This document shows, piece after piece, positions 1-64,000 of a stretch of 64,000 nt of DNA. A program made the position numbers and the translations under genes. Every line of letters begins with the position of its first letter. Position 1 is the stretch's first letter. The notes below the pieces were generated by a model. It was not told the origin of the DNA, made no database searches, and worked only from the letters and a program-made list of their open reading frames with translations. Source of the stretch: Acholeplasmataceae bacterium (lineage in GTDB: Bacteria > Bacillota_I > Bacilli_A > ML615J-28 > CAG-698); contig DUTX01000093.1 in NCBI GenBank assembly GCA_012841865.1, positions 1 through 64,000 of the forward strand, read 5' to 3'.

Positions 1-45
1 CTCATAACCCGGAGGTCGGAGGTTCGAATCCTCCCCCCGCAACCA
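1..45 (+). tRNA. tRNA-Met (initiator, CAT), 3' part
   Basis: The window opens inside this gene, at the anticodon arm. The visible part reads CTCATAACCC (anticodon CAT), then the variable loop, a T arm with GGTTCGAATC, and an encoded CCA at 43-45. The acceptor 3' strand CCCCGCAA with a C-rich end is typical of initiator tRNA-fMet rather than elongator Met. It is the first visible member of a tRNA operon continuing with Asp and Phe. Confidence 0.88.
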
Positions 46-47
46 AT

Positions 48-123
48 GGTCCCATGGTGTAGTGGTTAACATGCCAGTCTGTCACACTGGAGATCGCGGG
101 TTCAAGTCCCGTTGGGACCGCCA
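48..123 (+). tRNA. tRNA-Asp (GTC)
   Basis: A complete 76-nt cloverleaf. The acceptor GGTCCCA pairs with TGGGACC, the anticodon loop CTGTCAC lies between CCAGT and ACTGG, the T arm contains GGTTCAAGTCC, and CCA is encoded at 121-123. It lies 2 nt after the initiator tRNA and 5 nt before tRNA-Phe, so the three are one transcript. Confidence 0.97.
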
Positions 124-128
124 TTTTT

Positions 129-204
129 GGCTCGGTAGCTCAGTTGGTAGAGCAATGGACTGAAAATCCATGTGTCGCCGGTTCGATTCCGGCCTGAGCC
201 ACCA
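129..204 (+). tRNA. tRNA-Phe (GAA), integration target
   Basis: A complete 76-nt tRNA. The acceptor GGCTCGG pairs with CTGAGCC, the anticodon loop is CTGAAAA (GAA), the T arm holds GGTTCGATTCC, and CCA is encoded at 202-204. Its 3' part (157-205) recurs perfectly at 5192-5240, which marks it as the attachment site of an integrated element. The gene itself stays intact at the left junction, and the operon's likely terminator now sits 5 kb away at 5247-5270. Confidence 0.97.
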
Positions 205-205
205 T
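157..205 (+). repeat. attL: tRNA-Phe 3' end, left 49-bp copy
   Basis: This is the tRNA-Phe segment from the anticodon stem (GGACTGAAAATCC) through CCA plus one T. It is identical over 49 bp to 5192-5240; the match breaks at T156 versus A5191 and at C206 versus T5241. Tyrosine integrases commonly cross over within such tRNA arms. Confidence 0.95.
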
Positions 206-273
206 CGACTAGAAATCAGTTCTTAATCATTCTTTTTTGAATGATTTTAATTTTAAATTTATATATGTAAAAA

Positions 274-349
274 TTGCATATGCAAATAATGCATATTTAT
301 AATATCATACAAAATTTGGAAATGCAAGCACTTTATGCAATTTTTGCAT
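274..349 (+). promoter_or_regulatory. Promoter and operator array of the element regulator
   Basis: TTGCAT (274-279) and TATAAT (298-303) are 18 bp apart. The -35 lies inside the perfect palindrome TTGCATATGCAA (274-285). The half-site ATGCAA or TTGCAT recurs at 322-327, 335-340 and 344-349, the last two forming ATGCAA-TTT-TTGCAT. Such spaced symmetric sites next to a Cro/CI-like gene suggest autoregulation; the assignment of the binding protein is inference. Confidence 0.6.
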
Positions 350-374
350 TAAAATTTGGAAAAGGAGGTTCATT

Positions 375-578
375 ATGGCCGAAAGATTAAGAGAAATAAG
401 AAAATTAAAAAAATTAACACAAGAAGATTTAGCAAAATACCTAAACTTAAATCAATCGCAAATTGCAAGATATGAAAAGGGTGAATTAAGTTTAAACGCT
501 AATCTTATCAAAAAAATATGCTTATATTTTAATATTTCTGCAGATTGGTTGTTAGGCTTAAAAGATAATTTTAATTAA
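375..578 (+). CDS. Cro/CI-type (XRE) transcriptional regulator
   Basis: A 67-residue protein made almost entirely of one helix-turn-helix domain, with residues 15-36 (LTQEDLAKYLNLNQSQIARY) matching the HTH_3 pattern. The start follows AAAGGAGG with good spacing. There is no peptidase or dimerisation tail, so it resembles a Cro-like protein or a short element repressor. It is the first plus-strand gene inside the left end of the tRNA-Phe element, with symmetric ATGCAA sites upstream, so it probably controls the element's gene expression. Confidence 0.85.
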   Translation: MAERLREIRKLKKLTQEDLAKYLNLNQSQIARYEKGELSLNANLIKKICLYFNISADWLLGLKDNFN

Positions 579-593
579 TTAAAGGAGATAAAA

Positions 594-1153
594 ATGGGGA
601 TTTGCATTAAATGTGGAAACGAATGTAAAGATAATCATAAGTATTCTATAGAGTGTTATAAAAAAGCACAAAATTACTGCATATTATGCAGCAATCCATT
701 ATTCGAAAACGATAATTTTATTGATTACAAAGAAATGAATTAATATGCGAAAAATGTTTTGAAATAATATATAAAAAAATAAATAAATATATTCCCACAC
801 ACAAAGCTACAGATGGACACTGGGTCAGATCTAGAGGAGAAATGATTGTAGATAATTACTTTTTTACCAATAATATATCACACATTTATGAAAAAAAAGT
901 TTTTAATAAAAATAACCCAGAAGAAAATTGCACATGCGATTTCTATATTCCAAAATATAATGCTTACATTGAAATATGGGGTTATGAGGACGACCCAAAA
1001 TACGAAGAACAAAAAATATTCAAAGAAAAAATATATCAATCCAACAACATAAAAATAATAAATATATACCCTAAAAATATTGATTCAGGAATTGATGATT
1101 TTTTAATAAAAGAACTATTAAAATACGAGAGCTTGATTAAGCTCTTTTTTTAA
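594..1153 (+). pseudogene. Zinc-ribbon PD-(D/E)XK-type nuclease, frame broken near 725-743
   Basis: The first frame (594-743) starts after AAAGGAG and encodes 49 residues with C4/C7/C11, C21 and a CILC pair, ending in TAA. The -1 frame is open from 725 and continues with ICEKC, completing a CxxC...CxxC ribbon. It then reads ATDGHWVRSRGEM, CDFYIP and YIEIWG, ending at 1153. That pattern (VRS-x-E, DFY, E-x-W) resembles a family of small PD-(D/E)XK-like nucleases that follow zinc ribbons. The join needs a -1 shift between 725 and 740, where I see no classic slippery heptamer, so mutation or sequencing error is most likely. The ATG at 842 lies within the conserved motif and is unlikely to be the true start. 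Confidence 0.65.
1129..1151 (+). terminator. Terminator inside the nuclease 3' end
   Basis: GAGCTT-GATT-AAGCTC followed by seven T forms a compact intrinsic terminator overlapping the last codons of the nuclease frame. It separates it from the convergent integrase gene, whose stop overlaps at 1150-1152. Confidence 0.75.
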
Positions 1154-1965
1154 TAAGGATATATAAGATCATATTTCTCTCGCATATATTCATCATCCAA
1201 ATGTAAATATATACGAGTAATATTATAATTACTATGTCCTAAAATATTAGCAACATCTTCTATTCCAGCACCATTTTTCAACATATTAGTCGCTAAGCTG
1301 TGACGAAGAACATGAGATGAAAATTTTTTTAAATTTAAATCCTTTTTTACTTTTTCAAAAATTCTTCGAATAATAGAATATGTAAGCTTACATCCAAAAA
1401 GATAATGTCCTTTCAAAGAAAAATTTTTTAAAAGTTCATTAGTAAATGATGATAAATAGACAATCCTTTCCTTATGATTTTTAGTTTTTTTAAGGCATAT
1501 AAGGCCCAAATTTGCATTATAATCAGTTTTCTTTAATGCCATTAATTCAGACAACCTTATACCTGTGTCAATAAAAACAAACATAATTTGAGTGTTTCTA
1601 ATAGATAATAAAGAATTATAATTAAGATTTACAAGCAAATATTTTTTTATTCTTTTAATTTCTAAAGCAGAAAGATAATCGAATCGATTGTTATTTTCTC
1701 GCAATTTAGGAATATTCTCAAATTCAAAATTAAAAAATTTTAATAATCTTTTCATTAAACCAATTCTTTTATTAATAGTATTGTTAGATAAACCTTTCTG
1801 TTTCATTAATCGAATAAGATCATAAAAGTTAATCTGATTTAATGAAACATCACCAAGATACGAAAAAAGGGCATTTAAATGCACCTTTTCAAATTCATAA
1901 GTTCCACGTGATTTCATAACAAGACTATTTTCTAGATATTTTTTAATAGACTCTTCTAGTTTCAT
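1150..1965 (-). CDS. Tyrosine recombinase / integrase
   Basis: A 271-residue XerC/D-like integrase. The N-terminal part (about 1-95) is a SAM-like core-binding domain. The catalytic domain shows R137 in DTGIRLSEL, a Lys in the beta-hairpin near 160, H218-x-x-R221-H222, H244 in LGHSN and the nucleophile Y253. All catalytic residues are present, so the enzyme looks intact. The start follows GAGGTGAG. It lies at the end of a minus-strand series of element genes. It is the obvious candidate to integrate and excise at the tRNA-Phe 3' end. Confidence 0.95.
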   Translation of the reverse strand: MKLEESIKKYLENSLVMKSRGTYEFEKVHLNALFSYLGDVSLNQINFYDLIRLMKQKGLSNNTINKRIGLMKRLLKFFNFEFENIPKLRENNNRFDYLSALEIKRIKKYLLVNLNYNSLLSIRNTQIMFVFIDTGIRLSELMALKKTDYNANLGLICLKKTKNHKERIVYLSSFTNELLKNFSLKGHYLFGCKLTYSIIRRIFEKVKKDLNLKKFSSHVLRHSLATNMLKNGAGIEDVANILGHSNYNITRIYLHLDDEYMREKYDLIYPY

Positions 1966-2019
1966 ATTCTCACCTCTACATATATAATAGCATTTTTTAC
2001 CAATTTACCCAAATTCCTA

Positions 2020-2298
2020 TTAAACTATTTCTTTTTTCTTACGATTCTGAATCTTATCTTTAAAATGCTTAATCATTTTAACTCGTGCTTTTCTTTTAGC
2101 AATCTCAACCAAAAATGCAATAAAACCTAAAACTAAAACAATAATAAGCCAAATCCACCATGTTTGTTTAAAAGCATTTTTTATTCCCTCGGCCAACGAT
2201 TCAGAAAAATTCCTCATAATTTCGGAATCGCAACCAGAAATTACAAAAAGCATTAAAAATAAAACAAAAATTAATAAAAATTGCTTAATTCGTTTCAA
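2020..2298 (-). CDS. Small lipoprotein-like membrane protein of the element
   Basis: A 92-residue protein with an N-terminal signal sequence ending in a lipobox-like VISGC (Cys23), a short polar stretch, then a second hydrophobic segment (about 47-64, WWIWLIIVLVLGFIAFLV) and a very basic tail. It begins with TTG after GGGGGTGA and overlaps the stop of the preceding gene by 4 nt, so the two are translationally coupled. I do not recognise the family. A membrane role such as exclusion, or assistance to a helper element, is conceivable but unproven. Confidence 0.72.
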   Translation of the reverse strand: MKRIKQFLLIFVLFLMLFVISGCDSEIMRNFSESLAEGIKNAFKQTWWIWLIIVLVLGFIAFLVEIAKRKARVKMIKHFKDKIQNRKKKEIV

Positions 2299-2540
2299 AA
2301 ATTCACCCCCAAAGATGATATTTCAATACGCTCAACCAAACTCTCAAACTTAGCCGGAACAACAACATTTAAATAATCAAGAATTGAATCTAATTCCTCT
2401 TCTCTATACTGTCTTGCTTTAGCAAAATCAGCACACAAATATACTTCTCCTTCATCATCTACTTCATAAACATATTCCCTTAAAAAATTGCCTTTATCAA
2501 CTTCAAACAAAATTTCAATAATAAACCTATCAACCATCAT
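2295..2540 (-). CDS. Unknown 81-residue element protein
   Basis: A small acidic protein with no recognised motif. It starts after GGGAGG at 2540 (a second ATG follows at 2537). Its start overlaps the stop of the 410-residue gene, and its stop overlaps the start of the lipoprotein-like gene. This tight coupling supports it as real. No function can be assigned. Confidence 0.7.
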   Translation of the reverse strand: MMVDRFIIEILFEVDKGNFLREYVYEVDDEGEVYLCADFAKARQYREEELDSILDYLNVVVPAKFESLVERIEISSLGVNF

Positions 2541-3769
2541 TTAATCCTCCCTTCCATATAAAACAAAAGCAAATCAAAAAAAGAAACCTCATACTTGTTT
2601 TCACCATCGAAATAAAGCATTTCAAAAAAAGGAAAATATTCCACTTCAAGGCAGAATTCTACATATTTAACTTCGGACTCATCCAAATACATCCTCACGA
2701 TGCCATTGTCAGACCATTCACATTTGACAACATAATCTTTGAACTTGTCCCGATAATTATCAAGAAGATTCCAATATTCCCCAGGAAATTTATTAAAAAC
2801 AAAATTATCAAGAAAATCAGCAAAGGATCCAGATTCCAAAACACCAAAAAACTCATCATTCCCAACAAATTCAGCATTTCCCACTACTTCTCCGGAAGCA
2901 ACAGGAATTTGTCCATCGCTTCCGGATGAAGCTTCTTTTTGGTCAGACGTCTGACCATTTTCAATTTCTTCTTTTAAAACATCATTAACATGATCATAAA
3001 ACTTCTCATCAATAATTTTTTTAAAATCCTCAAAATCCTTTACTTCCGGCCAACCGAAATTCCTTAGATAACCAACATAGATATAAATACCACGATATTT
3101 TCTAAAATTAACATTAATTTCTAACAAAGATTTCCTTTTATAACGAAATAATACTTGAGAAGAACCATCCTTTATATTTTCCAATTTATAATTAACAGAA
3201 TATTTAACTTCCGGAAATTTTTCAGACAAAAATTTTACAACATAATTAACAGATTTATTTATAAAAGAATCTGAATCATCTCTGTTAAGTAAAGATTCAT
3301 ATAACTTTTGAATTTTATCATTAAATTTATTTTCACGTATTTTTCTGACAGACATTTCAGGAGTATATTTATCTAAATCAATTTCCGGGACAGATAAAAG
3401 TTCAACAAGCTGAGAATAACCAAACCCAGAATATTCTTCTTTTAATTTCACAGCATAATATTCATTATAATTAGAAACATCACAAAATCTATCAGCTATA
3501 CCAATCATATTTTTTACAGTCGTTTTCGCAAGCTCAAATTCATTAAATGCATATTCATATATATTTTTATAACCAACAAATTTAAAAATTTGATTCTTTT
3601 TAATATAATATAATCGAACAGCAATATTAAGATAATTATCAAAAACATTATCAAGAAATTTCCTAATAGAAAGAGTTAACTGATCATACTTTCTTGATAC
3701 TTCAAAAACATCATTGACATTTTCAAAATTAACTGCAGAATTCATATCATATTTTATTATTTCATTCAT
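2537..3769 (-). CDS. Large unknown element protein, DNA-binding-like N-terminal half
   Basis: A 410-residue protein and the largest gene of the element. Residues about 30-100 are helical, with a FVGYKNIYEYAFNEFELAKTTVK stretch reminiscent of phage and ICE proteins that carry an HTH-like segment. It is followed by YSQLVELLSVPE...TPEMSVRKIREN, a pattern I associate with Clostridia mobile-element proteins. A low-complexity, acidic Ser/Gly linker (about 283-315) leads to an acidic C-terminal domain with many Tyr and Phe. It starts after AGGAGAG and begins 2 bp after the 60-residue gene ends. It may be a replication or partition protein, but that is inference. Confidence 0.75.
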   Translation of the reverse strand: MNEIIKYDMNSAVNFENVNDVFEVSRKYDQLTLSIRKFLDNVFDNYLNIAVRLYYIKKNQIFKFVGYKNIYEYAFNEFELAKTTVKNMIGIADRFCDVSNYNEYYAVKLKEEYSGFGYSQLVELLSVPEIDLDKYTPEMSVRKIRENKFNDKIQKLYESLLNRDDSDSFINKSVNYVVKFLSEKFPEVKYSVNYKLENIKDGSSQVLFRYKRKSLLEINVNFRKYRGIYIYVGYLRNFGWPEVKDFEDFKKIIDEKFYDHVNDVLKEEIENGQTSDQKEASSGSDGQIPVASGEVVGNAEFVGNDEFFGVLESGSFADFLDNFVFNKFPGEYWNLLDNYRDKFKDYVVKCEWSDNGIVRMYLDESEVKYVEFCLEVEYFPFFEMLYFDGENKYEVSFFDLLLFYMEGRIK

Positions 3770-3771
3770 TT

Positions 3772-3954
3772 TTATCTCTCCTGAATATTCTCAATTATTT
3801 TCTGCTGCAATTCTTCAAGACTTTTAATCGCAAAACGACTTAGATAACCTTGTTCCCTTCTAATGCTGGAATCAATAAGCCATAAGATTCGCTGAAGAGA
3901 AAAACCATCAAGTTCAATCTGATAACGTTTCAAAACATCAATAGGAACTTCCAT
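3772..3954 (-). CDS. Unknown 60-residue element protein
   Basis: The chosen start is the ATG at 3954, because AAAGGAGGT lies 6 nt upstream of it; the longer frame from 3978 would read through that binding site. The product (MEVPIDVLKRYQIELDGF...) is helical and charged. It is the first gene of the minus-strand run that continues into the 410-residue gene. The family is not recognised. It is transcribed divergently from the small RNA unit at 4005-4123. Confidence 0.7.
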   Translation of the reverse strand: MEVPIDVLKRYQIELDGFSLQRILWLIDSSIRREQGYLSRFAIKSLEELQQKIIENIQER

Positions 3955-4004
3955 GATCTTACCTCCTTTTTGTATCAAAAATTAAATTTAAAGCATAATA
4001 TTTA

Positions 4005-4033
4005 TTGACATTCAATTTTTTTCATGTTAAAAT
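4005..4033 (+). promoter_or_regulatory. Promoter of small RNA cassette 1
   Basis: TTGACA (4005-4010) and TAAAAT (4028-4033) are separated by 17 bp. The spacer carries ACAT...ATGT symmetry shared with the promoters at 4956 and 5101. No open reading frame with a ribosome binding site follows before the terminator at 4095-4123. Confidence 0.7.
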
Positions 4034-4039
4034 AAACAA

Positions 4040-4123
4040 AGTCATGCATAAGACTATAAAATTTGCAAGCTGCATAATTATTTATTATGCAGGCGCAGTA
4101 GTTTAAAACTACTGCCTTTTTTT
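4040..4123 (+). ncRNA. Candidate small RNA 1 of the element
   Basis: A roughly 85-nt transcript is predicted between the promoter at 4005-4033 and the terminator at 4095-4123. It would hold a perfect 9-bp stem (CTGCATAAT 4070-4078 with ATTATGCAG 4084-4092) followed by the terminator hairpin. The 3' end is antisense to the last codons of the minus-strand frame ending at 4109. I do not recognise an RNA family. Confidence 0.55.
4095..4123 (+). terminator. Terminator of small RNA cassette 1
   Basis: GCAGTAG (4095-4101) pairs with CTACTGC (4109-4115) around TTTAAAA, followed by C and a T7 run. The stop codon of the minus-strand reading frame (4109-4111) lies within this hairpin. Confidence 0.8.
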
Positions 4124-4584
4124 ATTATAATCATCTACTTCTTTAAGCAATTTCTTAACTTCCGAAGTATCAATTTTTTCATTTAACCTAGATTCATAAA
4201 AATTATAATATTTTAAAGGACGTTTGTATCTATCCTTAGAAATAGTCTTCAATTTCAAAAATGTTTTCCGATTATTACTTAAAGACTTAATTGGTCTTCT
4301 TACACCACTTCTAGAATGAGTAATAAGATTTACTGAAGAATTATTTTTTTATCAGTTCTATAAACCAAATAATGATGTATCTGACCATGATCAGAATACA
4401 TGTAAGCCATATTCACATCAGGCATCATTAAAACATTTCCGGGTTCTTTTAAAAAATTTAACCTCTTCAATTCTAAATAAGCTTTTCTCCTTTGACCAGG
4501 AGAACAATTTTTATTTTTAACCATAAATTGATTAATTCTAATTTTATCAATTATCTTTTTCGAGCGACCCAAATCAATTCCCAC
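4109..4584 (-). pseudogene. Unknown element gene, split by a frameshift at an A7 run
   Basis: The first frame (4330-4584, up to 84 residues, SPGQRRKAYLELKRL...HHYLVYRTDKK) ends in TAA just after an A7 tract at 4344-4350 (minus-strand sense). In the -1 frame, translation would run on without a stop to 4109 (NNSSVNLITHSRSGVRRPIK...), giving a basic protein of about 158 residues. The second part lacks any start codon with a ribosome binding site, which favours a single original gene. GTG 4584 sits almost on its SD; TTG at 4572 has AGGTGG at better spacing. Transcript slippage on A7 could also restore the frame. Confidence 0.55.
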
Positions 4585-4587
4585 CTT

Positions 4588-4699
4588 TCACATTTCTAAA
4601 ACATTAAGCTCTTCCGGCTGAGTATTCTCAAAATAATAGGCGAATTCCACAAAATCCCACAAAACACTCACCAGGCAATTTGCCTGAATTTTTTTTCAT
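4588..4699 (-). pseudogene. Small frame interrupted at an A8 run
   Basis: An ATG at 4699 is preceded by TAGAGGT at good spacing and followed at once by A8. The zero frame gives only a 23-codon peptide. The other frame, reached by losing one A, encodes a plausible acidic peptide (CLVSVLWDFVEFAYYFENTQ...) ending at 4588, directly before the next gene. A GTG at 4671 could start a 27-residue version. Either a frameshift or slippage is needed for the full frame. Low certainty. Confidence 0.35.
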
Positions 4700-4727
4700 A
4701 AATTAACCTCTATAGAATGAATTTTAA

Positions 4728-4907
4728 TCATTTTCTTTCCCCCTTAACATTAGGTAAATATTTAATCAAAGATTCTTTAAGTTCTTCAAGATTTTTAATT
4801 TCATGCTTTTTAAACAAAGAAGAATAATTAGCATACTGCAGCGAAAATATGCGATTATCAATAAGATCGATTATCTTTTTTGCATTATTTTCAGAAATTA
4901 CAATCAT
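4728..4907 (-). CDS. Unknown 59-residue element protein
   Basis: An open frame starting MIVISENNAKKIIDLIDNR and ending KGERK. It is helical and charged, with only a weak upstream GAAGAA. Its TGA overlaps a following ATG in ATGA fashion (an 11-codon peptide), and it points the same way as the rest of the minus-strand element genes. The family is not recognised. Confidence 0.55.
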   Translation of the reverse strand: MIVISENNAKKIIDLIDNRIFSLQYANYSSLFKKHEIKNLEELKESLIKYLPNVKGERK

Positions 4908-4955
4908 ATAATTCTTCTTTCATGTATCATATTTATTTTAATTTCATAAAATATA

Positions 4956-4984
4956 TTGACATTAAATTTTTTTAATGTTATCAT
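4956..4984 (+). promoter_or_regulatory. Promoter of small RNA cassette 2, with palindromic spacer
   Basis: TTGACA (4956-4961) and TATCAT (4979-4984) are 17 bp apart. The spacer contains a perfect inverted repeat, ACATTAAA-TTTT-TTTAATGT (ending at 4978), a probable operator. It lies between divergent units: this RNA and the 59-residue gene. Confidence 0.68.
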
Positions 4985-4990
4985 ATTTAT

Positions 4991-5082
4991 GCCCACGTTG
5001 GTTAATCCACAGTTTACTATCTCAATTAGTAAACGCCGGGCGAATCGTAAGGGCTTCACAAAAAGTGAAGTTCCTTTTTTTT
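4991..5082 (+). ncRNA. Candidate small RNA 2 of the element
   Basis: A transcript of about 90 nt from the 4956 promoter to the terminator at 5051-5082. It can fold into a compact three-way shape: GCCC (4991-4994) with GGGC (5038-5041), TGG (4999-5001) with CCA (5007-5009), and a 7-bp stem GTTTACT (5012-5018) with AGTAAAC (5028-5034), followed by the terminator. No coding frame of note is present, and I do not recognise an RNA family. Confidence 0.5.
5051..5082 (+). terminator. Terminator of small RNA cassette 2
   Basis: CTTCAC (5054-5059) pairs with GTGAAG (5065-5070) around five A. The outer GG/CC pairs extend it, and a T8 run follows. Confidence 0.8.
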
Positions 5083-5100
5083 ATTTTTTTTCGATTATTG

Positions 5101-5129
5101 TTGACATAAAATTTAACATATGTTAAAAT
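5101..5129 (+). promoter_or_regulatory. Outward promoter at the right end of the element
   Basis: TTGACA (5101-5106), 17 bp, TAAAAT (5124-5129), with ACAT and ATATGT half-sites in the spacer. It points toward attR 60 bp away. An AAAAAAGC/GCTTTTTT terminator (5146-5170) follows after about 15 nt, so the transcript is either about 35 nt long or attenuated read-through. In the excised circle this promoter would face the regulator gene at 375. Confidence 0.62.
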
Positions 5130-5145
5130 TTATTAGGCTAGGTAG

Positions 5146-5170
5146 AAAAAAGCCGAAATTTGCTTTTTTT
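5146..5170 (+). terminator. Short terminator after the outward promoter
   Basis: AAAAAAGC (5146-5153) pairs with GCTTTTTT (5162-5169) around CGAAATTT. It lies between the promoter at 5101 and attR. Confidence 0.6.
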
Positions 5171-5191
5171 GGGGATTTTTTCCTACTGCAA

Positions 5192-5240
5192 GGACTGAAA
5201 ATCCATGTGTCGCCGGTTCGATTCCGGCCTGAGCCACCAT
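5192..5240 (+). repeat. attR: partial tRNA-Phe copy, right 49-bp repeat
   Basis: This is a perfect copy of 157-205 without the 5' half of a tRNA, so it is not a functional gene. It is followed 6 bp later by a strong terminator (5247-5270), which fits the original end of the tRNA operon. That places the right border of the inserted element here. Confidence 0.95.
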
Positions 5241-5246
5241 TAGAGA

Positions 5247-5270
5247 AATGCTATGGTAATAGCATTTTTT
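5247..5270 (+). terminator. Displaced tRNA operon terminator
   Basis: AATGCTAT-GGTA-ATAGCATT followed by T4 and more, starting 6 bp after the tRNA-Phe 3' copy. Before integration this would have sat directly behind tRNA-Phe; the element now separates them. Confidence 0.8.
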
Positions 5271-5307
5271 GTTTTTCCTCTCCTCAAAAAGGTTTATTTT
5301 TAAAAGC

Positions 5308-5335
5308 AGGTTATGCATTATGCGTAACCTTTTTA
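5308..5335 (+). terminator. Second hairpin with T run downstream of attR
   Basis: AGGTTATGC pairs with GCGTAACCT with one G-T wobble, followed by T4. It may reinforce termination of the tRNA operon. Confidence 0.5.
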
Positions 5336-5408
5336 TATGGCAATTATTATTAAATATTTAAGCATTACTTTAAGCGGTTTCTTATTTTTAATGAACATGT
5401 ATTAATGA

Positions 5409-5437
5409 TTGCTTAACCAAAGGATATTTGGTAAAAT
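5409..5437 (+). promoter_or_regulatory. Promoter of the HAD phosphatase gene
   Basis: TTGCTT, 17 bp, TAAAAT. It lies 20 bp before the chosen ATG at 5458. Confidence 0.55.
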
Positions 5438-5457
5438 GTATTTACAAAGGAGATATT

Positions 5458-6243
5458 ATGCAAGAACTAAAAAACATTGTATTATTCTTAATGGATATGG
5501 ATGGAACACTTTATCTAGAAAACGAGTTAATCCCCGGGGCTAGAGATTTTATTTATCGTTTAATTGAAAAGAAAAAGAATTATGTTTTTATAACAAACAA
5601 TTCTTCGGTCAATAAAAATAATTATTTTGAAAAACTAAAAAGACTAGACATACCCTGTAAGGAGAAAAATTTATTTTCTTCCGGAATGGCAACCGGGACT
5701 TTTTTAAAAACACAAAGAAAAGGAAGGAAAGTCTATCTGGTCGGGACAAAAGCACTGGAAGAAGAACTTTTAAAATATGGAGTAGAGCTTGTAGAAGAGG
5801 GAGCAGAAATTGTCTTGGTCGGATATGACCGCGAGTTAACCTATAAAAAATTAGAAAAAGCCTGTTATTTTCTTGATGAAGGTGCAGAATTTCTCGCAAC
5901 AAACGCGGACTATTTATTTCCGCTTAAAAGGGGCCGTTTTCTTCCCGACTGTGCTTCGATTTGCATGATGCTAACAAAAGCAACAGGAAAACATCCTGTT
6001 TTTATCGGTAAACCCAATCGTTATATGGTTGATCTTCTAAGAGAAAAACATGGCCTTTCAAAGCATCAGGTCGCAATAATCGGTGACCGCCTTTATACGG
6101 ATGTAGCCTGTGGAAAAAATGCAGGTATTACTTCGATACTTGTTCTTTCCGGAGAAACAAAGGTTAATGATTTGAAAGCAGCAACGGAAAAACCCGATTA
6201 TGTTTTTCCTTCGCTTAAAGAAATTATTGAATATATCCAATAA
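5458..6243 (+). CDS. HAD-superfamily phosphatase, NagD/YutF type
   Basis: A 261-residue cytosolic HAD hydrolase. Motif I is DMDGTLY near the N-terminus, motif II is the FITNNSS segment, and motifs III/IV lie in the GKPN...IGDRLYTDV stretch, where the Mg-binding Asp residues sit. A C2-type cap lies between them, as in p-nitrophenylphosphatase/NagD enzymes acting on sugar phosphates or nucleotides. The start at 5458 follows AAAGGAGA; the longer frame from 5428 would overlap the -10. Substrate is not predictable. It appears monocistronic. Confidence 0.9.
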   Translation: MQELKNIVLFLMDMDGTLYLENELIPGARDFIYRLIEKKKNYVFITNNSSVNKNNYFEKLKRLDIPCKEKNLFSSGMATGTFLKTQRKGRKVYLVGTKALEEELLKYGVELVEEGAEIVLVGYDRELTYKKLEKACYFLDEGAEFLATNADYLFPLKRGRFLPDCASICMMLTKATGKHPVFIGKPNRYMVDLLREKHGLSKHQVAIIGDRLYTDVACGKNAGITSILVLSGETKVNDLKAATEKPDYVFPSLKEIIEYIQ

Positions 6244-6338
6244 GGATGGGATTAATTTCCACCTTTTTTTACTTAAAAAAGCGAGTAAAAAATGTTATAA
6301 TTAAGTAGGAAATAATCACTTAGTAGGAGGGAAGAAAG

Positions 6339-7289
6339 ATGAAGAAAAGAGGATTATTTTTACTGCTGTTTTTCTTAGTTTTAATAGTAGGCAGCGGTTG
6401 TAATAAAGATGCTGCTTTTATTGAAGCAGAGTATCTTTTTGATGATAAAGAGACTATAGCAGATTTCGTTGATCCCGAATGGGAGAAAATAGAGGAATTT
6501 CTAGCTTTAATTGCCAGAAAAGAAATAGATACGATCGATAAATTTTATCTTTACGGAAGCGAAGTTGGTTATGAAAAGGTTCCAGCAACAAATTATGGAT
6601 ACCTTTCCTTTTATACAAATACTGATTTGGAAATTATCGAAGAAATCGTACCGCTCTCTAATACCAAGATTCGTCCCGGTAAAATGAGAGCAAACACAAA
6701 ATATATTGTCATACATAATACCGGTATGGCTTCTCCAGTAATGACCGCATCACGCTTAAGTAAATCAATCAATAATTCAACCCGGCAAGCTTCTTGGCAT
6801 TTTACCGTCGATGATAAGGAAGTCTATCAACAATTATTGCTTGATGAAATCGGTTGGCATGCCGGAAGTCCGGAAGGTAACAACTATGGAATCGGAATAG
6901 AAATGGCAGTTTACCAGGGAATAGATTTGAATATGGCGATGCGCAGGACGGCAAAACTTACGGCATGGTTAATGCTTCAGTATGACCTTGGAATCGAAAG
7001 CGTCAAACGTCATTATGATTTCAGTGGAAAACACTGCCCGCAAGTGCTGATGGAAGCCGGAAGATGGGAAGAATTTTTGGAACTTGTTCAAATAGAATAT
7101 TACGGGCAAAAATATTTTTCTGATGTTGAGTTTATTTGGGAGTCGCTTTCAGCTGAGTTGATGGATAATGACGGTAAAATCCTTTCCACGTCTGGAAAAA
7201 GTGGATCTGTGAGGTATCGGGTTTTGGTCAATTATCAAGGAAAATTAAGAACTTTTGAATTTGTTTCCGGGTTAAAAGCACTTATCTAA
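6339..7289 (+). CDS. Lipoprotein N-acetylmuramoyl-L-alanine amidase (Amidase_2)
   Basis: A 316-residue exported enzyme. The signal peptide ends in the lipobox VGSGC (Cys21). The central amidase_2/PGRP-like domain shows IVIHNTG, WHFTVDD, GWHAGSPEGNNYGIGIEM and KRHYDFSGKHCP, which provide the expected zinc-binding His residues and the GIEM strand. It would cleave the amide between MurNAc and the stem peptide at the cell surface, implying peptidoglycan in or near this organism. The start follows AGGAGGGA. A TATAAT at 6296-6301 lies upstream. Confidence 0.9.
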   Translation: MKKRGLFLLLFFLVLIVGSGCNKDAAFIEAEYLFDDKETIADFVDPEWEKIEEFLALIARKEIDTIDKFYLYGSEVGYEKVPATNYGYLSFYTNTDLEIIEEIVPLSNTKIRPGKMRANTKYIVIHNTGMASPVMTASRLSKSINNSTRQASWHFTVDDKEVYQQLLLDEIGWHAGSPEGNNYGIGIEMAVYQGIDLNMAMRRTAKLTAWLMLQYDLGIESVKRHYDFSGKHCPQVLMEAGRWEEFLELVQIEYYGQKYFSDVEFIWESLSAELMDNDGKILSTSGKSGSVRYRVLVNYQGKLRTFEFVSGLKALI

Positions 7290-7312
7290 AAAGAGGAGAA
7301 TACTATACTGTT

Positions 7313-7340
7313 TGACAGTTATTTTAGGCTATAGTAAAAT
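7313..7340 (+). promoter_or_regulatory. Promoter of the DUF2779 gene
   Basis: TTGACA (7313-7318) and TAAAAT (7335-7340) with 16 bp between. The gene start at 7368 is 28 bp downstream. Confidence 0.7.
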
Positions 7341-7367
7341 ATATTTAAATAAGAGTTTTGAGGTAGT

Positions 7368-9212
7368 ATGATGGAAATATCAAAAACCGCATTTAAAGAG
7401 TATGCCCGTTGTCAGCGCGTTTTGCCTTTGGAACGTCTATATCTGAAAAAGATGGATGCTTTAAGCTATTTTAATGACGAACAGAAAGAAAAAATGCGCG
7501 AACTTCTTTCCGGAATGTTTTCGGTTAAAGAAGGCGAAGACTTATTATGGGAAGAAGACAGCACGCAAGAAGAGTTGCTTTTCTATTATTCAGAAGTGGA
7601 AAGATGGGCATTGGAATGTGCCAATCAGGAATTCGGTATGGAATTTACCTACCATTCAAAAACCAAAAATCAGCAATGCTTTCGCTTTACAGATCGTTAT
7701 CACAACACTTTTTATTGCTATTTGGACGGTTTTGTACAAACCGATTCAAAAGCTGTTGTCATTGAAGTTAAAGCGACGACTTCAAAAAAAATTAAGGATT
7801 TAGGTCCGAAAATTAAAGGCAAGATCCATTCGCTCTTCCAAAAACGAGGAAATATTTACCGTTTACGGCATTTGGATGAAGCCGATTTGGATAAATATGA
7901 AAGCCACTTTCAAAAATTGTTTGACCCATTTTCTCCGGTTGGAGCATATGTTTTTGATATTTCGGTGGAAAGATATATTATTGAAAACAGCATTCTTCAA
8001 AATCATCCGGAACTTTCCGGAAAGGAATTTAAGTATTATTTAGCGGTGTTAAACAGCAATTATGTTTTTTCTGGAGACTATAGTAAAAATTCTCCCGTCT
8101 ATACAACCGCTGAAGACAATGCTTTGGTAAGCTTCATTGACCTTACCGAGATTACAAAAGAATACTTGCCTTTGCTTGATAAGATCAGAGAAAATATTAG
8201 CCGCAACATTCAAAACCCTTATCTTGAAGAAGCAAGAATCGGATCTTATTGTGATTTTGGAAAAAGAGGCGAATGCCTCTTTACCAAAATCTGTTTCCCG
8301 GAACTGTTCCAAGAAGGCGCGATTACCGAGTATTTAAATTTTCGCAGCCTTAAAGGGCCGGGAGGTAAAAAATATTCTCGTTTTGATTTAATCAATCAAT
8401 ATAAAAGAAAACTTACCGATATCCCAAAAGAGGCTCTAAATGATCCCAATCACTTAATTCAGAGAAATTGTTTTGAAAATGAGGAAGAATATCTTAATCC
8501 TGTTAAGATTGAAGCGGGACTTAAAGAATTAAAGTATCCTTTATACTATCTTGATTTTGAAAGTTTTCCTTGTCCCCTGCCTCGTTTTCGCGGCGAAAGA
8601 CCTTATAGCCAATCCTTGTTTCAATTCTCCGTTCATATTGAAAGAGAACCGGGGGTTTGTGACGAGATTGCTGATAATTATTATTATCTTGCTGAAGACT
8701 ATTCAGATCGCCGCGAAGAATTGGTCCGAAATCTGCTTGCAATAATCGATTTAAGTAAGGGAGGAACCGTTATTGTATATAATAAGACTTTTGAAGAAAC
8801 CCGCATTAAAGAATTAATGACGCTCTTTCCAGAATATAAAACGGATTTAATGAAGATTTTGAATTCGATTTTTGATTTAATGGATTTAATAAAAACAAAT
8901 CGTAAATTTTACCAAGAGCTTGGTTTTAGCGAACAAGAAAGCAAAACCATAAATTTTTACCATAAATCTTTGGGCGGTCGTTATTCGATTAAAAAAGTTT
9001 TACCATTATTTTCGGATTTGAATTATGCCGATTTGAATGTTCAGAAGGGAATGGATGCGATTGCCGCTTATGCAAGTTTTCGTTATCTGCCGCCGGAGGA
9101 TATAGGAGTTATCCGTGAGGATTTGTTGAAGTACTGTCGTTTGGATACTTGGTCGATGGTAGTGATTTTAAATAATTTAAAGAAGAAGTTAACAAAAAAA
9201 GATGTGATTTGA
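7368..9212 (+). CDS. DUF2779 protein: Cas4/RecB-like plus RNase H-like nuclease
   Basis: A 614-residue protein. The N-terminal half begins SKTAFKEYARCQR, a Cas4-like opening with a cysteine, and holds a PD-(D/E)XK-type core (YLDGFVQ...VIEVKATTSKK). Cysteines near CDFGKRGECLFTKIC could ligate an iron-sulfur cluster. The C-terminal half is DUF2779, opening with YYLDFESFPCPLPRF, a DEDD-like exonuclease motif, and ending with a LLKYCRLDTWSMV segment. A role in nucleic acid processing or defence is likely for the family but the exact substrate is unknown. It starts after GAGG; ATG 7371 is an alternative. It ends with TGA. Confidence 0.85.
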   Translation: MMEISKTAFKEYARCQRVLPLERLYLKKMDALSYFNDEQKEKMRELLSGMFSVKEGEDLLWEEDSTQEELLFYYSEVERWALECANQEFGMEFTYHSKTKNQQCFRFTDRYHNTFYCYLDGFVQTDSKAVVIEVKATTSKKIKDLGPKIKGKIHSLFQKRGNIYRLRHLDEADLDKYESHFQKLFDPFSPVGAYVFDISVERYIIENSILQNHPELSGKEFKYYLAVLNSNYVFSGDYSKNSPVYTTAEDNALVSFIDLTEITKEYLPLLDKIRENISRNIQNPYLEEARIGSYCDFGKRGECLFTKICFPELFQEGAITEYLNFRSLKGPGGKKYSRFDLINQYKRKLTDIPKEALNDPNHLIQRNCFENEEEYLNPVKIEAGLKELKYPLYYLDFESFPCPLPRFRGERPYSQSLFQFSVHIEREPGVCDEIADNYYYLAEDYSDRREELVRNLLAIIDLSKGGTVIVYNKTFEETRIKELMTLFPEYKTDLMKILNSIFDLMDLIKTNRKFYQELGFSEQESKTINFYHKSLGGRYSIKKVLPLFSDLNYADLNVQKGMDAIAAYASFRYLPPEDIGVIREDLLKYCRLDTWSMVVILNNLKKKLTKKDVI

Positions 9213-9225
9213 CTCACATCTTTTT
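9196..9225. terminator. Bidirectional terminator shared by convergent genes
   Basis: AAAAAGATGTGA (9196-9207) pairs perfectly with TCACATCTTTTT (9214-9225). It overlaps the last codons of the DUF2779 gene and the stop of the propeller gene, so it serves both strands. Confidence 0.85.
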
Positions 9226-11128
9226 AATTTGGGAATTCAATAATTTCGGTTTGTTCGAAATTATTATCGTAGGAAGCAATATTGGTATTATTTAAAGCAA
9301 AAATTTTCTTGTTATTTTCGTTTACAATAATTCTTATCGGATAAGATCCTTCAGAAAATTCAAATTTTGTTTGTTTAAAAGTTTCGGTTTCCGGATTAAT
9401 CTCAAAGAGTAAATATTCACCTTTGGAAAGATTGAAGTTTGTAACAGCAAAGCCGAGATAATACTTACCAAGAATATTTGCTGTAAAGATGGCGTTGCGA
9501 TTATTTATTGCTTCAATAACCGGAAAGTAACTAAAATCACTGTACTTGATTTTGAAACTTTCCTGCATCCAAGGCCTGATTCCTTCCGAATCAACGCTAT
9601 AGAAATTGAGTTTATATCCTGCTGTAGTTGAGTCGGCATTGATGGTAAAGGCAATGTTTTCGTTAAGCGGGCAAAAGAAGAGATTTGAATTCTCGCCTTC
9701 GATAATGTTTTCCAATCGCGGTTGACTGGGATTATTGAGACTAATTTGGTAAAATCTGTCGTTAGTGGTCAAGGCATGGGCCTTGGGGCCGTCAAAACGA
9801 ACGCCCGCAAGGTGTTCATTTTTGCTGATATCATAGGAGCTAATTAGCTTCATTTGTTTAGTTCTTGTGCCGGTTTCTTTTAAAACTAAAATTTTATTAG
9901 TAAAGTCTGCCGGTACGATTTTTGTTTGAATAAGGTTCTTGGTTATCTTATAATCAACGACAGAAATTGCAATTCTGAAATAGCCGTTATATTCATCGCA
10001 AGCCCCCTTATTTAAAGTGTTTCCTTTGAATTTCACAGAAGTAGAATAATTTAGTCCACCTTTAAGATTATAACGGATGATGGCCGTATAGGCTCCGTAT
10101 TCTAGTTTATCGTCTGAATTTTGGTGATTGTTGATCAGATATAGACTGTTTTCGGAAAGGTAAAATTGTTTCCAATCATCATAAGATAAAAGAATAACCT
10201 CTTCGGAAGTAATTGTTTTCTGCAATTCTAAACAAGTAATAATTGTATAAGCCTCGCCACCAAAGCCGCTGATATATGCAATATTGCTGGCATTAATTTC
10301 TTTCTGAAGGTTTTTTTCCCAAATCTCCGGCAAAGGAATTTCACTATTATTGTTCAGATAAACGTTTAAAGGAATCTGATTAAATATGTAAAGTTTATTT
10401 TTAATCAGATAAGAATCAAGGTAATTTCCGGCAACACTATATTCATAGATTTCATTAAAGTGTTTATCGAGAGTGATTACCTTTGTGATTTTTTCAATCT
10501 CTTGTTCGCCCAGATAAAATTCGGTGTAAATTACTGTCAAGTAATCTTCGGTAAAATGCATTTCAGCAATTCCACCCGAATTATTAGAAGCAAGCCGTTT
10601 TGTATAAACGAGATTTAGTTTGTCGCTCCTTGCATCAATAATATTAAGGGCTTTCGGAGATACTGTGAAAATAAAATTATTCTGTGCCTGGACGGTGATT
10701 GCTTCTTCAAGATATTCGTTGATGGTATATTGTTGATGTTCCGGCAAGCGCATATCAAATAGATTTTGTTCGACTTTAAAGAGAGTAAAATTATTGCTCT
10801 TTCGATAGTCAAGTTCGTAAAGTTTATTTTCCTCGTAGTTTTCTTTGATATACTCACTGATTTCGGATGTATCGCTAAAATAAGACAAATAATAATCTCC
10901 AAGCAAGAAATTGTCGCGATAATTGTTATCGGTTGTAAAGATAGTGAGGGCAATAACAAACAATAAGACATAGAGGGGAGCGAAAACAAACTTTTTCTTT
11001 AAAGGGTTGAGCGAAACTTGCTCAGTTTTTTGTTGCCTTCGGTAGGCATAGGGTTTTATTCGCTCATAGATATCAGGAATATCGTATTTCTCGGTTCTTA
11101 ATCTATGTTTCCATTCTTTGAGTTTCAT
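9224..11128 (-). CDS. Membrane-anchored beta-propeller protein, probable anti-sigma partner
   Basis: A 634-residue protein. Residues 1-46 are basic and cytosolic, one membrane helix spans about 47-64, and the large extracellular part matches the Beta_propel family (C-terminal repeats such as VRFDGPKAHALTTNDRFYQISL). Its gene starts one base after the ECF sigma gene ends, so the two form an operon. Bacillota often pair such propeller proteins with ECF sigma factors, where the short cytosolic segment restrains sigma. The sensed signal is unknown. Confidence 0.85.
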   Translation of the reverse strand: MKLKEWKHRLRTEKYDIPDIYERIKPYAYRRQQKTEQVSLNPLKKKFVFAPLYVLLFVIALTIFTTDNNYRDNFLLGDYYLSYFSDTSEISEYIKENYEENKLYELDYRKSNNFTLFKVEQNLFDMRLPEHQQYTINEYLEEAITVQAQNNFIFTVSPKALNIIDARSDKLNLVYTKRLASNNSGGIAEMHFTEDYLTVIYTEFYLGEQEIEKITKVITLDKHFNEIYEYSVAGNYLDSYLIKNKLYIFNQIPLNVYLNNNSEIPLPEIWEKNLQKEINASNIAYISGFGGEAYTIITCLELQKTITSEEVILLSYDDWKQFYLSENSLYLINNHQNSDDKLEYGAYTAIIRYNLKGGLNYSTSVKFKGNTLNKGACDEYNGYFRIAISVVDYKITKNLIQTKIVPADFTNKILVLKETGTRTKQMKLISSYDISKNEHLAGVRFDGPKAHALTTNDRFYQISLNNPSQPRLENIIEGENSNLFFCPLNENIAFTINADSTTAGYKLNFYSVDSEGIRPWMQESFKIKYSDFSYFPVIEAINNRNAIFTANILGKYYLGFAVTNFNLSKGEYLLFEINPETETFKQTKFEFSEGSYPIRIIVNENNKKIFALNNTNIASYDNNFEQTEIIEFPN

Positions 11129-11129
11129 A

Positions 11130-11633
11130 TCATATCTCCTTTTTGATTTTAGAGATTGCTTTTTGATAATTCCAAAAAACCGTTCCTAAAGGTATATCAA
11201 GAATTTCGCTGATTTCTTTAAAAGTGTAATTTAAAATAATCCGATAAACGATAATCTCCTTTTCGAGACCGGATAATATATCTAAAGCGAAATCAAGGAT
11301 TCGGTTTTCGGTAAAGCCTTCGGAGAGAATCAAACTTTCTTGAGGATCAATTATTTCTTCTCGATTCCTTTTCTTCAGGAAATTAATGGTTGTATTCCGA
11401 GCAATCCTCGAAATCCAGGCTTGAAAATTGGTTCCGACACGATAATGTTCCAAGTAATTTATTGCTTTCATATAAGTTTCCTGCATCAAATCTTCAATAG
11501 TGCTTTGTTCGCGAATGAGGCTATATATGGAAAGATAAACTGATTTCTTGGTTTCTTCATAAATTGTGTCAAAAGCTGTAACGTCGCCTTCCAGGTATTT
11601 AATTATAAAATCATCTAATTTTGGATGAACCAT
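11130..11633 (-). CDS. ECF-type RNA polymerase sigma factor
   Basis: A 167-residue sigma-70 family protein. Region 2 covers about 10-80, including DLMQETYMKAINYL and FQAWISRIARNTTINFLKKR. Region 4 covers about 112-165, with LSGLEKEIIVYRIILNYTFKEISEILDIPLGTV as the -35-binding HTH. Regions 1 and 3 are absent, as expected for ECF factors. It precedes the membrane-anchored propeller protein, its likely regulator. A vegetative-type promoter lies upstream (11693-11721). Confidence 0.93.
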   Translation of the reverse strand: MVHPKLDDFIIKYLEGDVTAFDTIYEETKKSVYLSIYSLIREQSTIEDLMQETYMKAINYLEHYRVGTNFQAWISRIARNTTINFLKKRNREEIIDPQESLILSEGFTENRILDFALDILSGLEKEIIVYRIILNYTFKEISEILDIPLGTVFWNYQKAISKIKKEI

Positions 11634-11692
11634 TTTTCCTGCCTTCCAAGGCTTTCATAAATATAACAATTGACGGAGCCTTTTTTTTGATT

Positions 11693-11721
11693 ATTATAAT
11701 ACAATTGCTTAAGAAAAGCAA
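11693..11721 (-). promoter_or_regulatory. Promoter of the sigma/propeller operon
   Basis: On the minus strand TTGCTT, 17 bp, TATAAT. The -35 and spacer contain an inverted repeat (AATTGCTTAAG...AAGCAATT), a possible operator. The leader that follows has a GCCTT-GG-AAGGC hairpin before the start codon. Confidence 0.65.
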
Positions 11722-11789
11722 TTTAAGGGTTCATTTAAAAATTATTATAATGAATATATAAAAAACCTAAAATAAAATTATTATTATGC

Positions 11790-11818
11790 TTGCTTTTTAA
11801 GGACAAGTATTATATAAT
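11790..11818 (+). promoter_or_regulatory. Promoter of orphan small RNA
   Basis: TTGCTT (11790-11795), 17 bp, TATAAT (11813-11818). It is followed within about 80 nt by a strong terminator with no convincing coding frame between. Confidence 0.72.
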
Positions 11819-11824
11819 AATAAT

Positions 11825-11928
11825 GCGCCGAGAGGCGTACTTATCCCCTACATATAGCAGTGAATAATTACATTATTCACAACATCCCCTTCCTAAAAAA
11901 TCGAGCCTTACCCGGCTCGATTTTCCTT
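11825..11928 (+). ncRNA. Candidate trans-acting small RNA with C-rich loops
   Basis: A roughly 104-nt unit. Hairpin 1 is CGCC-GAGA-GGCG (11826-11837) with a GNRA-type loop. Hairpin 2 is a perfect 9-bp stem (GTGAATAAT 11860-11868, ATTATTCAC 11872-11880). Hairpin 3 is the terminator. The two linkers each contain ATCCCCT, in TTATCCCCTACA and AACATCCCCTTCC, which would be single-stranded and complementary to AGGGGAT-like Shine-Dalgarno regions. This resembles the C-rich-loop design of RsaE/RoxS-type regulators, though I see no sequence homology. A 14-codon frame inside it lacks a ribosome binding site. Confidence 0.6.
11897..11924 (+). terminator. Strong terminator of the orphan small RNA
   Basis: AAAATCGAGCC (11897-11907) pairs with GGCTCGATTTT (11914-11924) around TTACCC. 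Confidence 0.88.
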
Positions 11929-12028
11929 TTAAAACCCTTTTTTTGATTTTTCCATTCTTTTATGGACTTTTTATTTTGAGAGTGCTATAATAAATATAAT
12001 TTAAGTTATTCTTTGTTTTGAGGTAGTA

Positions 12029-12886
12029 ATGACTGACAATTTGGTTTTTCAAAATGTTTTTGGAATCACGGTTCGTATGTTTTTAGAAAGTTTTTATATT
12101 TCCAAAAAGTTAATCTATAAATTAGAACAAGCAAAAGCGGTGTTTGTTAATCAGAAACTGGCGAATTTTAATTATGTATTAGAGAAAGAAGATATCTTAG
12201 TTATTTATCTTGATGAGTTTGAAGAAGAATTAACTATGACCTACGATAATCCGCTTACGATAATTTATGAGGATGAAGATTTGCTTTTGGTCAGAAAACC
12301 GCCCGGAATTTTGGTACACCCGGACGGAAAAGACTTTCAAACTCTTGATAATATGGTTGCTCATTATTATCGCGAAATCGGGCTTAAAAGAACGGCGAGG
12401 CATGCATATCGGTTAGATTATGATACTGGTGGCTTGCTCTTATATACAAAACATTTTCTAGCTGCGGCTCATATAAATTATCAAATTGAGAACAATAAAA
12501 TGAGAAAAATCTATTATGCAGTTGTTGAAGGCAAAATGAAAAATAGCCAAGGCGTGATAGATTTAAAGATTGGTAAAAACCGACATCTAAATAATCGTTA
12601 TCTTGTTTCCGAAAGTGGAAAAAGGGCAATTACCAAATACAAAGTGCTGAAGTCAAGCGAAACGCGGAGTCTTCTGGAAGTAGAAATTGAAACCGGGAGA
12701 CGACACCAAATACGTGTGCATTTAAAACATCTCGGCCATCCGCTTGTAGGTGATGCTTATTACGGAAAGAAAGGCAAGAGGCTGCTATTAGAGGCTTTTT
12801 ATCTTTCCTTTTACCATCCACGAATGCAAGAGTTAATGAAGTTTGCATTACCGCTTCCTCCAGAGTTTAAGGTCACGGGTGAATGA
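12029..12886 (+). CDS. RluA-family RNA pseudouridine synthase
   Basis: A 285-residue enzyme that converts uridine to pseudouridine in rRNA or tRNA. The N-terminal part resembles an S4-like RNA-binding segment. The catalytic core shows RKPPGILVHP, HAYRLDYDTGGLLLY with the catalytic Asp in RLDYDTG, and the C-terminal ETGRRHQIRVHLKHLGHPLVGD. Its size matches RluA/RluD enzymes. The TGG in place of TSG is common. The start follows GAGGTAGTA. It heads a cluster with thpR and an acyltransferase-like gene. Confidence 0.92.
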   Translation: MTDNLVFQNVFGITVRMFLESFYISKKLIYKLEQAKAVFVNQKLANFNYVLEKEDILVIYLDEFEEELTMTYDNPLTIIYEDEDLLLVRKPPGILVHPDGKDFQTLDNMVAHYYREIGLKRTARHAYRLDYDTGGLLLYTKHFLAAAHINYQIENNKMRKIYYAVVEGKMKNSQGVIDLKIGKNRHLNNRYLVSESGKRAITKYKVLKSSETRSLLEVEIETGRRHQIRVHLKHLGHPLVGDAYYGKKGKRLLLEAFYLSFYHPRMQELMKFALPLPPEFKVTGE

Positions 12887-12887
12887 A

Positions 12888-13433
12888 ATGCGTATTTTTA
12901 TAGGAATAAAAATAGAAGATTGTTTGGAGAGAATAATTGAGGTTCAGGATAATTTGAGAAGGCGAGATTATTATGCAAACTACACGCGGTCAGGAAATAT
13001 CCATCTGACGCTTGCCTTTCTCGGAGAAAAAGGAAATGAAGAAATTAAAAAGTTAGGCGAAACACTGGATCAGATTAATTATAATACATTTGATATTACA
13101 ATTAATAAATTAACAAATTTAAGGGATATGGTTGTGCTTGAAGTTGAAAAGACAGCACCGCTTTTAGAATTACAGAACATTTTAAGAAAAAAATTATTTT
13201 TAGCGGGGTTTTCTTTAGATAAACGCAAATATTATCCTCATATTACTTTAAGCAGAAAAACAAATTTACAAATCGAAGAAGATTTATTGATGAAGGAATG
13301 TGTTCAAGAGATTATACTTTTTTCATCGGAAAGAAGAGAAAATGTTCTTACATATCGTCCGCTTCATATCAAGAAACTTTACAAAAACAATCAGGAAGAA
13401 GAAAATAAAGGAGAAGAAAATGAGTCAATTTAA
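12888..13433 (+). CDS. thpR: RNA 2',3'-cyclic phosphodiesterase (2H family)
   Basis: A 181-residue 2H phosphoesterase, once called 2'-5' RNA ligase. It has the two diagnostic motifs HLTLAFLGE and HITLSR spaced about 75 residues apart. The start is set at 12888 (MRIFIGIKIED), the usual N-terminus of the family; the frame extends further upstream into the previous gene but without sense. It begins 1 bp after the synthase gene ends and overlaps the next gene by 14 bp, so all three are probably co-transcribed. Confidence 0.9.
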   Translation: MRIFIGIKIEDCLERIIEVQDNLRRRDYYANYTRSGNIHLTLAFLGEKGNEEIKKLGETLDQINYNTFDITINKLTNLRDMVVLEVEKTAPLLELQNILRKKLFLAGFSLDKRKYYPHITLSRKTNLQIEEDLLMKECVQEIILFSSERRENVLTYRPLHIKKLYKNNQEEENKGEENESI

Positions 13434-14166
13434 AGGCTTTATATCAAGCAATTTTGAAATTAAATTAGCGGATCAAGAATCTGAATTTTTGGAAATCTAT
13501 AAGCTCCGATATGAGGAATTATTGCTTTGTTATAACAAAGGCAATGCGAATGAAACTGGGCTTTTTATTGACGAATATGACCGTGTCTGCGATCATCTGA
13601 TTGCTGTTGATTTAAGCAATAATACGATTGCCGGAACTTACCGACTTGTCCGTAAAGAGCATATTAAAGAAATTGGGATGTTTACAACCGAACATGAATT
13701 TGATATTTCGAAAATTAAAGATTATGAAATCTTGGAATTAGGAAGAGCTGTAGTCAGAAACGAATACCGAAACGGCGGCGTTATTGCTCTTCTTTGGCGG
13801 GGAATCGTTAAATATGTCGCAATTTACGGAATTCGTTTTATGTTTGGCACCGCTTCCTTTTTCGGAATTGATCCAACTCCTTATCGGCATGCGCTATCGA
13901 AGATCTATCATAACCATCTTTCGCCGCTTGAGTTTCGGGCGGTGGCCATAAATCACCCGGTCAGACTCAATTATTTCACCCCCGAAGAAATTGATTCCAA
14001 ACTGGCACGAAAAGAGATTCCGCCGCTAGTGAAGGGTTATATTAACCTTGGCGCTACTTTTGGTGAAGGTGGATTTCTTGATTATGATTTTAACAGCCTC
14101 GATGTCTTTACTTTAATTGACATGAATACAGTTAATCAAAGATATTTGGAGCGCTTTTTAAAATAA
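13420..14166 (+). CDS. GNAT-like N-acyl amino acid synthase/acyltransferase
   Basis: A 248-residue protein starting after AAAGGAGAAG within the end of thpR. The pattern EIYKLRYEELL...FIDEYDRVCDHLIAVD...AGTYRLV...EILELGRAVVRNEYRNGGVIALLWRGI matches the OlsB-like, hemolysin-type acyltransferases that link acyl groups to ornithine or other amino acids. FGTASFFGIDP follows in the expected place. In bacteria these make ornithine lipids or acyl amino acids, but the acceptor here is unknown. It is about the usual length and shows no broken motifs. Confidence 0.8.
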   Translation: MSQFKGFISSNFEIKLADQESEFLEIYKLRYEELLLCYNKGNANETGLFIDEYDRVCDHLIAVDLSNNTIAGTYRLVRKEHIKEIGMFTTEHEFDISKIKDYEILELGRAVVRNEYRNGGVIALLWRGIVKYVAIYGIRFMFGTASFFGIDPTPYRHALSKIYHNHLSPLEFRAVAINHPVRLNYFTPEEIDSKLARKEIPPLVKGYINLGATFGEGGFLDYDFNSLDVFTLIDMNTVNQRYLERFLK

Positions 14167-14619
14167 ATTAGCAGCGACAAAATCAGAGATTTTCCTGCAA
14201 TATAGGTAAAGATATTTCTTTAAAAACAAAAATTATTGCTGATTTTCCATTTTTATACAAATTGTCCGAACAAAATCCCTTTGCTGTTCGTTTTATTATA
14301 TGGGGGAGCAAGCTTCCGTTTTTGTTCGACCGCAGTAATCAAATTCTGAAATCTATTTTTTGTGAACCGGAGTGGCGATTTTTAATATAAATGAGTATCG
14401 TGTCGCGACCTACTGATTTATATTGAGAAGCGTTTTCTGGGGGGAATTTAACGCTATGCAAATCCCAATCCGATTCCAAGTGGGGGATGGAAATGTTGGG
14501 GTTAGTACGATTCTCAATATCGTTTCTCACCTATCAGAAAACGATTAACTTAGACCATTTGTTTAAGGAATGCGGTCTTTGGACCGGAAGGAAAAACGGA
14601 GGAAGTATCCCCCGTTTTT
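14167..14619. other. 450-bp non-coding region with extensive inverted repeats
   Basis: There is no convincing coding frame. Several pairings can be seen: CGAACAAAA (14267-14275) with TTTTGTTCG (14320-14328); AATATAAAT (14384-14392) with ATTTATATT (14416-14424); and ATATTGAGAA (14420-14429) with TTCTCAATAT (14511-14520). The last two share bases 14420-14424, so they exclude each other. CGGTC-TTTG-GACCG lies near 14573-14585, and a terminator ends the region. It may be a structured RNA, or a decayed element. I recognise no known RNA family. Confidence 0.45.
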
Positions 14620-14621
14620 TT
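14592..14621. terminator. Bidirectional terminator
   Basis: AAAAACGGAGG (14592-14602) pairs with CCCCCGTTTTT (14609-14619) with one A-C mismatch, and T runs occur on both strands. It ends the DUF11 gene on the minus strand and any plus-strand RNA from the preceding region. Confidence 0.75.
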
Positions 14622-15408
14622 ATTTTGTAATTCTCCCTTTCACAAGCACCTTGATTGTCTCATACGGTAAGACGCGATCGACAATCATTTTTAAGATGTT
14701 GGTGTCCTTATCGTAGGCATAAATGTCAATGTTTTTCCCGTTTACGGTAATTGCGTCATCACTTTTACTTAGTTCAAAAGGCGCAGGCAATTGGTCAATC
14801 ACCTCAAGATCAATCGCTTCTACATTACCTTTGTTGGTAATAATAATTTCATATTCAATATCGGAATTTAAAAAGACATGATCGAGCGTTTTCTTTGTAC
14901 ATTCTATTTTTGCATATCTTTGTTTAATATCGAGTTTGTTGGTTGTAAAAGGTTTGATTTCTTTGCTTTGCACGCTTGTGCAATTCCTTAAATCTAAACA
15001 AATTTCTTCGACTTTATCGGCGACAACTTGATAGGTGATAACACAGACATCTTTGGGCTTGAGTTCGCTTATTTCAAAGACTAAATTGTTATCGCGAATA
15101 TTTAATTTGATATCGGCGACAGTGTCGTCAAGGAAGAGATAGCGAAAGCTGTCTTTGATGAAACTTTGATAGTTTAAGTCATCGGTAATGGAAATTTTAG
15201 TTGCTTTTGTATTTCCCGGATTGGTGATGATAATACTGTAGGTAATCACATCGCCGGGTTTAAAAAAATCGGTATTTGCGATTTTCTTAGCAAGCAGTTG
15301 GACTTCCTGAACGAGTGTATTAACCACATTTGAATGGGTAATGCTTTTTATTTTTAAATTTCCTAAAGCATATGCATAGGCGACAGTAGCTTGGCTTCTC
15401 ACATTCAT
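14620..15408 (-). CDS. DUF11 repeat protein
   Basis: A 262-residue protein with two DUF11-like domains. The first includes FKPGDVITYSIIITNPGNTKATKISITDDL and the second LNSDIEYEIIITNKGNVEAIDLEVIDQLP, both the typical consensus of this beta-sandwich. The start at 15408 is chosen because GGGGGAGG precedes it; the frame continues to 15576 but that extension looks unlike a protein N-terminus. There is no classical signal peptide from 15408. DUF11 proteins of this size in spore formers and relatives are often surface or coat associated. A YjcZ-like gene lies divergently next door. Confidence 0.75.
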   Translation of the reverse strand: MNVRSQATVAYAYALGNLKIKSITHSNVVNTLVQEVQLLAKKIANTDFFKPGDVITYSIIITNPGNTKATKISITDDLNYQSFIKDSFRYLFLDDTVADIKLNIRDNNLVFEISELKPKDVCVITYQVVADKVEEICLDLRNCTSVQSKEIKPFTTNKLDIKQRYAKIECTKKTLDHVFLNSDIEYEIIITNKGNVEAIDLEVIDQLPAPFELSKSDDAITVNGKNIDIYAYDKDTNILKMIVDRVLPYETIKVLVKGRITK

Positions 15409-15611
15409 ACACAGGCCTCCCCCTAACAATATATTAGCAAGTACAAATTTTATGAATAAATATTTTAAGTGCGCCGGAACGGATTTTTGAATTTTGAATA
15501 TATTTATATAAAAGCGTAAAATAAATATTTTTTCAAATGGAAAATTTGTATAATTGTCATTATCACATTTTTTCATCTATCATACACTATTATTGAAAGG
15601 TGGTGTAATAA

Positions 15612-15746
15612 ATGCCTGGTACTATTAATTGCTGTAAACCAATCGATCATTGCTTTGTTCCTGGATTCTCACATATCGGAAGATATGCATTCGTACTGGT
15701 CCTATTTATTCTTTTAGTCATTGTCGGGACGGCATATTGGAATTAA
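15612..15746 (+). CDS. YjcZ-like small membrane protein
   Basis: A 44-residue protein preceded by AAAGGTGGTG. The first half is polar and holds CCKP and a Cys at 14. The second half (YAFVLVLFILLVIVGTAYW, 25-43) closely resembles the short hydrophobic tail of YjcZ/SscA sporulation proteins (consensus FALIVVLFILLIIVG). In Bacillus these tiny proteins belong to the spore or its coat assembly. It ends before a terminator at 15750, so it is probably monocistronic. Confidence 0.72.
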   Translation: MPGTINCCKPIDHCFVPGFSHIGRYAFVLVLFILLVIVGTAYWN

Positions 15747-15749
15747 TAT

Positions 15750-15774
15750 AAAGAGGAGGAAATCCTCTTTTTAT
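15750..15774 (+). terminator. Terminator of the YjcZ-like gene
   Basis: AAAGAGGA (15750-15757) pairs with TCCTCTTT (15763-15770) around GGAAA, followed by TT. Confidence 0.7.
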
Positions 15775-15794
15775 AATAGTAACAGGTAAAGTCT

Positions 15795-16022
15795 ATGAAT
15801 AACGGCAATTTCAATAAAATCTTTTCCGACGCCATGAACCTTTTTAATACTTTTGGGGTATTTAGCCCGCCGCAACCACCGGTAAATCAAAACCTAAATC
15901 CGGCCGAAATCCGGCCGCAGTTACCCAGTCTTTCAAATCCAAATTTAAACAATCGCGATATCAAGAAAACAAATGAATATTACCTAAGTAAAATCAAAAA
16001 TTTTCTTTACAAACAATTTTAA
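15795..16022 (+). CDS. Unknown 75-residue Pro/Asn-rich protein
   Basis: The product starts MNNGNFNKIFSDAMNLFNTFG, has a Pro/Asn-rich middle (FSPPQPPVNQNLNP) and a basic helical tail. The ribosome binding site is weak (AGGTAAAG). No family is recognised. Its position after the YjcZ-like gene hints at a spore or surface role, but this is speculation. Confidence 0.5.
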   Translation: MNNGNFNKIFSDAMNLFNTFGVFSPPQPPVNQNLNPAEIRPQLPSLSNPNLNNRDIKKTNEYYLSKIKNFLYKQF

Positions 16023-16144
16023 AAAAGGCTTGATTATTGATCTAATCTCGCCTTTTATTTTATTTTTTTTGAGGTATATTTGGGTATTATTTCCAAATAA
16101 TAATATAGGCAAATGAAAATTACTGAAAAAAACAAATATTTTCC

Positions 16145-16173
16145 TTGACTTTAAGAAACCACTCTGGTAATAT
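16145..16173 (+). promoter_or_regulatory. Promoter of the ribosomal protein superoperon
   Basis: TTGACT (16145-16150), 17 bp, TAATAT (16168-16173). It lies about 125 bp before rpsJ, with a structured leader between. I see no strong terminator until after rplQ (30611). Confidence 0.72.
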
Positions 16174-16179
16174 ATATAA

Positions 16180-16298
16180 GGCTTTAGAGAGGCAATGATA
16201 TGCAAGGTTGCTGACACACACGGAGACGTTGCCATGCCTGTTGTCAGGTAATTTGCATGGAGCCGAGCTACTATTAAATGGATGCAAAGGAGGACCAT
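16180..16298 (+). promoter_or_regulatory. Structured 5' leader of the rpsJ operon
   Basis: The leader has nested pairings: ATGCAA (16200-16205) with TTGCAT (16253-16258), and CTGACA (16211-16216) with TGTCAG (16242-16247). It contains TGCTGACACACACGGAGACG, which looks like leaders before rpsJ in other Bacillota. Such leaders are candidates for autoregulation by an operon-encoded r-protein, by analogy with the L4-controlled S10 leader of E. coli. The mechanism is inferred. Confidence 0.55.
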
Positions 16299-16604
16299 AT
16301 GGCAAAAAGTGCGTTAAGAATTAAATTAGTTTCTTACGACCACAGATTGTTAGACCAATCTGCTAAGAAAATTGTCGAAGCAGCGAAGAAGGCCGGTGCT
16401 GTTGTTTCCGGACCGATTCCCCTGCCGACAGAAAAAGAGGTATTCACAATAATTCGTTCACCTCATAAACACAAGGATAGTCGTGAACAATTTGAAAGAA
16501 GAACTCACAAGAGATTAATCGACATTGTAGAAACAACCCCAAAGACGATGGATGCTTTAATTCATCTGGAAATACCAGCCGGTGTCGACATCATTTTAAA
16601 ATAA
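16299..16604 (+). CDS. rpsJ: 30S ribosomal protein S10
   Basis: 101 residues, start after AAAGGAGG at 16299. It shows the family pattern [48 protein letters not shown], and the C-terminal [28 protein letters not shown]10 sits in the 30S head and also acts as NusE, partnering NusB in antitermination. It is the first gene of the S10-spc-alpha block. Confidence 0.98.
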
Positions 16605-16628
16605 TGGGTGTAATAGGAGGTGAAACTC

Positions 16629-17288
16629 ATGGCCAAAGGAATCTTAGGTAAAAAAATAGGAATGACACAGATTTTCTCGACAGACGGTGAATTAATACCG
16701 GTTACGGTAGTTGATGTTACACCCAATGTCGTCTTACAAAAGAAAACCGTTGAAACTGACGGTTACGAAGCTGTCCAATTGGGGTATTTGGATAAGCCCA
16801 CAAGATTAGCTAATAAGCCCGAAATCGGTCACGTTTCGAAGGCAGATACAAATCCTAAGCGCTTCATCAAAGAGATCGCTGGGAATGATATGCATGTCTT
16901 TGAAGTCGGCCAAGAGGTAAAAGCAAATATATTTGCTGAAGGCGAAATTGTTGACGTAACCGGAACAAGTAAAGGGAAAGGTTATCAAGGCGTAATTAAA
17001 CGCTACAATTTCGGAAGAGGTCCCAGTGCGCACGGATCCGGATATCATCGCGGAATCGGTTCGATGGGGGCAGTCGATGCAGCTAAAATTTTTAAGGGTA
17101 GAAAAATGCCCGGAAGAATGGGTGGCGAACGTGTGACCGTTCAAAATCTAAAAGTAGAAAAAATTGATTTAGAAAAAAATGTGATGCTGATTAGAGGTAA
17201 TGTACCAGGCGCTAAAAACTCGTATGTAATCATATCCAATGCGGTTAAAGCGAAAAACCCTGCCATTAACCCCGAAGCGTTGAATTAG
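16629..17288 (+). CDS. rplC: 50S ribosomal protein L3
   Basis: 219 residues from the ATG at 16629, which follows [23 protein letters not shown] opens the protein, and the long loop includes [36 protein letters not shown], which reaches toward the peptidyl transferase centre. Length and motifs are normal. Confidence 0.98.
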
Positions 17289-17301
17289 AAAGGAGTACAA
17301 G

Positions 17302-17928
17302 ATGCCTAGTATCGTAGTATATAACCAATTGGGTGCCGAAGTTGGAAAACTTAATCTCAGCAATAAAGTCTTCGGAGTCGAGCCCAATATGCAAGTGGTA
17401 TATGAAGTGGTGAATGCCGAACGTGCAGCGATGCGTCAGGGAACACACAAGGTTAAAAGCCGTCATGAAGTTTCCGGCGGTGGCAGAAAACCTTGGCGTC
17501 AGAAGGGAACCGGACGTGCTCGTCACGGAAGCATTAGAGCTCCGCAATGGCGCGGTGGTGGTGTGGTTTTCGGACCGACACCGAGAAGTCATCGTGTAAA
17601 AGTAAACAGGAAAGTTGTAAAACAGGCGGTAAGAAGTCTTTTATCTGACCGTTTTAAAAATAAAAATTTAGTAGTTCTTGATAAAATCGAACTTGAAGAT
17701 TTCAAAACTAAAAGTATGATTGCAGTTTTAAATAACTTAAAACTTGAAGGTAAAATTTTGATTGTGACAGCTGAAGGGGATTTTAATCTCTTTACCGCCA
17801 GCAGAAACATCCCTAATGTTTATGTTCAAGCGAAGCAACACATCAGCGTGTACGATTTAGTAAATGCCGATGTTTATGTTGCGACAGAGGAAGCCATCAA
17901 ACAATATGAGGAGGATCTGAAAAAATGA
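17302..17928 (+). CDS. rplD: 50S ribosomal protein L4
   Basis: 208 residues, with the exit-tunnel loop GGGRKPWRQKGTGRARHGSIRAPQWRGGG (about 54-82) intact. L4 is an early assembly protein and, in gamma-proteobacteria, the autoregulator of the S10 operon. It terminates with TGA overlapping the rplW start (ATGA), which shows TGA is a stop here. Confidence 0.98.
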   Translation: MPSIVVYNQLGAEVGKLNLSNKVFGVEPNMQVVYEVVNAERAAMRQGTHKVKSRHEVSGGGRKPWRQKGTGRARHGSIRAPQWRGGGVVFGPTPRSHRVKVNRKVVKQAVRSLLSDRFKNKNLVVLDKIELEDFKTKSMIAVLNNLKLEGKILIVTAEGDFNLFTASRNIPNVYVQAKQHISVYDLVNADVYVATEEAIKQYEEDLKK

Positions 17929-18209
17929 AAAACCCATATGATATTATAATACGTCCTCTTATTACCGAAAAGGCGACCAAACTTGTTGACGAAGGGAAAT
18001 ACACCTTTGAAGTTAAGGCCGGCGTCAATAAGATTGAAGTGAAAAAAGCAATCGAAGAAGTTTTTAAAGTGGATGTCGTAAGTGTGAATATAATCAATGT
18101 CAGAAAGAAAGAAAGACGCGTGGGCAAATATAGCGGCTATCGTCCGGCCGTCCGTAAAGCCGTTGTCACCTTACAAAAAGGACAAACACTGGATGTCTTC
18201 GAAGTCTAA
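17925..18209 (+). CDS. rplW: 50S ribosomal protein L23
   Basis: 94 residues: YDIIIRPLITEKATKLVDEGKYTFEV is the family opening. L23 lies at the tunnel exit and docks SRP and trigger factor. It is coupled to rplD by a 4-bp overlap. Confidence 0.97.
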   Translation: MKNPYDIIIRPLITEKATKLVDEGKYTFEVKAGVNKIEVKKAIEEVFKVDVVSVNIINVRKKERRVGKYSGYRPAVRKAVVTLQKGQTLDVFEV

Positions 18210-18227
18210 TAATTTAAGGAGGATATC

Positions 18228-19061
18228 ATGGCAATAAAGAAATATAATCCGACCACTAATGGCCGCCGCAATATGACGGTTTTAGCTTATAATGAAATTA
18301 CGACCGATAAACCCGAAAAGAGTTTACTTGCTCCCTTGAAGAAAAAGGGCGGTCGCAATAACACCGGTAGAATTACTGTTCGGCACCAAGGTGGAGGAAA
18401 CAAGAGAAAATATCGTATTATTGACTTTAAACGCAATAAGGATGGAATTGTCGGAAGAGTCGCAACGATTGAATATGATCCGAATCGTTCCGCTTTCATT
18501 GCTTTGATAAATTATGCCGACGGCGAAAAACGCTATATTCTTGCTCCGAAGGGATTAACCGTAGGCCAAGAAATCTTATCTGGAGACGGTGCCGATATTA
18601 AAGTCGGAAACGCTCTGGAATTAAGAAAAATTCCTGTCGGAACATTTGTGCATAACATCGAGCTTAAGCCCGGACATGGCGGTCAATTAGTGCGCGCCGC
18701 TGGAACCAGCGCTCAGATTTTAAGTCGCGAAGATAAATATGTCATTATTCGTCTTACCAGCGGTGAAGTCAGAAGAATTCTGAGTAATTGCCGTGCAACA
18801 ATCGGTGAAGTCGGAAATTCTGATCATGAATTGGTCAATATCGGTAAAGCCGGCAGAAACCGGAAACGTGGCATTCGTCCGACAGTTCGCGGTTCCGCAA
18901 TGAACCCGGTAGACCACCCGCATGGAGGTGGTGAAGGTCGGGCACCAATCGGACGCAAAGCTCCGATGACCCCCTGGGGCAAGATTGCTATGGGTGTGAA
19001 AACTCGAAACGCTAAGAAGAAGTCATCTAACTTAATCGTTAGACGTCGCACACGCAATTAG
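18228..19061 (+). CDS. rplB: 50S ribosomal protein L2
   Basis: 277 residues. It has the RNA-binding domain ([22 protein letters not shown]), the GDKY-like central part, and the highly conserved [16 protein letters not shown] near the C-terminus with the His essential for peptidyl transfer. The start follows AAGGAGG. Confidence 0.98.
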
Positions 19062-19075
19062 AAAGGAGAACAAAT

Positions 19076-19354
19076 ATGGCACGCTCACTTAAAAAAGGTC
19101 CATTTTGTGATGAACATTTGATGAAAAAAGTTATGGCTCAGGCTGACTCTCCAAATAAGAAAGTCATTCAAACCTGGTCCAGACGTTCTACAATTTTCCC
19201 TGAATTTATTGGTCATACTATTGCCGTTCATAATGGCAGACAACATGTTCCGGTCTATATAACTGAAGATATGGTTGGTCATAAACTTGGCGAATTCGCT
19301 CCGACCAGAACCTATCGCGGACACGGAAAAGATAAAAAGGCACAGAGGAAATAG
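19076..19354 (+). CDS. rpsS: 30S ribosomal protein S19
   Basis: 92 residues, [19 protein letters not shown] then [23 protein letters not shown] and [16 protein letters not shown], all typical. It is in the head of the 30S subunit near S13. The start follows AAAGGAG. Confidence 0.98.
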
Positions 19355-19363
19355 GAGGATAGT

Positions 19364-19699
19364 ATGCAAGCAAAAGCAATAGCAAGAACTGTTCGTATAG
19401 CTCCGCGGAAGGTGCGTTTGGTTGTCGATTTGATTCGGGGAAAGAAGCTTTCCGAAGCGGCTGCGATTCTTCGTCTGACTCCGAAAGCTTCAAGCGTTGT
19501 AGTTGAAAAGGTATTAAAATCCGCTGCAGCAAACGCAGTGAATAATTATGATATGGATCAAGACACACTCTTTGTAAAAGAGGCGTATGTCAACGAAGGT
19601 CCGACATTAAAAAGATATCAACCAAGAGCAAAAGGTAGTGCTGGTTCGATTTTGAAAAGAACAAGCCACATCACGATTGTTCTTGAGGAAAGAAAGTAA
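19364..19699 (+). CDS. rplV: 50S ribosomal protein L22
   Basis: 111 residues, with [18 protein letters not shown] and the C-terminal tunnel hairpin ([25 protein letters not shown]), the site of macrolide-related changes in other bacteria. It is normal in length and motif. Confidence 0.98.
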
Positions 19700-19709
19700 G
19701 GAGGAACTC

Positions 19710-20366
19710 ATGGGACAAAAAGTTAGCCCGATAGGCTTTAGATTAGGAATCATCCGCGATTGGGATTCCAAATGGTATGCAAGTAAAAGAGAAGTTCCTG
19801 CGCTTTTACATGAAGATCTGAAAATTCGTCAATACATTGAAGAATTTTATAAAAAAGCATATGTGTCAAAAGTTGAAATTGAAAGAACCAAGACCAAAAT
19901 TATGCTGACTATCTATACAGCAAAACCGGGTGTCGTTATTGGCCGCGAAGGAAGCATTAAAAACCAAGTAGTACAGTATTTGGAAAAATTGACTGGCAAA
20001 ACCGTGTTTTTGACTGTTGCAGAAATTAGAAATCCAGATTTGGATGCGACTTTAGTTGCCAGAAACATTGCTGAACAGCTTGAAAATCGTGCTTCTTTCA
20101 GACGTGTTCAAAAGATGGCAATCCAAAGAGCTATGAGAGCTGGGGGCAAGGGAATTAAAACTCTTGTGTCAGGCCGACTCGGCGGCGCAGAAATGGCGCG
20201 CAGCGAAGGTTATAACGAAGGAACAGTTCCTTTGCATACCTTAAGAGCCGATATTGATTACGCCATAGCCGAAGCGCTTACGACTTATGGTAAACTTGGC
20301 GTAAAAGTCTGGATTTACAAAGGAGAAGTCCTGCCTGCGAAAAAGGCTAAGAAGGAGGAAGAATAA
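19710..20366 (+). CDS. rpsC: 30S ribosomal protein S3
   Basis: 218 residues from ATG 19710, after [24 protein letters not shown] opens it. The KH domain ([17 protein letters not shown]) and the C-terminal domain with RMKIQRA-like and [12 protein letters not shown] motifs are intact. The longer frame from 19677 reads through the end of rplV and is rejected. Confidence 0.98.
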
Positions 20367-20368
20367 TT

Positions 20369-20785
20369 ATGTTGATGCCGAAAAGAACAAAATATCGTCG
20401 TCCTCATCGCGTTAGCTATGAAGGAAAAGCCAAAGGCGCGAAGACACTTAATTTCGGCGAATACGGCCTTCAAGCTTTGGATGGCGCTTGGATTACTTCT
20501 CAACAAATCGAAGCTGCTCGTATTGCCATGACTCGTTATATGAAACGTGTCGGTAACGTCTATATTCGAATTTTCCCGCATATGGCTAAAACTAAAAAGC
20601 CTTTGGAAGTTCGGATGGGTGGAGGTAAAGGATCGCCCGAGGGCTTTGTTGCGGTAGTAAAAAAGGGAACAATTATGTTTGAACTCGGTGGCGTTGATGA
20701 AGAAATTGCTCGTGAAGCGCTTCGTCTTGCATCTCATAAATTGCCGGTTAAAACAAAAGTGATTGTAAAAGAAAGTGGTGAATAA
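20369..20785 (+). CDS. rplP: 50S ribosomal protein L16
   Basis: 138 residues starting [14 protein letters not shown]. It contains [38 protein letters not shown] and a conserved C-terminal helix. L16 organises the A-site region of the 50S subunit. Confidence 0.98.
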
Positions 20786-20787
20786 TA

Positions 20788-21036
20788 ATGGCAAAAAAAG
20801 TTAAAAAAATTAGCGCCGTTGAAAAAGTGGTTAGAGAGTCGGAAACCGACAAAATCAGAAAATTAGATGACACCACAATTGAAAAGAATATTCGTGAATT
20901 AAAGCAAGAATTATTCAATTTGCGTTTTCAGGCTGCAGTCGGAAAATTGGAAAATACTGCTCAAATCGGTAAAACGAAAAAACAGATTGCCAGGATGAAA
21001 ACCGTTCTGACTGAACGCAAGAATGCTCTAAATTAG
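20788..21036 (+). CDS. rpmC: 50S ribosomal protein L29, N-terminally extended
   Basis: 82 residues rather than the usual 65-70. The core begins at about residue 28 ([30 protein letters not shown]). Before it lies a basic extension, [26 protein letters not shown], that continues in frame right from the rplP stop. The only ATG with spacing to an upstream GTGGTGAA is at 20788, so the extension appears genuine. L29 lies near the tunnel exit. Confidence 0.95.
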
Positions 21037-21046
21037 GAGGCAAATA

Positions 21047-21307
21047 ATGGAAAGAAATACAAGAAAAGTCCATATCGGTAAAGTTGTTTCCGATAAAGCT
21101 GATAAAACAATCAAAGTAGCGATAACTACTTATCGGCGTCATCCCTTATATGGGAAACGGTTAAAATTTACAAGGAAATTGACTGCTCATGACGAAAATA
21201 ACGAAGCCAGAGTCGGTGATATCGTAAAGGTAATGGAAACAAGACCGTTATCTAAGACCAAACATTACAGGCTGTTAGAAATCCTTGGGCACGCCAATAA
21301 CGCGTAA
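21047..21307 (+). CDS. rpsQ: 30S ribosomal protein S17
   Basis: 86 residues with [28 protein letters not shown] and [21 protein letters not shown], all diagnostic. The start follows TAGGAGG. Confidence 0.98.
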
Positions 21308-21322
21308 AGGAGGAAAATTGTT

Positions 21323-21691
21323 ATGATACAACAAGAAACCAGACTAAAAGTCGCCGATAATTCGGGAGCCAAAGAAATCCTCACAATTAAGGTTCTTGGC
21401 GGAACATCCCGTCGTTATGCCAATATTGGTGATGTCATTGTCGCAACGGTCAAATCAGCCGTTCCCGGCAGTGCTGTTAAAAAAGGCGAGATTGTAAAAG
21501 CGGTAATCGTCCGGACCAAAACCGGTTTGAGAAGAAGCGACGGCACTTATATTAAATTTGATGATAATGCTGCCGTTCTGATTCGCGAAGATAAGACTCC
21601 GCGCGGAACCAGAATTTTCGGTCCTGTCGCTCGGGAATTGCGCGAAAAACAATATATGAAAATTATCTCGTTGGCTCCTGAGGTTCTATAA
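21323..21691 (+). CDS. rplN: 50S ribosomal protein L14
   Basis: 122 residues starting [18 protein letters not shown], with [18 protein letters not shown] and [14 protein letters not shown]14 contacts L19 and 16S rRNA at a subunit bridge. It is entirely typical. Confidence 0.98.
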
Positions 21692-21701
21692 GGAGGATCA
21701 T

Positions 21702-22013
21702 ATGAAAATTAAAAAAGGTGATACAGTAAAAGTAATTGCGGGAGATAGCAAAGGTAAAACCGGTAAGGTCTTACATGTTCTCGCAAAGAAGAATCGTGTT
21801 ATTGTTGAGGGTGTAAACATTGTATCTCGACACCAAAGACCGTCCAATGCGCATCCGGATGGCGGTATTATTAAAAAAGAAGCTCCGATTCACATTTCTA
21901 ATGTGCAACTCGTTGACCCGGAAACAAACGAAGCAACCAAAGTTGGTTATAAGTTTGATGATGGTAAAAAACTCCGCTATGCTAAGAAATCCGGAAAAGC
22001 GTTGGATAAGTAG
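21702..22013 (+). CDS. rplX: 50S ribosomal protein L24
   Basis: 103 residues containing a KOW domain ([23 protein letters not shown]) and the conserved [26 protein letters not shown]. It initiates 50S assembly. The start follows AAGGAGG. Confidence 0.98.
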
Positions 22014-22025
22014 GAGGAATAAACT

Positions 22026-22568
22026 ATGAACCGTGTTCTAAAAGAATATATGGAAAATGTCAGACCGGCATTGATGAAGAAATTCTCATATACATCAATC
22101 ATGCAAGTACCGAAAATTGAGAAGATTGTTGTGAATATGGGAGTAGGCGATGCGATTCAAAATTCTAAACTTTTGGATGCCGCAGTCGAAGACCTTACTC
22201 AAATCACCGGACAAAGGCCGGTAGTTACTAAAGCCAAGAAATCAATTGCAAACTTTAAATTACGTCAAAATGTTGCGATTGGATGCAAAGTCACTCTCCG
22301 CGGGGAAAGAATGTATCATTTCTTTGATAAACTTATCTCCATCGCTCTTCCGCGCGTTAGGGACTTCAGAGGCCTTAGTAAGGATTCCTTTGATGGCCGT
22401 GGAAATTACACTATTGGCATTAAGGAGCAATTAATTTTCCCCGAAATCAATTATGACAAAGTTCTGAAGATTCGCGGCATGGACATTGTAATTGTTACCA
22501 CTGCCAAAACCGACGAGGAAGGCCGTGAACTCTTGAGTTTACTGGGCTTGCCTTTTAGGAAACAGTAA
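22026..22568 (+). CDS. rplE: 50S ribosomal protein L5
   Basis: 180 residues: [56 protein letters not shown] and a C-terminal [16 protein letters not shown]. It binds 5S rRNA and the P-site tRNA. The length is standard. Confidence 0.98.
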
Positions 22569-22580
22569 AGGAGTAAAACT

Positions 22581-22766
22581 ATGGCTAAAAAATCATTAAG
22601 AATCAAAACCCAAAGAAAAGCGAAATTCAAAGTTCGCACATATACTCGTTGCGAGCGTTGTGGAAGACCGCACGCCGTATTGCGTAAATTTAAATTATGC
22701 CGTATCTGCTTTAGAGAACTAGCGCACAAGGGCCAAATCCCGGGCGTTACTAAAGCTAGCTGGTAA
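22581..22766 (+). CDS. rpsN: 30S ribosomal protein S14, zinc-binding type
   Basis: 61 residues, the short (type Z) form. The zinc ligands C24-x2-C27 and C40-x2-C43 are all present, so it belongs to the Cys-plus class that depends on zinc. The C-terminus ends in [11 protein letters not shown], as usual. A zinc-free paralogue, if any, would lie elsewhere. Confidence 0.98.
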
Positions 22767-22791
22767 TTTATATTGGAAGGAGGCCATCTAA

Positions 22792-23190
22792 ATGGTAATG
22801 ACTGATCCAATTGCTGATATGCTTACACGTATTCGTAATGCCAATCAAAGAAAGCATGAATATGTCGAGATTCCAGCATCTAAACTTATGTATGAAATAT
22901 TAAAAGTGATTAAAAACGAAGGTTACATCTATGATGTCGAGTTCATCCCCAATGATAAACAAGGCATTTTGAAGGTAACACTGAAATATACTGAGCAAAA
23001 AGACAGAGTAATCAAGGGGTTAAAGAGAATTTCCAAGCCCGGACTCAGAATTTATGCGAAAGCGGCGGAAATGCCTAAGGTATTAAACGGCTTAGGTATT
23101 GCCATTGTATCTACATCAAACGGAGTCATGACTGACAGCGAAGCCCGGAAACTTAATATCGGTGGCGAAGTCCTGGCCTATGTTTGGTAG
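22792..23190 (+). CDS. rpsH: 30S ribosomal protein S8
   Basis: 132 residues, starting [22 protein letters not shown] and ending with [10 protein letters not shown]-like and GGEVLAYVW sequences. It binds 16S helix 21 and, in E. coli, represses the spc operon. The start follows GGAGG with 8-nt spacing; ATG 22798 is an alternative. Confidence 0.98.
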
Positions 23191-23204
23191 TAAGGAGGAA
23201 GAAT

Positions 23205-23744
23205 ATGTCACGAATCGGAAATAAATCTATTAAGCTGGAACAAGGCGTAACGGTAACCGTCAGCCCCGATAATCTGGTAGAAGTAAAAGGTCCGAAAGGG
23301 ACGATTTCCTATACTTTTCATAAGGACATCAAGGTTGAAGTTGAGGGCGATGAAGTAAAAGTCATTCGTCCGAGCGACTCAATCCAACATCGTGAGTTGC
23401 ACGGAACCACAAGGTCGCTCCTTGACAATATGGTTCAAGGTGTAACCGCAGGTTTTTTGAAAATCCTGGAGATTCACGGAACCGGATATCGGGCTACTTT
23501 AAGAGGAAATACTCTGGTGGTTAATGCCGGTTATTCTCAACCGAGAGAACTGGCGATTCCGGAAGGAATTACTGTTAATGTTCCGACCCCAACAGAAATC
23601 CAAGTGAGCGGCATTGACCGTCAGGCTGTTGGTCAGTTTGCGGCAGAAATCAGAAGTATCAGAAAGCCGGAACCTTATCTCGGTAAGGGTATCAGGTATC
23701 GAGGCGAAGTCGTACGCCGCAAAGAAGGAAAGAAAGCTAAGTAA
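23205..23744 (+). CDS. rplF: 50S ribosomal protein L6
   Basis: 179 residues from ATG 23205 after AAGGAGG. It opens with MSRIGNKSIKLEQGVTV and has the conserved KPEPYLGKGIRYRGEVVRRKEGKKAK tail. It has two duplicated domains near the factor-binding site. Confidence 0.98.
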   Translation: MSRIGNKSIKLEQGVTVTVSPDNLVEVKGPKGTISYTFHKDIKVEVEGDEVKVIRPSDSIQHRELHGTTRSLLDNMVQGVTAGFLKILEIHGTGYRATLRGNTLVVNAGYSQPRELAIPEGITVNVPTPTEIQVSGIDRQAVGQFAAEIRSIRKPEPYLGKGIRYRGEVVRRKEGKKAK

Positions 23745-23762
23745 GAAGGAGACGAAAAGGAA

Positions 23763-24125
23763 ATGATTAATAAAAAATCTCGTAATGATGCTCGTATACT
23801 CCGTCATTTGCGAATCAGACAAAAAATCCAAGGCACGTCTTCTAAACCGCGATTGAGTGTGTTCCGTTCTAATTCCCACATTTATGCTCAAGTGATAGAT
23901 GACGAAAAAGGCATCACTTTGGTAAGTGCATCCAGCATTGACAAAGAATTAAAATTAGAAAAGGGCTCGAATATCGAGGCTGCTAAACAAGTTGGGGCCT
24001 TGGTTTCGAAGCGAGCTTTGGAAAAGAAAATTGAGAATGTGGTTTTTGACCGCGGCGGATATTTATTCCACGGCCGAGTCAAAGCGTTGGCTGATGCCGC
24101 CAGAGCCGCAGGCTTGAAGTTCTAG
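23763..24125 (+). CDS. rplR: 50S ribosomal protein L18
   Basis: 120 residues with [21 protein letters not shown] and [26 protein letters not shown], which bind 5S rRNA. It is normal in size. Confidence 0.98.
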
Positions 24126-24137
24126 GAGGATATAAGA

Positions 24138-24656
24138 ATGCGTCAAGATAAAAGAAAAAGAAATTTTCAAGTTCAAGAAAAGCAATTTGAAGAAAGAGTA
24201 GTTAGTATAAATCATATTGCAAAGGTTGTTAAAGGCGGTCGTCGTTATCGTTTTAACGCCGTTGTCGTCGTTGGCGACAAAAAAGGAAGAGTCGGAATGG
24301 GAACCGGAAAGGCAATTGAAATTCCCGATGCCATCAAAAAGGCGGTTGAGGATGCGAAAAAGAATCTGATCAAGGTTCCTGTAATTAACGGGACAATTCC
24401 TCACGAAATTACCGGCGTTCATGGTGCCGGGCGAGTATTCTTAAAGCCTGCTGTTCAAGGAACGGGAGTTATTGCCGGCGGACCGGTCCGTGCGGTTGTG
24501 GAACTGGCCGGAATTGAAAACATTGTTTCTAAATCTTTGGGTTCAAATACTCCGGTAAATATTGTCAGAGCCACAATTAACGGCTTAAATGAACTCAGAA
24601 CTGTTGAAGATGTTGCCTTGCTTAGAGATAAGAAACCTGAGGAGATAATAGGATAG
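24138..24656 (+). CDS. rpsE: 30S ribosomal protein S5
   Basis: 172 residues. The N-terminal double-stranded RNA-binding fold includes [35 protein letters not shown], and the C-terminal fold includes [30 protein letters not shown]5 supports decoding fidelity and mRNA unwinding. Confidence 0.98.
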
Positions 24657-24657
24657 T

Positions 24658-24837
24658 ATGAAAGAAAAGTACATAACTATTAAACTGAAGAAAAGTCCGA
24701 TTGGACGTAAACCTAATCAAGTGAAAACATTGAAAGCTCTAGGCTTAACCAAGATTAATCAGGAAGTAAAACGCCCTGATAATGAAGCTGTTCGAGGAAT
24801 GATTGCTACTGTCAGTCATTTAATCGAAGTATTATAG
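24658..24837 (+). CDS. rpmD: 50S ribosomal protein L30
   Basis: A 59-residue protein in the canonical place between rpsE and rplO, starting 1 base after the rpsE stop. It shows [25 protein letters not shown] and ends [18 protein letters not shown], the standard L30 pattern. Confidence 0.97.
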
Positions 24838-24846
24838 GAGGCGCAT

Positions 24847-25287
24847 ATGAAATTACATGAATTACAACCGGTTCCAGGTGCGAGAAAAACGCGGAAACGT
24901 GTCGGCCGCGGAACGGGCAGCGGAATGGGAAAGACCAGCACTCGCGGACATAAAGGTCAAAATTCTAGAAGCGGTGGCGGTGTCAGACTCGGTTTCGAAG
25001 GTGGCCAAACCCCTTTATTCAAGAGATTGCCCAAACGCGGATTCACTAACATTAACCGCGTTGAATATAATATAGTTAATCTAGAACAGTTGAATGATTT
25101 CAAAGAGGGAACAAAGGTTGATTCTAAAAAACTAGTTAAAAAAGGCTTAATCAAAGAAAATAACAAAAAGATTAAGATTTTAGGAAATGGCAAACTGAAT
25201 GTAAAATTAACTGTTGTCGCACACAAGTTTTCTAAATCAGCTGAAAAAGGGATTCTCGAGGCTGGTGGAACAATCGAGGTGATTTAA
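24847..25287 (+). CDS. rplO: 50S ribosomal protein L15
   Basis: 146 residues: [41 protein letters not shown] is the basic tail that penetrates the rRNA, followed by [18 protein letters not shown]. The gene stops directly before secY with no gap. Confidence 0.98.
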
Positions 25288-26565
25288 ATGGCAATCAAAA
25301 ACAAGAAAGTAATATTAAGTGTTCTGTATACGGCCTTAATTTTGCTTATCTGGCGACTTGCTTATCACATCCAAATCCCATTACTTGACAGAACTTTAAT
25401 TACTTCAAGAGAATCGATGTTCGGCTTTTTGGATGTATTTAGCGGCGGCGCCCTATCCAACTATTCAATTGTTGCTTTGGGTGTTTCCCCCTACATTACC
25501 GCATCCATTGTCGTTAACTTATTACAAATGGACATCGTGCCGGCCTTTAAAGAATGGGCTGAAGAAGGGGAAGTCGGAAAGAAAAAGCTTAATCAGGTTA
25601 CCAGATATCTGGCCCTGGCTCTTGCTTTTATTCAAGCGCTGACCATCACTTTGGGTATTACTGCTTATTATGGCGGCGATATCTTCCAAATCGGTGTTGA
25701 GGTCAATGCGTTTGGTTATGTCTTTCTCGCTCTCATTATGACTGCCGGAACTGCATTTGTTTTATGGCTTGCGGAAAAGATTACAATGAAAGGAATCGGT
25801 AACGGGACTTCGATGTTTATCGTCGCTGGTATCGTTGCAGGGTTCCCGACTATGATTAACGACCTTCTCAAACTATATATCCTTAATCCTGAGGGTAATT
25901 CCGTGGGTGATATTTTTATCTTTTTCGGCGTAATATTAATATTGATATTGATTATTGTTGGCATTGTCTTTATGGAAGCAGCCCAAAGAAAAATACCGAT
26001 TCAGTATGCGAATCGTCCTGCATCCGCTCAATTCCGCGGTCGCTCCGATTCCAACATTCCGATTAAACTGAATTCGGCTTCCGTAATTCCAGTTATTTTT
26101 GCCAGTACATTAATGAGTTTGCCGACAACGGTTGTTAACTTCTTAGACCCAACCCCGGTAACTTATTGGATCAATCAAATCTTTAATTATACCGAACCAA
26201 TCGGGTTTGCGGTATATATCATTTTAATTTTCATCTTCTCGTTCTTCTATTCATTCTTACAAATGAATCCGGAAAAGATTTCCGAGAATTTACAGAAGCA
26301 AAACGCTTATGTGCCCGGAATCAGACCGGGAGCGGAAACTGCATCCTATATTTCTCGGGTTTTGTTTAAAATAACCATTATCGGCGCAACTTATCTCTCG
26401 CTTGTTGCTTCGATTCCGATTATTATGGGTTATATTTTTGAACTTCCGGCTACGGTTAGGCTTGGCGGAACCAGCTTAATCATTGTTGTCGGTGTTGCTA
26501 TTGAGACAGCAAAACAACTGAAGACCCAAAGTCAAGAAAGACAATATCGGGGCTTCATGGATTGA
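25288..26565 (+). CDS. secY: Protein translocase subunit SecY
   Basis: A 425-residue integral membrane protein with ten predicted helices. It shows GVSPYITASIVVNLLQMDIVP near helix 2, the cytosolic ANRPASAQFRGRSDSNIPIKLNSASVIPVIFA around helix 7 and NAYVPGIRPGAETASYI in the C4/C5 loop. It forms the Sec channel with SecE and SecG, encoded elsewhere. The ATG abuts the rplO stop and the ribosome binding site is GAGGTGATTTA within rplO. Confidence 0.98.
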   Translation: MAIKNKKVILSVLYTALILLIWRLAYHIQIPLLDRTLITSRESMFGFLDVFSGGALSNYSIVALGVSPYITASIVVNLLQMDIVPAFKEWAEEGEVGKKKLNQVTRYLALALAFIQALTITLGITAYYGGDIFQIGVEVNAFGYVFLALIMTAGTAFVLWLAEKITMKGIGNGTSMFIVAGIVAGFPTMINDLLKLYILNPEGNSVGDIFIFFGVILILILIIVGIVFMEAAQRKIPIQYANRPASAQFRGRSDSNIPIKLNSASVIPVIFASTLMSLPTTVVNFLDPTPVTYWINQIFNYTEPIGFAVYIILIFIFSFFYSFLQMNPEKISENLQKQNAYVPGIRPGAETASYISRVLFKITIIGATYLSLVASIPIIMGYIFELPATVRLGGTSLIIVVGVAIETAKQLKTQSQERQYRGFMD

Positions 26566-26575
26566 TTGAGGTAAT

Positions 26576-27223
26576 ATGCGATTATTGATAATGGGTCCAC
26601 CGGGAGCCGGAAAAGGCTCTCAGGCGGAACTAATTAAAAAGCATTTTTCGTTTCCCCATATTTCAACCGGAGATATGTTTCGGGAAGCAATTGCCAAGAA
26701 AACACCGACGGGACTTCTTGCAAAGTCATACATTGATAAAGGCGAGCTTGTCCCCGATGAAGTTACGATTGAACTGGTTCGCGGAAGGCTTCAGGAACCG
26801 GATGCTGAACAAGGCTTCCTTCTTGACGGCTTTCCCAGAACCATTATCCAAGCTGATATGTTAGAAGAAATATTAAAAGAAAACCAAATTAGGATTGATC
26901 TTGTTATTAATTTGGTTGTAGAAGATGAGGTTTTAATTAAAAGAATATCCGGTCGTCGCATCTGCAAATCCTGCGGAGCTACTTATCATGTTGAAACGAA
27001 GAAGCCGAAAGTGATTGATAGATGTGATGAATGTCAAGGAGAATTGTTCCAACGCGCCGATGATAACGAAGAAACGGTTAAGAATCGGCTTGACGTTTAT
27101 TACCGGCAAACGGAACCTTTACTTTCCTATTATCGAAAGAAAGGTTTACTGAAAAATATTGATGGAGAAGGAAGCATTGAGGCAATCTTTGCTGAGATTA
27201 AAGCGATTTTGGGAGGAATTTAA
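26576..27223 (+). CDS. adk: Adenylate kinase, zinc-finger LID
   Basis: 215 residues. The P-loop is GPPGAGKGS (7-15), the AMP-binding part includes HISTGDMFR, and FLLDGFPRT follows. The LID domain carries a Cys4 site, CKSC...CDEC, like other Gram-positive adenylate kinases. It keeps AMP, ADP and ATP in balance. Its stop overlaps the map start. Confidence 0.97.
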
Positions 27224-27978
27224 TGATTTCAATTAAAAGTCAAAGGGAAATCGAGTTGATGAAAGAAGCCGGTAGAATTGTCGCTCTGGCATTTAAAAAG
27301 ATTGAAGAGGCGATCAAACCCGGAATATCAACCTATGACTTGGATAAAATCGCCGAAGAAACGATTCGGGAGCATGATGCCACACCATCTTTTAAGGGCT
27401 ATAACGGCTTCCCTGGATCGATATGTGCTTCCATAAATAATGTCGTTATTCACGGCATACCAAGTAAGGAAATTATTTTAAAACATGGTGATATTATTTC
27501 TATAGATATCGGTGCATGTTACAAAGGCTATCACGGCGACAGCGCTAAAACCTTTGCTGTCGGCGAAATCAGCGAAGCAAGAAAGAAGCTTCTTGAAGTG
27601 ACTGAACAAGCACTGTATGCCGGGCTTGCCTTCGCCAAACCTGCTAACCGATTATCCGATATTTCGCATGCAATCGAACAATATGTTATAAATAATGGTT
27701 TTAGCGTTGTTAAAGACTTCACCGGACACGGAGTCGGTCGTAAACTTCATGAAGATCCGATGATCCCCAATTTCGGTAGCCCCGGTTTCGGTCCCGTTTT
27801 AAAACCGGGTATGACTTTGGCTATCGAACCGATGGTAAATATGGGAAGCTTTGAAGTTGAAATTCTAGATGACGACTGGACAACGGTGACACGGGACGGA
27901 TCTGATTCGGCTCATTTTGAACACACCATTGTGATTACGGATACCGGATATAACATCTTAACAAAGGAGGGCGAGTGA
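27223..27978 (+). CDS. map: Methionine aminopeptidase, type I
   Basis: 251 residues that remove the initiator Met. Metal and substrate residues are visible in [46 protein letters not shown] and FEHTIVIT. The N-terminal zinc-finger extension found in some relatives is absent. It overlaps adk by 1 base (TAATG) and abuts infA, and ends with TGA. Confidence 0.97.
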
Positions 27979-28197
27979 ATGTCAAAAGGCGATACTATAG
28001 AAGTAAGAGGGACAGTTACAGAAGTCCTTCCCAATACGATCTTTAGGGTCACATTGGAGAACGGGCATCAAATTTTGGCTCACGTTTCTGGTAAAATTCG
28101 TATGAATTTCATAACCATTTTACCAGGTGATAAAGTAACTGTTGAACTTTCACCATATGATTTAACACGTGGCCGCATTACTTATCGTCATAAGTAA
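27979..28197 (+). CDS. infA: Translation initiation factor IF-1
   Basis: 72 residues, an S1-like OB fold: [35 protein letters not shown] then [23 protein letters not shown]. It binds the A site during initiation. It begins directly at the end of map. Confidence 0.98.
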
Positions 28198-28223
28198 TTT
28201 TCCGAAATAAAGGAGGAAATATA

Positions 28224-28337
28224 ATGAAGGTTAGACCATCAGTAAAACCAATTTGTGATCAATGCAAAGTGATTAAACGTCACGGAAAAGTTATGGTTAT
28301 TTGTAAAAATCCAAAACATAAACAAAAACAAGGATAA
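28224..28337 (+). CDS. rpmJ: 50S ribosomal protein L36, zinc type
   Basis: A 37-residue protein after AAAGGAGG. It has the CxxC...C...H zinc site (C11, C14, C27, H32) in [27 protein letters not shown]. It sits between infA and rpsM, as in other Bacillota. Confidence 0.97.
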
Positions 28338-28352
28338 TCAGGAGGTGCAAAA

Positions 28353-28718
28353 ATGGCACGTATAGCAGGCGTAGATATTCCTAGAGATAAACATATAGAT
28401 ATAGCACTAACATATATTTACGGTATCGGGCGACCCACTGCAATCAAGATTTGCGAAAATGCCAAAGTCGATACTGAAAAAAGAGTTAGAGATTTAACCG
28501 AAGAAGAACTTGCGGCTATTCGTCGTGAAGTTACCGGATATAAAGTGGAGGGTGATTTGCGTCGTGAAGTCGCAATGAATATCAAAACATTAATGGAGAT
28601 TGGCAGTTATCGCGGTATCCGTCATCGGAGAGGTCTTCCTGTCCGGGGTCAAAACACCAGATGCAATGCCCGTACACGCAAGGGCAAAGCTAAAACAGTT
28701 GCCAATAAGAGAAAATAA
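28353..28718 (+). CDS. rpsM: 30S ribosomal protein S13
   Basis: 121 residues starting [26 protein letters not shown], with [28 protein letters not shown] near the C-terminus. S13 bridges the 30S head to the 50S subunit. Confidence 0.98.
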
Positions 28719-28736
28719 TAAAAGGAGATTGAAATT

Positions 28737-29120
28737 ATGGCACGTAAAACAAGAAAACGCAGAGTCAGAAAGAATATACCTAATGGCGTGGCTCATATTC
28801 ATTCTACTTTTAATAATACGATTGTTACGATTACCGATTCGGCCGGTAATGCGATTGCATGGAGCAGTGCCGGTGCATTAGGTTTCAAAGGAAGTAAAAA
28901 GTCTACTCCCTTCGCAGCCGGAATGGCTTCAGAAGCAGCCGCAAAGGCCGCCTTGGAAAGTGGAATGGTAAAGGTAGAGGTATCAGTTAAGGGCCCGGGT
29001 CCCGGACGCGAAGCAGCAATTCGCTCTTTGCAGGTTGCAGGGTTGGAAATTACATCGATTAAAGATGTCACTCCGATTCCTCATAATGGTTGCAGGCCGC
29101 CGAAGAGACCTCGCGGTTAA
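28737..29120 (+). CDS. rpsK: 30S ribosomal protein S11
   Basis: 127 residues, including [45 protein letters not shown] and the ending [13 protein letters not shown]. It lies on the platform close to the mRNA exit. Confidence 0.98.
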
Positions 29121-29148
29121 TACCGGGGATTAGTAAAGGAGGAAACGA

Positions 29149-30213
29149 ATGAGAAAATTTGAATTCATCAAACCTCAAACAAGCGTTGAATATAAAGAAG
29201 GCGATAACTACGGTAGGTTTGTCATCACACCCTTAGAAAGGGGGTATGGCATCACCCTTGGTAATGCTTTACGGAGAGTTTTGCTTTCTTCTATGCCGGG
29301 AGTCGCGATTGTAGCCGTAGAAATCGAAGGTGTTGAACACGAATTCATGGCAATTGACGGCATTCTTGAGGATGTTACAGAAATTATTTTGAATCTGAAG
29401 AATGTTCATATGACAATTGCGGAAGAGGAATTGTTTAAAGCAATACCTAATGAAAACCCGGAATTGTTTGAGTTGTCGATTGATGTGGAGGGGGAACGGG
29501 TCGTTACTGCTGGCGACTTAGAAAAGAGCAGCGAATTGATCATCGTGAATCCGGAACAAGTAATTGCAACTCTGGAAAAGAACGCCCGATTCAAAGCCAG
29601 ATTCTTTGCAAGACGCGGAATCGGATATGTCAGCGCCGAAGAAAATAAAATTTTCTGTAAAGATAAAGCGGGTAATATCATAATTAGCCGTATCGCTGTC
29701 GACGCTATTTATACACCGATTTCGAAAGTCAAATACGATGTTGAAAAAACAAGAGTTGACGAAAATGTCGATTATGATAAATTGACATTGGAAGTTTGGA
29801 CAAACAAAGTCATCAGCCCTGTTGATGCCGTCTCGCTTGCTTCCAAATTCTTAATCCAACATTTTGATGTCATCTCGCAGTTGAATGAATATATCAACGA
29901 ACAAGATTATATGTATGAACGTGAAGAGAAAGTCCAGAACAAAAAGCTTGAAAAGAAAATTGAAGATCTTGACTTATCAGTGCGTTCTTATAACTGTCTG
30001 AAACGGGCCGGTATCAACACTGTCGGCGAACTGACCCAAAAAACTGAAGAAGAAATGATGAGAGTTCGGAATCTGGGTCGAAAATCCCTAAAAGAAGTTG
30101 TCACAAAACTACGCGAGATTGGATTGGACCTACGTCGTTCCTATGATACCGATTATGATTATTCGGAAGATACAGAGGATGACGCCGACATTTCATCCGA
30201 AGATTTGGATTAA
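29149..30213 (+). CDS. rpoA: RNA polymerase alpha subunit
   Basis: 354 residues. The N-terminal assembly domain includes YGRFVITPLERGYGITLGNALRRVLLSSMPG. The C-terminal domain (about 265-325) has LDLSVRSYNCLKRAGINTVGELTQKTEEEMMRVRNLGRKSLKEV, which binds UP elements and activators. An acidic tail (SEDTEDDADISSEDLD) extends past the usual 315-330 residues, as in several related species. Confidence 0.97.
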   Translation: MRKFEFIKPQTSVEYKEGDNYGRFVITPLERGYGITLGNALRRVLLSSMPGVAIVAVEIEGVEHEFMAIDGILEDVTEIILNLKNVHMTIAEEELFKAIPNENPELFELSIDVEGERVVTAGDLEKSSELIIVNPEQVIATLEKNARFKARFFARRGIGYVSAEENKIFCKDKAGNIIISRIAVDAIYTPISKVKYDVEKTRVDENVDYDKLTLEVWTNKVISPVDAVSLASKFLIQHFDVISQLNEYINEQDYMYEREEKVQNKKLEKKIEDLDLSVRSYNCLKRAGINTVGELTQKTEEEMMRVRNLGRKSLKEVVTKLREIGLDLRRSYDTDYDYSEDTEDDADISSEDLD

Positions 30214-30238
30214 TATTTCCTAAAAGGAGGATTCTATA

Positions 30239-30607
30239 ATGGCATTAGGATATAGCAAATTAGGCCGTAACAGCGCCCAACGCAAAGCATTGCTTAGAGA
30301 TTTGCTGACCGATTTGATCATTTATGAACGGATTGAAACAACGCTTACAAAAGCAAAAGAATTAAAACGACTTGCCGACAAAATGGTGACATTAGGTAAG
30401 GCTAACACTCTTTCTGCACGCGTTCGAGCTGCAAAAATGGTCAGATTTGAACATACAGATGAAAGCAAAGAACAATTCGCCATTCAAAAACTATTTTCTG
30501 AGATTGCGGAAAAATATAAAGATCGCAACGGCGGTTATACCCGCGTCTTAAAAACGGGTCCGCGTCGGGGTGATTCCGCACCAATGGCGATTATTGAATT
30601 TGTTTAA
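30239..30607 (+). CDS. rplQ: 50S ribosomal protein L17
   Basis: 122 residues: [42 protein letters not shown] is diagnostic, ending [25 protein letters not shown]. It is the last gene of the superoperon, followed by a terminator. Confidence 0.98.
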
Positions 30608-30610
30608 AGA

Positions 30611-30641
30611 AAATCCCCTAATTTAAGGGGATTTATTTTTT
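30611..30641 (+). terminator. End of the ribosomal protein superoperon
   Basis: AAATCCCCT (30611-30619) pairs with AGGGGATTT (30626-30634), then a T-rich tract. Confidence 0.85.
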
Positions 30642-30649
30642 CGTCTTTT

Positions 30650-30850
30650 TTATTCATCAAAGAAAAAGACTTCCTCGATTTGTTTATTAAAAACTTTTGA
30701 GATATCGTATGCGAGTTTTAAAGAAGGCATATATTTACAATTTTCCAAATGAGTAATAGTTTCTCGTCTGACATTTACTTTTTTTGCTAGTTCTTCTTGC
30801 GACAAATTTAGTTCAGCTCTTAATACTTTAATTTTGTTGGAAAATTTCAC
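30650..30850 (-). CDS. XRE-family regulator (YozG/YgzD-like)
   Basis: A 66-residue protein consisting of one HTH_3 domain (LNLSQEELAKKVNVRRETITHLENCKYMPSLKLAYDISKVF) followed by the short tail IEEVFFFDE, the hallmark of the small regulators co-encoded with membrane proteins. It uses GTG after GGGAGA. It lies directly behind the membrane protein gene; operator-like palindromes precede the pair at 31318-31354. Confidence 0.88.
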   Translation of the reverse strand: MKFSNKIKVLRAELNLSQEELAKKVNVRRETITHLENCKYMPSLKLAYDISKVFNKQIEEVFFFDE

Positions 30851-31297
30851 TTAAATATCTCCCTTTTTGTAAAATCGAGAATACAAAATCATAAAGAGTA
30901 ACGAGCCTAGTATTTGAATGATAGCAATAGCGCTTAATGTTACCCGAAAATCTAATAAATCATTTAAAGAATAATTTTTATTGCTTAGAGTAAAAATTGC
31001 TAAGGTAATAAAGGCCAAAGTAATGAGCATTGACATTGAAATATAAGAATAAAATCCTGCTTTAAGGATTATTTTTGTTGTAAATTCATCTTGAACTAAC
31101 TTTTTGTTTCTATAATGGAAAACAAAAAGGGCAATTAAAGTAATCAAGCAAACAATCATAAAAGCAAGGGAAAACATTTTCCAGCCAAATATTAGATTAC
31201 TATCAAAATTGAAAACAATACTTAGATAAATAGATGACAAAGCAGAGCAAAGAACCAAAGTAATAAATATTTGAATCGGGTTAATCAGTTTTTTCAT
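30851..31297 (-). CDS. Four-helix membrane protein, partner of XRE regulator
   Basis: A 148-residue protein with four predicted membrane helices (about 10-32, 42-62, 82-107 and 118-138) and a charged loop with HYRNKKLVQDEFTTKII. It resembles DUF2178/DUF3796-like proteins that travel with YozG-type regulators. The start is ATG 31297, 6 nt after AGGAGG; a TTG at 31303 overlaps that site. Function is unknown. Confidence 0.78.
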   Translation of the reverse strand: MKKLINPIQIFITLVLCSALSSIYLSIVFNFDSNLIFGWKMFSLAFMIVCLITLIALFVFHYRNKKLVQDEFTTKIILKAGFYSYISMSMLITLAFITLAIFTLSNKNYSLNDLLDFRVTLSAIAIIQILGSLLFMILYSRFYKKGDI

Positions 31298-31317
31298 TTT
31301 CAACCTCCTGTTATTTA

Positions 31318-31354
31318 TGTTATAAAATTATAACAATATATTATAAATTTATAA
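31318..31354 (-). promoter_or_regulatory. Paired operator palindromes before the XRE pair
   Basis: TGTTATAA-AA-TTATAACA (31318-31335) and the perfect TTATAAATTTATAA (31341-31354, followed by CA) share the TTATAACA half-site. They overlap the minus-strand promoter region, where TTGACA lies just upstream at about 31369-31374. This suggests autoregulation by the XRE protein. Confidence 0.65.
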
Positions 31355-31456
31355 CACATTTTAGTATATGTCAAGTGTTTTATTAAATTGATTAAAAAAA
31401 ATAAAATCTTTTTATTATTATTTCCTGTTTGACTTTACTAACAAAGTATGGAATTC

Positions 31457-31485
31457 TTGCAAAAGAACGGTAAAAGTGGTAAAAT
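31457..31485 (+). promoter_or_regulatory. Promoter of the NusG-II/ecf/truA operon
   Basis: TTGCAA (31457-31462), 17 bp, TAAAAT (31480-31485), 25 bp before the start codon. Confidence 0.62.
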
Positions 31486-31510
31486 AATTAAATATATGAG
31501 GTAATTTCTT

Positions 31511-31957
31511 ATGAAGAAAGCGGACATCATAACAATAGCAATCGTATTCTTAATTTCCTTAAGTTTTTATATATTTTATATTACAACTTATCGCATTAAG
31601 GGCGATGTTGAAATATTGGTTTATTATCAAGGAGAAATCATTTACCAAACCGATTGGGAGGAAGATTTAGATTTGGTACTTGCCATTGGTTCAGAAGATT
31701 ACTGGACCGAAGAACATAAGGAAGAACACGGCGTTGATGAAGTTATTCATGTCGACAACGATATCCTCAACATTGTGCAAATTACCGGCCGAGAAATAAA
31801 TATGATTGAAGCAAATTGTAAAAATAAATATTGTCTGGAAATGAATATTACCAGAAAATTATCCACCGCCATTATTTGTACAAACGGAGTTGTAGTAATG
31901 CTTTCTGTTAGCGAATATGGTGGAACAATCAGCGGAGGCATAATATGGTGGAAGTGA
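31511..31957 (+). CDS. NusG domain II-containing membrane protein
   Basis: 148 residues. An N-terminal membrane helix (about 6-26) is followed by a domain ending in EANCKNKYCLEMNITRKLSTAIICTNGVVVMLSV. The spacing of C-x5-C and IICTNGVVV matches the NusG_II/DUF domain found in anaerobes beside ApbE or Gx transporters. An insertion of acidic residues (about 46-75) looks specific. Its end overlaps ecfA1 by 13 bp. The role is unknown. Confidence 0.75.
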   Translation: MKKADIITIAIVFLISLSFYIFYITTYRIKGDVEILVYYQGEIIYQTDWEEDLDLVLAIGSEDYWTEEHKEEHGVDEVIHVDNDILNIVQITGREINMIEANCKNKYCLEMNITRKLSTAIICTNGVVVMLSVSEYGGTISGGIIWWK

Positions 31958-32745
31958 AAAACTTGAATTTTGCTTATAAAAAAGGACAGAAAGTCATTGA
32001 CTCTTTAACGCTGAAAATTAAGAAAGGTGAATTTGTTACGATTTTGGGTCATAACGGCAGCGGCAAGTCCACACTTGCGAAACTATTGGTCGGGCTGCTT
32101 AAGGCCGATTCGGGCGAAATCTATTTAGATGGTGAAATCTTAACTGAAGAAACCGTTGATAAGCTTCGCGGCAAAATTGGGATTGTTTTTCAAAATCCCG
32201 ATAATCAATTTGTCGGCGTAACCGTGAGAGACGATATTGCTTTCGGTCTTGAGAATCGTTGTTATCCGCAGGAAGAAATGTTGGAGTTGGTCAAAAAATA
32301 TTCGCAACTGGTAAATATGGAAAGATTTCTGGAATATAATCCAGAAAACCTGTCCGGAGGCGAAAAGCAAAGAGTCGCCATTGCCGGCATTTTAGCTTAT
32401 AATCCTGACATTATTATTTTTGATGAGTCAACTTCTATGCTTGACCCCAAAGGTGTTCGCGAAGTAAATGAAGTAATCAATCGCCTTAAAGGAACAAAAA
32501 CGATTATTCTAATCACTCATAATTTACGTGAAGCAATAAACTCAGACAGGGTTATTGTGATGAATGAAGGCCAAATTGTTTTAAATGATGTTCCCGAAAA
32601 AGTTTTTAGAGAAAAGGAAATCCTAAAAGCAAGCCGGTTGGATATACTTGAAAGTATGAAAATTATTGAATTACTTGAAGAAATAGATTTGAATAAGAAA
32701 AAAGAATTAGAGGAATTTTTATGGGAATTAACTTTTCAAAAGTGA
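31945..32745 (+). CDS. ecfA1: ECF transporter ATPase A1
   Basis: 266 residues, an ABC ATPase of the energy-coupling factor vitamin transporters. Walker A is GHNGSGKST, the signature LSGGEKQRV, Walker B IIIFDEST, and the switch His is in LITHN. It works with EcfA2 and EcfT plus exchangeable S components. The start follows GCGGAGG and overlaps the previous gene; its end overlaps ecfA2. Confidence 0.95.
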   Translation: MVEVKNLNFAYKKGQKVIDSLTLKIKKGEFVTILGHNGSGKSTLAKLLVGLLKADSGEIYLDGEILTEETVDKLRGKIGIVFQNPDNQFVGVTVRDDIAFGLENRCYPQEEMLELVKKYSQLVNMERFLEYNPENLSGGEKQRVAIAGILAYNPDIIIFDESTSMLDPKGVREVNEVINRLKGTKTIILITHNLREAINSDRVIVMNEGQIVLNDVPEKVFREKEILKASRLDILESMKIIELLEEIDLNKKKELEEFLWELTFQK

Positions 32746-33581
32746 ATTTTTCCTATCAAACGCCGAAGAAAAAGCGCGCAATAATCTATAATCTACTAGA
32801 TATAAATTTAAATATCGGAGAAAAAGATGAATTTATCGCGATTGTCGGACATACTGGAAGCGGTAAATCCACGCTTGTCCAGTTAATGAATGCATTATTG
32901 CTTCCTTTGGACGGAAAGTTAGAAATTCTTGGGACTGAAATTAAGAAAAAGACAATTTTAAAACCGATTAGGAAAAGAGTCGGTTTAGTTTTTCAATTTC
33001 CAGAATATCAAATCTTTGAAGAAACCGTGCTTAAGGATATTGCTTTTGGTCCAAAAAACTTTGGAGTTGTAAGTCCTGAAGCGAGAGCCAGAGAGGTTGC
33101 GGAAATGATGGATATTGCAGATTTGCTTGAACGGAGTCCCTTTACCCTTTCAGGCGGCCAGCTTCGAAAGGTTGCAATCAGCGGCATTCTCGCAAGTGAT
33201 CCCGATATTTTAATTCTTGATGAACCGACAGTAGGCCTTGATCCTTTCGCAAAAGCGGAACTGCTCGGATTATTGGAAAAACTAAACAAAGAATACAGAA
33301 AAACTATTATCATTATCACCCATGATATGGGTGTAGTTTCAAACTATGCGAAAAGGGTAATCGTTTTAAAAGAGGGGTCGATTGTTTACGACGGCGACAA
33401 AAAGGGACTTTTTGAAAAAGAAGATTTACTTAAAAAATATGATTTAGATTATCCGGAAACTGTAGAGCTTTTAAAAGCAGTTAAGGAACACTTTAAAATT
33501 GATATCGATGTCAACAAGCATAGTATTGGAGAAGCGTATCAAGAAATAATCAGGGCATTTGGTGAGAAGGATGAACACTAA
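32721..33581 (+). CDS. ecfA2: ECF transporter ATPase A2
   Basis: 286 residues. Walker A is GHTGSGKST, the signature LSGGQLRKV, Walker B LILDEPTVGLD, H-loop IITHD. The N-terminus (FSKVNFSYQTPKKKRAIIYNLLDIN) is the characteristic A2 pattern. The partner subunits are encoded next to it. Confidence 0.95.
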   Translation: MGINFSKVNFSYQTPKKKRAIIYNLLDINLNIGEKDEFIAIVGHTGSGKSTLVQLMNALLLPLDGKLEILGTEIKKKTILKPIRKRVGLVFQFPEYQIFEETVLKDIAFGPKNFGVVSPEARAREVAEMMDIADLLERSPFTLSGGQLRKVAISGILASDPDILILDEPTVGLDPFAKAELLGLLEKLNKEYRKTIIIITHDMGVVSNYAKRVIVLKEGSIVYDGDKKGLFEKEDLLKKYDLDYPETVELLKAVKEHFKIDIDVNKHSIGEAYQEIIRAFGEKDEH

Positions 33582-34548
33582 TCTGGTATTCGGGCAATAT
33601 TATCACACTGATTCTTGGCTCCATCGTCTTGACCCAAGAACAAAACTCTTGGGAACAATCTTTCTGATTATAACTTTATTTTTATTAGAAAACACGCTTC
33701 TGATTGCTTCGGCCTTTTTTGGAACTTTAATTTTGATTCTTTCCAGTAAAATTCCGATTTCAAAATTTCTCCGCAGTTTGAAAATGATGACAACTTTACT
33801 TTTGATAACTGTGTTTTTTCAAGTGTTTTTTAATCGCGGTAATGTTTTGGTAGAGTTTAAGTTTACTTTAACAGTAATAAATCTCTTAATAATAATTTTC
33901 TTACTAGTACTTTTCTTGCTTTCGCGGAAAGTAATTATTCGCCATCGCTTTTTTCTTTTTTTGCTTTTAGTTATCGTTAGTTTTTATTTACAGACCATTG
34001 TTACTTCCGGCAAGGTTTTAGCAAATTATTCTGTTGGTCTTTATGAAGATGGTTTGTATTTAGCTTTAAAGATTGTGATCAGAATCATTACTTTGATTTT
34101 GCTTTCAAGCTTACTTACTTTAACGACAAAACCGGCGGATTTAAATACCGGAATGGAACGCTTAGCAAAGCCTTTGAAACATATTGGAATAAAGGTTAGC
34201 ATCTTATCGATGATGATCTCGATTGCTTTAAGATTTATTCCGACTTTAATCAATGAAGCGGGAAGGATTTTAAAAGCGCAAGCATCCCGAGGAATTGATT
34301 TTAAAGAAGGTAAGTTTACGGAAAAGATAACCCAGATTATTTCGCTTTTGGTACCGATGTTTGTAATTTCTTACCGACGGGCTTATGAGCTTGCGGATGC
34401 GATGGAAGCCAGAGGTTATATTCCGGATGCGGAAAGGACAAGCATCAGTTTGTTGAAGTATAAAGCAAGAGACTATTTAACTATCCTTTTTATCCTAGCT
34501 TTCTTTGCTACAATTGTTGTATTGAAAGTGATGGATTATGCGATTTAA
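33571..34548 (+). CDS. ecfT: ECF transporter transmembrane subunit T
   Basis: 325 residues from ATG 33571 (after AGAAGG). It shows HRLDPRTKLLGTIF, several membrane helices, and the cytosolic coupling motif ILKAQASRGIDF with a second RAYELADAMEARGY, both diagnostic of EcfT. A long helix-rich insert (about 80-170) makes it longer than the 265 residues common for the family. It overlaps truA by 11 bp. Confidence 0.92.
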   Translation: MNTNLVFGQYYHTDSWLHRLDPRTKLLGTIFLIITLFLLENTLLIASAFFGTLILILSSKIPISKFLRSLKMMTTLLLITVFFQVFFNRGNVLVEFKFTLTVINLLIIIFLLVLFLLSRKVIIRHRFFLFLLLVIVSFYLQTIVTSGKVLANYSVGLYEDGLYLALKIVIRIITLILLSSLLTLTTKPADLNTGMERLAKPLKHIGIKVSILSMMISIALRFIPTLINEAGRILKAQASRGIDFKEGKFTEKITQIISLLVPMFVISYRRAYELADAMEARGYIPDAERTSISLLKYKARDYLTILFILAFFATIVVLKVMDYAI

Positions 34549-35269
34549 ATGTATCTGTGCTTATGACGGAAGTCAATTTCATGGGTTTCAGATGCAGAAG
34601 ACCTTAAGAACAGTCCAGGAAGAAATTGAAGCTGTGCTTCTTATTATCAATAAAAAGAAAACAAAAATTTATGCTTCCGGAAGAACAGATACTGGTGTCC
34701 ATGCCTTAAATCAAGTATTTCATTTTGATAGTAGCATTGAAATGGCGCCGGAAAACATGAAAAACGCGTTAAATTCACGTTTGCCGAAAGATATTTATAT
34801 TAAAGAAGTAGAAATTGTAGACAAAAGCTTTCATGCGCGGTTTAAAGCGAAAGCAAAGGAATATCATTACCTAATCGATTACGGACAATATAACCCTTTA
34901 AATAGGAATTATCGATATTATTGTACTTATAGAAATGTTGATTGGGAGCTATTTAAAGAAGCTTTGTTGATATTTAAAGGCCGCCATGATTTTCGTTCTT
35001 TTACTAAAAACAAAACCCTAACAAATACTGTCAGGGAAATTTATGAAATAGATTTTGAAACTGAAGGGACGTTAATTACTGTTAAGATGGTGGGCAATGG
35101 TTTTATGCACCATATGGTCCGAATTTTAATTGCTATGTCATTGGAAGTGGCCAGGGGTAAAATATCGATTGCTGATTTAAAGCTGATTCTGGCTCAAAAA
35201 AACCGCCGATTAGCTCCGAAAATTGTCCCACCAACAGGACTTTATCTATATTGGGTTTATTATTCATAA
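34538..35269 (+). CDS. truA: tRNA pseudouridine synthase A (positions 38-40)
   Basis: 243 residues. The catalytic Asp is in ASGRTDTGVHALNQV, and GNGFMHHMVRILIAMSLEVARGK and RLAPKIVPPTGLYL are typical. It occupies its normal place after ecfT, but rplM and rpsI, which often follow, are absent and a terminator ends the operon. Confidence 0.96.
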   Translation: MRFKCICAYDGSQFHGFQMQKTLRTVQEEIEAVLLIINKKKTKIYASGRTDTGVHALNQVFHFDSSIEMAPENMKNALNSRLPKDIYIKEVEIVDKSFHARFKAKAKEYHYLIDYGQYNPLNRNYRYYCTYRNVDWELFKEALLIFKGRHDFRSFTKNKTLTNTVREIYEIDFETEGTLITVKMVGNGFMHHMVRILIAMSLEVARGKISIADLKLILAQKNRRLAPKIVPPTGLYLYWVYYS

Positions 35270-35270
35270 T

Positions 35271-35295
35271 AAAAGTGTGCCGAAGCACACTTTTT
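35271..35295. terminator. Bidirectional terminator after truA
   Basis: AAAAGTGTGC (35271-35280) pairs with GCACACTTTT (35285-35294) around CGAA. It serves both truA and the convergent ABC permease gene. Confidence 0.9.
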
Positions 35296-36178
35296 AATTA
35301 TCAACCGCCTTTTTTACATATCTCTTTCTTATTTTTACTATCAACAAAACAATTGTAAGAATTAATATATTAAATAGAACAACGGTTGCACCGATAGGTA
35401 AAACAAGTTCAAATGAAACATAGAAGCCAAGAACAATCGAGATTTCGCTAAAAATGATTGCTGTCGTAATGGTTTGTTTAAAAGAATTTCCGAAAAGAAT
35501 TGAGGTTGCAACAGGAACGATTAAAAGTGAGGAGATTAAGAGGACGCCGACCAAGTCCATAAAGACGGAAATTACAATCGCAAGGATAATCGTAATTGCA
35601 AGCTGTAATAAGCGAACATTGATGCCCGACACTTTCGCATAAACCTCATCAAAACAAAGGGTAACAATTTGTTTGTAAAACAACACAGCAAATACCAAAA
35701 TCATTGCAGAAGTAATAAGGATGATCAGAACATCGTTTTTATCGACGCTCATGATTGAACCGAAAAGCAGGCTGGTCGTATAAGAAGTTGAAATTCCGGG
35801 CGTGAGAGAAATAAATAGTCCGCTTAGGGCGACTCCCAAACTTAAAAGAATCGTCATTGATAACTCTTTGTAGTTTTTATAAAATCCTCTTAACATTTCG
35901 ATAATGAAGGTTCCGATAATACTGAATAAGATGCCCATATAAATCGGATTGATTTTAATTATGGAGGGATTAATTAATTTGGAAAGAAAGACCCCGGTTG
36001 TTACACCCGCAAGCGAGAAATGGCTTAAAGTGTCAGCGATAAACGAAAGCCTGCGGATAATTACAACCGATCCAGTCAAAGGTGCTATGAAACCGATGCA
36101 GATACCGGCAATCAAAGCATATCTTAAAGGTTCAAAATCAATCAGAGATTCAAAAAAACCTGGTGTCGTTAAAAACAT
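35294..36178 (-). CDS. Zn/Mn-type ABC transporter permease (ABC-3)
   Basis: 294 residues with about eight membrane helices. The opening GICIGFIAPLTGSVVIIRRLSFIADTLSHFSLAGVTTG is the ABC-3 (ZnuB/MntB) pattern and DLVGVLLISSLLIVPVATSILF lies near the end. It imports zinc or manganese together with the ATPase upstream. No substrate-binding lipoprotein gene lies nearby. It starts 8 bp after the ATPase gene. Confidence 0.9.
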   Translation of the reverse strand: MFLTTPGFFESLIDFEPLRYALIAGICIGFIAPLTGSVVIIRRLSFIADTLSHFSLAGVTTGVFLSKLINPSIIKINPIYMGILFSIIGTFIIEMLRGFYKNYKELSMTILLSLGVALSGLFISLTPGISTSYTTSLLFGSIMSVDKNDVLIILITSAMILVFAVLFYKQIVTLCFDEVYAKVSGINVRLLQLAITIILAIVISVFMDLVGVLLISSLLIVPVATSILFGNSFKQTITTAIIFSEISIVLGFYVSFELVLPIGATVVLFNILILTIVLLIVKIRKRYVKKAVDN

Positions 36179-36186
36179 TTCTTCAC

Positions 36187-36819
36187 CTACTTATATATGC
36201 GATAGTCCCCAACTTCATTTAATTCCAAATAATAATCAGAAAGATTTTTTGAAAATTCAGTATCATGAGTTGAGATAATAATAGTTACTTTTTGTTCTTT
36301 AAGGTTTTCTAATATTTCATAAAGCGATTGAATGCTTTCATTGTCAATACCTACTGTCGGCTCGTCAAGAATTAAAAGCTTGGGTTGATTGAGAAGGGCT
36401 CTAGCAATCATAACTTTTTGAAATTGACCGCCGGATAGATTATTGACATTATCGCGGTAAAAAGGATTAATGCCGAGGGTATTGATGATTTTTGTATAAT
36501 AATCATCTTTTCCTTTCAAATAAGCACTTGAAAGAATTTCCGAAGGAGTAATCGGAAACTCATAACTGAATTCCACTTTTTGAGGAACATAACCAATGTT
36601 TTGTAATAGTTTAAGGACATTAATATCGATGCCTTCAAAGAAAATGGTTCCTTCAGGAACCTTTAAAATCTTTATTAAACATTTAATCAAAGTGCTCTTT
36701 CCGGTTCCATTTTTACCGACCAAAGTTAGAAAATCGCCTTGGTCAAGACTAAAAGAAATATTGTTTAGGATTAATCTTTGTGTATAAGCAAAAGATAAAT
36801 TTCTTACTTCTATCTGCAT
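36187..36819 (-). CDS. Zn/Mn-type ABC transporter ATP-binding protein
   Basis: 210 residues from ATG 36819, after AGAAAGGTGA; the frame extends to 36882 without a better site. Walker A is GKNGTGKST, the signature NLSGGQFQKV, Walker B LLILDEPTVGID. It is slightly shorter than most ZnuC/MntA proteins (about 230-250). With the ABC-3 permease it forms a metal importer. Confidence 0.9.
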   Translation of the reverse strand: MQIEVRNLSFAYTQRLILNNISFSLDQGDFLTLVGKNGTGKSTLIKCLIKILKVPEGTIFFEGIDINVLKLLQNIGYVPQKVEFSYEFPITPSEILSSAYLKGKDDYYTKIINTLGINPFYRDNVNNLSGGQFQKVMIARALLNQPKLLILDEPTVGIDNESIQSLYEILENLKEQKVTIIISTHDTEFSKNLSDYYLELNEVGDYRIYK

Positions 36820-37002
36820 TGATTCACCTTTCTGTTTATTTAATTTTAACATAATTTCCCTTCTCACACAAGTGAAAACCATGGAATAGTTAAAAAGATT
36901 TTCTTTAATACAAAGAGTACTCGATAAAATAAAATTTACTATTTCATTTTTCTTTGAAATATGAGATAATATACTTACAGTAAGATATGGTGGTGAAAAG
37001 AT

Positions 37003-37614
37003 ATGTTTATAACATTTGAAGGCGGAGAGGGTAGTGGCAAAACCACGATTATCGAAAACCTTTATCAGAACTTACTGAAAAAAGGCTATCAGGTACTGAA
37101 GACTAGGGAGCCCGGCGGCAGTCGGATTTCCGAGGAAATCAGAAACATTATATTAAATGTAAACAACCTCGAAATGGATTATCGGACGGAAGCTTTGCTT
37201 TATGCAGCCAGCCGCAGACAACATCTTGTAGAAGTGATTGTACCGGCACTTAAAGCCGGAAAGGTAGTTTTATGTGATCGCTATCTCGATTCCTCGCTCG
37301 CCTATCAAGGCGTTGCCAGGGGGCTTGGAATCAAAGAAGTATATCAGATAAATCAATATGCAACGGAAGGGATTCTTCCCAATCTGACTTTTTATATTGA
37401 TTTGAAACCGGAAATCGGTCTTTCGCGAATCAAACATTCGGAAAGAATTCCCGATCGACTTGATTTGGAAAAGGGAAATTTTCATGATACTGTGCGGGAA
37501 GGTTATCTGCAAATAGCGAAAATGTTTCCGGAAAGAATTAAGGTGATTGACGGCAATCGCCCAGTTGAAGTGATTGAACAGGAAATCATGGCCGTTATCG
37601 TTGAAACAATATAA
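37003..37614 (+). CDS. tmk: Thymidylate kinase
   Basis: 203 residues. The P-loop is FEGGEGSGKTT, followed by TREPGG, the DR-x-DSS motif CDRYLDSSLAYQG and a LID with Arg residues. It makes dTDP from dTMP. It heads the tmk-holB-ricT-trmN6-rsmI cluster. Confidence 0.97.
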   Translation: MFITFEGGEGSGKTTIIENLYQNLLKKGYQVLKTREPGGSRISEEIRNIILNVNNLEMDYRTEALLYAASRRQHLVEVIVPALKAGKVVLCDRYLDSSLAYQGVARGLGIKEVYQINQYATEGILPNLTFYIDLKPEIGLSRIKHSERIPDRLDLEKGNFHDTVREGYLQIAKMFPERIKVIDGNRPVEVIEQEIMAVIVETI

Positions 37615-37624
37615 GGAGAAGGTA

Positions 37625-38602
37625 GTGAAATTCGATACTTTACTGAAAACTCAAAAAAAGGTAATCAAGTTATTTCAAAACAGTTTAAGAAAAAACAGGT
37701 TGGTCCATACCTATCTGTTTGAAGGGGCGAAAGGAACCCCGAAGCTGGAAGCTGCCTATTATTTTGCAGCACTTATTTTCTGCAAACACTCTAAGCCCTG
37801 TTTTAACTGTGAGGATTGCCTGAAAGTTCAAAAAGAAATTCACCCCAGTATCTTTCTGATTAAGCCCGAAGGTAACTCTATTCGTAAAGAGCAAGTTGAA
37901 AAATTGGAACGGGAATTTTCTTTAACCTCTATTAGTGAAAGCCCAAGGGTTTATATTATTGAAGGGATTGAAAAATCCACTTTGGCTGCCGCCAATTCAT
38001 TACTCAAATTTATCGAAGAACTTGATGGCGATAAATACGGTATTTTGATTACGGAAAATATCAATCAAGTTTTGCTGACGATCCGTTCGCGTTCCCAAAT
38101 CATCTATTTCGAACAGGTTCCCTCGCTGGTGATTGCTGAGGAGCTGATGGCAAAGGGTGTTGATGAAGAGACAAGTCGGGTGCTTTCGAAAATCACAAAT
38201 AATGTTGACGAATGCCTGGAGTTAATCGGAGCCGGGAAAATCCTTGATTTAATTGAACTGGCTCGAAAAATTAATTTCAGCCTCGCAAGCAATCAAGGAA
38301 ATCCGATTTTGATTTTCTATGAAGAGGGTGAGCTTTTATTAAGGGAGCCGGATAAACGCTATCATCGAATCTTTCTTGATTTATTAATCACACTAGCAAA
38401 TGATGAATTAGCGTATATTCTCGGCGAAACTGAGGGGATAATATTTATTAATACAATAGATAAGATTGCTCCTTTCTTGGATAATGATTATGAAGCCAAA
38501 GTCAGGGAAATCGAAAGACTGTTAAACTTTAAGCAGCGGCTGAATTACAATATTAATTTGGAATTGTTTTATGCCGATATGTTGATAGAAATAGTGAGGT
38601 AA
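37625..38602 (+). CDS. holB: DNA polymerase III delta' subunit
   Basis: 325 residues. The start is GTG 37625, preceded by AAGGAGAAGG. It has the clamp-loader fold (RLVHTYLFEGAKGTPKLEAA in place of a full Walker A), a zinc-binding CKHSKPCFNCEDC, and EGIEKSTLAAANSLLKFIEEL with sensor-type RSRSQII. Delta' lacks ATPase activity in the clamp loader, which fits the altered P-loop. Confidence 0.93.
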   Translation: MKFDTLLKTQKKVIKLFQNSLRKNRLVHTYLFEGAKGTPKLEAAYYFAALIFCKHSKPCFNCEDCLKVQKEIHPSIFLIKPEGNSIRKEQVEKLEREFSLTSISESPRVYIIEGIEKSTLAAANSLLKFIEELDGDKYGILITENINQVLLTIRSRSQIIYFEQVPSLVIAEELMAKGVDEETSRVLSKITNNVDECLELIGAGKILDLIELARKINFSLASNQGNPILIFYEEGELLLREPDKRYHRIFLDLLITLANDELAYILGETEGIIFINTIDKIAPFLDNDYEAKVREIERLLNFKQRLNYNINLELFYADMLIEIVR

Positions 38603-38603
38603 T

Positions 38604-39470
38604 ATGAAAAAAGTAGTCGGAATCGACTTTAAGGAAGTCGGTAAAATATATTGGTTTGATGTTGGAAATTTCAAGCTGAAAGCAAATGATAAAGTTGTTG
38701 TTGAAACGATACGGGGGTTGGAACTTGGCACCGTCGTTCAAGAAATACTTGAAGTTGCTGAGTGCGAACTTGAACATGAGCTAAAACCGGTCATCAGAGT
38801 AGCAACAAAAAATGATCTAAAAGCCTATGAAGATAATCTAGAACGTGCTCAAAGTGCTCTAAAAATCTGCAAGAAAATTGTAAAACAGCATAAACTGGAA
38901 ATGAAATTGCTTGAATGTGAATATACCCTTGACCGTCAGAAAATTATATTTTATTATAATGCTGACGGAAGAGTGGATTTTCGGGAACTCTTGAAAGATC
39001 TTGCCAGCGAATTTAAAACCCGAATTGAACTGAGGCAAATCGGACCGCGCGAAGGAGCCAAATTCATCGGCGGTTTAGGACCTTGTGGACGCGAATGTTG
39101 CTGTGTTAAACATTTGCGTGAGTTTGATTTGGTAACAATGAAAATGGCAAAAGAACAAGGCATGACCCTCAATGCTTCAAAAGTAGCGGGGCTTTGTGGG
39201 AAACTGATGTGTTGTATCGGTTATGAAAGCAGTTTTTATGAAGAAATCAGAAATAGAATGCCTTTAGTCGGTGATTTGGTCAGAACTCCGAATTGCGAAG
39301 TCTGCAAAGTCGTTGGCGTTGATTATCTCCGGGAAATAATTAAGACTTCAAACGAAGACAAGATCGAAGTTTGGCAGGCAAACGAACTAGAAAAAGTCGA
39401 GAGTTATAAACAAGAAGATAATCCAAACGACCTTACCGATGATGTGATTGAAAATGGAATCGATTCATGA
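38604..39470 (+). CDS. ricT: PSP1-domain protein RicT/YaaT
   Basis: 288 residues. The PSP1 domain shows FREL...ELRQIGPREGAKFIGGLGPCGRECCCVKHL and CGKLMCCIGYE. The cysteine clusters ligate iron-sulfur centres in the RicAFT complex, which in Bacillus affects RNase Y-dependent mRNA maturation and development. Its place after holB is conserved. Confidence 0.93.
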   Translation: MKKVVGIDFKEVGKIYWFDVGNFKLKANDKVVVETIRGLELGTVVQEILEVAECELEHELKPVIRVATKNDLKAYEDNLERAQSALKICKKIVKQHKLEMKLLECEYTLDRQKIIFYYNADGRVDFRELLKDLASEFKTRIELRQIGPREGAKFIGGLGPCGRECCCVKHLREFDLVTMKMAKEQGMTLNASKVAGLCGKLMCCIGYESSFYEEIRNRMPLVGDLVRTPNCEVCKVVGVDYLREIIKTSNEDKIEVWQANELEKVESYKQEDNPNDLTDDVIENGIDS

Positions 39471-40191
39471 GCTTTTGGGCTATAAAAATATCAAGATAGT
39501 TCAAAACTCGGAAATGTTTTGTTTTTCATTAGATTCGATTCTACTTGCTGATTTTGTTAATCCAAAAATTGGATGTAAGAAAATCATTGACCTTGGCTGC
39601 GGGAACGCTCCAATACCCTTGTTTCTTTCATTGAAAACAGATGCGGAAATCACAGGGGTAGAAATTCAAAAGGAAGTGTTTGAGCTTGCTGTTAAAAGTG
39701 TTCGCTTAAACGGCCTCGAAGCTCAAATTAAGATTATTAATTCCGATATCAAAGATATTTACCTAAAAACTGGAGCTAATGTGTTTGATATTGTGATTTC
39801 AAATCCGCCATATTTTAAAGTTCATCCCGAGAGCAATATTAATAAAAACAAATATTTAACAATTGCTCGGCATGAAGTAATGATAAATCTTGAAGGTGTG
39901 GTTTTGGAAGCAAAAAAGCTTTTGAAAAACGGGGGCAGTTTTTACCTTGTCCATCGTACTGAACGCCTTACAGAGACGGTTAATCTTTTAACAGAAAATA
40001 ACTTTGGAATCAGAAGGATGCGCTTTGTTTATCCGAAAAGGGAAAATAATGCTTTATTATTTCTCTTGGAAGCCGGCGCAAACTTGAAGGATGACGTTAA
40101 GGTTGAGAGTCCGCTTTATGTTTATGAAGAGGGCGAGTATTCCCAAGAGGTAAAGGAAATATTTAATTTTAAGAAAAATGAATATCACTAA
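39454..40191 (+). CDS. trmN6: tRNA1(Val) adenine-37 N6-methyltransferase-like
   Basis: 245 residues from ATG 39454 (TTG 39448 is possible). SAM-binding motif I is IIDLGCGNAPIPLFL, and the N6-adenine motif IV is SNPPYF. It is the YabB/TrmN6 protein of this conserved cluster. It overlaps ricT by 17 bp. Confidence 0.88.
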   Translation: MESIHELLGYKNIKIVQNSEMFCFSLDSILLADFVNPKIGCKKIIDLGCGNAPIPLFLSLKTDAEITGVEIQKEVFELAVKSVRLNGLEAQIKIINSDIKDIYLKTGANVFDIVISNPPYFKVHPESNINKNKYLTIARHEVMINLEGVVLEAKKLLKNGGSFYLVHRTERLTETVNLLTENNFGIRRMRFVYPKRENNALLFLLEAGANLKDDVKVESPLYVYEEGEYSQEVKEIFNFKKNEYH

Positions 40192-40212
40192 TAGAAGGAA
40201 GGAGTCGATTCT

Positions 40213-40617
40213 ATGTTCTTAAATTTACTTTCGAAAGAAGAAAAATTTTATTTTATTGATTTGCTTGTAAAAGTGGTAGGGATTGACGGTGATCCAAGCG
40301 AAACCGAAACTCAAATTATAAATCGTTTGAAACATGAAATGGGCGAAGATGCGATGAAATATCGAAAGAGCAGTACTTCTTTGGAAAAACTAATCGACTA
40401 TTTCGCAAACAAACCGAAAGCAACAAGAAATTTAGTCTTTATGAATTTGGTTTCAGCTTCTCTTTATGATGAATTTTACAGCGTTGAAGAACATTTGTTA
40501 ATCGAACAAATTCAAAACAGCTTTGAAATTGCAAATAAAAAGAAATCTGATTTAATGAAGATTGTGTATGCGGAAAGAGATTTGCGCGAAAAAGCTAAGA
40601 GGGTAATTGCGGAATGA
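40213..40617 (+). CDS. TerB-like protein of unknown role
   Basis: A 134-residue, all-helical protein. FYFIDLLVKVVGIDGDPSETETQIINRL and VEEHLLIEQI resemble TerB/DjlA-N domains, which bind metal through acidic residues. It replaces yazA at this locus relative to Bacillus. It follows GAAGGAGT and overlaps rsmI with ATGA, so it is part of the operon. Confidence 0.65.
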   Translation: MFLNLLSKEEKFYFIDLLVKVVGIDGDPSETETQIINRLKHEMGEDAMKYRKSSTSLEKLIDYFANKPKATRNLVFMNLVSASLYDEFYSVEEHLLIEQIQNSFEIANKKKSDLMKIVYAERDLREKAKRVIAE

Positions 40618-41477
40618 TGATTCAAAAATCAAATGCTTCCGAAGGAGGGGTTCTTTATTTAGTACCGACTCCAATCGGAAATTTCGACGATATGACTTAT
40701 CGGGCTGTTGAAGTCTTAAAGTCGGTCGAATATATTTATGCGGAAGATACGAGAGTGACTAAGGTTTTACTTAGTCATTTTCAAATCTATACCCCTCTTT
40801 TTTCTTACCATATTTTTAATGAAGAGGAGAAAGCAGAAGAAATTATAAATCATCTTCGAGCAGGAAAAAAGCTAGCACTCGTAAGTGATGCCGGGCTTCC
40901 CGGTATCAGCGATCCAGGTTTTTTAGTAGCCAAAGGTGCGATCAATTCTGGATTTCCTGTCATATCTTTACCTGGAGCCAATGCCGCATTAACCGCACTG
41001 ATTGCCTCGGGACTTCCCTCTGATAAGTTCTTTTTTATTGGTTTTTTAAACTCCAAAGCCTCACAAAGAAAAAAAGAATTGTTGGCGCTTGCTGATTATC
41101 CGGAAACTCTAATCTTTTATGAAGCGCCGCATCGAATCAAAGCCACGCTTAATGCAATGTTTGAGGTGTTTAAGGACCGCCAAGCGGTCATCGCCAGGGA
41201 ACTAACCAAAAAGTATGAAGAGTATATCCGCGGTACTTTAAAGGAACTTTCAGAACTGGATAGAGAATTTAAAGGAGAAATAGTGATTTTGGTCGAAGGG
41301 GCGAAACAAACAAGCATCCAAAGCGAGTTGAATAAGCTAAAATTAGAAGAACATTTTCAATATTATTTAGATCGAGGGTTAATTGAAAAAGAGGCGATGA
41401 AACAAACAGCTAAAGACCGCGGTGTTTCTAAAAGCGAAGTTTATAAAAGGCTGATTAAAAGAGAGGCTACAGATTAA
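40614..41477 (+). CDS. rsmI: 16S rRNA (cytidine-1402 2'-O) methyltransferase
   Basis: 287 residues: LYLVPTPIGNFDDMTYRAVEVLKSVEYIYAEDTRVTKVLL, LVSDAGLPGISDPGF and FYEAPHRIKATL are diagnostic of this tetrapyrrole-methylase-like enzyme. It modifies C1402 in the P site. It is the last gene of the cluster. Confidence 0.97.
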   Translation: MMIQKSNASEGGVLYLVPTPIGNFDDMTYRAVEVLKSVEYIYAEDTRVTKVLLSHFQIYTPLFSYHIFNEEEKAEEIINHLRAGKKLALVSDAGLPGISDPGFLVAKGAINSGFPVISLPGANAALTALIASGLPSDKFFFIGFLNSKASQRKKELLALADYPETLIFYEAPHRIKATLNAMFEVFKDRQAVIARELTKKYEEYIRGTLKELSELDREFKGEIVILVEGAKQTSIQSELNKLKLEEHFQYYLDRGLIEKEAMKQTAKDRGVSKSEVYKRLIKREATD

Positions 41478-41492
41478 TGGTCGCTCTTTTTT
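41457..41492 (+). terminator. Terminator of the tmk-rsmI operon
   Basis: AAAAGAG (41457-41463) pairs with CTCTTTT (41484-41490) and a T run follows. The stem overlaps the last codons of rsmI. Confidence 0.6.
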
Positions 41493-41549
41493 ATTTAAAC
41501 AAAATTATAACACTCCTCACCGATATAACTTTATCTAATTGAGAAAAAA

Positions 41550-41558
41550 TGGTATAAT
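41550..41558 (+). promoter_or_regulatory. Extended -10 of the glycoside hydrolase operon
   Basis: TGGTATAAT is a TGn-extended -10. No convincing -35 lies 17 bp upstream. It precedes the GH2 start at 41593 by 35 bp. Confidence 0.5.
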
Positions 41559-41592
41559 TTACTTAAGAAAAAGTGAAAGTAGGAGAGCGGAT

Positions 41593-43941
41593 ATGAGAGA
41601 AACCATTCATTTGAATTTTGATTGGTATTTTACACAAAAGTTTAAAGAAGAACATTTGCGGGATTTTAAGAACCTTATTGGTTTTATAAAGGTTGACATT
41701 CCCCATACCGATTTGAGGCTACCTTTTAATTATTTACCCGAAAAGTTTAATGAAGTAATTTCAACTTATAAAAAAACTTTGTTTATCAAAGAAGAATGGC
41801 AAAATAAAAACTTAAATTTAATTTTTGAAGGCGTCGGGCATGCTGCCGATGTTTATCTTGATGATAAATTTATTTTTAGAAATGAAGGTGGTTATAATCG
41901 TTTTCGAATTGACATAACTGATTATGTTAGTTTTGGAAAAGAACATATCCTAACTGTCGTCGTCGACAACCATGAAAATAAAAACATTCCTCCCTTCGGC
42001 CATCGGGTTGACTATTTAGGTTACGGAGGAATTTATCGGGAAGTATACTTAGATGTTTTAGAAGTCGAACACATTCTTGGAGCTTATTTATCTAACCCTG
42101 ACATTGATACTAATCTGATTAATTTTAAAGTAGAAAGCACCACCATAAAAGGTGAATATCGGATAGAAGTTTTATACAAAGGCGCGTCACTTTATGAAGG
42201 ATGGTTCCCGCTTACTGATTTTGTGAGCGAGTTTTGGGTAGATTTACCGGAAAAGATGCTTTGGGATATCGATAACCCCAATTTGTATGATATCAGAATT
42301 GGGCTTCATGTTGACTCAAAACTTAAGGATGAAATAGAGGTTCGTTTCGGTTTTCGTTCGGTAAAATTTAGAAAAGACGGTTTTTATCTCAACGGTAAGA
42401 AACTAAAATTGCGTGGATTGAATCGCCACCAAAGTTATCCTTATGTCGGTTATGCGATGCCGAAATCAGCACAAATGAAGGATGCGGATATTCTAAAATA
42501 TGATTTAAGCTTAAATATCGCGAGAACTTCTCATTATCCTCAATCAAAACATTTTTTGAATCGTTGCGATGAAATTGGACTTTTAGTCTTTGAAGAAATT
42601 CCGGGCTGGCAACATATCGGCGGTCAAGAATTTAAAGAAAACACCTTAAAGAATGTAGAAGCAATGATTAAAAGAGATTTTAACCATCCTTCGATAATTA
42701 TTTGGGGTGTTAGAATCAATGAATCTTTAGATGATCATGATTTGTATGTAAAAACGAATGAACTCGCAAGAAAACTTGATCCGACACGTCCTACCGGTGG
42801 AGTCAGATATCTACATAACAGCGAATTTTTAGAAGATGTTTATACCTTTAATGATTTTATTCATTCGGGGGAGAATCAAGCATTAAGCGACCCTGATTTT
42901 GTTAAAAAAGGTGTTCCCTATTTGGTTACCGAATATAACGGTCATATGTATCCCACCAAGAAATACGATACGGAAAGAATTCGTGTTGAACATGCCCTAA
43001 GGCATTATCGCGTTATCAATGCTGCGAGCATGTCTGACCGTATTTCCGGAACCATCGGTTGGTGTATGAGTGATTATAACACTCATGATGACTTTGGAAG
43101 CGGCGATAATATTTGCTACCATGGCGTTCTTGACATGTTCCGCCTTCCGAAATATGCTAGTTTTATTTATTCTGCTCAACAAAAAGATAAGCCGGTTTTG
43201 GAAGTCTTGTCAACATTAAATGTTGGTGATTATCCGATGAGTTTACAAACAGAAATTCAGATTGCAACCAATCTTGATTATATTAAATTTTATAAAGATG
43301 AATATTGTATCGGTACTTTCTATCCTGAAAAGGACAGTAAACTTCCTTCGCCCTTAGTAACGATAAATGATTTTATAGGTGACTTACTGATTGAGAATGA
43401 GGGTTTAAGCAGAAAAGATGCGGAAAAAGTGAAAAGGATTTTTCGTTTAATTCCGAAATATACTACCGGGCTGCCTTTGCGTTATAAAATCATGATGTTT
43501 CTCATTATGAAAAAATATCGCATTAAGATGAGTGATGCCGTAAATCTTTATTATAAATACAATAATCCCAGCCCGAATTATCGTTTCGAAGGCTATTTAG
43601 ACGGAAAGCTAGTAAAAACGGTAGTAAAAGAATATGTAAAGAAAACAAAATATCATATCGAAGCGGATAGTCGCGAGTTGGAAATTGATACTACTTATGA
43701 TGTTACCAAGATAGTTGTATCCAAACATGACCAAAACGGGAATATTCTTCCCTATGCTTTTGATGCCTTTACAGTAAAAGTAGCAGGCGGTCTTGAAGTA
43801 ATAGGTCCAAAAACGCTTGCATTAAGTGCGGGTGAAACCGCCTTTTGGGTTAAAACTACCGGTGTAAGTGACGCCGGAAGTGTTAGTGTTAGTTTTGATG
43901 AAGAGGAACTAACGATTGATTTTAAAATAAAGCGGAGGTAA
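41593..43941 (+). CDS. Glycoside hydrolase family 2 protein
   Basis: 782 residues from ATG 41593, after AGGAGAG. The sugar-binding jelly-roll comes first (VYLDDKFIFRNEGGYNRFRIDI), then an Ig-like domain and the TIM barrel (LNGKKLKLRGLNRHQSYPYVGYAMP). The acid/base is the Glu in IIWGVRINES and the nucleophile the Glu in YLVTEYNGH. A further C-terminal Ig-like part follows. Without a signal peptide it is cytosolic. The substrate (beta-galactoside, -glucuronide or -mannoside) cannot be settled. It leads a four-gene carbohydrate operon. Confidence 0.9.
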   Translation: MRETIHLNFDWYFTQKFKEEHLRDFKNLIGFIKVDIPHTDLRLPFNYLPEKFNEVISTYKKTLFIKEEWQNKNLNLIFEGVGHAADVYLDDKFIFRNEGGYNRFRIDITDYVSFGKEHILTVVVDNHENKNIPPFGHRVDYLGYGGIYREVYLDVLEVEHILGAYLSNPDIDTNLINFKVESTTIKGEYRIEVLYKGASLYEGWFPLTDFVSEFWVDLPEKMLWDIDNPNLYDIRIGLHVDSKLKDEIEVRFGFRSVKFRKDGFYLNGKKLKLRGLNRHQSYPYVGYAMPKSAQMKDADILKYDLSLNIARTSHYPQSKHFLNRCDEIGLLVFEEIPGWQHIGGQEFKENTLKNVEAMIKRDFNHPSIIIWGVRINESLDDHDLYVKTNELARKLDPTRPTGGVRYLHNSEFLEDVYTFNDFIHSGENQALSDPDFVKKGVPYLVTEYNGHMYPTKKYDTERIRVEHALRHYRVINAASMSDRISGTIGWCMSDYNTHDDFGSGDNICYHGVLDMFRLPKYASFIYSAQQKDKPVLEVLSTLNVGDYPMSLQTEIQIATNLDYIKFYKDEYCIGTFYPEKDSKLPSPLVTINDFIGDLLIENEGLSRKDAEKVKRIFRLIPKYTTGLPLRYKIMMFLIMKKYRIKMSDAVNLYYKYNNPSPNYRFEGYLDGKLVKTVVKEYVKKTKYHIEADSRELEIDTTYDVTKIVVSKHDQNGNILPYAFDAFTVKVAGGLEVIGPKTLALSAGETAFWVKTTGVSDAGSVSVSFDEEELTIDFKIKRR

Positions 43942-43943
43942 TA

Positions 43944-46265
43944 ATGAGAATCGAAGACAAGGTTAAACTTTTATCCGGAAAAGATGTTTGGCATACTGCG
44001 GATATTGAAAGCGAAGGCATACCTTCGATTATGATGGCTGATGGTCCTCATGGTTTAAGAAAACAGATTGACAGTCGCGATAACATCGGCATTCGCGGGA
44101 CGTATCCGGCAACCCTTTATCCGGCTGCTACCACCGTTGCTTGTACCTTTAATAAAGATTTAGCTTACAAAATGGGAAAAATGATTGGTGCGGAAGCAAG
44201 AAGTATGGATGTGCAGGTTGTACTTGGTCCCGGAATCAATATTAAGAGGAATCCCCTTTGCGGAAGAAACTTTGAATATTATTCTGAAGATCCATATTTA
44301 GCGGGAACGCTGGGTTATCACTGGATTATCGGTCTTCAAAGTAATCATGTCGGAGCGAGTTTAAAACATTATGCAGCAAATTCACAAGAGACATTGAGGC
44401 TTTGGAGCGACTCAGTCATTGATGAAAGAGCCCTTCGGGAAATTTATCTGAAAAACTTTGAAATCGCAATCAAAGCTGAACCGAGCACGGTTATGTGCTG
44501 CTATAATAAAGTCAATGGTGTTTACGGAAGCGAAAATAAATATTTGTTGACTGATATTTTAAGGGGCGAATGGGGCTATAAGGGGTTGGTTGTTTCTGAC
44601 TGGGGAGCCGTCAGCAATCATGTAAAAGCGGTACTTGCCGGATGTGATTTAGAAATGCCTTCCTCCCATGGTTATGGCACGAAGAAAATATTTGAGAGTT
44701 TCAAAAAAGGTGAAATTACTGAAGCTGATCTTGATAAATCAGCAAACCGTGTTCTTGCATTAGTAAATAAATATAAAGATAACAAGACGCTTGCTTTCAA
44801 CCGAGAGGAAGCAGAAAAAACCGCACGTGAACTGGCGACAGAAGGTATCGTGCTTTTGAAAAACGAAGATGTTTTGCCTTTAGAAGAAAAGGAAAGAATC
44901 GCGATTGTCGGAGAATTTGCGGAAAAGCCGCGGATTCAAGGCGGCGGTAGCTCGCATATCAATCCGATAAGAAAGGAAAGTTTACTTTCCGAAATCTCCG
45001 CTTATACAAAGAACTATCAATATTTTCAAGGTTATAATTTAGAGAATGATGCTTATAATGAAGAACTTGCGGAAGAAGTTTTGAAAAATATTAAAGGCTT
45101 TGATAAAGTGGTTTTTATGACGGGGTTGCCGGAATGGTCAGAAACTGAAGGCGAAGACAGGCGAGATTTGAAACTACCTGCAAGTCATTTGCGTTTAATC
45201 GATGAAATTCTTACCTTAAATCCTAATGTAATAATTACTTTATATATCGGTGCTCAAGTAGAAATGCCATTTGCGGATCGGGCGAAAGCAATTCTAAACT
45301 GCAATCTCTTGGGTGAAGCTTCAGGAAAACCGCTTCTTGATATTCTTTATGGTATAGTTTCTCCTTCGGGAAGACTTGCAACTACGTTTCCACTCAGATT
45401 GGAAGATGATCCGAGTACAATAAACTTTGGAAACACAAATAATGCTGTTTGGTATGTTGAAAGTATTTTTGTCGGCTATCGTTATTACACCACCTTTAAT
45501 AAACCTGTTCTTTATCCTTTCGGTTACGGTTTAAGTTATTCAGAATTTGAATATCGTGATTTAGAAATTGATACTGAAGAGATTACCGAAAACGGGAATA
45601 TTAAAGTTAGTTGCAAAGTAAAGAATGTCGGCAAGTATCCGGTTAAAGAAGTTGTCCAGTTATATGTAGAAAATTACAAAGAGACGCTCTATAAACCTTT
45701 ACGGGAACTCCGCAGGTTTGAAAAGGTCTTTCTTAATGTCGGTGAGGAAAAAGAAATCGTCTTTACTCTTGCATATAACGACTTCAGCTATTATGACACT
45801 AACTTAAAAGAATTTTACGTCGATAAAGGTTTATATAAAATTCAAATCTGTAAGAATGCGGAAGAAGTGATACTCGAGAAAACTGTTGAAAAGAAAACTG
45901 ATAAGCAGGGGTATCAATGGCAAGGTAGAAAAGAGTATCATCTTACTGATCAAGAGTTTGTGGAAGTTTATGCAAGGCCGCTTCCTCAACGCAACATCGT
46001 TCGCAAGCGTCCTTATACAATGGATGATAACGTGAACTTTCTTCAAAAAACATTAATCGGTAAGATTATGAAAAGGTTCATCAGAAAACATATTTTTAAA
46101 TTAACTGAAGATCCGAAAGAAAGGAAAATTTTCTTGGAACAAGCCTTGAGTGTTCCGCTTAGAACTTTGGCTTCGATGAGCGGAGGTCTTTTCTCTTTAG
46201 AAAAGATGGAAGGTATTGTTGATATTTTAAACTTTAGAATAATTAGGGGGATTAAAAAATTATGA
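43944..46265 (+). CDS. Glycoside hydrolase family 3 (beta-glucosidase-like)
   Basis: 773 residues. SIMMADGPHGLRKQ and LGPGINIKRNPLCGRNFEYYSEDP lie in the first domain, with the nucleophile Asp in GLVVSDWGAV. The second domain follows, then a fibronectin-III-like domain (VVQLYVENYKETLYKPLRELRRFEKVFL). An extra C-terminal 100 residues are basic. No signal peptide. It overlaps the next gene by 4 bp. Confidence 0.93.
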   Translation: MRIEDKVKLLSGKDVWHTADIESEGIPSIMMADGPHGLRKQIDSRDNIGIRGTYPATLYPAATTVACTFNKDLAYKMGKMIGAEARSMDVQVVLGPGINIKRNPLCGRNFEYYSEDPYLAGTLGYHWIIGLQSNHVGASLKHYAANSQETLRLWSDSVIDERALREIYLKNFEIAIKAEPSTVMCCYNKVNGVYGSENKYLLTDILRGEWGYKGLVVSDWGAVSNHVKAVLAGCDLEMPSSHGYGTKKIFESFKKGEITEADLDKSANRVLALVNKYKDNKTLAFNREEAEKTARELATEGIVLLKNEDVLPLEEKERIAIVGEFAEKPRIQGGGSSHINPIRKESLLSEISAYTKNYQYFQGYNLENDAYNEELAEEVLKNIKGFDKVVFMTGLPEWSETEGEDRRDLKLPASHLRLIDEILTLNPNVIITLYIGAQVEMPFADRAKAILNCNLLGEASGKPLLDILYGIVSPSGRLATTFPLRLEDDPSTINFGNTNNAVWYVESIFVGYRYYTTFNKPVLYPFGYGLSYSEFEYRDLEIDTEEITENGNIKVSCKVKNVGKYPVKEVVQLYVENYKETLYKPLRELRRFEKVFLNVGEEKEIVFTLAYNDFSYYDTNLKEFYVDKGLYKIQICKNAEEVILEKTVEKKTDKQGYQWQGRKEYHLTDQEFVEVYARPLPQRNIVRKRPYTMDDNVNFLQKTLIGKIMKRFIRKHIFKLTEDPKERKIFLEQALSVPLRTLASMSGGLFSLEKMEGIVDILNFRIIRGIKKL

Positions 46266-47896
46266 GATGGTATAAAGAAAGCATAGTTTACCAAATTTAT
46301 CCGCGCAGTTTTAATGATTTCAATGGTGACGGAATCGGTGATATTCGCGGAATCATTGAAAAACTTGATTATTTAAAAGGACTTGGAGTTAATACCGTTT
46401 GGTTATCACCAATTTATGATTCGCCTCTTGATGATATGGGTTATGACATCAGCAATTATTATGATATCCATAAGGATTATGGAACCCTTGATGATTTTAA
46501 AGAAATGCTTTCAAAAATGCATGAAAGAGGAATTAAGTTGATTATGGATTTGGTTGTTAACCACACTTCTGATGAACATCCATGGTTTTTAGAAGCGAAA
46601 AAAAGCGTAGATAGCCCCTATCATGAATATTATATCTTCCGAAAAGGAAAAAACGGAAAGAAGCCAAACAACTGGAAATCATTTTTTGGCGGTAGTGCTT
46701 GGGAATATAATGAAGAAACCGATGAATATTTTCTTCATCTTTTCTCCAAAAGACAACCTGACCTGAACTGGGAAAATCCGAAGGTCCGGGAAGAAGTTAA
46801 AAACATTCTCAGGTTTTGGCTTGATTTAGGTGTCGATGGTTTCCGTTGTGATGTCATTAATCTCCTATCAAAAAAAGAAGGGTTACCGAATGCGAAGGGC
46901 CTTCCGATTTTAGGAGCGAGAGGCATCTACATCGACGGACCGAAAATGCATGATTATTTACAGGAGTTGAAGCGGGATGTATTTTCGAAATATGATATGT
47001 TTACGGTCGGGGAATGCGTTTTAATCAACTCTAAAACAGCTTTGAGTTATATTGAAGAAGGCATTGATGAACTCAATATGGTTTTCCACTTTGAACACAT
47101 GAATGCCGATTGTTTTTATACCAAGTGGCTGCCCCGAAAATTTAAACTAAGACGCCTTAAAAAGCCTTTATCAAAATGGCAATATGATTTGGGGGATAAA
47201 GGCTGGAATTCATTATTTCTCGAAAATCACGATCAACCTCGTTCTATCGATCGGTTTGGTAGTCTCGAATATCGAAACGAAAGCGCAAAAATGCTTGCAA
47301 CATACATCTTTTCACAAAAAGGGACTCCCTATATTTACCAAGGGGAAGAAATAGGTATGACAAACGCTCATTATACAACTATTGAGCAGTATAAAGATGT
47401 AGAAACGCTAAATATGTATAAAACTTTACGGCGGTTTTTCTCGGAAAAGAAAACGATGAAAATGGTTCAACGAGCCAGTCGCGATAATTCACGGACGCCG
47501 ATGCAATGGAATCAGAATAAAAACGCCGGCTTCTCGGAAGGAGAGCCTTGGTTAGAAGTCAATCCAAATTATAAAGATATAAATGTTTCAGATAGTATAA
47601 AAGACGAAGATTCTATTTTGAATTATTATAAGAAATATATTGCCTTAAGGAAGAAGCATCCAGTTTTTGTCTTCGGTGATTACCGCGAACATTATCCGAA
47701 GAGCAATAAGTTAGCTTATTATGAACGAAATTATCAAGGCAAGAAATTACTTGTTATTTGTAATTTCACTTCCAAAGAATTAAAGTTTAATCCAATTTAT
47801 GATTTGTCGAAATACAAACTCATTTTAAATAATTATCAAGAAGATGAAAAACATTTGCTTCCTTATCAAGCAAAAATATATTTAGGTGAGTCTTAA
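46262..47896 (+). CDS. Alpha-glucosidase, GH13 (oligo-1,6-glucosidase type)
   Basis: 544 residues. GH13 regions are visible: DLVVNHTSDEHPWF, GFRCDVIN with the nucleophile Asp, FTVGECV with the acid Glu, and ENHDQPRS. VVYQIYPRSFNDFNGDGIGDIRG at the start fits the GH13_31 group acting on isomaltose-like or sucrose-like sugars. Cytosolic. Confidence 0.93.
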   Translation: MRWYKESIVYQIYPRSFNDFNGDGIGDIRGIIEKLDYLKGLGVNTVWLSPIYDSPLDDMGYDISNYYDIHKDYGTLDDFKEMLSKMHERGIKLIMDLVVNHTSDEHPWFLEAKKSVDSPYHEYYIFRKGKNGKKPNNWKSFFGGSAWEYNEETDEYFLHLFSKRQPDLNWENPKVREEVKNILRFWLDLGVDGFRCDVINLLSKKEGLPNAKGLPILGARGIYIDGPKMHDYLQELKRDVFSKYDMFTVGECVLINSKTALSYIEEGIDELNMVFHFEHMNADCFYTKWLPRKFKLRRLKKPLSKWQYDLGDKGWNSLFLENHDQPRSIDRFGSLEYRNESAKMLATYIFSQKGTPYIYQGEEIGMTNAHYTTIEQYKDVETLNMYKTLRRFFSEKKTMKMVQRASRDNSRTPMQWNQNKNAGFSEGEPWLEVNPNYKDINVSDSIKDEDSILNYYKKYIALRKKHPVFVFGDYREHYPKSNKLAYYERNYQGKKLLVICNFTSKELKFNPIYDLSKYKLILNNYQEDEKHLLPYQAKIYLGES

Positions 47897-50217
47897 TGAT
47901 TGAAGTTAGGGGTAATTTTTTTCATATCCAAACCAGAAATACATCCTATGTCTTCTCGAAAACTGCTTTTGGGCTTTTGCTTCACAATTATTATGGTCCC
48001 AAAGTTAATTTCCTTAACTTTGAAAACATAACTCAAAAACTTGAAGGCGGTGCGGGAACTTCAATAGTGTATGAAGGCAATGAGAATTTACATATGGATT
48101 TGCTTGATTTGGAATATTCGACGGTCGGAATCGGTGATTTCCGAGAAGCGGCGATAACCTTATATCACAAGAATATCGGTCATTCCGGAAGTTTTAAATA
48201 CCAAGATTACATAATTATTACTTCCGATAACTCACCTCTTCCTTCAAGTTACGGTGAAGAAGAAGTATTATGCGTTACTTTGTTTGATGAAGTAACGAAA
48301 ATGAAACTTGAACTCTTTTATAAGGTTTTTCCAGAAACAGATATTATCAGCCGTTATGCAAAACTGACCAACCTCAGTTTTGAAACTTATTCTTTGTTTA
48401 GATTCTATTCAACTCAAATCGACTTTTCAGAAACAGATTATGTGATGATGACTTTTGAAGGTGCTTGGGCTAAAGAAAGACATCTTGTAGAAAAGGAACT
48501 TGTTTCTGGAATCTATATCAATGATTCCAAAACCGGCGGCAGTTCTAATAAAGCTAATCCACTCGTTATTCTTCGTAAAAAGAACACCGATCAAGATTAC
48601 GGAGCTTGTTTTGGCTTTAATCTGGTTTACAGCGGAAATCACAAAACAACAGTTGAAGTCACACCTCAACATAAACTTAGGTTTTTAATGGGAATCAATG
48701 ACCATGCCTTTAATTTTTTGTTGCAACCTAATTCTGAATTTGTGACTCCGGAAGCTGTGATGACTTATACAAATAAAGGTTTAAACCAACTCTCGCAAAA
48801 TTTTCATGATTTTGTAAACAATCATATTGTCCGCGGTAAACACAAGAATCAAATCCGCCCAGTTCTTTTAAACAGTTGGGAAGGTAATTATTTCAATTTT
48901 GATGAAAAACGAATATTAAAACTTGCAAAAAAAGCCAAGGAAGTCGGTATCGAACTCTTTGTTCTTGATGACGGTTGGTTCGGAAAAAGAAATGATGATA
49001 CTTCTTCGCTCGGCGATTGGGATGTAAATTATAAAAAACTCCCCCACGGACTTTCGGGACTTGCGAAAAAGATAAATAAACTCGGTCTTGATTTTGGACT
49101 TTGGGTTGAACCAGAAATGATTAATGAGGATAGCGAATTATATAGGCTCCATCCGGATTGGGCGGTTCAACTTCCGGGAAGAAAACCGGGGATCGGCCGA
49201 AATCAATTGGTGCTTGATCTCACAAATAAAGAAGTTAGGGATTTTCTGATTTCTAAACTTAAAGAAGTTTTTTCTTCTTGCAATGTTAAGTATGTAAAAT
49301 GGGATTATAACCGAAACATTTCTGATATGTACGGGAAAAAACTAGAAAATCAAGGTGAATTTTTCCACCTTTACATGCTTGGGTTTTATGAAATAATGGA
49401 AGAGTTAACGAAAACTTTCCCTGAGATTCTTTTTGAAGGTTGTGCTAGCGGGGGAAATCGTTTTGATTTAGGAATGCTCTGTTACTTCCCCCAAATCTGG
49501 ACTAGCGATGATACTGATTATCTAGAAAGAATATATATTCAAACAGGAACGAGCTATGGTTACCCCCCTTCCGCAATCACAAATCATGTCAGCGCCGTCC
49601 CCAATCATCAAACCTTAAGGGTAACTCCCCTTTCTTCTCGCTTTAACCTTGCCTGTTTTGGAAACCTAGGTTATGAATTAAATCTTCTCGATTTAAATAC
49701 GGAAGAAATGCGTGAGATTAAAGCTCAGATTCGTTTCTATAAAGCAAGAAGAGATATATTTCAATATGGAAGATTTTATCGCAGTAACAGGTCTATTTTC
49801 AATGATGAAAGCACCTATTTTTATCTGGTGAGTTCTGAAAAAGATAAGGCTTTGCTTGGCTTCTTCCAAGCTTTGGTTCACCCCGCTTTAAAGGAGGATA
49901 AAATTTATATTCAAGGTCTGAAGGAAGGAATCTATACTTTTCGAAACAAAGAAGAAAAACATAATCTAAAAAAATTTGGAGGTTTAATCAATTATGTATC
50001 ACCGATTAGGATTAAATTAAACGGTAAGATTCATAATTTAATTTCTCGAGTTTATAAATTAAAAAGCGAAATAGAAGTTTATACAGTAAATTCCGAAATG
50101 TTAAAATGGTCAGGAATAAGATTGAATTCGCAGTTTACGGGAACAGGCTTCGGAAACAAAGTTCGTGTTCTAGGTGATTTTGGGAGCCGAATCTATTTAA
50201 TTGAAAAAAATAACTGA
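47896..50217 (+). CDS. Alpha-galactosidase, GH36
   Basis: 773 residues, the standard length of tetrameric bacterial GH36 enzymes. WEGNYFNFDE, VLDDGWFGKRNDD, GLWVEPEMI, KWDYNR with the nucleophile Asp, FEGCASGGNRFDLGML and the acid Asp in WTSDDTD are all present. It removes alpha-1,6-galactose from melibiose or raffinose-type sugars. The start overlaps the preceding stop (TAATG). It closes the operon. Confidence 0.95.
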   Translation: MIEVRGNFFHIQTRNTSYVFSKTAFGLLLHNYYGPKVNFLNFENITQKLEGGAGTSIVYEGNENLHMDLLDLEYSTVGIGDFREAAITLYHKNIGHSGSFKYQDYIIITSDNSPLPSSYGEEEVLCVTLFDEVTKMKLELFYKVFPETDIISRYAKLTNLSFETYSLFRFYSTQIDFSETDYVMMTFEGAWAKERHLVEKELVSGIYINDSKTGGSSNKANPLVILRKKNTDQDYGACFGFNLVYSGNHKTTVEVTPQHKLRFLMGINDHAFNFLLQPNSEFVTPEAVMTYTNKGLNQLSQNFHDFVNNHIVRGKHKNQIRPVLLNSWEGNYFNFDEKRILKLAKKAKEVGIELFVLDDGWFGKRNDDTSSLGDWDVNYKKLPHGLSGLAKKINKLGLDFGLWVEPEMINEDSELYRLHPDWAVQLPGRKPGIGRNQLVLDLTNKEVRDFLISKLKEVFSSCNVKYVKWDYNRNISDMYGKKLENQGEFFHLYMLGFYEIMEELTKTFPEILFEGCASGGNRFDLGMLCYFPQIWTSDDTDYLERIYIQTGTSYGYPPSAITNHVSAVPNHQTLRVTPLSSRFNLACFGNLGYELNLLDLNTEEMREIKAQIRFYKARRDIFQYGRFYRSNRSIFNDESTYFYLVSSEKDKALLGFFQALVHPALKEDKIYIQGLKEGIYTFRNKEEKHNLKKFGGLINYVSPIRIKLNGKIHNLISRVYKLKSEIEVYTVNSEMLKWSGIRLNSQFTGTGFGNKVRVLGDFGSRIYLIEKNN

Positions 50218-50230
50218 AGAGTCTGAATAA

Positions 50231-50260
50231 AAAAGCCGTGTCGAGAATGACACGGTTTTT
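50231..50260. terminator. Bidirectional terminator between GH36 and murE
   Basis: CCGTGTC (50236-50242) pairs with GACACGG (50249-50255), flanked by A and T runs. Confidence 0.85.
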
Positions 50261-51692
50261 AAATTTCTTTTACCGGATTATTTTCTTTTAACTCCGAAAG
50301 TATTTCCTCTACTACTTCAATATCGGAATAAGAATAGATATTGCCGTTAATTTCAAAATAATCGTCGTTCCCTTTGCCGGCAATTAAGACCCCGTCCCCT
50401 TTTTTTGCACTGAGGATTGCTGTTTTTATGGCTTCTTTTCTATCGATTATTATTTGATAATTATCATTTTTTAGATCCTTAATTAAATCGAAAATAATAT
50501 TTTCCGGTTTTTCAAAGCGCGGATCTTCGGATGTAAAAAAAACATAATCGGCAAGAGTTGTAGCAATTTTTCCAAGGAGCGGGCGCTTGCTCTTGTCTTT
50601 TCCTCCAGCGCTTCCTAAAACGAGCAATAATCTAGAATGCCTCTTTTTTAATAAATTTAGGACAGCTTCTAAGGCATTGGGGGTATGTGCAAAATCAACA
50701 TAAACTTTAAATTCTTCCGTAGTTGAAAGTTCTTCTAATCTTCCTTCAATTTTTGGAATGGTTTCTAAAGCTTTATATATTGTTGTTTTCGGAATCTTAT
50801 AATGGAGTGCCGTAATAATGGCTGCCACAACATTATAGACATTGTAAATGCCGAATAAGTTTATTCTTAGATCCTTCCAAGTTTCTTCTGGAGTTTTTAG
50901 GTCAAAAACAGTATACTTTTTTCTTTCACGAATATTATAGGCTTGATAATCAGAATTTTCATTTAGTCCGTAAGTTAGAAGATTTTTGGCTTTAAAATGT
51001 TTTCCATAGGGCGAGTCAATATTTGTGATTCCTAAGCCTTTCTTCTCTAATTTTGAAAAGAGCATTTGTTTAGCTTTTAAATAATTTTCTATGGTTCCAT
51101 GCGTATCCAAGTGTTCATGGCCAAGATTCGTAAAAACCGCGACTTCAAATCCAATTCCTTCAAGTCTTTTGTTAACCAAGCCTTGACTGGAAACTTCCAT
51201 AACCAGATGACGAATGTTTTTATCAGCAAGAAACCTAAGGGTTCTTACCAATAAACATAAAGGAAGAGTTGTATACTTTGTTTTTTCAAAATAACCTAAA
51301 TGCCTAATACCGTTGGTTCCGATATAACAGGAATTATATTTTTGGGTCAGGAGATGTTCAATAATAGATGCGGTCGTAGTTTTTCCGTCCGTGCCTGTGA
51401 CTCCGATGATGCAAAGTTCATAATGCGGGTAATCATAGAAGCGAAAAAGCAGTTCCGGAAAGATTTTTTCAATATCTTTTGAGATTATTACCGGTATGGA
51501 AAGATCATGTTCTTTTTCAGAAAGGATGGTTTTGGCACCGAGTCTGATTGCTTCTTCTAGATAAGCACTTCCCGAATCTTTGCTTCCCTTCCGAACCACA
51601 AAAAGGTCACCCGCTTGTAAATACCTTGTATCATCGGAAATTCCTGTAATTTTTAGATTATGAATTTCTTGTAATAATCTTTTGATATGCAT
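50259..51692 (-). CDS. murE: UDP-MurNAc-tripeptide synthetase (MurE)
   Basis: 477 residues from ATG 51692; ATG 51704 is possible but lacks a binding site. The P-loop is GVTGTDGKTTT, VMEVSSQGL and NLGHEHLDTHG are conserved, the carbamylated Lys is in YLKAKQMLF, and AGKGNDDY closes the enzyme. The specificity loop reads TSEDPRFEKP, where meso-diaminopimelate enzymes have DNPR. It adds the third residue of the peptidoglycan stem, so the cell makes a wall. It stands alone, not in a dcw cluster. Confidence 0.92.
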   Translation of the reverse strand: MHIKRLLQEIHNLKITGISDDTRYLQAGDLFVVRKGSKDSGSAYLEEAIRLGAKTILSEKEHDLSIPVIISKDIEKIFPELLFRFYDYPHYELCIIGVTGTDGKTTTASIIEHLLTQKYNSCYIGTNGIRHLGYFEKTKYTTLPLCLLVRTLRFLADKNIRHLVMEVSSQGLVNKRLEGIGFEVAVFTNLGHEHLDTHGTIENYLKAKQMLFSKLEKKGLGITNIDSPYGKHFKAKNLLTYGLNENSDYQAYNIRERKKYTVFDLKTPEETWKDLRINLFGIYNVYNVVAAIITALHYKIPKTTIYKALETIPKIEGRLEELSTTEEFKVYVDFAHTPNALEAVLNLLKKRHSRLLLVLGSAGGKDKSKRPLLGKIATTLADYVFFTSEDPRFEKPENIIFDLIKDLKNDNYQIIIDRKEAIKTAILSAKKGDGVLIAGKGNDDYFEINGNIYSYSDIEVVEEILSELKENNPVKEI

Positions 51693-51735
51693 CCGTTTCA
51701 CCATAATATATGATATGTAAGAAGGGAAAAGATTA

Positions 51736-53343
51736 TTAATTGTTGGTTATTTTAATAAAATATCTGGCAAGCGGTTTGTAAGTAGTCAGACAATATTCAT
51801 CTTTAAATTTCTCAAGATGGGAATAACGGTAAAGAGACTCAATGTCTAGTTCCGGATATTTAACAATAAAGCTGTTATAAACTTTTTGTCTTTCCTCGCG
51901 GGTTATCTTTCTTTCCCACCAGATCATTGGTTTAATCGGTTTATATAAATAGTCCTGTTTTATAATGTATAAAAGCTCTTCTTTATCTAAATAAGCAAGG
52001 GCTTCATATAGATTTAATGCAACAGTATTAGGTTGCATATTTTTTATATTTTTTGATTCAATAAGTTTACCTATTTCTAGAAAAGTCTGATAAGGATTTA
52101 GCTTTTTTAGAATAAAAAGATATTCCATCGTCCTTGGAAAGGAATTTGTATTAAAATAGCGATTAATCATTCTTTCAACAATTCTTATTTCATCTAAATC
52201 AGCTTTGTTCAAATATTTATTTTTTTCGATTTCATAAGGAGGTTTTTCCGAAAATTGATATTTATGAAGTTCTTTGGTAAGGCTGATTTCCGTCCCTTGT
52301 AATTCTTTTAAGAACCCGAGTTGTAATTCATCCGGAAAAAGTAAAAAGGTTTCATTGAATGTTCGTATGAAACTTTGTTTATCCTCATAGGGAAGACCGG
52401 CAATTAAGTCAAGATGAACAATTATATTGTTTTTGATTTTTAAGATATTTTCTTTTAGTTTTTCAAAATCCTGTTTTCTGTTGACAGATTTTGTAACTGT
52501 CGGATTCGTAGATTGAATGCCGATTTCAAAACGGATTTGACCACGTCTTACGGTTTGGAGCAGTTTGATAGTTTCTTCATCCAAGAGATCGCCGACAATT
52601 TCAAATTGAAAAGTTGTAAGATTATTGTCGTTATCTCTGATTAATTCAACAATTTCCCGCATTTTTTCCTGTTTAAGATTAAAGGTTCGGTCAAGGAATT
52701 TTACTGCTTTGGCTTTGTTTTTAAGAGTAAATAATATTTCAGATTTCACCTTATCGAGAGCAAAAAATCGAACTTTGTTATCAAGCGATGAAAGGCAATA
52801 ACTGCAATGATAAGGACAACCCCGACTTGCTTCCAAATAAATATTCCGATTTTTATAATCTTTAATTAAAGTTATATCATGTTTAACATATTTAAGATTT
52901 AAAAGGCAATCATAAGTATATCGGATTTCTTCCTTCTCTTTATAGTAAAGATTAGAAACTTGATTAAGTTTTCTCTTATTATTTAGGTATTCAATTAATT
53001 CGTTAAAGGCTTCTTCGCCTTCATTTTTAATTATAAAAGCAACCCGGTCATCAAAATGGAGTATATCAGGACGGTAAGACGCTTCGGGACCGCCGAGAAG
53101 AATCATTGTATTTTTTGAATAAACTTTGATTATTTCTTTAATCTTTTCAATATTCCAAATGTAGACTGAGAAACCGATTAAATCATAATCTTCCTTTTCC
53201 ATTGCTTGAATTATCGTTTCATTTTTGTCTTTAATGGTAAACTCCAAAAAAGAAACAGGATATCTACTGTTAGCAATAAGCTGGTGAATTCCTATTGCCG
53301 GATGAATATATTTTAAGTTAATGCCGATTAAAAGAATTTTCAT
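51736..53343 (-). CDS. B12-binding-domain radical SAM protein (DUF4080)
   Basis: 535 residues, starting at ATG 53343 after AAAGGTG. An N-terminal cobalamin-binding-like Rossmann part (IGFSVYIWNIEKIKEII, LGGPEASYRPD) is followed by the radical SAM cluster motif in ASRGCPYHCSYC. A DUF4080-type C-terminus (YLNKADLDEIRIVERMINRYFN) is visible. Members of this group are common in anaerobes. The substrate is unknown. It lies 43 bp upstream of murE. Confidence 0.88.
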   Translation of the reverse strand: MKILLIGINLKYIHPAIGIHQLIANSRYPVSFLEFTIKDKNETIIQAMEKEDYDLIGFSVYIWNIEKIKEIIKVYSKNTMILLGGPEASYRPDILHFDDRVAFIIKNEGEEAFNELIEYLNNKRKLNQVSNLYYKEKEEIRYTYDCLLNLKYVKHDITLIKDYKNRNIYLEASRGCPYHCSYCLSSLDNKVRFFALDKVKSEILFTLKNKAKAVKFLDRTFNLKQEKMREIVELIRDNDNNLTTFQFEIVGDLLDEETIKLLQTVRRGQIRFEIGIQSTNPTVTKSVNRKQDFEKLKENILKIKNNIIVHLDLIAGLPYEDKQSFIRTFNETFLLFPDELQLGFLKELQGTEISLTKELHKYQFSEKPPYEIEKNKYLNKADLDEIRIVERMINRYFNTNSFPRTMEYLFILKKLNPYQTFLEIGKLIESKNIKNMQPNTVALNLYEALAYLDKEELLYIIKQDYLYKPIKPMIWWERKITREERQKVYNSFIVKYPELDIESLYRYSHLEKFKDEYCLTTYKPLARYFIKITNN

Positions 53344-53451
53344 AATAAACACCTTTTAAATATTATACCACTAAATCCTTATCTTTGCTTTTGTAATTTA
53401 ATTTATAAGAAAAAACTATCTTTATAAAATGGTTTCATCTTGAAAATTTCC

Positions 53452-53480
53452 TTGTGATTTATGGGAAATTGTTGTATAAT
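53452..53480 (+). promoter_or_regulatory. Promoter of nifJ
   Basis: TTGTGA (53452-53457), 17 bp, TATAAT (53475-53480). Confidence 0.65.
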
Positions 53481-53519
53481 AATAATGAATTGATGACAAA
53501 ACGGAGGTTTATAAATAAT

Positions 53520-56500
53520 ATGTCAAAAAAAGTATTTCAATCAATGGATGGTAATCAGGCAGCGGCATATGCTTCCTACGGGTTTACCGAAGTAGCAGGC
53601 ATTTATCCGATTACTCCGTCTTCACCGATGGCTGAATATGTTGACGACTGGGCAAGCAAAGGAAAAAAGAACTTTTTTGGTATGCCGGTTAAAGTTGTTG
53701 AAATGCAATCGGAAGCCGGAGCAGCTGGAACTGTTCACGGTTCACTTCAAGCCGGTGCTCTAACAACTACTTATACTGCGAGCCAAGGGTTGCTCTTAAA
53801 AGTACCCAATATGTATAAAATTGCCGGAGAGCTTTTGCCCGGAGTTATACATGTTTCCGCAAGATCGCTTGCCGTTCAGGCGCTTTCAATTTTTGGCGAT
53901 CATCAAGATGTTATGGCAGCAAGACAAACCGGATGGGCGTTTCTTGCGACTTCGTCTGTTCAAGAAGTAATGGATTTGGCAGGCATTGCTCATCTTGCAG
54001 CAATAAAAACAAGCCTTCCTTTTTTGCATTTCTTTGACGGTTTCAGAACTAGTCATGAAATTCAAAAGATTGAAGTTTTAGATGAAACTGTTTTAAAGAG
54101 CTTAATTGATTGGGAGGCAGTTGAGCGTTTCCGAAATCGAGCTTTAAGTCCGAACCGTCCTGTAACGAGAGGTTCTGCTCAAAACGATGACGTTTACTTC
54201 CAAGCTCGTGAAGCTCAAAATAAATTTTACACTGATGTTCCGAAAATTGTTCAGGAATATTTTGATGAAATTTCAAAAGCTACGGGCAGAGAATATAAAC
54301 TCTTTAATTACTATGGAGCACAGGATGCAACCGATATTATTATCGCTATGGGTTCTGTCTGTGAGACAATTAAAGAAGTTGTCGACTACCTGAACGATCA
54401 TGAGAACAAAAAAGTCGGTTTGGTTAATGTCCATTTATACCGTCCTTTCTCAGTCGAACATCTCTTAGAAGCAATTCCGGCAACTACAAAACGGATTGCA
54501 GTTCTGGATAGAACCAAAGAACAAGGCGCGCCTGGCGAACCTTTGTATTTGGATGTAAAAGCTGCGTATTACGGAAAGGAAAATGCCCCGTTCATTATCG
54601 GCGGTCGTTATGGACTTTCCAGCAAGGACACTGATCCTGCTCAAATTTTTGCAGTTTATGAAAACCTTGAAAAAGGAGAAAAAGCTGTAGATAGTTTTAC
54701 TATTGGTATTGTTGATGATGTCACTCACCTTTCTTTACCGATTACTAAAGATAACGATGTTTCCGGCGAAGGCGTCAGCCAACTGATTTTCTACGGAATC
54801 GGAAGTGACGGAACAGTCGGTGCTAATAAGAGTACGGTTAAGATCATTGGTGAAAACACTGATTATTATGCGCAAGCATACTTTGCATATGACTCCAAGA
54901 AATCAGGCGGAGTTACAAGAAGCCATTTGCGTTTCTCGAAGAAGCCGATTCGTTCAACCTATTTGGTTAAGAAAGCAGGCTTTATCTCCTGCTCGCTCGA
55001 TACATATGTAGAAAAGTATGATATGCTTGCTGATCTTAAGGAAAACGGAACCTTCTTATTAAATTCAACGAAATCCGATCAAGAATTAATTGATTTCATG
55101 CCGAATTCCTTTAAGAAGCAACTTGCGGAAAAGAAAGCTAAGTTCTATGTGATTGATGCTGTTAACCTTGCTCAAGAAATCGGACTCGGAAAGCGCACCA
55201 ATACGATTATGCAATCGGCATTCTTCAAATTAAATGAGCAAATTATGCCTTATGAAGAAGCCAAAGACTTAATGAAGAAATATGCTTATAAATCATATAT
55301 CAAAAAAGGTCAAGCTATTGTTGACATGAACTACAAAGCCATTGACCTTGGCGGAACGGGAATCAGAGAAGTTAAGGTTGATCCGACCTGGGCTAACCTC
55401 ACTCCTGAAAAACAAGAAGTTCCTGAGGGACTTCCGAAGTTCGTACAAGGTTTGGCAAATCCTGTCAATGCGATTAAAGGTTATGACCTTCCGGTTTCCG
55501 CATTTGATGGTTTTGAAGACGGAACAATGGATAATGGTTCAACTTCTTATGAGAAACGTTATATCGCTTCTTTTGTTCCGAAATGGATTAAGGAAAACTG
55601 TATCCAATGTAACCAGTGTAGCTTTGCTTGCCCGCATGCGGTAATCAGACCTTTCCTCTCTACTGAAGAAGAAGTCAGCAAGGCTCCTGAAGGTTCCGAA
55701 TACTTAGTACCGGTCGGAAAAGGATTTGAAGGCTTGAAATATTCAATCGTTGTTTCTATTCCTGACTGTACTGGATGTGAAGTTTGTGTAAACGTATGTC
55801 CGGGTAGAAAGGGCGAAAAAGCTTTAGAAATGGTTCCGATTGATCAAGCCATTCATGAACGTAAAGATGAAGTCGCTGAATACTTCTTTGATTATGTAAC
55901 ATATAAATCTGATTTGGTTGATGTTGCGGCTAATCCGAAGAATTCCCAGTTTGCACAACCGTTATTTGAATTCTCTGGCGCTTGCGCAGGTTGCGGCGAA
56001 ACACCTTATATTAAACTGGTGACTCAGCTCTTCGGCGAAGATATGATTATCGCAAACGCAACCGGTTGTACGTCTATTTACGGCGGAAGTTTCCCGGCGA
56101 CACCTTATACAACTAATGCTGAAGGCAAAGGCCCCGCTTGGGCAAACTCGCTCTTTGAAGACAATGCGGAATTTGGATTCGGTATCAGAATGGGAACAGA
56201 AACTATCAGAAGCAGAATCGGCGTTTTCATGGAAGAAGGTCTTAAAGATGCAACCATTTCCGAAGAAGTTAAAGAACTCTATCAGGCATGGTTAGAAAAT
56301 CGAGATAGTAGCCAAGAAACGAAGAAGATTGCGAAAACTTTGGTGCCGTTACTTGAAAAAGAAACCGCAACAAGCGCTAAAGAAGTCTTTAAGCTTAAGG
56401 ATTATCTGAATAAACGCTCACAATGGATTATTGGTGGCGACGGTTGGGCTTATGATATCGGCTTTGGCGGGCTTGACCATGTCATCGCCAACAATGAGGA

Positions 56501-57077
56501 TGTCAATATCCTTGTTCTTGATACTGAGGTTTATTCCAATACTGGTGGTCAAAGTTCGAAATCAAGTCAAACTGGTTCGATTGCTAAATTCACCGCTGCC
56601 GGAAAACAAGGTAAAAAGAAAGACCTTGCTGCGATTGCTATGAGTTACGGTCATGTTTATGTTGCTCAGATTTCCTCTGGTGCATCAATGGCACAAACAC
56701 TCAAAGCAATTAGAGAGGCAGAAAGCTATAACGGACCTTCGATTATCATTGCTTATTCTTCTTGTATCGCTCATGGCATCAAAGGTGGTATGGGGAACTC
56801 GCAAAGACAAGGTAAACTTGCTGTTGAATCCGGTTACTGGTCAATGTTCAGATTTGACCCAAGACTTGAAGAAGAAGGCAAGAATCCGTTTATGCTAGAT
56901 TCTAAAGAACCTGATTGGGATAAATATGAAGAATTCCTTTCTAGCGAAACCAGATATTCACAATTAAAACAAATCAATCCGACAGAAGCCGCAAGACTTT
57001 TGGAACTCAATAAAGCGGAAGCTCAAAGAAGATATCGGTCATATAAGCGCTTAGTTGCAATGGATTACTCGCTATAA
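53520..57077 (+). CDS. nifJ: Pyruvate:ferredoxin oxidoreductase
   Basis: 1185 residues from ATG 53520, after GGAGG. It is the single-chain homodimeric type: domain I with MDGNQAAAYASYGFTEVAGIYPITPSSPMAEYVDDW, the gamma and ferredoxin domains with CIQCNQCSFACPHA and CTGCEVCVNVCPG, a CAGCGETP Cys site and the TPP domain with GDGWAYDIGFGGLDHV and NTGGQSSKS. It makes acetyl-CoA, CO2 and reduced ferredoxin from pyruvate, an anaerobic trait. It is followed by a terminator. Confidence 0.97.
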   Translation: MSKKVFQSMDGNQAAAYASYGFTEVAGIYPITPSSPMAEYVDDWASKGKKNFFGMPVKVVEMQSEAGAAGTVHGSLQAGALTTTYTASQGLLLKVPNMYKIAGELLPGVIHVSARSLAVQALSIFGDHQDVMAARQTGWAFLATSSVQEVMDLAGIAHLAAIKTSLPFLHFFDGFRTSHEIQKIEVLDETVLKSLIDWEAVERFRNRALSPNRPVTRGSAQNDDVYFQAREAQNKFYTDVPKIVQEYFDEISKATGREYKLFNYYGAQDATDIIIAMGSVCETIKEVVDYLNDHENKKVGLVNVHLYRPFSVEHLLEAIPATTKRIAVLDRTKEQGAPGEPLYLDVKAAYYGKENAPFIIGGRYGLSSKDTDPAQIFAVYENLEKGEKAVDSFTIGIVDDVTHLSLPITKDNDVSGEGVSQLIFYGIGSDGTVGANKSTVKIIGENTDYYAQAYFAYDSKKSGGVTRSHLRFSKKPIRSTYLVKKAGFISCSLDTYVEKYDMLADLKENGTFLLNSTKSDQELIDFMPNSFKKQLAEKKAKFYVIDAVNLAQEIGLGKRTNTIMQSAFFKLNEQIMPYEEAKDLMKKYAYKSYIKKGQAIVDMNYKAIDLGGTGIREVKVDPTWANLTPEKQEVPEGLPKFVQGLANPVNAIKGYDLPVSAFDGFEDGTMDNGSTSYEKRYIASFVPKWIKENCIQCNQCSFACPHAVIRPFLSTEEEVSKAPEGSEYLVPVGKGFEGLKYSIVVSIPDCTGCEVCVNVCPGRKGEKALEMVPIDQAIHERKDEVAEYFFDYVTYKSDLVDVAANPKNSQFAQPLFEFSGACAGCGETPYIKLVTQLFGEDMIIANATGCTSIYGGSFPATPYTTNAEGKGPAWANSLFEDNAEFGFGIRMGTETIRSRIGVFMEEGLKDATISEEVKELYQAWLENRDSSQETKKIAKTLVPLLEKETATSAKEVFKLKDYLNKRSQWIIGGDGWAYDIGFGGLDHVIANNEDVNILVLDTEVYSNTGGQSSKSSQTGSIAKFTAAGKQGKKKDLAAIAMSYGHVYVAQISSGASMAQTLKAIREAESYNGPSIIIAYSSCIAHGIKGGMGNSQRQGKLAVESGYWSMFRFDPRLEEEGKNPFMLDSKEPDWDKYEEFLSSETRYSQLKQINPTEAARLLELNKAEAQRRYRSYKRLVAMDYSL

Positions 57078-57082
57078 GAAAT

Positions 57083-57106
57083 AAACCTCCCGCTCGGGGG
57101 GTTTTT
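57083..57106 (+). terminator. Terminator of nifJ
   Basis: AAACCTCCC (57083-57091) pairs with GGGGGGTTT (57096-57104) with one T-G wobble, followed by T. Confidence 0.85.
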
Positions 57107-57277
57107 CTTTATTTAGAAGCCAAAAACTTTTATTCAAAAACTTTTTTGAAAATTAGCATAAGTGATATCTGTTTATCTTAATCTAGTGTTATTATCTGGA
57201 AATCTTATTGTTTTTTCAGCAAATATTTTAATTTAGTAGTATAATAATATAGTTAGAATCTGTTGGAGGATTTATCT

Positions 57278-58489
57278 GTGAAGACCTATACCAAAAAATT
57301 CAGTTTTGTAATACTTGTTGCTTTTCTCTTTATCGTTCTCTCTGCCTGTCAGCGGGATTATTATAATAAATTTGTCCTGACAAGTGCTTTTCAAACTACT
57401 AATACCCTCGAAATCTTTACAAAAAATCCGATTTCGAAAGAGGAGCTTGAAATTATAAAAGAGGAAGTTAATAATATTTTAATCGGATTGGATAATATCT
57501 TTAATGTTCAGGAGCGTTATTCCGAAAAATTAGATTCCGTCCTTTCTAAGGTTTCCGAAAAGGCAGGAGTTGAACCCGTAGAAGTTAGCGAAGAAGTTAT
57601 CTTTGTTTTGAAAAAGGCGTTAGAAATGTCTGAACTCTCAAAAGTTCAGTTTCAAAATGAAGAAGTAGCTTTATTTGATCCAACTATTTCTCCCGTATGG
57701 AAAACTTGGGATTTTCCAACTAATCAATATGATCATTTTGATAATATTCTTGCGGTTAGTGAAATTGAAGAGATAAAAGAAGAGATTAAGGAAATTATAA
57801 ATGCAGGTTTAGTTGATTATAAAAAGATAAAAATAAATGAAGAAGATAAAACTGTATATTTAGAAAAAGAAGGTATGGAAATTGATCTCGGCGCGATTGC
57901 GAAGGGTTATGCGGCCGACAAAATTAAAGATTATCTCGTTAATCGCGGCTATAATTCTTGTATTATAAGTGTCGGCGGCAATATCTTGCTGGTTGGTGAT
58001 CTCTTCGGAAAACCTTTTAAAATCGGAATTAGAACACCTTATATCAACTGGACTAATTTAAGAAAAGATAAAAAAGGAAAATACATTAATGAAGCCTTTG
58101 GCTTAATTGAAGTTTCTGACTTGAGTGTTGTTACCTCAGGAACTTATGAAAGATACATTAGAGATCGAAGTGGAAACGAATATCATCATATTCTGCATCC
58201 GGCGACAGGTTTGCCGATAAACAACAATGTTGTTTCGATTACGGTTATAACCGAAGAATCAATTATGGCTGACGGATATAGCACGACACTTTTTGCTTTG
58301 GGTATGGAAAAAGGTCTGGAGATTGTAGAAAATACAGAAGGACTAGAAACTATTTGGGTCATTAGAAACGGTAAAACCTTTGAAATATATCTTTCATCGG
58401 GACTGGCGGATAGTTTTTCCTTTAATGAAAATGTGATAGAAGATGGATTTGTGTATAAAGGAGTTTATAATGAGAACGCTGAAAATTAA
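57278..58489 (+). CDS. apbE: FAD:protein FMN transferase, lipoprotein
   Basis: 403 residues from GTG 57278, after TTGGAGG. The signal peptide ends at LSAC with Cys24. The ApbE fold shows IDLGAIAKGYAADKIKDYL, IISVGGNILLVG, VVTSGTYERYI, HHILHPATGLPINN and ADGYSTTLFALG. It attaches FMN covalently to exported flavoproteins. It overlaps sufC by 20 bp, so it is co-transcribed with the suf operon. Confidence 0.94.
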   Translation: MKTYTKKFSFVILVAFLFIVLSACQRDYYNKFVLTSAFQTTNTLEIFTKNPISKEELEIIKEEVNNILIGLDNIFNVQERYSEKLDSVLSKVSEKAGVEPVEVSEEVIFVLKKALEMSELSKVQFQNEEVALFDPTISPVWKTWDFPTNQYDHFDNILAVSEIEEIKEEIKEIINAGLVDYKKIKINEEDKTVYLEKEGMEIDLGAIAKGYAADKIKDYLVNRGYNSCIISVGGNILLVGDLFGKPFKIGIRTPYINWTNLRKDKKGKYINEAFGLIEVSDLSVVTSGTYERYIRDRSGNEYHHILHPATGLPINNNVVSITVITEESIMADGYSTTLFALGMEKGLEIVENTEGLETIWVIRNGKTFEIYLSSGLADSFSFNENVIEDGFVYKGVYNENAEN

Positions 58490-59294
58490 AAATTTACATA
58501 CCTATGTTGAAACTGCTGAAATTTTAAAAGGTGTTAATTTAGAAATCAAGACTGGAGAAGTTCATGCCATTATGGGCCCGAATGGAACCGGGAAATCAAC
58601 TTTAGCAGCAACAATCATGGGTCATTATAAATATAATGTTACTGAGGGCGAAATCTGGCTTGATGATGAAAATGTACTAGAAATGGCCGTTGACGAAAGA
58701 AGCCGGAAAGGCATATTTCTTGCCATGCAATATCCTTATGAGATCTCAGGAATTACAAATTCCGACTTTATTAAAGCAGCAATGCAATCCAGGCTTGCTG
58801 AGGGTGAGCATATTTCATTGTTTAAATTTATCCGTAAATTTGAACAAGCCGTAAAAGACTTAAAGATGAACAATGATCTACCGCATCGTTATTTGAACGA
58901 AGGCTTTTCTGGTGGCGAAAAGAAACGGAATGAAATTTTACAAATGAAGATGTTAGAACCCGCTTTCGCAATCCTCGATGAGGTTGATTCCGGCCTGGAT
59001 ATTGATGCTTTAAAAATTGTCGGCGAAAACATAAATAAAATGCGAGGACCTAATTTTGGCGCCTTAGTAATCACACATTATCAGAGATTTTTAGATTATG
59101 TTGATGTTGATTATGTCCATATTATGATGGACGGAAGAATTGTTCGTTCGGGGGGACGGGAATTGATTGAGAAAATCGATTCGGAAGGATACGACTGGCT
59201 GAAGATTGAATTAGGATTGGAAGAACCGACTCTAGACCCGAAAGCCCGTGTGGTTTTAGGAGAATGTGCTTTTAAGAAAACTAAGGAGAATTGA
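58470..59294 (+). CDS. sufC: Fe-S cluster assembly ATPase SufC
   Basis: 274 residues from ATG 58470 after AAAGGAG. Walker A is GPNGTGKST, the signature FSGGEKKRNEI, Walker B AILDEVDSGLDIDAL and the H-loop VITHYQRF. It powers the SufBCD scaffold. First gene of sufCDSUB. Confidence 0.97.
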   Translation: MRTLKIKNLHTYVETAEILKGVNLEIKTGEVHAIMGPNGTGKSTLAATIMGHYKYNVTEGEIWLDDENVLEMAVDERSRKGIFLAMQYPYEISGITNSDFIKAAMQSRLAEGEHISLFKFIRKFEQAVKDLKMNNDLPHRYLNEGFSGGEKKRNEILQMKMLEPAFAILDEVDSGLDIDALKIVGENINKMRGPNFGALVITHYQRFLDYVDVDYVHIMMDGRIVRSGGRELIEKIDSEGYDWLKIELGLEEPTLDPKARVVLGECAFKKTKEN

Positions 59295-59296
59295 TG

Positions 59297-60184
59297 ATGA
59301 ATATTAATTTTAAAGACATCATCGGTCCTCAAGATGAGTATTTAATTATTGAAGATGGGGTCGTATCCGCTTACTCTTCCGGAATTTCTAATTTCTTAAT
59401 TGAGAAGGATCTTAATTTAAAAATAATATATTATTTTACTCGTGACACTGAAATCGAATTTCAAATATCAGAAGGCGTAAAAGTAAATATTACTGAGTTA
59501 ATATTTGATGTCGCCTCGGAAGCGGATATCAATCTAAAATATTCAGTAGAAGCCGGAGCGGAAGTAAATTTTTTGAGTGTAAAAAACAGCACTCAAAAAG
59601 GCAAAACCCGGATAAATACAAATATTAGTTTAGCGAAAGATGCATATATTAAACTGAATGAACTTGCAAGTTTCCCCGGTGTTAGTGTACTGAATAATCG
59701 AATCTCTTTGGATGAACCAGGTTCACAAGCAGTATTGAAGACAGTTGCTTTAAACACTTCGGGTGAAAAACAGATCCTTTCCGCAAATATCTTTCACAAT
59801 TCCGAAGCGACCACTTCCGAACTACAAAGTTATGGAATTGTTGCGAATTCATCAACTCTAATTATCAGCACCGACGGAATTATAAAAAAAGGTTCATCTA
59901 AGGTTGAATTAAGACAGAATACTAAAGGTTTGGTTTTGGATGAAAATTCACACATCAGCGCAAGTCCTATCCTAGAAATTGAAGACTTTGATGTCATTGC
60001 TTCCCATGGAGCCTCTATCGGTGCCATTGACGAAGAAATGTTGTATTATTTGATGAGCCGCGGAATTTCTAGAAGCGATGCGGAAAAGTTGGTTATTTCC
60101 GGCTTTATTAATCCGTTTTTTGCTTCGATTAGCGAAGAAAAGCTTCAGGATTGGATTAGGTCATTAATTAATATTAATTTATAA
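59297..60184 (+). CDS. sufD: Fe-S assembly scaffold protein SufD
   Basis: 295 residues; ATG 59297 is 8 nt after AAGGAG, and ATG 59294 is also possible. It has the beta-helix core and the C-terminal IEDFDVIASHGASIGAIDEEMLYYLMSRGISRSDAEKLVISGFINPF characteristic of SufB/SufD. It is shorter than the usual 420-440 residues because the N-terminal helical domain is reduced. Confidence 0.92.
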   Translation: MNINFKDIIGPQDEYLIIEDGVVSAYSSGISNFLIEKDLNLKIIYYFTRDTEIEFQISEGVKVNITELIFDVASEADINLKYSVEAGAEVNFLSVKNSTQKGKTRINTNISLAKDAYIKLNELASFPGVSVLNNRISLDEPGSQAVLKTVALNTSGEKQILSANIFHNSEATTSELQSYGIVANSSTLIISTDGIIKKGSSKVELRQNTKGLVLDENSHISASPILEIEDFDVIASHGASIGAIDEEMLYYLMSRGISRSDAEKLVISGFINPFFASISEEKLQDWIRSLININL

Positions 60185-60193
60185 GGAGAATTT

Positions 60194-61411
60194 ATGTTTG
60201 CTGTAAAGAAAATAAGAGAATATTTTCCGATTTATAAAAAATACCCCAATCTGGTATACTTGGACAGCGGGGCTACATCTTTAAAACCACAACCGGTTTT
60301 GGATAAGATGAATGAATATTATTCGGAGTACGGAGTCAATATTCATCGCGGTGTTTATGAATTAAGTTTTAAAGCTACCGATGAATATGATAAAGCACGC
60401 GAAAAAGTTGCTAAGTTCATCAATGCGAAACCGGATGAAATTATCTTTACCGCAAATGTTACTGATGCCTTAAACAAGCTTGCTTTGATGTATGCCAAGG
60501 ATAATATTAAAACAGGAGACGTTGTTTTGACTTCGGAACTAGAACACCATAGTTCACTACTTCCTTGGATGAAAATTTGCGAAGAAAAACAAGCTGAACT
60601 GCGTTATATTCCTTTAAATAGAGAAGGAAGAATTACAGTTGAAAATTTTAATAAGTCCTTGGATGAAAAGGTAAAAGTCGTTGCTTTAACCTATGTTTCC
60701 AATGTTATGGGGTACCGGACTCCGCTTGAAGAGATTATTCCTCTTGCTCATCAAAACAAGAGCGTCGTGATTGTTGATGCGGCGCAGGCGGTTCATCACT
60801 TTAAGGTGGATGTTAAAGCACTTGATTGCGATTTTCTTGCCTTTTCTGGTCATAAAATGTTAGGACCGACGGGAATTGGTGTCTTATATGGCAAGAAACG
60901 ACTATTAAAAACATTAGCCCCCGTTTTTTACGGCGGTGATATGAATCAGGATGTTTATGTTGATCATGTAGAGATAAAGGAAGTTCCTTATTGTTTTGAA
61001 GCGGGAACGCCACCAATTGCGGAAGCGCTCGGTCTTGGTCGTGCCATTGATTTTTTGGAAGAAATCGGACTTGAGAATATTGAAGCCCATTGCCAAGAAA
61101 TATATGAGTATACACTGGAAAAGCTTTCCAAAATTAAAGGAATTACTGTTTATAATAAAACTGCAGACATTCCGATTATTACTTTCAATGTAAACGGCGT
61201 TCATCCTCATGATGCTGCAACCTGTTTCGATCAGAACGAAATTTGCATTAGGGCAGGTCATCACTGTGCTCAGCTTGTGAGTAAATTCTTAAAATGCACC
61301 GGAACACTTAGAGCTTCAATTTATCTATATAATGATAAAAGCGATATTGATAGATTTGTTGATACACTTCAAAAAACGATTGAATTGTTTCGTAAATTGG
61401 ATGGTGAATAA
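60194..61411 (+). CDS. sufS: Cysteine desulfurase SufS
   Basis: 405 residues, a class V PLP enzyme. YLDSGATSLKP opens it, the PLP Lys is in FLAFSGHKMLGPTGIG, and the active Cys lies in KCTGTLRASIYLYND. It provides sulfur to SufU for cluster building. Starts after AAGGAG. Confidence 0.97.
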   Translation: MFAVKKIREYFPIYKKYPNLVYLDSGATSLKPQPVLDKMNEYYSEYGVNIHRGVYELSFKATDEYDKAREKVAKFINAKPDEIIFTANVTDALNKLALMYAKDNIKTGDVVLTSELEHHSSLLPWMKICEEKQAELRYIPLNREGRITVENFNKSLDEKVKVVALTYVSNVMGYRTPLEEIIPLAHQNKSVVIVDAAQAVHHFKVDVKALDCDFLAFSGHKMLGPTGIGVLYGKKRLLKTLAPVFYGGDMNQDVYVDHVEIKEVPYCFEAGTPPIAEALGLGRAIDFLEEIGLENIEAHCQEIYEYTLEKLSKIKGITVYNKTADIPIITFNVNGVHPHDAATCFDQNEICIRAGHHCAQLVSKFLKCTGTLRASIYLYNDKSDIDRFVDTLQKTIELFRKLDGE

Positions 61412-61839
61412 TGAATAACTTAGAAAATCTATACAGGCAGGTCATTATGGACCATTATAAAAATCCTCGCCGCAAAGGCCTGAAGGGTTATCCCCAGATT
61501 CAATTAAAAAATCCTTCCTGTGGGGATGATATTATAATTGAAGCAAAAATTGTTGCGGGAATGGTAGAAGAAATTAATCATGAAGGTTCCGGATGTTCAA
61601 TCTGTTGTTCTTCCGCAAGTGTGCTTTCGGAAACATTAAGCGGCAAAAGCGTTGAAAAAGATTTAGATTTAATCGATAAATTTTATAGAATGATCAAAGG
61701 TGAAGAGGTGGAAGATCTAGAAGACCTTGAAGAAGCATTGGTTTATCAAGGTGTGTCCCAGTTTCCCGCCCGCATTAAATGTGCTACCTTACCTTGGAAA
61801 GCCTTAGAAAGACTTCTTGAAGGAGAAAGCGATGAATGA
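61411..61839 (+). CDS. sufU: SufU sulfur-transfer protein
   Basis: 142 residues. [42 protein letters not shown] and [11 protein letters not shown] give the zinc and sulfur-accepting residues (three conserved Cys and an Asp). It takes persulfide from SufS, as in Gram-positive bacteria. Start overlaps the sufS stop by 1 base. Confidence 0.97.
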
Positions 61840-63229
61840 TATTAATAAGATTATCACAGATTATAAATACGGTTTTAAGAGCGATGTAGAAGATGTCTAT
61901 ACTACCGGTAAGGGCTTGAATGAAGATGTGATTCGCTCCATTTCCAAATATAAAAAAGAACCAGATTGGATGCTGGAATTTAGGCTGAATGCTTATCGCA
62001 AATTTATGGAGATGCCGATGCCTTCATTCGGGCCTAATCTGGATTTTATAGATTTTAATGATTATACTTATTATCGAAAAGCAACCGAAAATATTGGCAC
62101 CACTTGGGATGAGGTTCCGGAAAAAATTAAGGAAACTTTTGAGAAAATTGGCATTCCGGAAGCAGAAAGAAAATTCTTAGCCGGTGTTTCGACACAGTTC
62201 GAATCTGAAGTTGTTTATCACAATACAATGGAAGAATTGAAACAACAAGGTGTCCTCTTTTGTGATACTGACACGGCATTAAAACTCTATCCAGAGATTT
62301 TTAAGAAATATTTCGGAACTGTCGTTCCTTATTACGACAATAAATTCGCGGCTTTGAACTCTGCGGTTTGGAGTGGAGGCACATTTATCTATGTTCCTAA
62401 GGGGGTAAAAATATCGAAACCCCTCCAATCTTATTTCCGGATTAATTCCCAACAAATGGGACAATTTGAAAGAACTTTAATTATTGTTGATGACGAAGCT
62501 AGTTTGAATTATGTAGAAGGATGTACGGCGCCGATTTATTCCAAAGATTCACTCCATGCAGCGGTTGTGGAAATAATTGTTCTTGATGGCGCTTATTGCC
62601 GTTATACTACAATTCAAAATTGGTCAAACAATATAATAAATTTGGTTACAAAAAGAACTACTGTTGCTGCAAACGGTCATATGGAGTGGATTGACGGCAA
62701 TATTGGTTCAATGGTTAATATGAAATACCCAGCCTGTATTCTAAAAGGTGAAGGAGCGAAGGGAACAACAATTTCGATTGCGTTTGCGGGTGAAGGACAA
62801 ATTCAGGACGCCGGCGCAAAAATGATTCATTTGGCTCCGCGAACAACGAGTACGATTGTTTCAAAATCAATTTGTCGGGGCGGCGGTAAAGTGAATTACC
62901 GGGGACTTGTGAAATGTGGAGAGGCGTCGGAATATGCCCGCAGTCGCATTGAATGCGATACTATTATTTTAGATTCCGAATCAACAAGCGATACAATCCC
63001 TGTAAATATTGTAGAAAATCAAAAAGCCTTGATTGAACATGAAACGACTGTTTCTAAAGTCAGCGACGATCAACTCTTTTATTTAATGAGCCGCGGGCTT
63101 ACCGAAAGCCAGGCTTTAGAAATGATTGTTATGGGCTTTATCGAACCCTTTGCGAAAGAGTTGCCGATGGAATATGCGGTCGAGTTAAATAGATTGATTA
63201 AATTGGAAATGATTGGTTCTATTGGCTAA
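61832..63229 (+). CDS. sufB: Fe-S assembly scaffold protein SufB
   Basis: 465 residues from ATG 61832, after GAAGGAGAAAGC and overlapping the sufU end. [63 protein letters not shown] and [22 protein letters not shown]-like sequences are diagnostic. It is the main cluster scaffold. Last gene of the operon. Confidence 0.97.
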
Positions 63230-63234
63230 TAGTG

Positions 63235-63257
63235 GCTGCCCTAGGGGCGGCTTTTTT
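63235..63257 (+). terminator. Terminator of the suf operon
   Basis: GCTGCCC (63235-63241) pairs with GGGCGGC (63245-63251) around TAG, followed by T6. Confidence 0.85.
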
Positions 63258-63258
63258 C

Positions 63259-63287
63259 TTTACAATCACCAAGAAATAGGTTATAAT
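63259..63287 (+). promoter_or_regulatory. Promoter of the last, truncated gene
   Basis: TTTACA (63259-63264), 17 bp, TATAAT (63282-63287), 24 bp before the ATG at 63311. Confidence 0.68.
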
Positions 63288-63310
63288 AGCAACTAATAGG
63301 AAGTGAAAAT

Positions 63311-64000
63311 ATGGCTTATCTATATCTTGAAAATATGGAATTTAAGGACTATCGTCTCAATCTTGTAATAGAAAACAAAGAAGTGGTTGGTGTATATTCC
63401 CGAAATAAAAAGCTTGTTTCCGAATTTTTAAGGGTGATTTCTGGAATTAATAAAACAAAATCATGCTTATATCAAGGCAAGGAAGTCTTCGACAATCGTG
63501 AATACTTTCAAAATCGCATTTCGTTGGATTATGCTCACACTTATCTTTCTACATTAAGAATTGCTAATATCGAAGAAGCTTTAAAAAGTAAGTATAGTTT
63601 AAGTTTCAATAAAGAAAAATTCATTAAAATAGGAAGAGAACTTGATATTCGCGGAGAAACTGAGATTACTTTTCAATATAAATTTAGTCCCGCAGGCAAT
63701 ACTTTTGTAAATTATGCCCTAACAGTGGCTTTGGAGAAACCGAATGTTATTATCGAAAATCCTACCCATGGTCTTAATTTAGCAGAAGACATTGAATACA
63801 TTGTTTCAGGTATTACTGATAAAAGTGTTTTTAATACTGCGATAATTGAACTTGACCGGCTACGTTTATTTAAGAATCGTTTGCAGAAGATCTTAATCTT
63901 TTCTGATTTTAACAAAGCTTATTTTCTTGACCCGAAAACACAGCTTGTTATTATTCCAGAAGATATTGAAATTGATGAGCCCCTCTATACGACTGAGGAA
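63311..64000 (+). CDS. ABC-ATPase-like protein with degenerate P-loop, truncated by window end
   Basis: 230 codons are visible without a stop. The layout recalls an ABC ATPase: a leading strand, GVYSRNKKLVSEFLRVISGI where Walker A should be (no GxxGxGK[ST]), and NVIIENPTHGLNL as a Walker B/D-loop-like segment (ENPT for DEPT). No LSGG signature is evident. It probably lost ATP binding and may serve with a partner, as in some ABC exporters or accessory subunits of anaerobic Bacillota. The 3' end lies beyond the window. Confidence 0.6.
   Translation, partial: MAYLYLENMEFKDYRLNLVIENKEVVGVYSRNKKLVSEFLRVISGINKTKSCLYQGKEVFDNREYFQNRISLDYAHTYLSTLRIANIEEALKSKYSLSFNKEKFIKIGRELDIRGETEITFQYKFSPAGNTFVNYALTVALEKPNVIIENPTHGLNLAEDIEYIVSGITDKSVFNTAIIELDRLRLFKNRLQKILIFSDFNKAYFLDPKTQLVIIPEDIEIDEPLYTTEE

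Follow-up and report, generated by a model that had tools for sequence, protein, structure and literature searches.

An integrase-bearing element of 5,035 bp is inserted in the tRNA-Phe gene of a Bacilli bacterium, at the beginning of the window (the whole stretch of 64,000 nucleotides that was analysed). It carries an integrase, it is bounded by direct repeats of the tRNA 3' end and the corresponding site is empty in relatives; judged from its sequence, it is thus an integrative element sited in tRNA-Phe. The chances are about even that it is a helper-dependent satellite of a lineage of Rep- and ATPase-bearing elements, and we favour this explanation over a decaying remnant.

The insertion site comprises the following features:

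129..204, plus strand: intact tRNA-Phe (GAA) gene, the target, whose 3' part is restored by the left end of the element
157..205, plus strand: left attachment repeat, 49 bp, beginning within the anticodon stem (tRNA position 29)
225..254, plus strand: AT-rich hairpin with a T-run, read from the sequence, the probable replacement terminator of the tRNA operon
5192..5240, plus strand: right attachment repeat, 49 bp, equal to the left copy
5241..5275, plus strand: original host tRNA-operon terminator, homologous to that after the empty site of G001

The preliminary description of this DNA had reported perfect direct repeats around the unit, and indeed 157-205 and 5192-5240 are identical in 49 of 49 positions. 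The repeat corresponds to the 3' part of the tRNA-Phe gene at 129-204. Since both copies are still identical, the insertion is recent. Empty tRNA-Phe sites were found in two relatives, G001 (same genus, L006) and G026 (same family, L007). In both genomes tRNA-Asp, tRNA-Phe, a terminator and a HAD-hydrolase gene follow each other with nothing inserted between them, and the same HAD-hydrolase gene lies downstream at the site of the element. The insertion had been open to the objection, set beforehand, that no strain might lack it; G001 and G026 do. The G001 sequence after ...GCCACCAT (TAAAATGCTAT..ATAGCATTTTTTTG) aligns to the window immediately to the right of 5240, so that the terminator following the right repeat belongs to the host, as had been proposed. 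The hairpin at 225-254 has the sequence AATCATTC-TTTTTT-GAATGATT; it contains too few G-C pairs for the terminator scan to be suitable.

Between the repeats the following coding features were identified:

375..578, plus strand: HTH (Cro/C1) regulator, 67 aa
594..743, plus strand: zinc-ribbon ORF, 49 aa, first half of a split gene
about 740..1153, plus strand: PD-(D/E)XK nuclease domain, in a frame different from that of the zinc-ribbon ORF
1150..1965, minus strand: tyrosine integrase, 271 aa
2020..2298, minus strand: predicted lipoprotein/membrane protein, 92 aa, with a strongly basic tail and a lipobox read from the sequence, no family
2295..2540, minus strand: ORF between the 410-aa gene and the integrase, 81 aa, no family
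2537..3769, minus strand: 410-aa protein of the phrog_15077 family
2940..2957, no strand: perfect 18-bp palindrome TGGTCAGACGTCTGACCA within the 410-aa gene
3772..3954, minus strand: 60-aa ORF, divergent from RNA1, possible paralogue of the 59-aa ORF
4109..4584, minus strand: split ORF (4330-4584 and 4109-4258) with a -1 shift at an A7 run, no family
4728..4907, minus strand: 59-aa ORF, divergent from RNA2

The integrase is intact (PF00589, E 6e-29; phrog_1, 1e-44) and the regulator is Cro-like (PF01381, 6e-16), both as first described. Among 395 genomes of the class the integrase found only itself at E < 1e-40. An RstR-like NCBIfam match of the regulator lies under the cut-off. The nuclease gene of the preliminary description could be upheld in part: the nuclease domain is present (PADLOC PDC-S69, E 1e-28; HEAT_CxxC_PDDEXK, 3e-13), but there is no single open frame, 594-743 and about 740-1153 being read in different frames, and no start codon precedes the GHWVRSRGE motif. 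By its matches the product is a defence-type PD-(D/E)XK protein with a broken or frameshifted frame. The 92-aa ORF has the signal-peptide, transmembrane and basic-tail shape of Inoviridae coat proteins, but it has a lipobox and no homologue. The 60-aa and 59-aa ORFs are weakly similar (E 0.05 in a small set). An apparent homologue of the 59-aa ORF in L004 was a match in the wrong frame within another ORF, and the small basic 'EKxxYYxxR' proteins of the kin elements showed no significant similarity to the split 84-aa ORF.

Three proteins connect the element to larger integrating elements. Among the related elements compared, the best matches of the HTH regulator (E 1e-10), the integrase (3e-24) and the 410-aa protein (6e-27) were all in L036, the tRNA-Arg provirus of G053 (L036/L049), which measures about 16.8 kb and comes from the same class as the host. 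Its attachment repeats of 51 bp likewise begin in the anticodon stem, and it carries Rep_trans and a putative P-loop ATPase; the element is about one third of its size. In the tree of the 410-aa family the element and L036 form a group (92/90), joined less firmly by L035 and L050, both of which also carry Rep_trans and an ATPase. The tyrosine integrase and the 410-aa family protein are shared with L035, L037, L050, L053 and L056 as well; several of these kin are inserted in tRNA or tmRNA genes, and some, not all, have an HTH regulator. They possess an HUH Rep and most of them also the ATPase and secreted proteins, whereas the element has none of these. The gene order in L035 is ATPase-Rep-p410-(small ORF)-int and similar in L050 and L056; in the element the region upstream of p410 is occupied by modules of RNAs and small ORFs in place of ATPase-Rep.

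The element thus belongs to an existing lineage of integrating elements from Bacilli and Clostridia. Several members sit at tRNA or tmRNA genes; the core consists of a tyrosine integrase, an HTH repressor and a DUF3102-like, putatively ParB-like DNA-binding protein, and members also have an HUH Rep and an ATPase of the export type. As its three backbone proteins fall in this lineage, the earlier proposal of a new class of element is unsupported as worded. A DNA search with the whole element in phages and plasmids returned nothing related, and since the searches gave neither a second copy nor a relative of the element as a whole, its conservation as a unit is unproven.

The kinship with larger proviruses could also mean that the element is what deletions have left of a larger filamentous-virus-like provirus: Rep, ATPase and surface genes would be gone, integrase and regulators would have been kept and the remainder would be decaying. 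The two split ORFs (the nuclease gene and 4109-4584) suggest decay, and the ORF coverage is moderate. On the other hand, the identical attachment repeats argue for a recent insertion, the genes for the integrase, the HTH protein and the 410-aa protein are intact, and the position of Rep and ATPase holds ordered, repeated promoter-RNA-small ORF modules and not fragments of lost genes. We therefore regard a remnant as rather unlikely. Because Rep and ATPase are absent here and present in the lineage, the element most likely persists as a helper-dependent satellite (hitcher).

That the element lacks phage hallmarks was borne out by Pfam, PHROGs, NCBIfam and PADLOC with one exception, the 410-aa protein, which the recommended profile search placed in a viral family (phrog_15077, E 1e-19). 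No ORF of the element matched a Zot/pI-type morphogenesis ATPase or a rolling-circle replication initiator, both criteria for Inoviridae, in Pfam or PHROGs. Pfam and NCBIfam revealed no markers of ICEs or IMEs (relaxase, coupling protein, T4SS). Inoviridae (e.g. bajarodino virus 17, PQ006181; L061) encode a 410-aa family protein, as the element does, and include integrated, tRNA-sited proviruses (PMC6813254). The element differs from them in lacking the Zot/pI ATPase, Rep and a recognisable coat. RS1 of CTXphi is not known to encode an integrase and relies on host XerCD. The element in turn has neither Rep nor RS1 genes. RS1 provides the satellite idea for a filamentous virus (PMC11389934), and a further point in common is the RstR-like family match of the regulator, under the cut-off. 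Together with RS1, the PICMI satellites of Vibrio (PMC10803314) are precedents for capsid-less users of a helper. PICMIs and the element are very small and have an integrase, a regulator, defence cargo and no capsid genes; of the PICMI set only int is present in the element, AlpA and primase being unmatched in Pfam, PHROGs and NCBIfam, and the target is tRNA-Phe and not fis.

A transduced satellite of a tailed phage with a PICI- or PICMI-like way of life would agree with the small size, the integrase, the regulator and the defence-type nuclease cargo, and DUF3102-like proteins occur in tailed phages too; that members of the 410-aa family are among these (L004, L062, L063) counts against the favoured reading. 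Yet markers of PICI, P4-like and PLE satellites (AlpA/Stl, primase, terS, psu/sid/delta, capsid-remodelling genes) were not found in the element by Pfam, PHROGs and NCBIfam, the assembly contains no convincing terminase (one weak partial match), and the 410-aa protein lies outside the tailed-phage clade of the tree, making this origin improbable.

The earlier reading as a minimal element or phage satellite is reasonable and still the best one, although no helper was found. C110, the one inovirus that the assembly yielded and possibly mis-binned, was rejected as a helper by shared sequence: it and the element have no run of 16 nt or longer in common, and nothing points to a common origin or packaging signal. 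The assembly contains no Rep_trans gene, and no other helper sharing sequence with the element was found.

The 410-aa protein, which is DUF3102-like, may have a ParB/Noc-like DNA-binding fold. Its N-terminal domain was modelled with high confidence (pLDDT 91), and ParB, Spo0J and Noc accounted for roughly half of the 35 PDB hits of this domain, every match being weak (E above 1). By sequence no ParB/Noc match was obtained, and in contrast to the ParB/Noc/KorB systems neither a ParB CTPase domain nor ParA was found. A Foldseek search with the full-length model was meaningless due to low model confidence. As in these systems, the gene itself contains a palindrome, and binding is predicted: TGGTCAGACGTCTGACCA is a candidate site for the 410-aa protein. 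Its 16-bp core is present in a single copy in the 1.95-Mb assembly (up to 2 mismatches). Related palindromes lie within the 410-aa-family genes of L035, L036, L037 and L056, and palindromes in genes of this family exceed those in synonymous-codon shuffles (Fisher p 1.5e-8); the control genes showed no enrichment (int 0.12, Rep 0.07, ATPase 0.31). This gives a family whose DUF3102-like name is scarce in the literature searched a testable function, namely site-specific, possibly self-regulating, ParB-like DNA binding. Relatives of the 410-aa protein were detected only by profile and domain-alignment queries; single-query searches with it and the integrase against viral contigs, and with the 410-aa protein also against genome contigs, gave no relatives. 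The sequence GGTCAGACGTCTGACC in five viral contigs is unrelated: in all of them it is one intergenic, terminator-like site that belongs to a single type of phage.

The right part of the element contains three promoters and their RNAs:

4005..4033, plus strand: promoter P1, TTGACA-17-TAAAAT, with a TTGACAT..ATGTTA palindrome
4040..4122, plus strand: RNA1, structured, with its own terminator, fold z -3.75
4956..4984, plus strand: promoter P2, TTGACA-17-TATCAT, palindrome as in P1
4991..5080, plus strand: RNA2, three-way junction and terminator, fold z -4.64
5101..5129, plus strand: promoter P3, TTGACA-17-TAAAAT, with the P1 palindrome, directed outward through the right attachment site
5136..5239, plus strand: RNA3, tRNA-like chimera

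Three RNA cassettes had been described. RNA1 and RNA2 are self-contained, with promoters (11 of 12), terminators and folds, but RNA3 continues into the tRNA remnant. Rfam holds no family for any of the three RNAs, and antisense targets of RNA1 and RNA2 in the element, C110 and the nearby chromosome did not rise above shuffles, except for the RNAs themselves.

In the satellite, Int would excise and integrate the element, the HTH protein would hold it silent and the 410-aa protein would bind the palindrome in its own gene. The three co-regulated promoters would yield small structured RNAs with presumed functions, one of them the tRNA-like chimera, and a related virus-like element would provide replication and transfer. 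A self-contained islet with a defence nuclease, dependent for its movement on natural transformation or generalised transduction alone and without a dedicated helper, would account for recognisable content that consists of integration functions and cargo only; regulated promoters, RNAs and a large DNA-binding protein would be superfluous in such an islet, which we consider very unlikely. More tentatively, and with clear doubt, within a filamentous-virus-like lineage of Bacilli the element could be the first satellite to bear an integrase, devoid of Rep, ATPase and capsid gene, controlled by a ParB-like protein on a palindrome in its own gene and equipped with co-regulated small RNAs, among them a tRNA mimic that the host tRNA half in the attachment repeat makes complete. 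If so, the known minimum for helper-dependent elements would drop, and helper dependence would come to include filamentous-type helpers, in a part of the Bacilli that is poorly cultured.

Inside the element RNA3 shows neither a convincing fold (z -0.81) nor a convincing terminator belonging to it. Its predicted start, GGCTAGGTAG, is identical to the 5' end of tRNA-Phe in 9 of 10 positions, and six of the seven acceptor pairs can form. This start is followed by an odd D-arm region and then by the anticodon arm, T arm and CCA of tRNA-Phe from the attachment repeat. As a functional tRNA it was called neither by ARAGORN nor by Rfam, and a canonical D arm is missing. The mimic of the tRNA 5' half is absent at the far attachment site of L036, so that RNA3 is so far known only from this element. 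The chimera at the attachment site offers a concrete, testable case in which an element reuses the tRNA half that it displaces.

The preliminary description had read the 5,035-bp unit as an insertion in tRNA-Phe and had placed the probable terminator of the tRNA operon just beyond its right repeat. The features concerned are:
129-204, tRNA-Phe, completed by the left repeat
157-205 and 5192-5240, identical 49-bp repeats
2537-3769 (-), gene of the 410-aa protein

Both readings hold. In a congener (G001) and a member of the same family (G026) the site is empty, the tRNA-Asp/tRNA-Phe pair being followed directly by a terminator and a HAD-hydrolase gene, and when the joined flanks are aligned to G001, the hairpin right of 5240 proves to be the original operon terminator. 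The condition named beforehand as refuting the insertion, that every strain carries it, is thereby contradicted. The element is site-specific and integrative. Its right repeat, a fragment without function, nevertheless carries no mismatch, from which we infer a recent insertion. The window is the beginning of contig C53 of the host assembly (1.95 Mb in 189 contigs, 98% complete, 5.6% contaminated).

The tyrosine integrase (PF00589, E 6e-29) and the Cro/C1-like HTH regulator (PF01381, E 6e-16) are intact. For the 410-aa protein there is a match to phrog_15077 (E 1e-19), a family to which no function has been assigned. Genes for replication and export are absent: searches of the element's ORFs gave no Rep, primase, AlpA, terminase, relaxase or capsid protein. 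Two ORFs are split by frame breaks of the -1 kind. One separates a zinc-ribbon ORF from the nuclease half following it, by its profile matches a candidate defence nuclease (PADLOC PDC-S69, E 1e-28; HEAT_CxxC_PDDEXK, 3e-13); the other breaks the ORF running from 4584 to 4109 at an A7 run. Both may reflect programmed frameshifting or the loss of one base. That the element, with integrase and regulator intact, is a remnant seems to us rather unlikely, though it is the strongest of the alternatives. Upstream of the HTH gene, repeated TTGCAT/ATGCAA elements (277-350) are probably a separate operator set for the repressor.

The 410-aa protein is absent from every other genome among the 43 searched for the order. 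Searches by PHROG profile and by an alignment of the N-terminal part retrieved relatives in the class and beyond; the class was taken as Bacilli because the contigs of the matches G187 and G298 (L052, L054) are labelled Bacilli and Bacillales.

Relatives of the 410-aa protein
G053 (L036): provirus in tRNA-Arg, 51-bp att repeats
G298 (L035): class-level match
G187 (L037): class-level match, adjoins tRNA-Phe
L050: near tRNA-Thr
L053: near another tRNA-Thr
L056: near tmRNA
L003, L061: two inovirus-type genomes
L004, L062, L063: three larger phage contigs, classed as tailed phages by their size and gene content

Most non-phage relatives encode an HUH Rep (Rep_trans, Rep_OBD-helicase or G2P-type), and several a large P-loop ATPase claimed by no Pfam family, often with an integrase close by. 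Within the related-element set, L036 is the best match of the window's HTH regulator, integrase and 410-aa protein alike. In the 410-aa tree the window groups with L036 (support 92/90), L035 and L050 join them at 80/87, and the tailed phages form a separate group (92/93) away from the window; as branches are long, only this coarse placement is claimed. By sequence, the backbone of the element is kin to these related elements, and we consider a satellite of tailed phages improbable.

L035, L036/L049, L050, L051, L053, L056 and L057 form a family of integrating elements, several adjoining tRNA or tmRNA genes. Besides the 410-aa protein they have an HUH Rep, a 430-760-aa P-loop ATPase of no Pfam family and secreted proteins, and they may be filamentous-type viruses of Bacilli and Clostridia that have gone unrecognised. 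Small basic proteins with the motif EKxxYYxxRxxDxxLSxxQRxYAxxR are common to L036 (3145-3804), L050 (5450-6980) and L057 (7845-8165), with tandem copies in the first two. G053 has a further integrase gene, similar to the first, a short way upstream of the L036 provirus (coordinates of the pair: L049:4140-4985 and L036:12557-13405), which suggests tandem proviruses.

Residues 15-165 of the 410-aa protein gave a confident structure model (pLDDT 91). A PDB search with it returned no single significant match; of the 35 matches, about half were chains of ParB, Spo0J or Noc, some of them from ParB-parS and Noc-site complexes, and the matching viral predicted structures were DUF3102 proteins and one Inoviridae protein. 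The model makes a ParB-like fold a candidate for this domain. The gene itself contains a perfect palindrome, TGGTCAGACGTCTGACCA (2940-2957), whose 16-bp core occurs nowhere else in the assembly, even with up to 2 mismatches allowed.

Palindromes in homologous genes
L051: GGTCAGACGTCTGACC
L035: GGTCCGACGTCGGACC and GTCCGATATCGGAC
L036: GTCCGACGTCGGAC
L037: CAAAGTCAGTTGACTGACTTTG
L056: GGTCAGTTGACTGACC
L003: ATTCCGATGTCGGAAT
L004 and L062, common to both phages: GTTGCACCGGTGCAAC

Several differ in gene position and reading phase. Against synonymous-codon shuffles the palindromes of this gene family are non-random (combined p 1.5e-8, 16 genes); the control genes gave 0.12 (integrase), 0.07 (Rep) and 0.31 (ATPase), and two of the outliers among them are copies of the palindrome motif that L050 itself carries, one at the integrase gene start. 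The palindrome is a candidate site for binding by the 410-aa family protein. L050 has the palindrome TTCCGA(C/T)GTCGGAA three times: directly ahead of the ATPase gene (7314), inside Rep (9415) and at the integrase gene start (11981). Inovirus L003 has the motif too, within its gene of the 410-aa family.

The explanation we put first, at about an even chance, is a satellite that obtains replication and transfer from a related element. The integrase would excise it, the HTH regulator would keep it quiet, the 410-aa protein would act at its own palindrome and the related element would provide replication and transfer. In PICMIs, integrase, regulator and primase are enough to exploit a helper (PMC10803314), and filamentous phages do have satellites, as RS1 demonstrates (PMC11389934); both are analogies only, with no membership claimed. 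A passive islet, moved by no dedicated helper, appears as improbable as the tailed-phage satellite. The same bin holds a complete circular inovirus (C110, 1-5575; L048) of 5,448 bp with a 127-bp terminal overlap, encoding Zot (PF05707) and a G2P-type Rep (PF05144) and no integrase. It could be a resident of this host or a binning error, and sequence comparison found nothing specific shared with the element; it is therefore a candidate helper only in principle.

The element further carries similar promoters (P1-P3), with structured RNAs (RNA1 and RNA2) and a third predicted transcript:
4040-4122 (+), RNA1
4991-5080 (+), RNA2
5136-5239 (+), RNA3

P1-P3 match the promoter consensus better than any other site in the region (11/12, extended -10), and all three contain a TTGACAT..ATGTTA palindrome, a pattern found only twice elsewhere in the assembly. 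RNA1 and RNA2 are computed to be well folded, with terminators. RNA3, with its predicted start at G5136, begins GGCTAGGTAG, matching 9/10 of the first ten tRNA-Phe bases. A post hoc estimate puts the chance of such a start in the five-base start window at ~3e-5; in an equally post hoc test, the 150 bases preceding the right repeat were shuffled 20,000 times, and 9 of the shuffles contained such a 9/10 match. L036 has no comparable tRNA-like start, and searches with tRNA and RNA-family models did not recognise RNA3 as a tRNA. The start of RNA3 could form 6/7 acceptor pairs with the part of the tRNA left in the right repeat. RNA3 is predicted to extend to the host terminator; in the circular form it would cross attP, the junction formed on excision, as far as the left-end hairpin.
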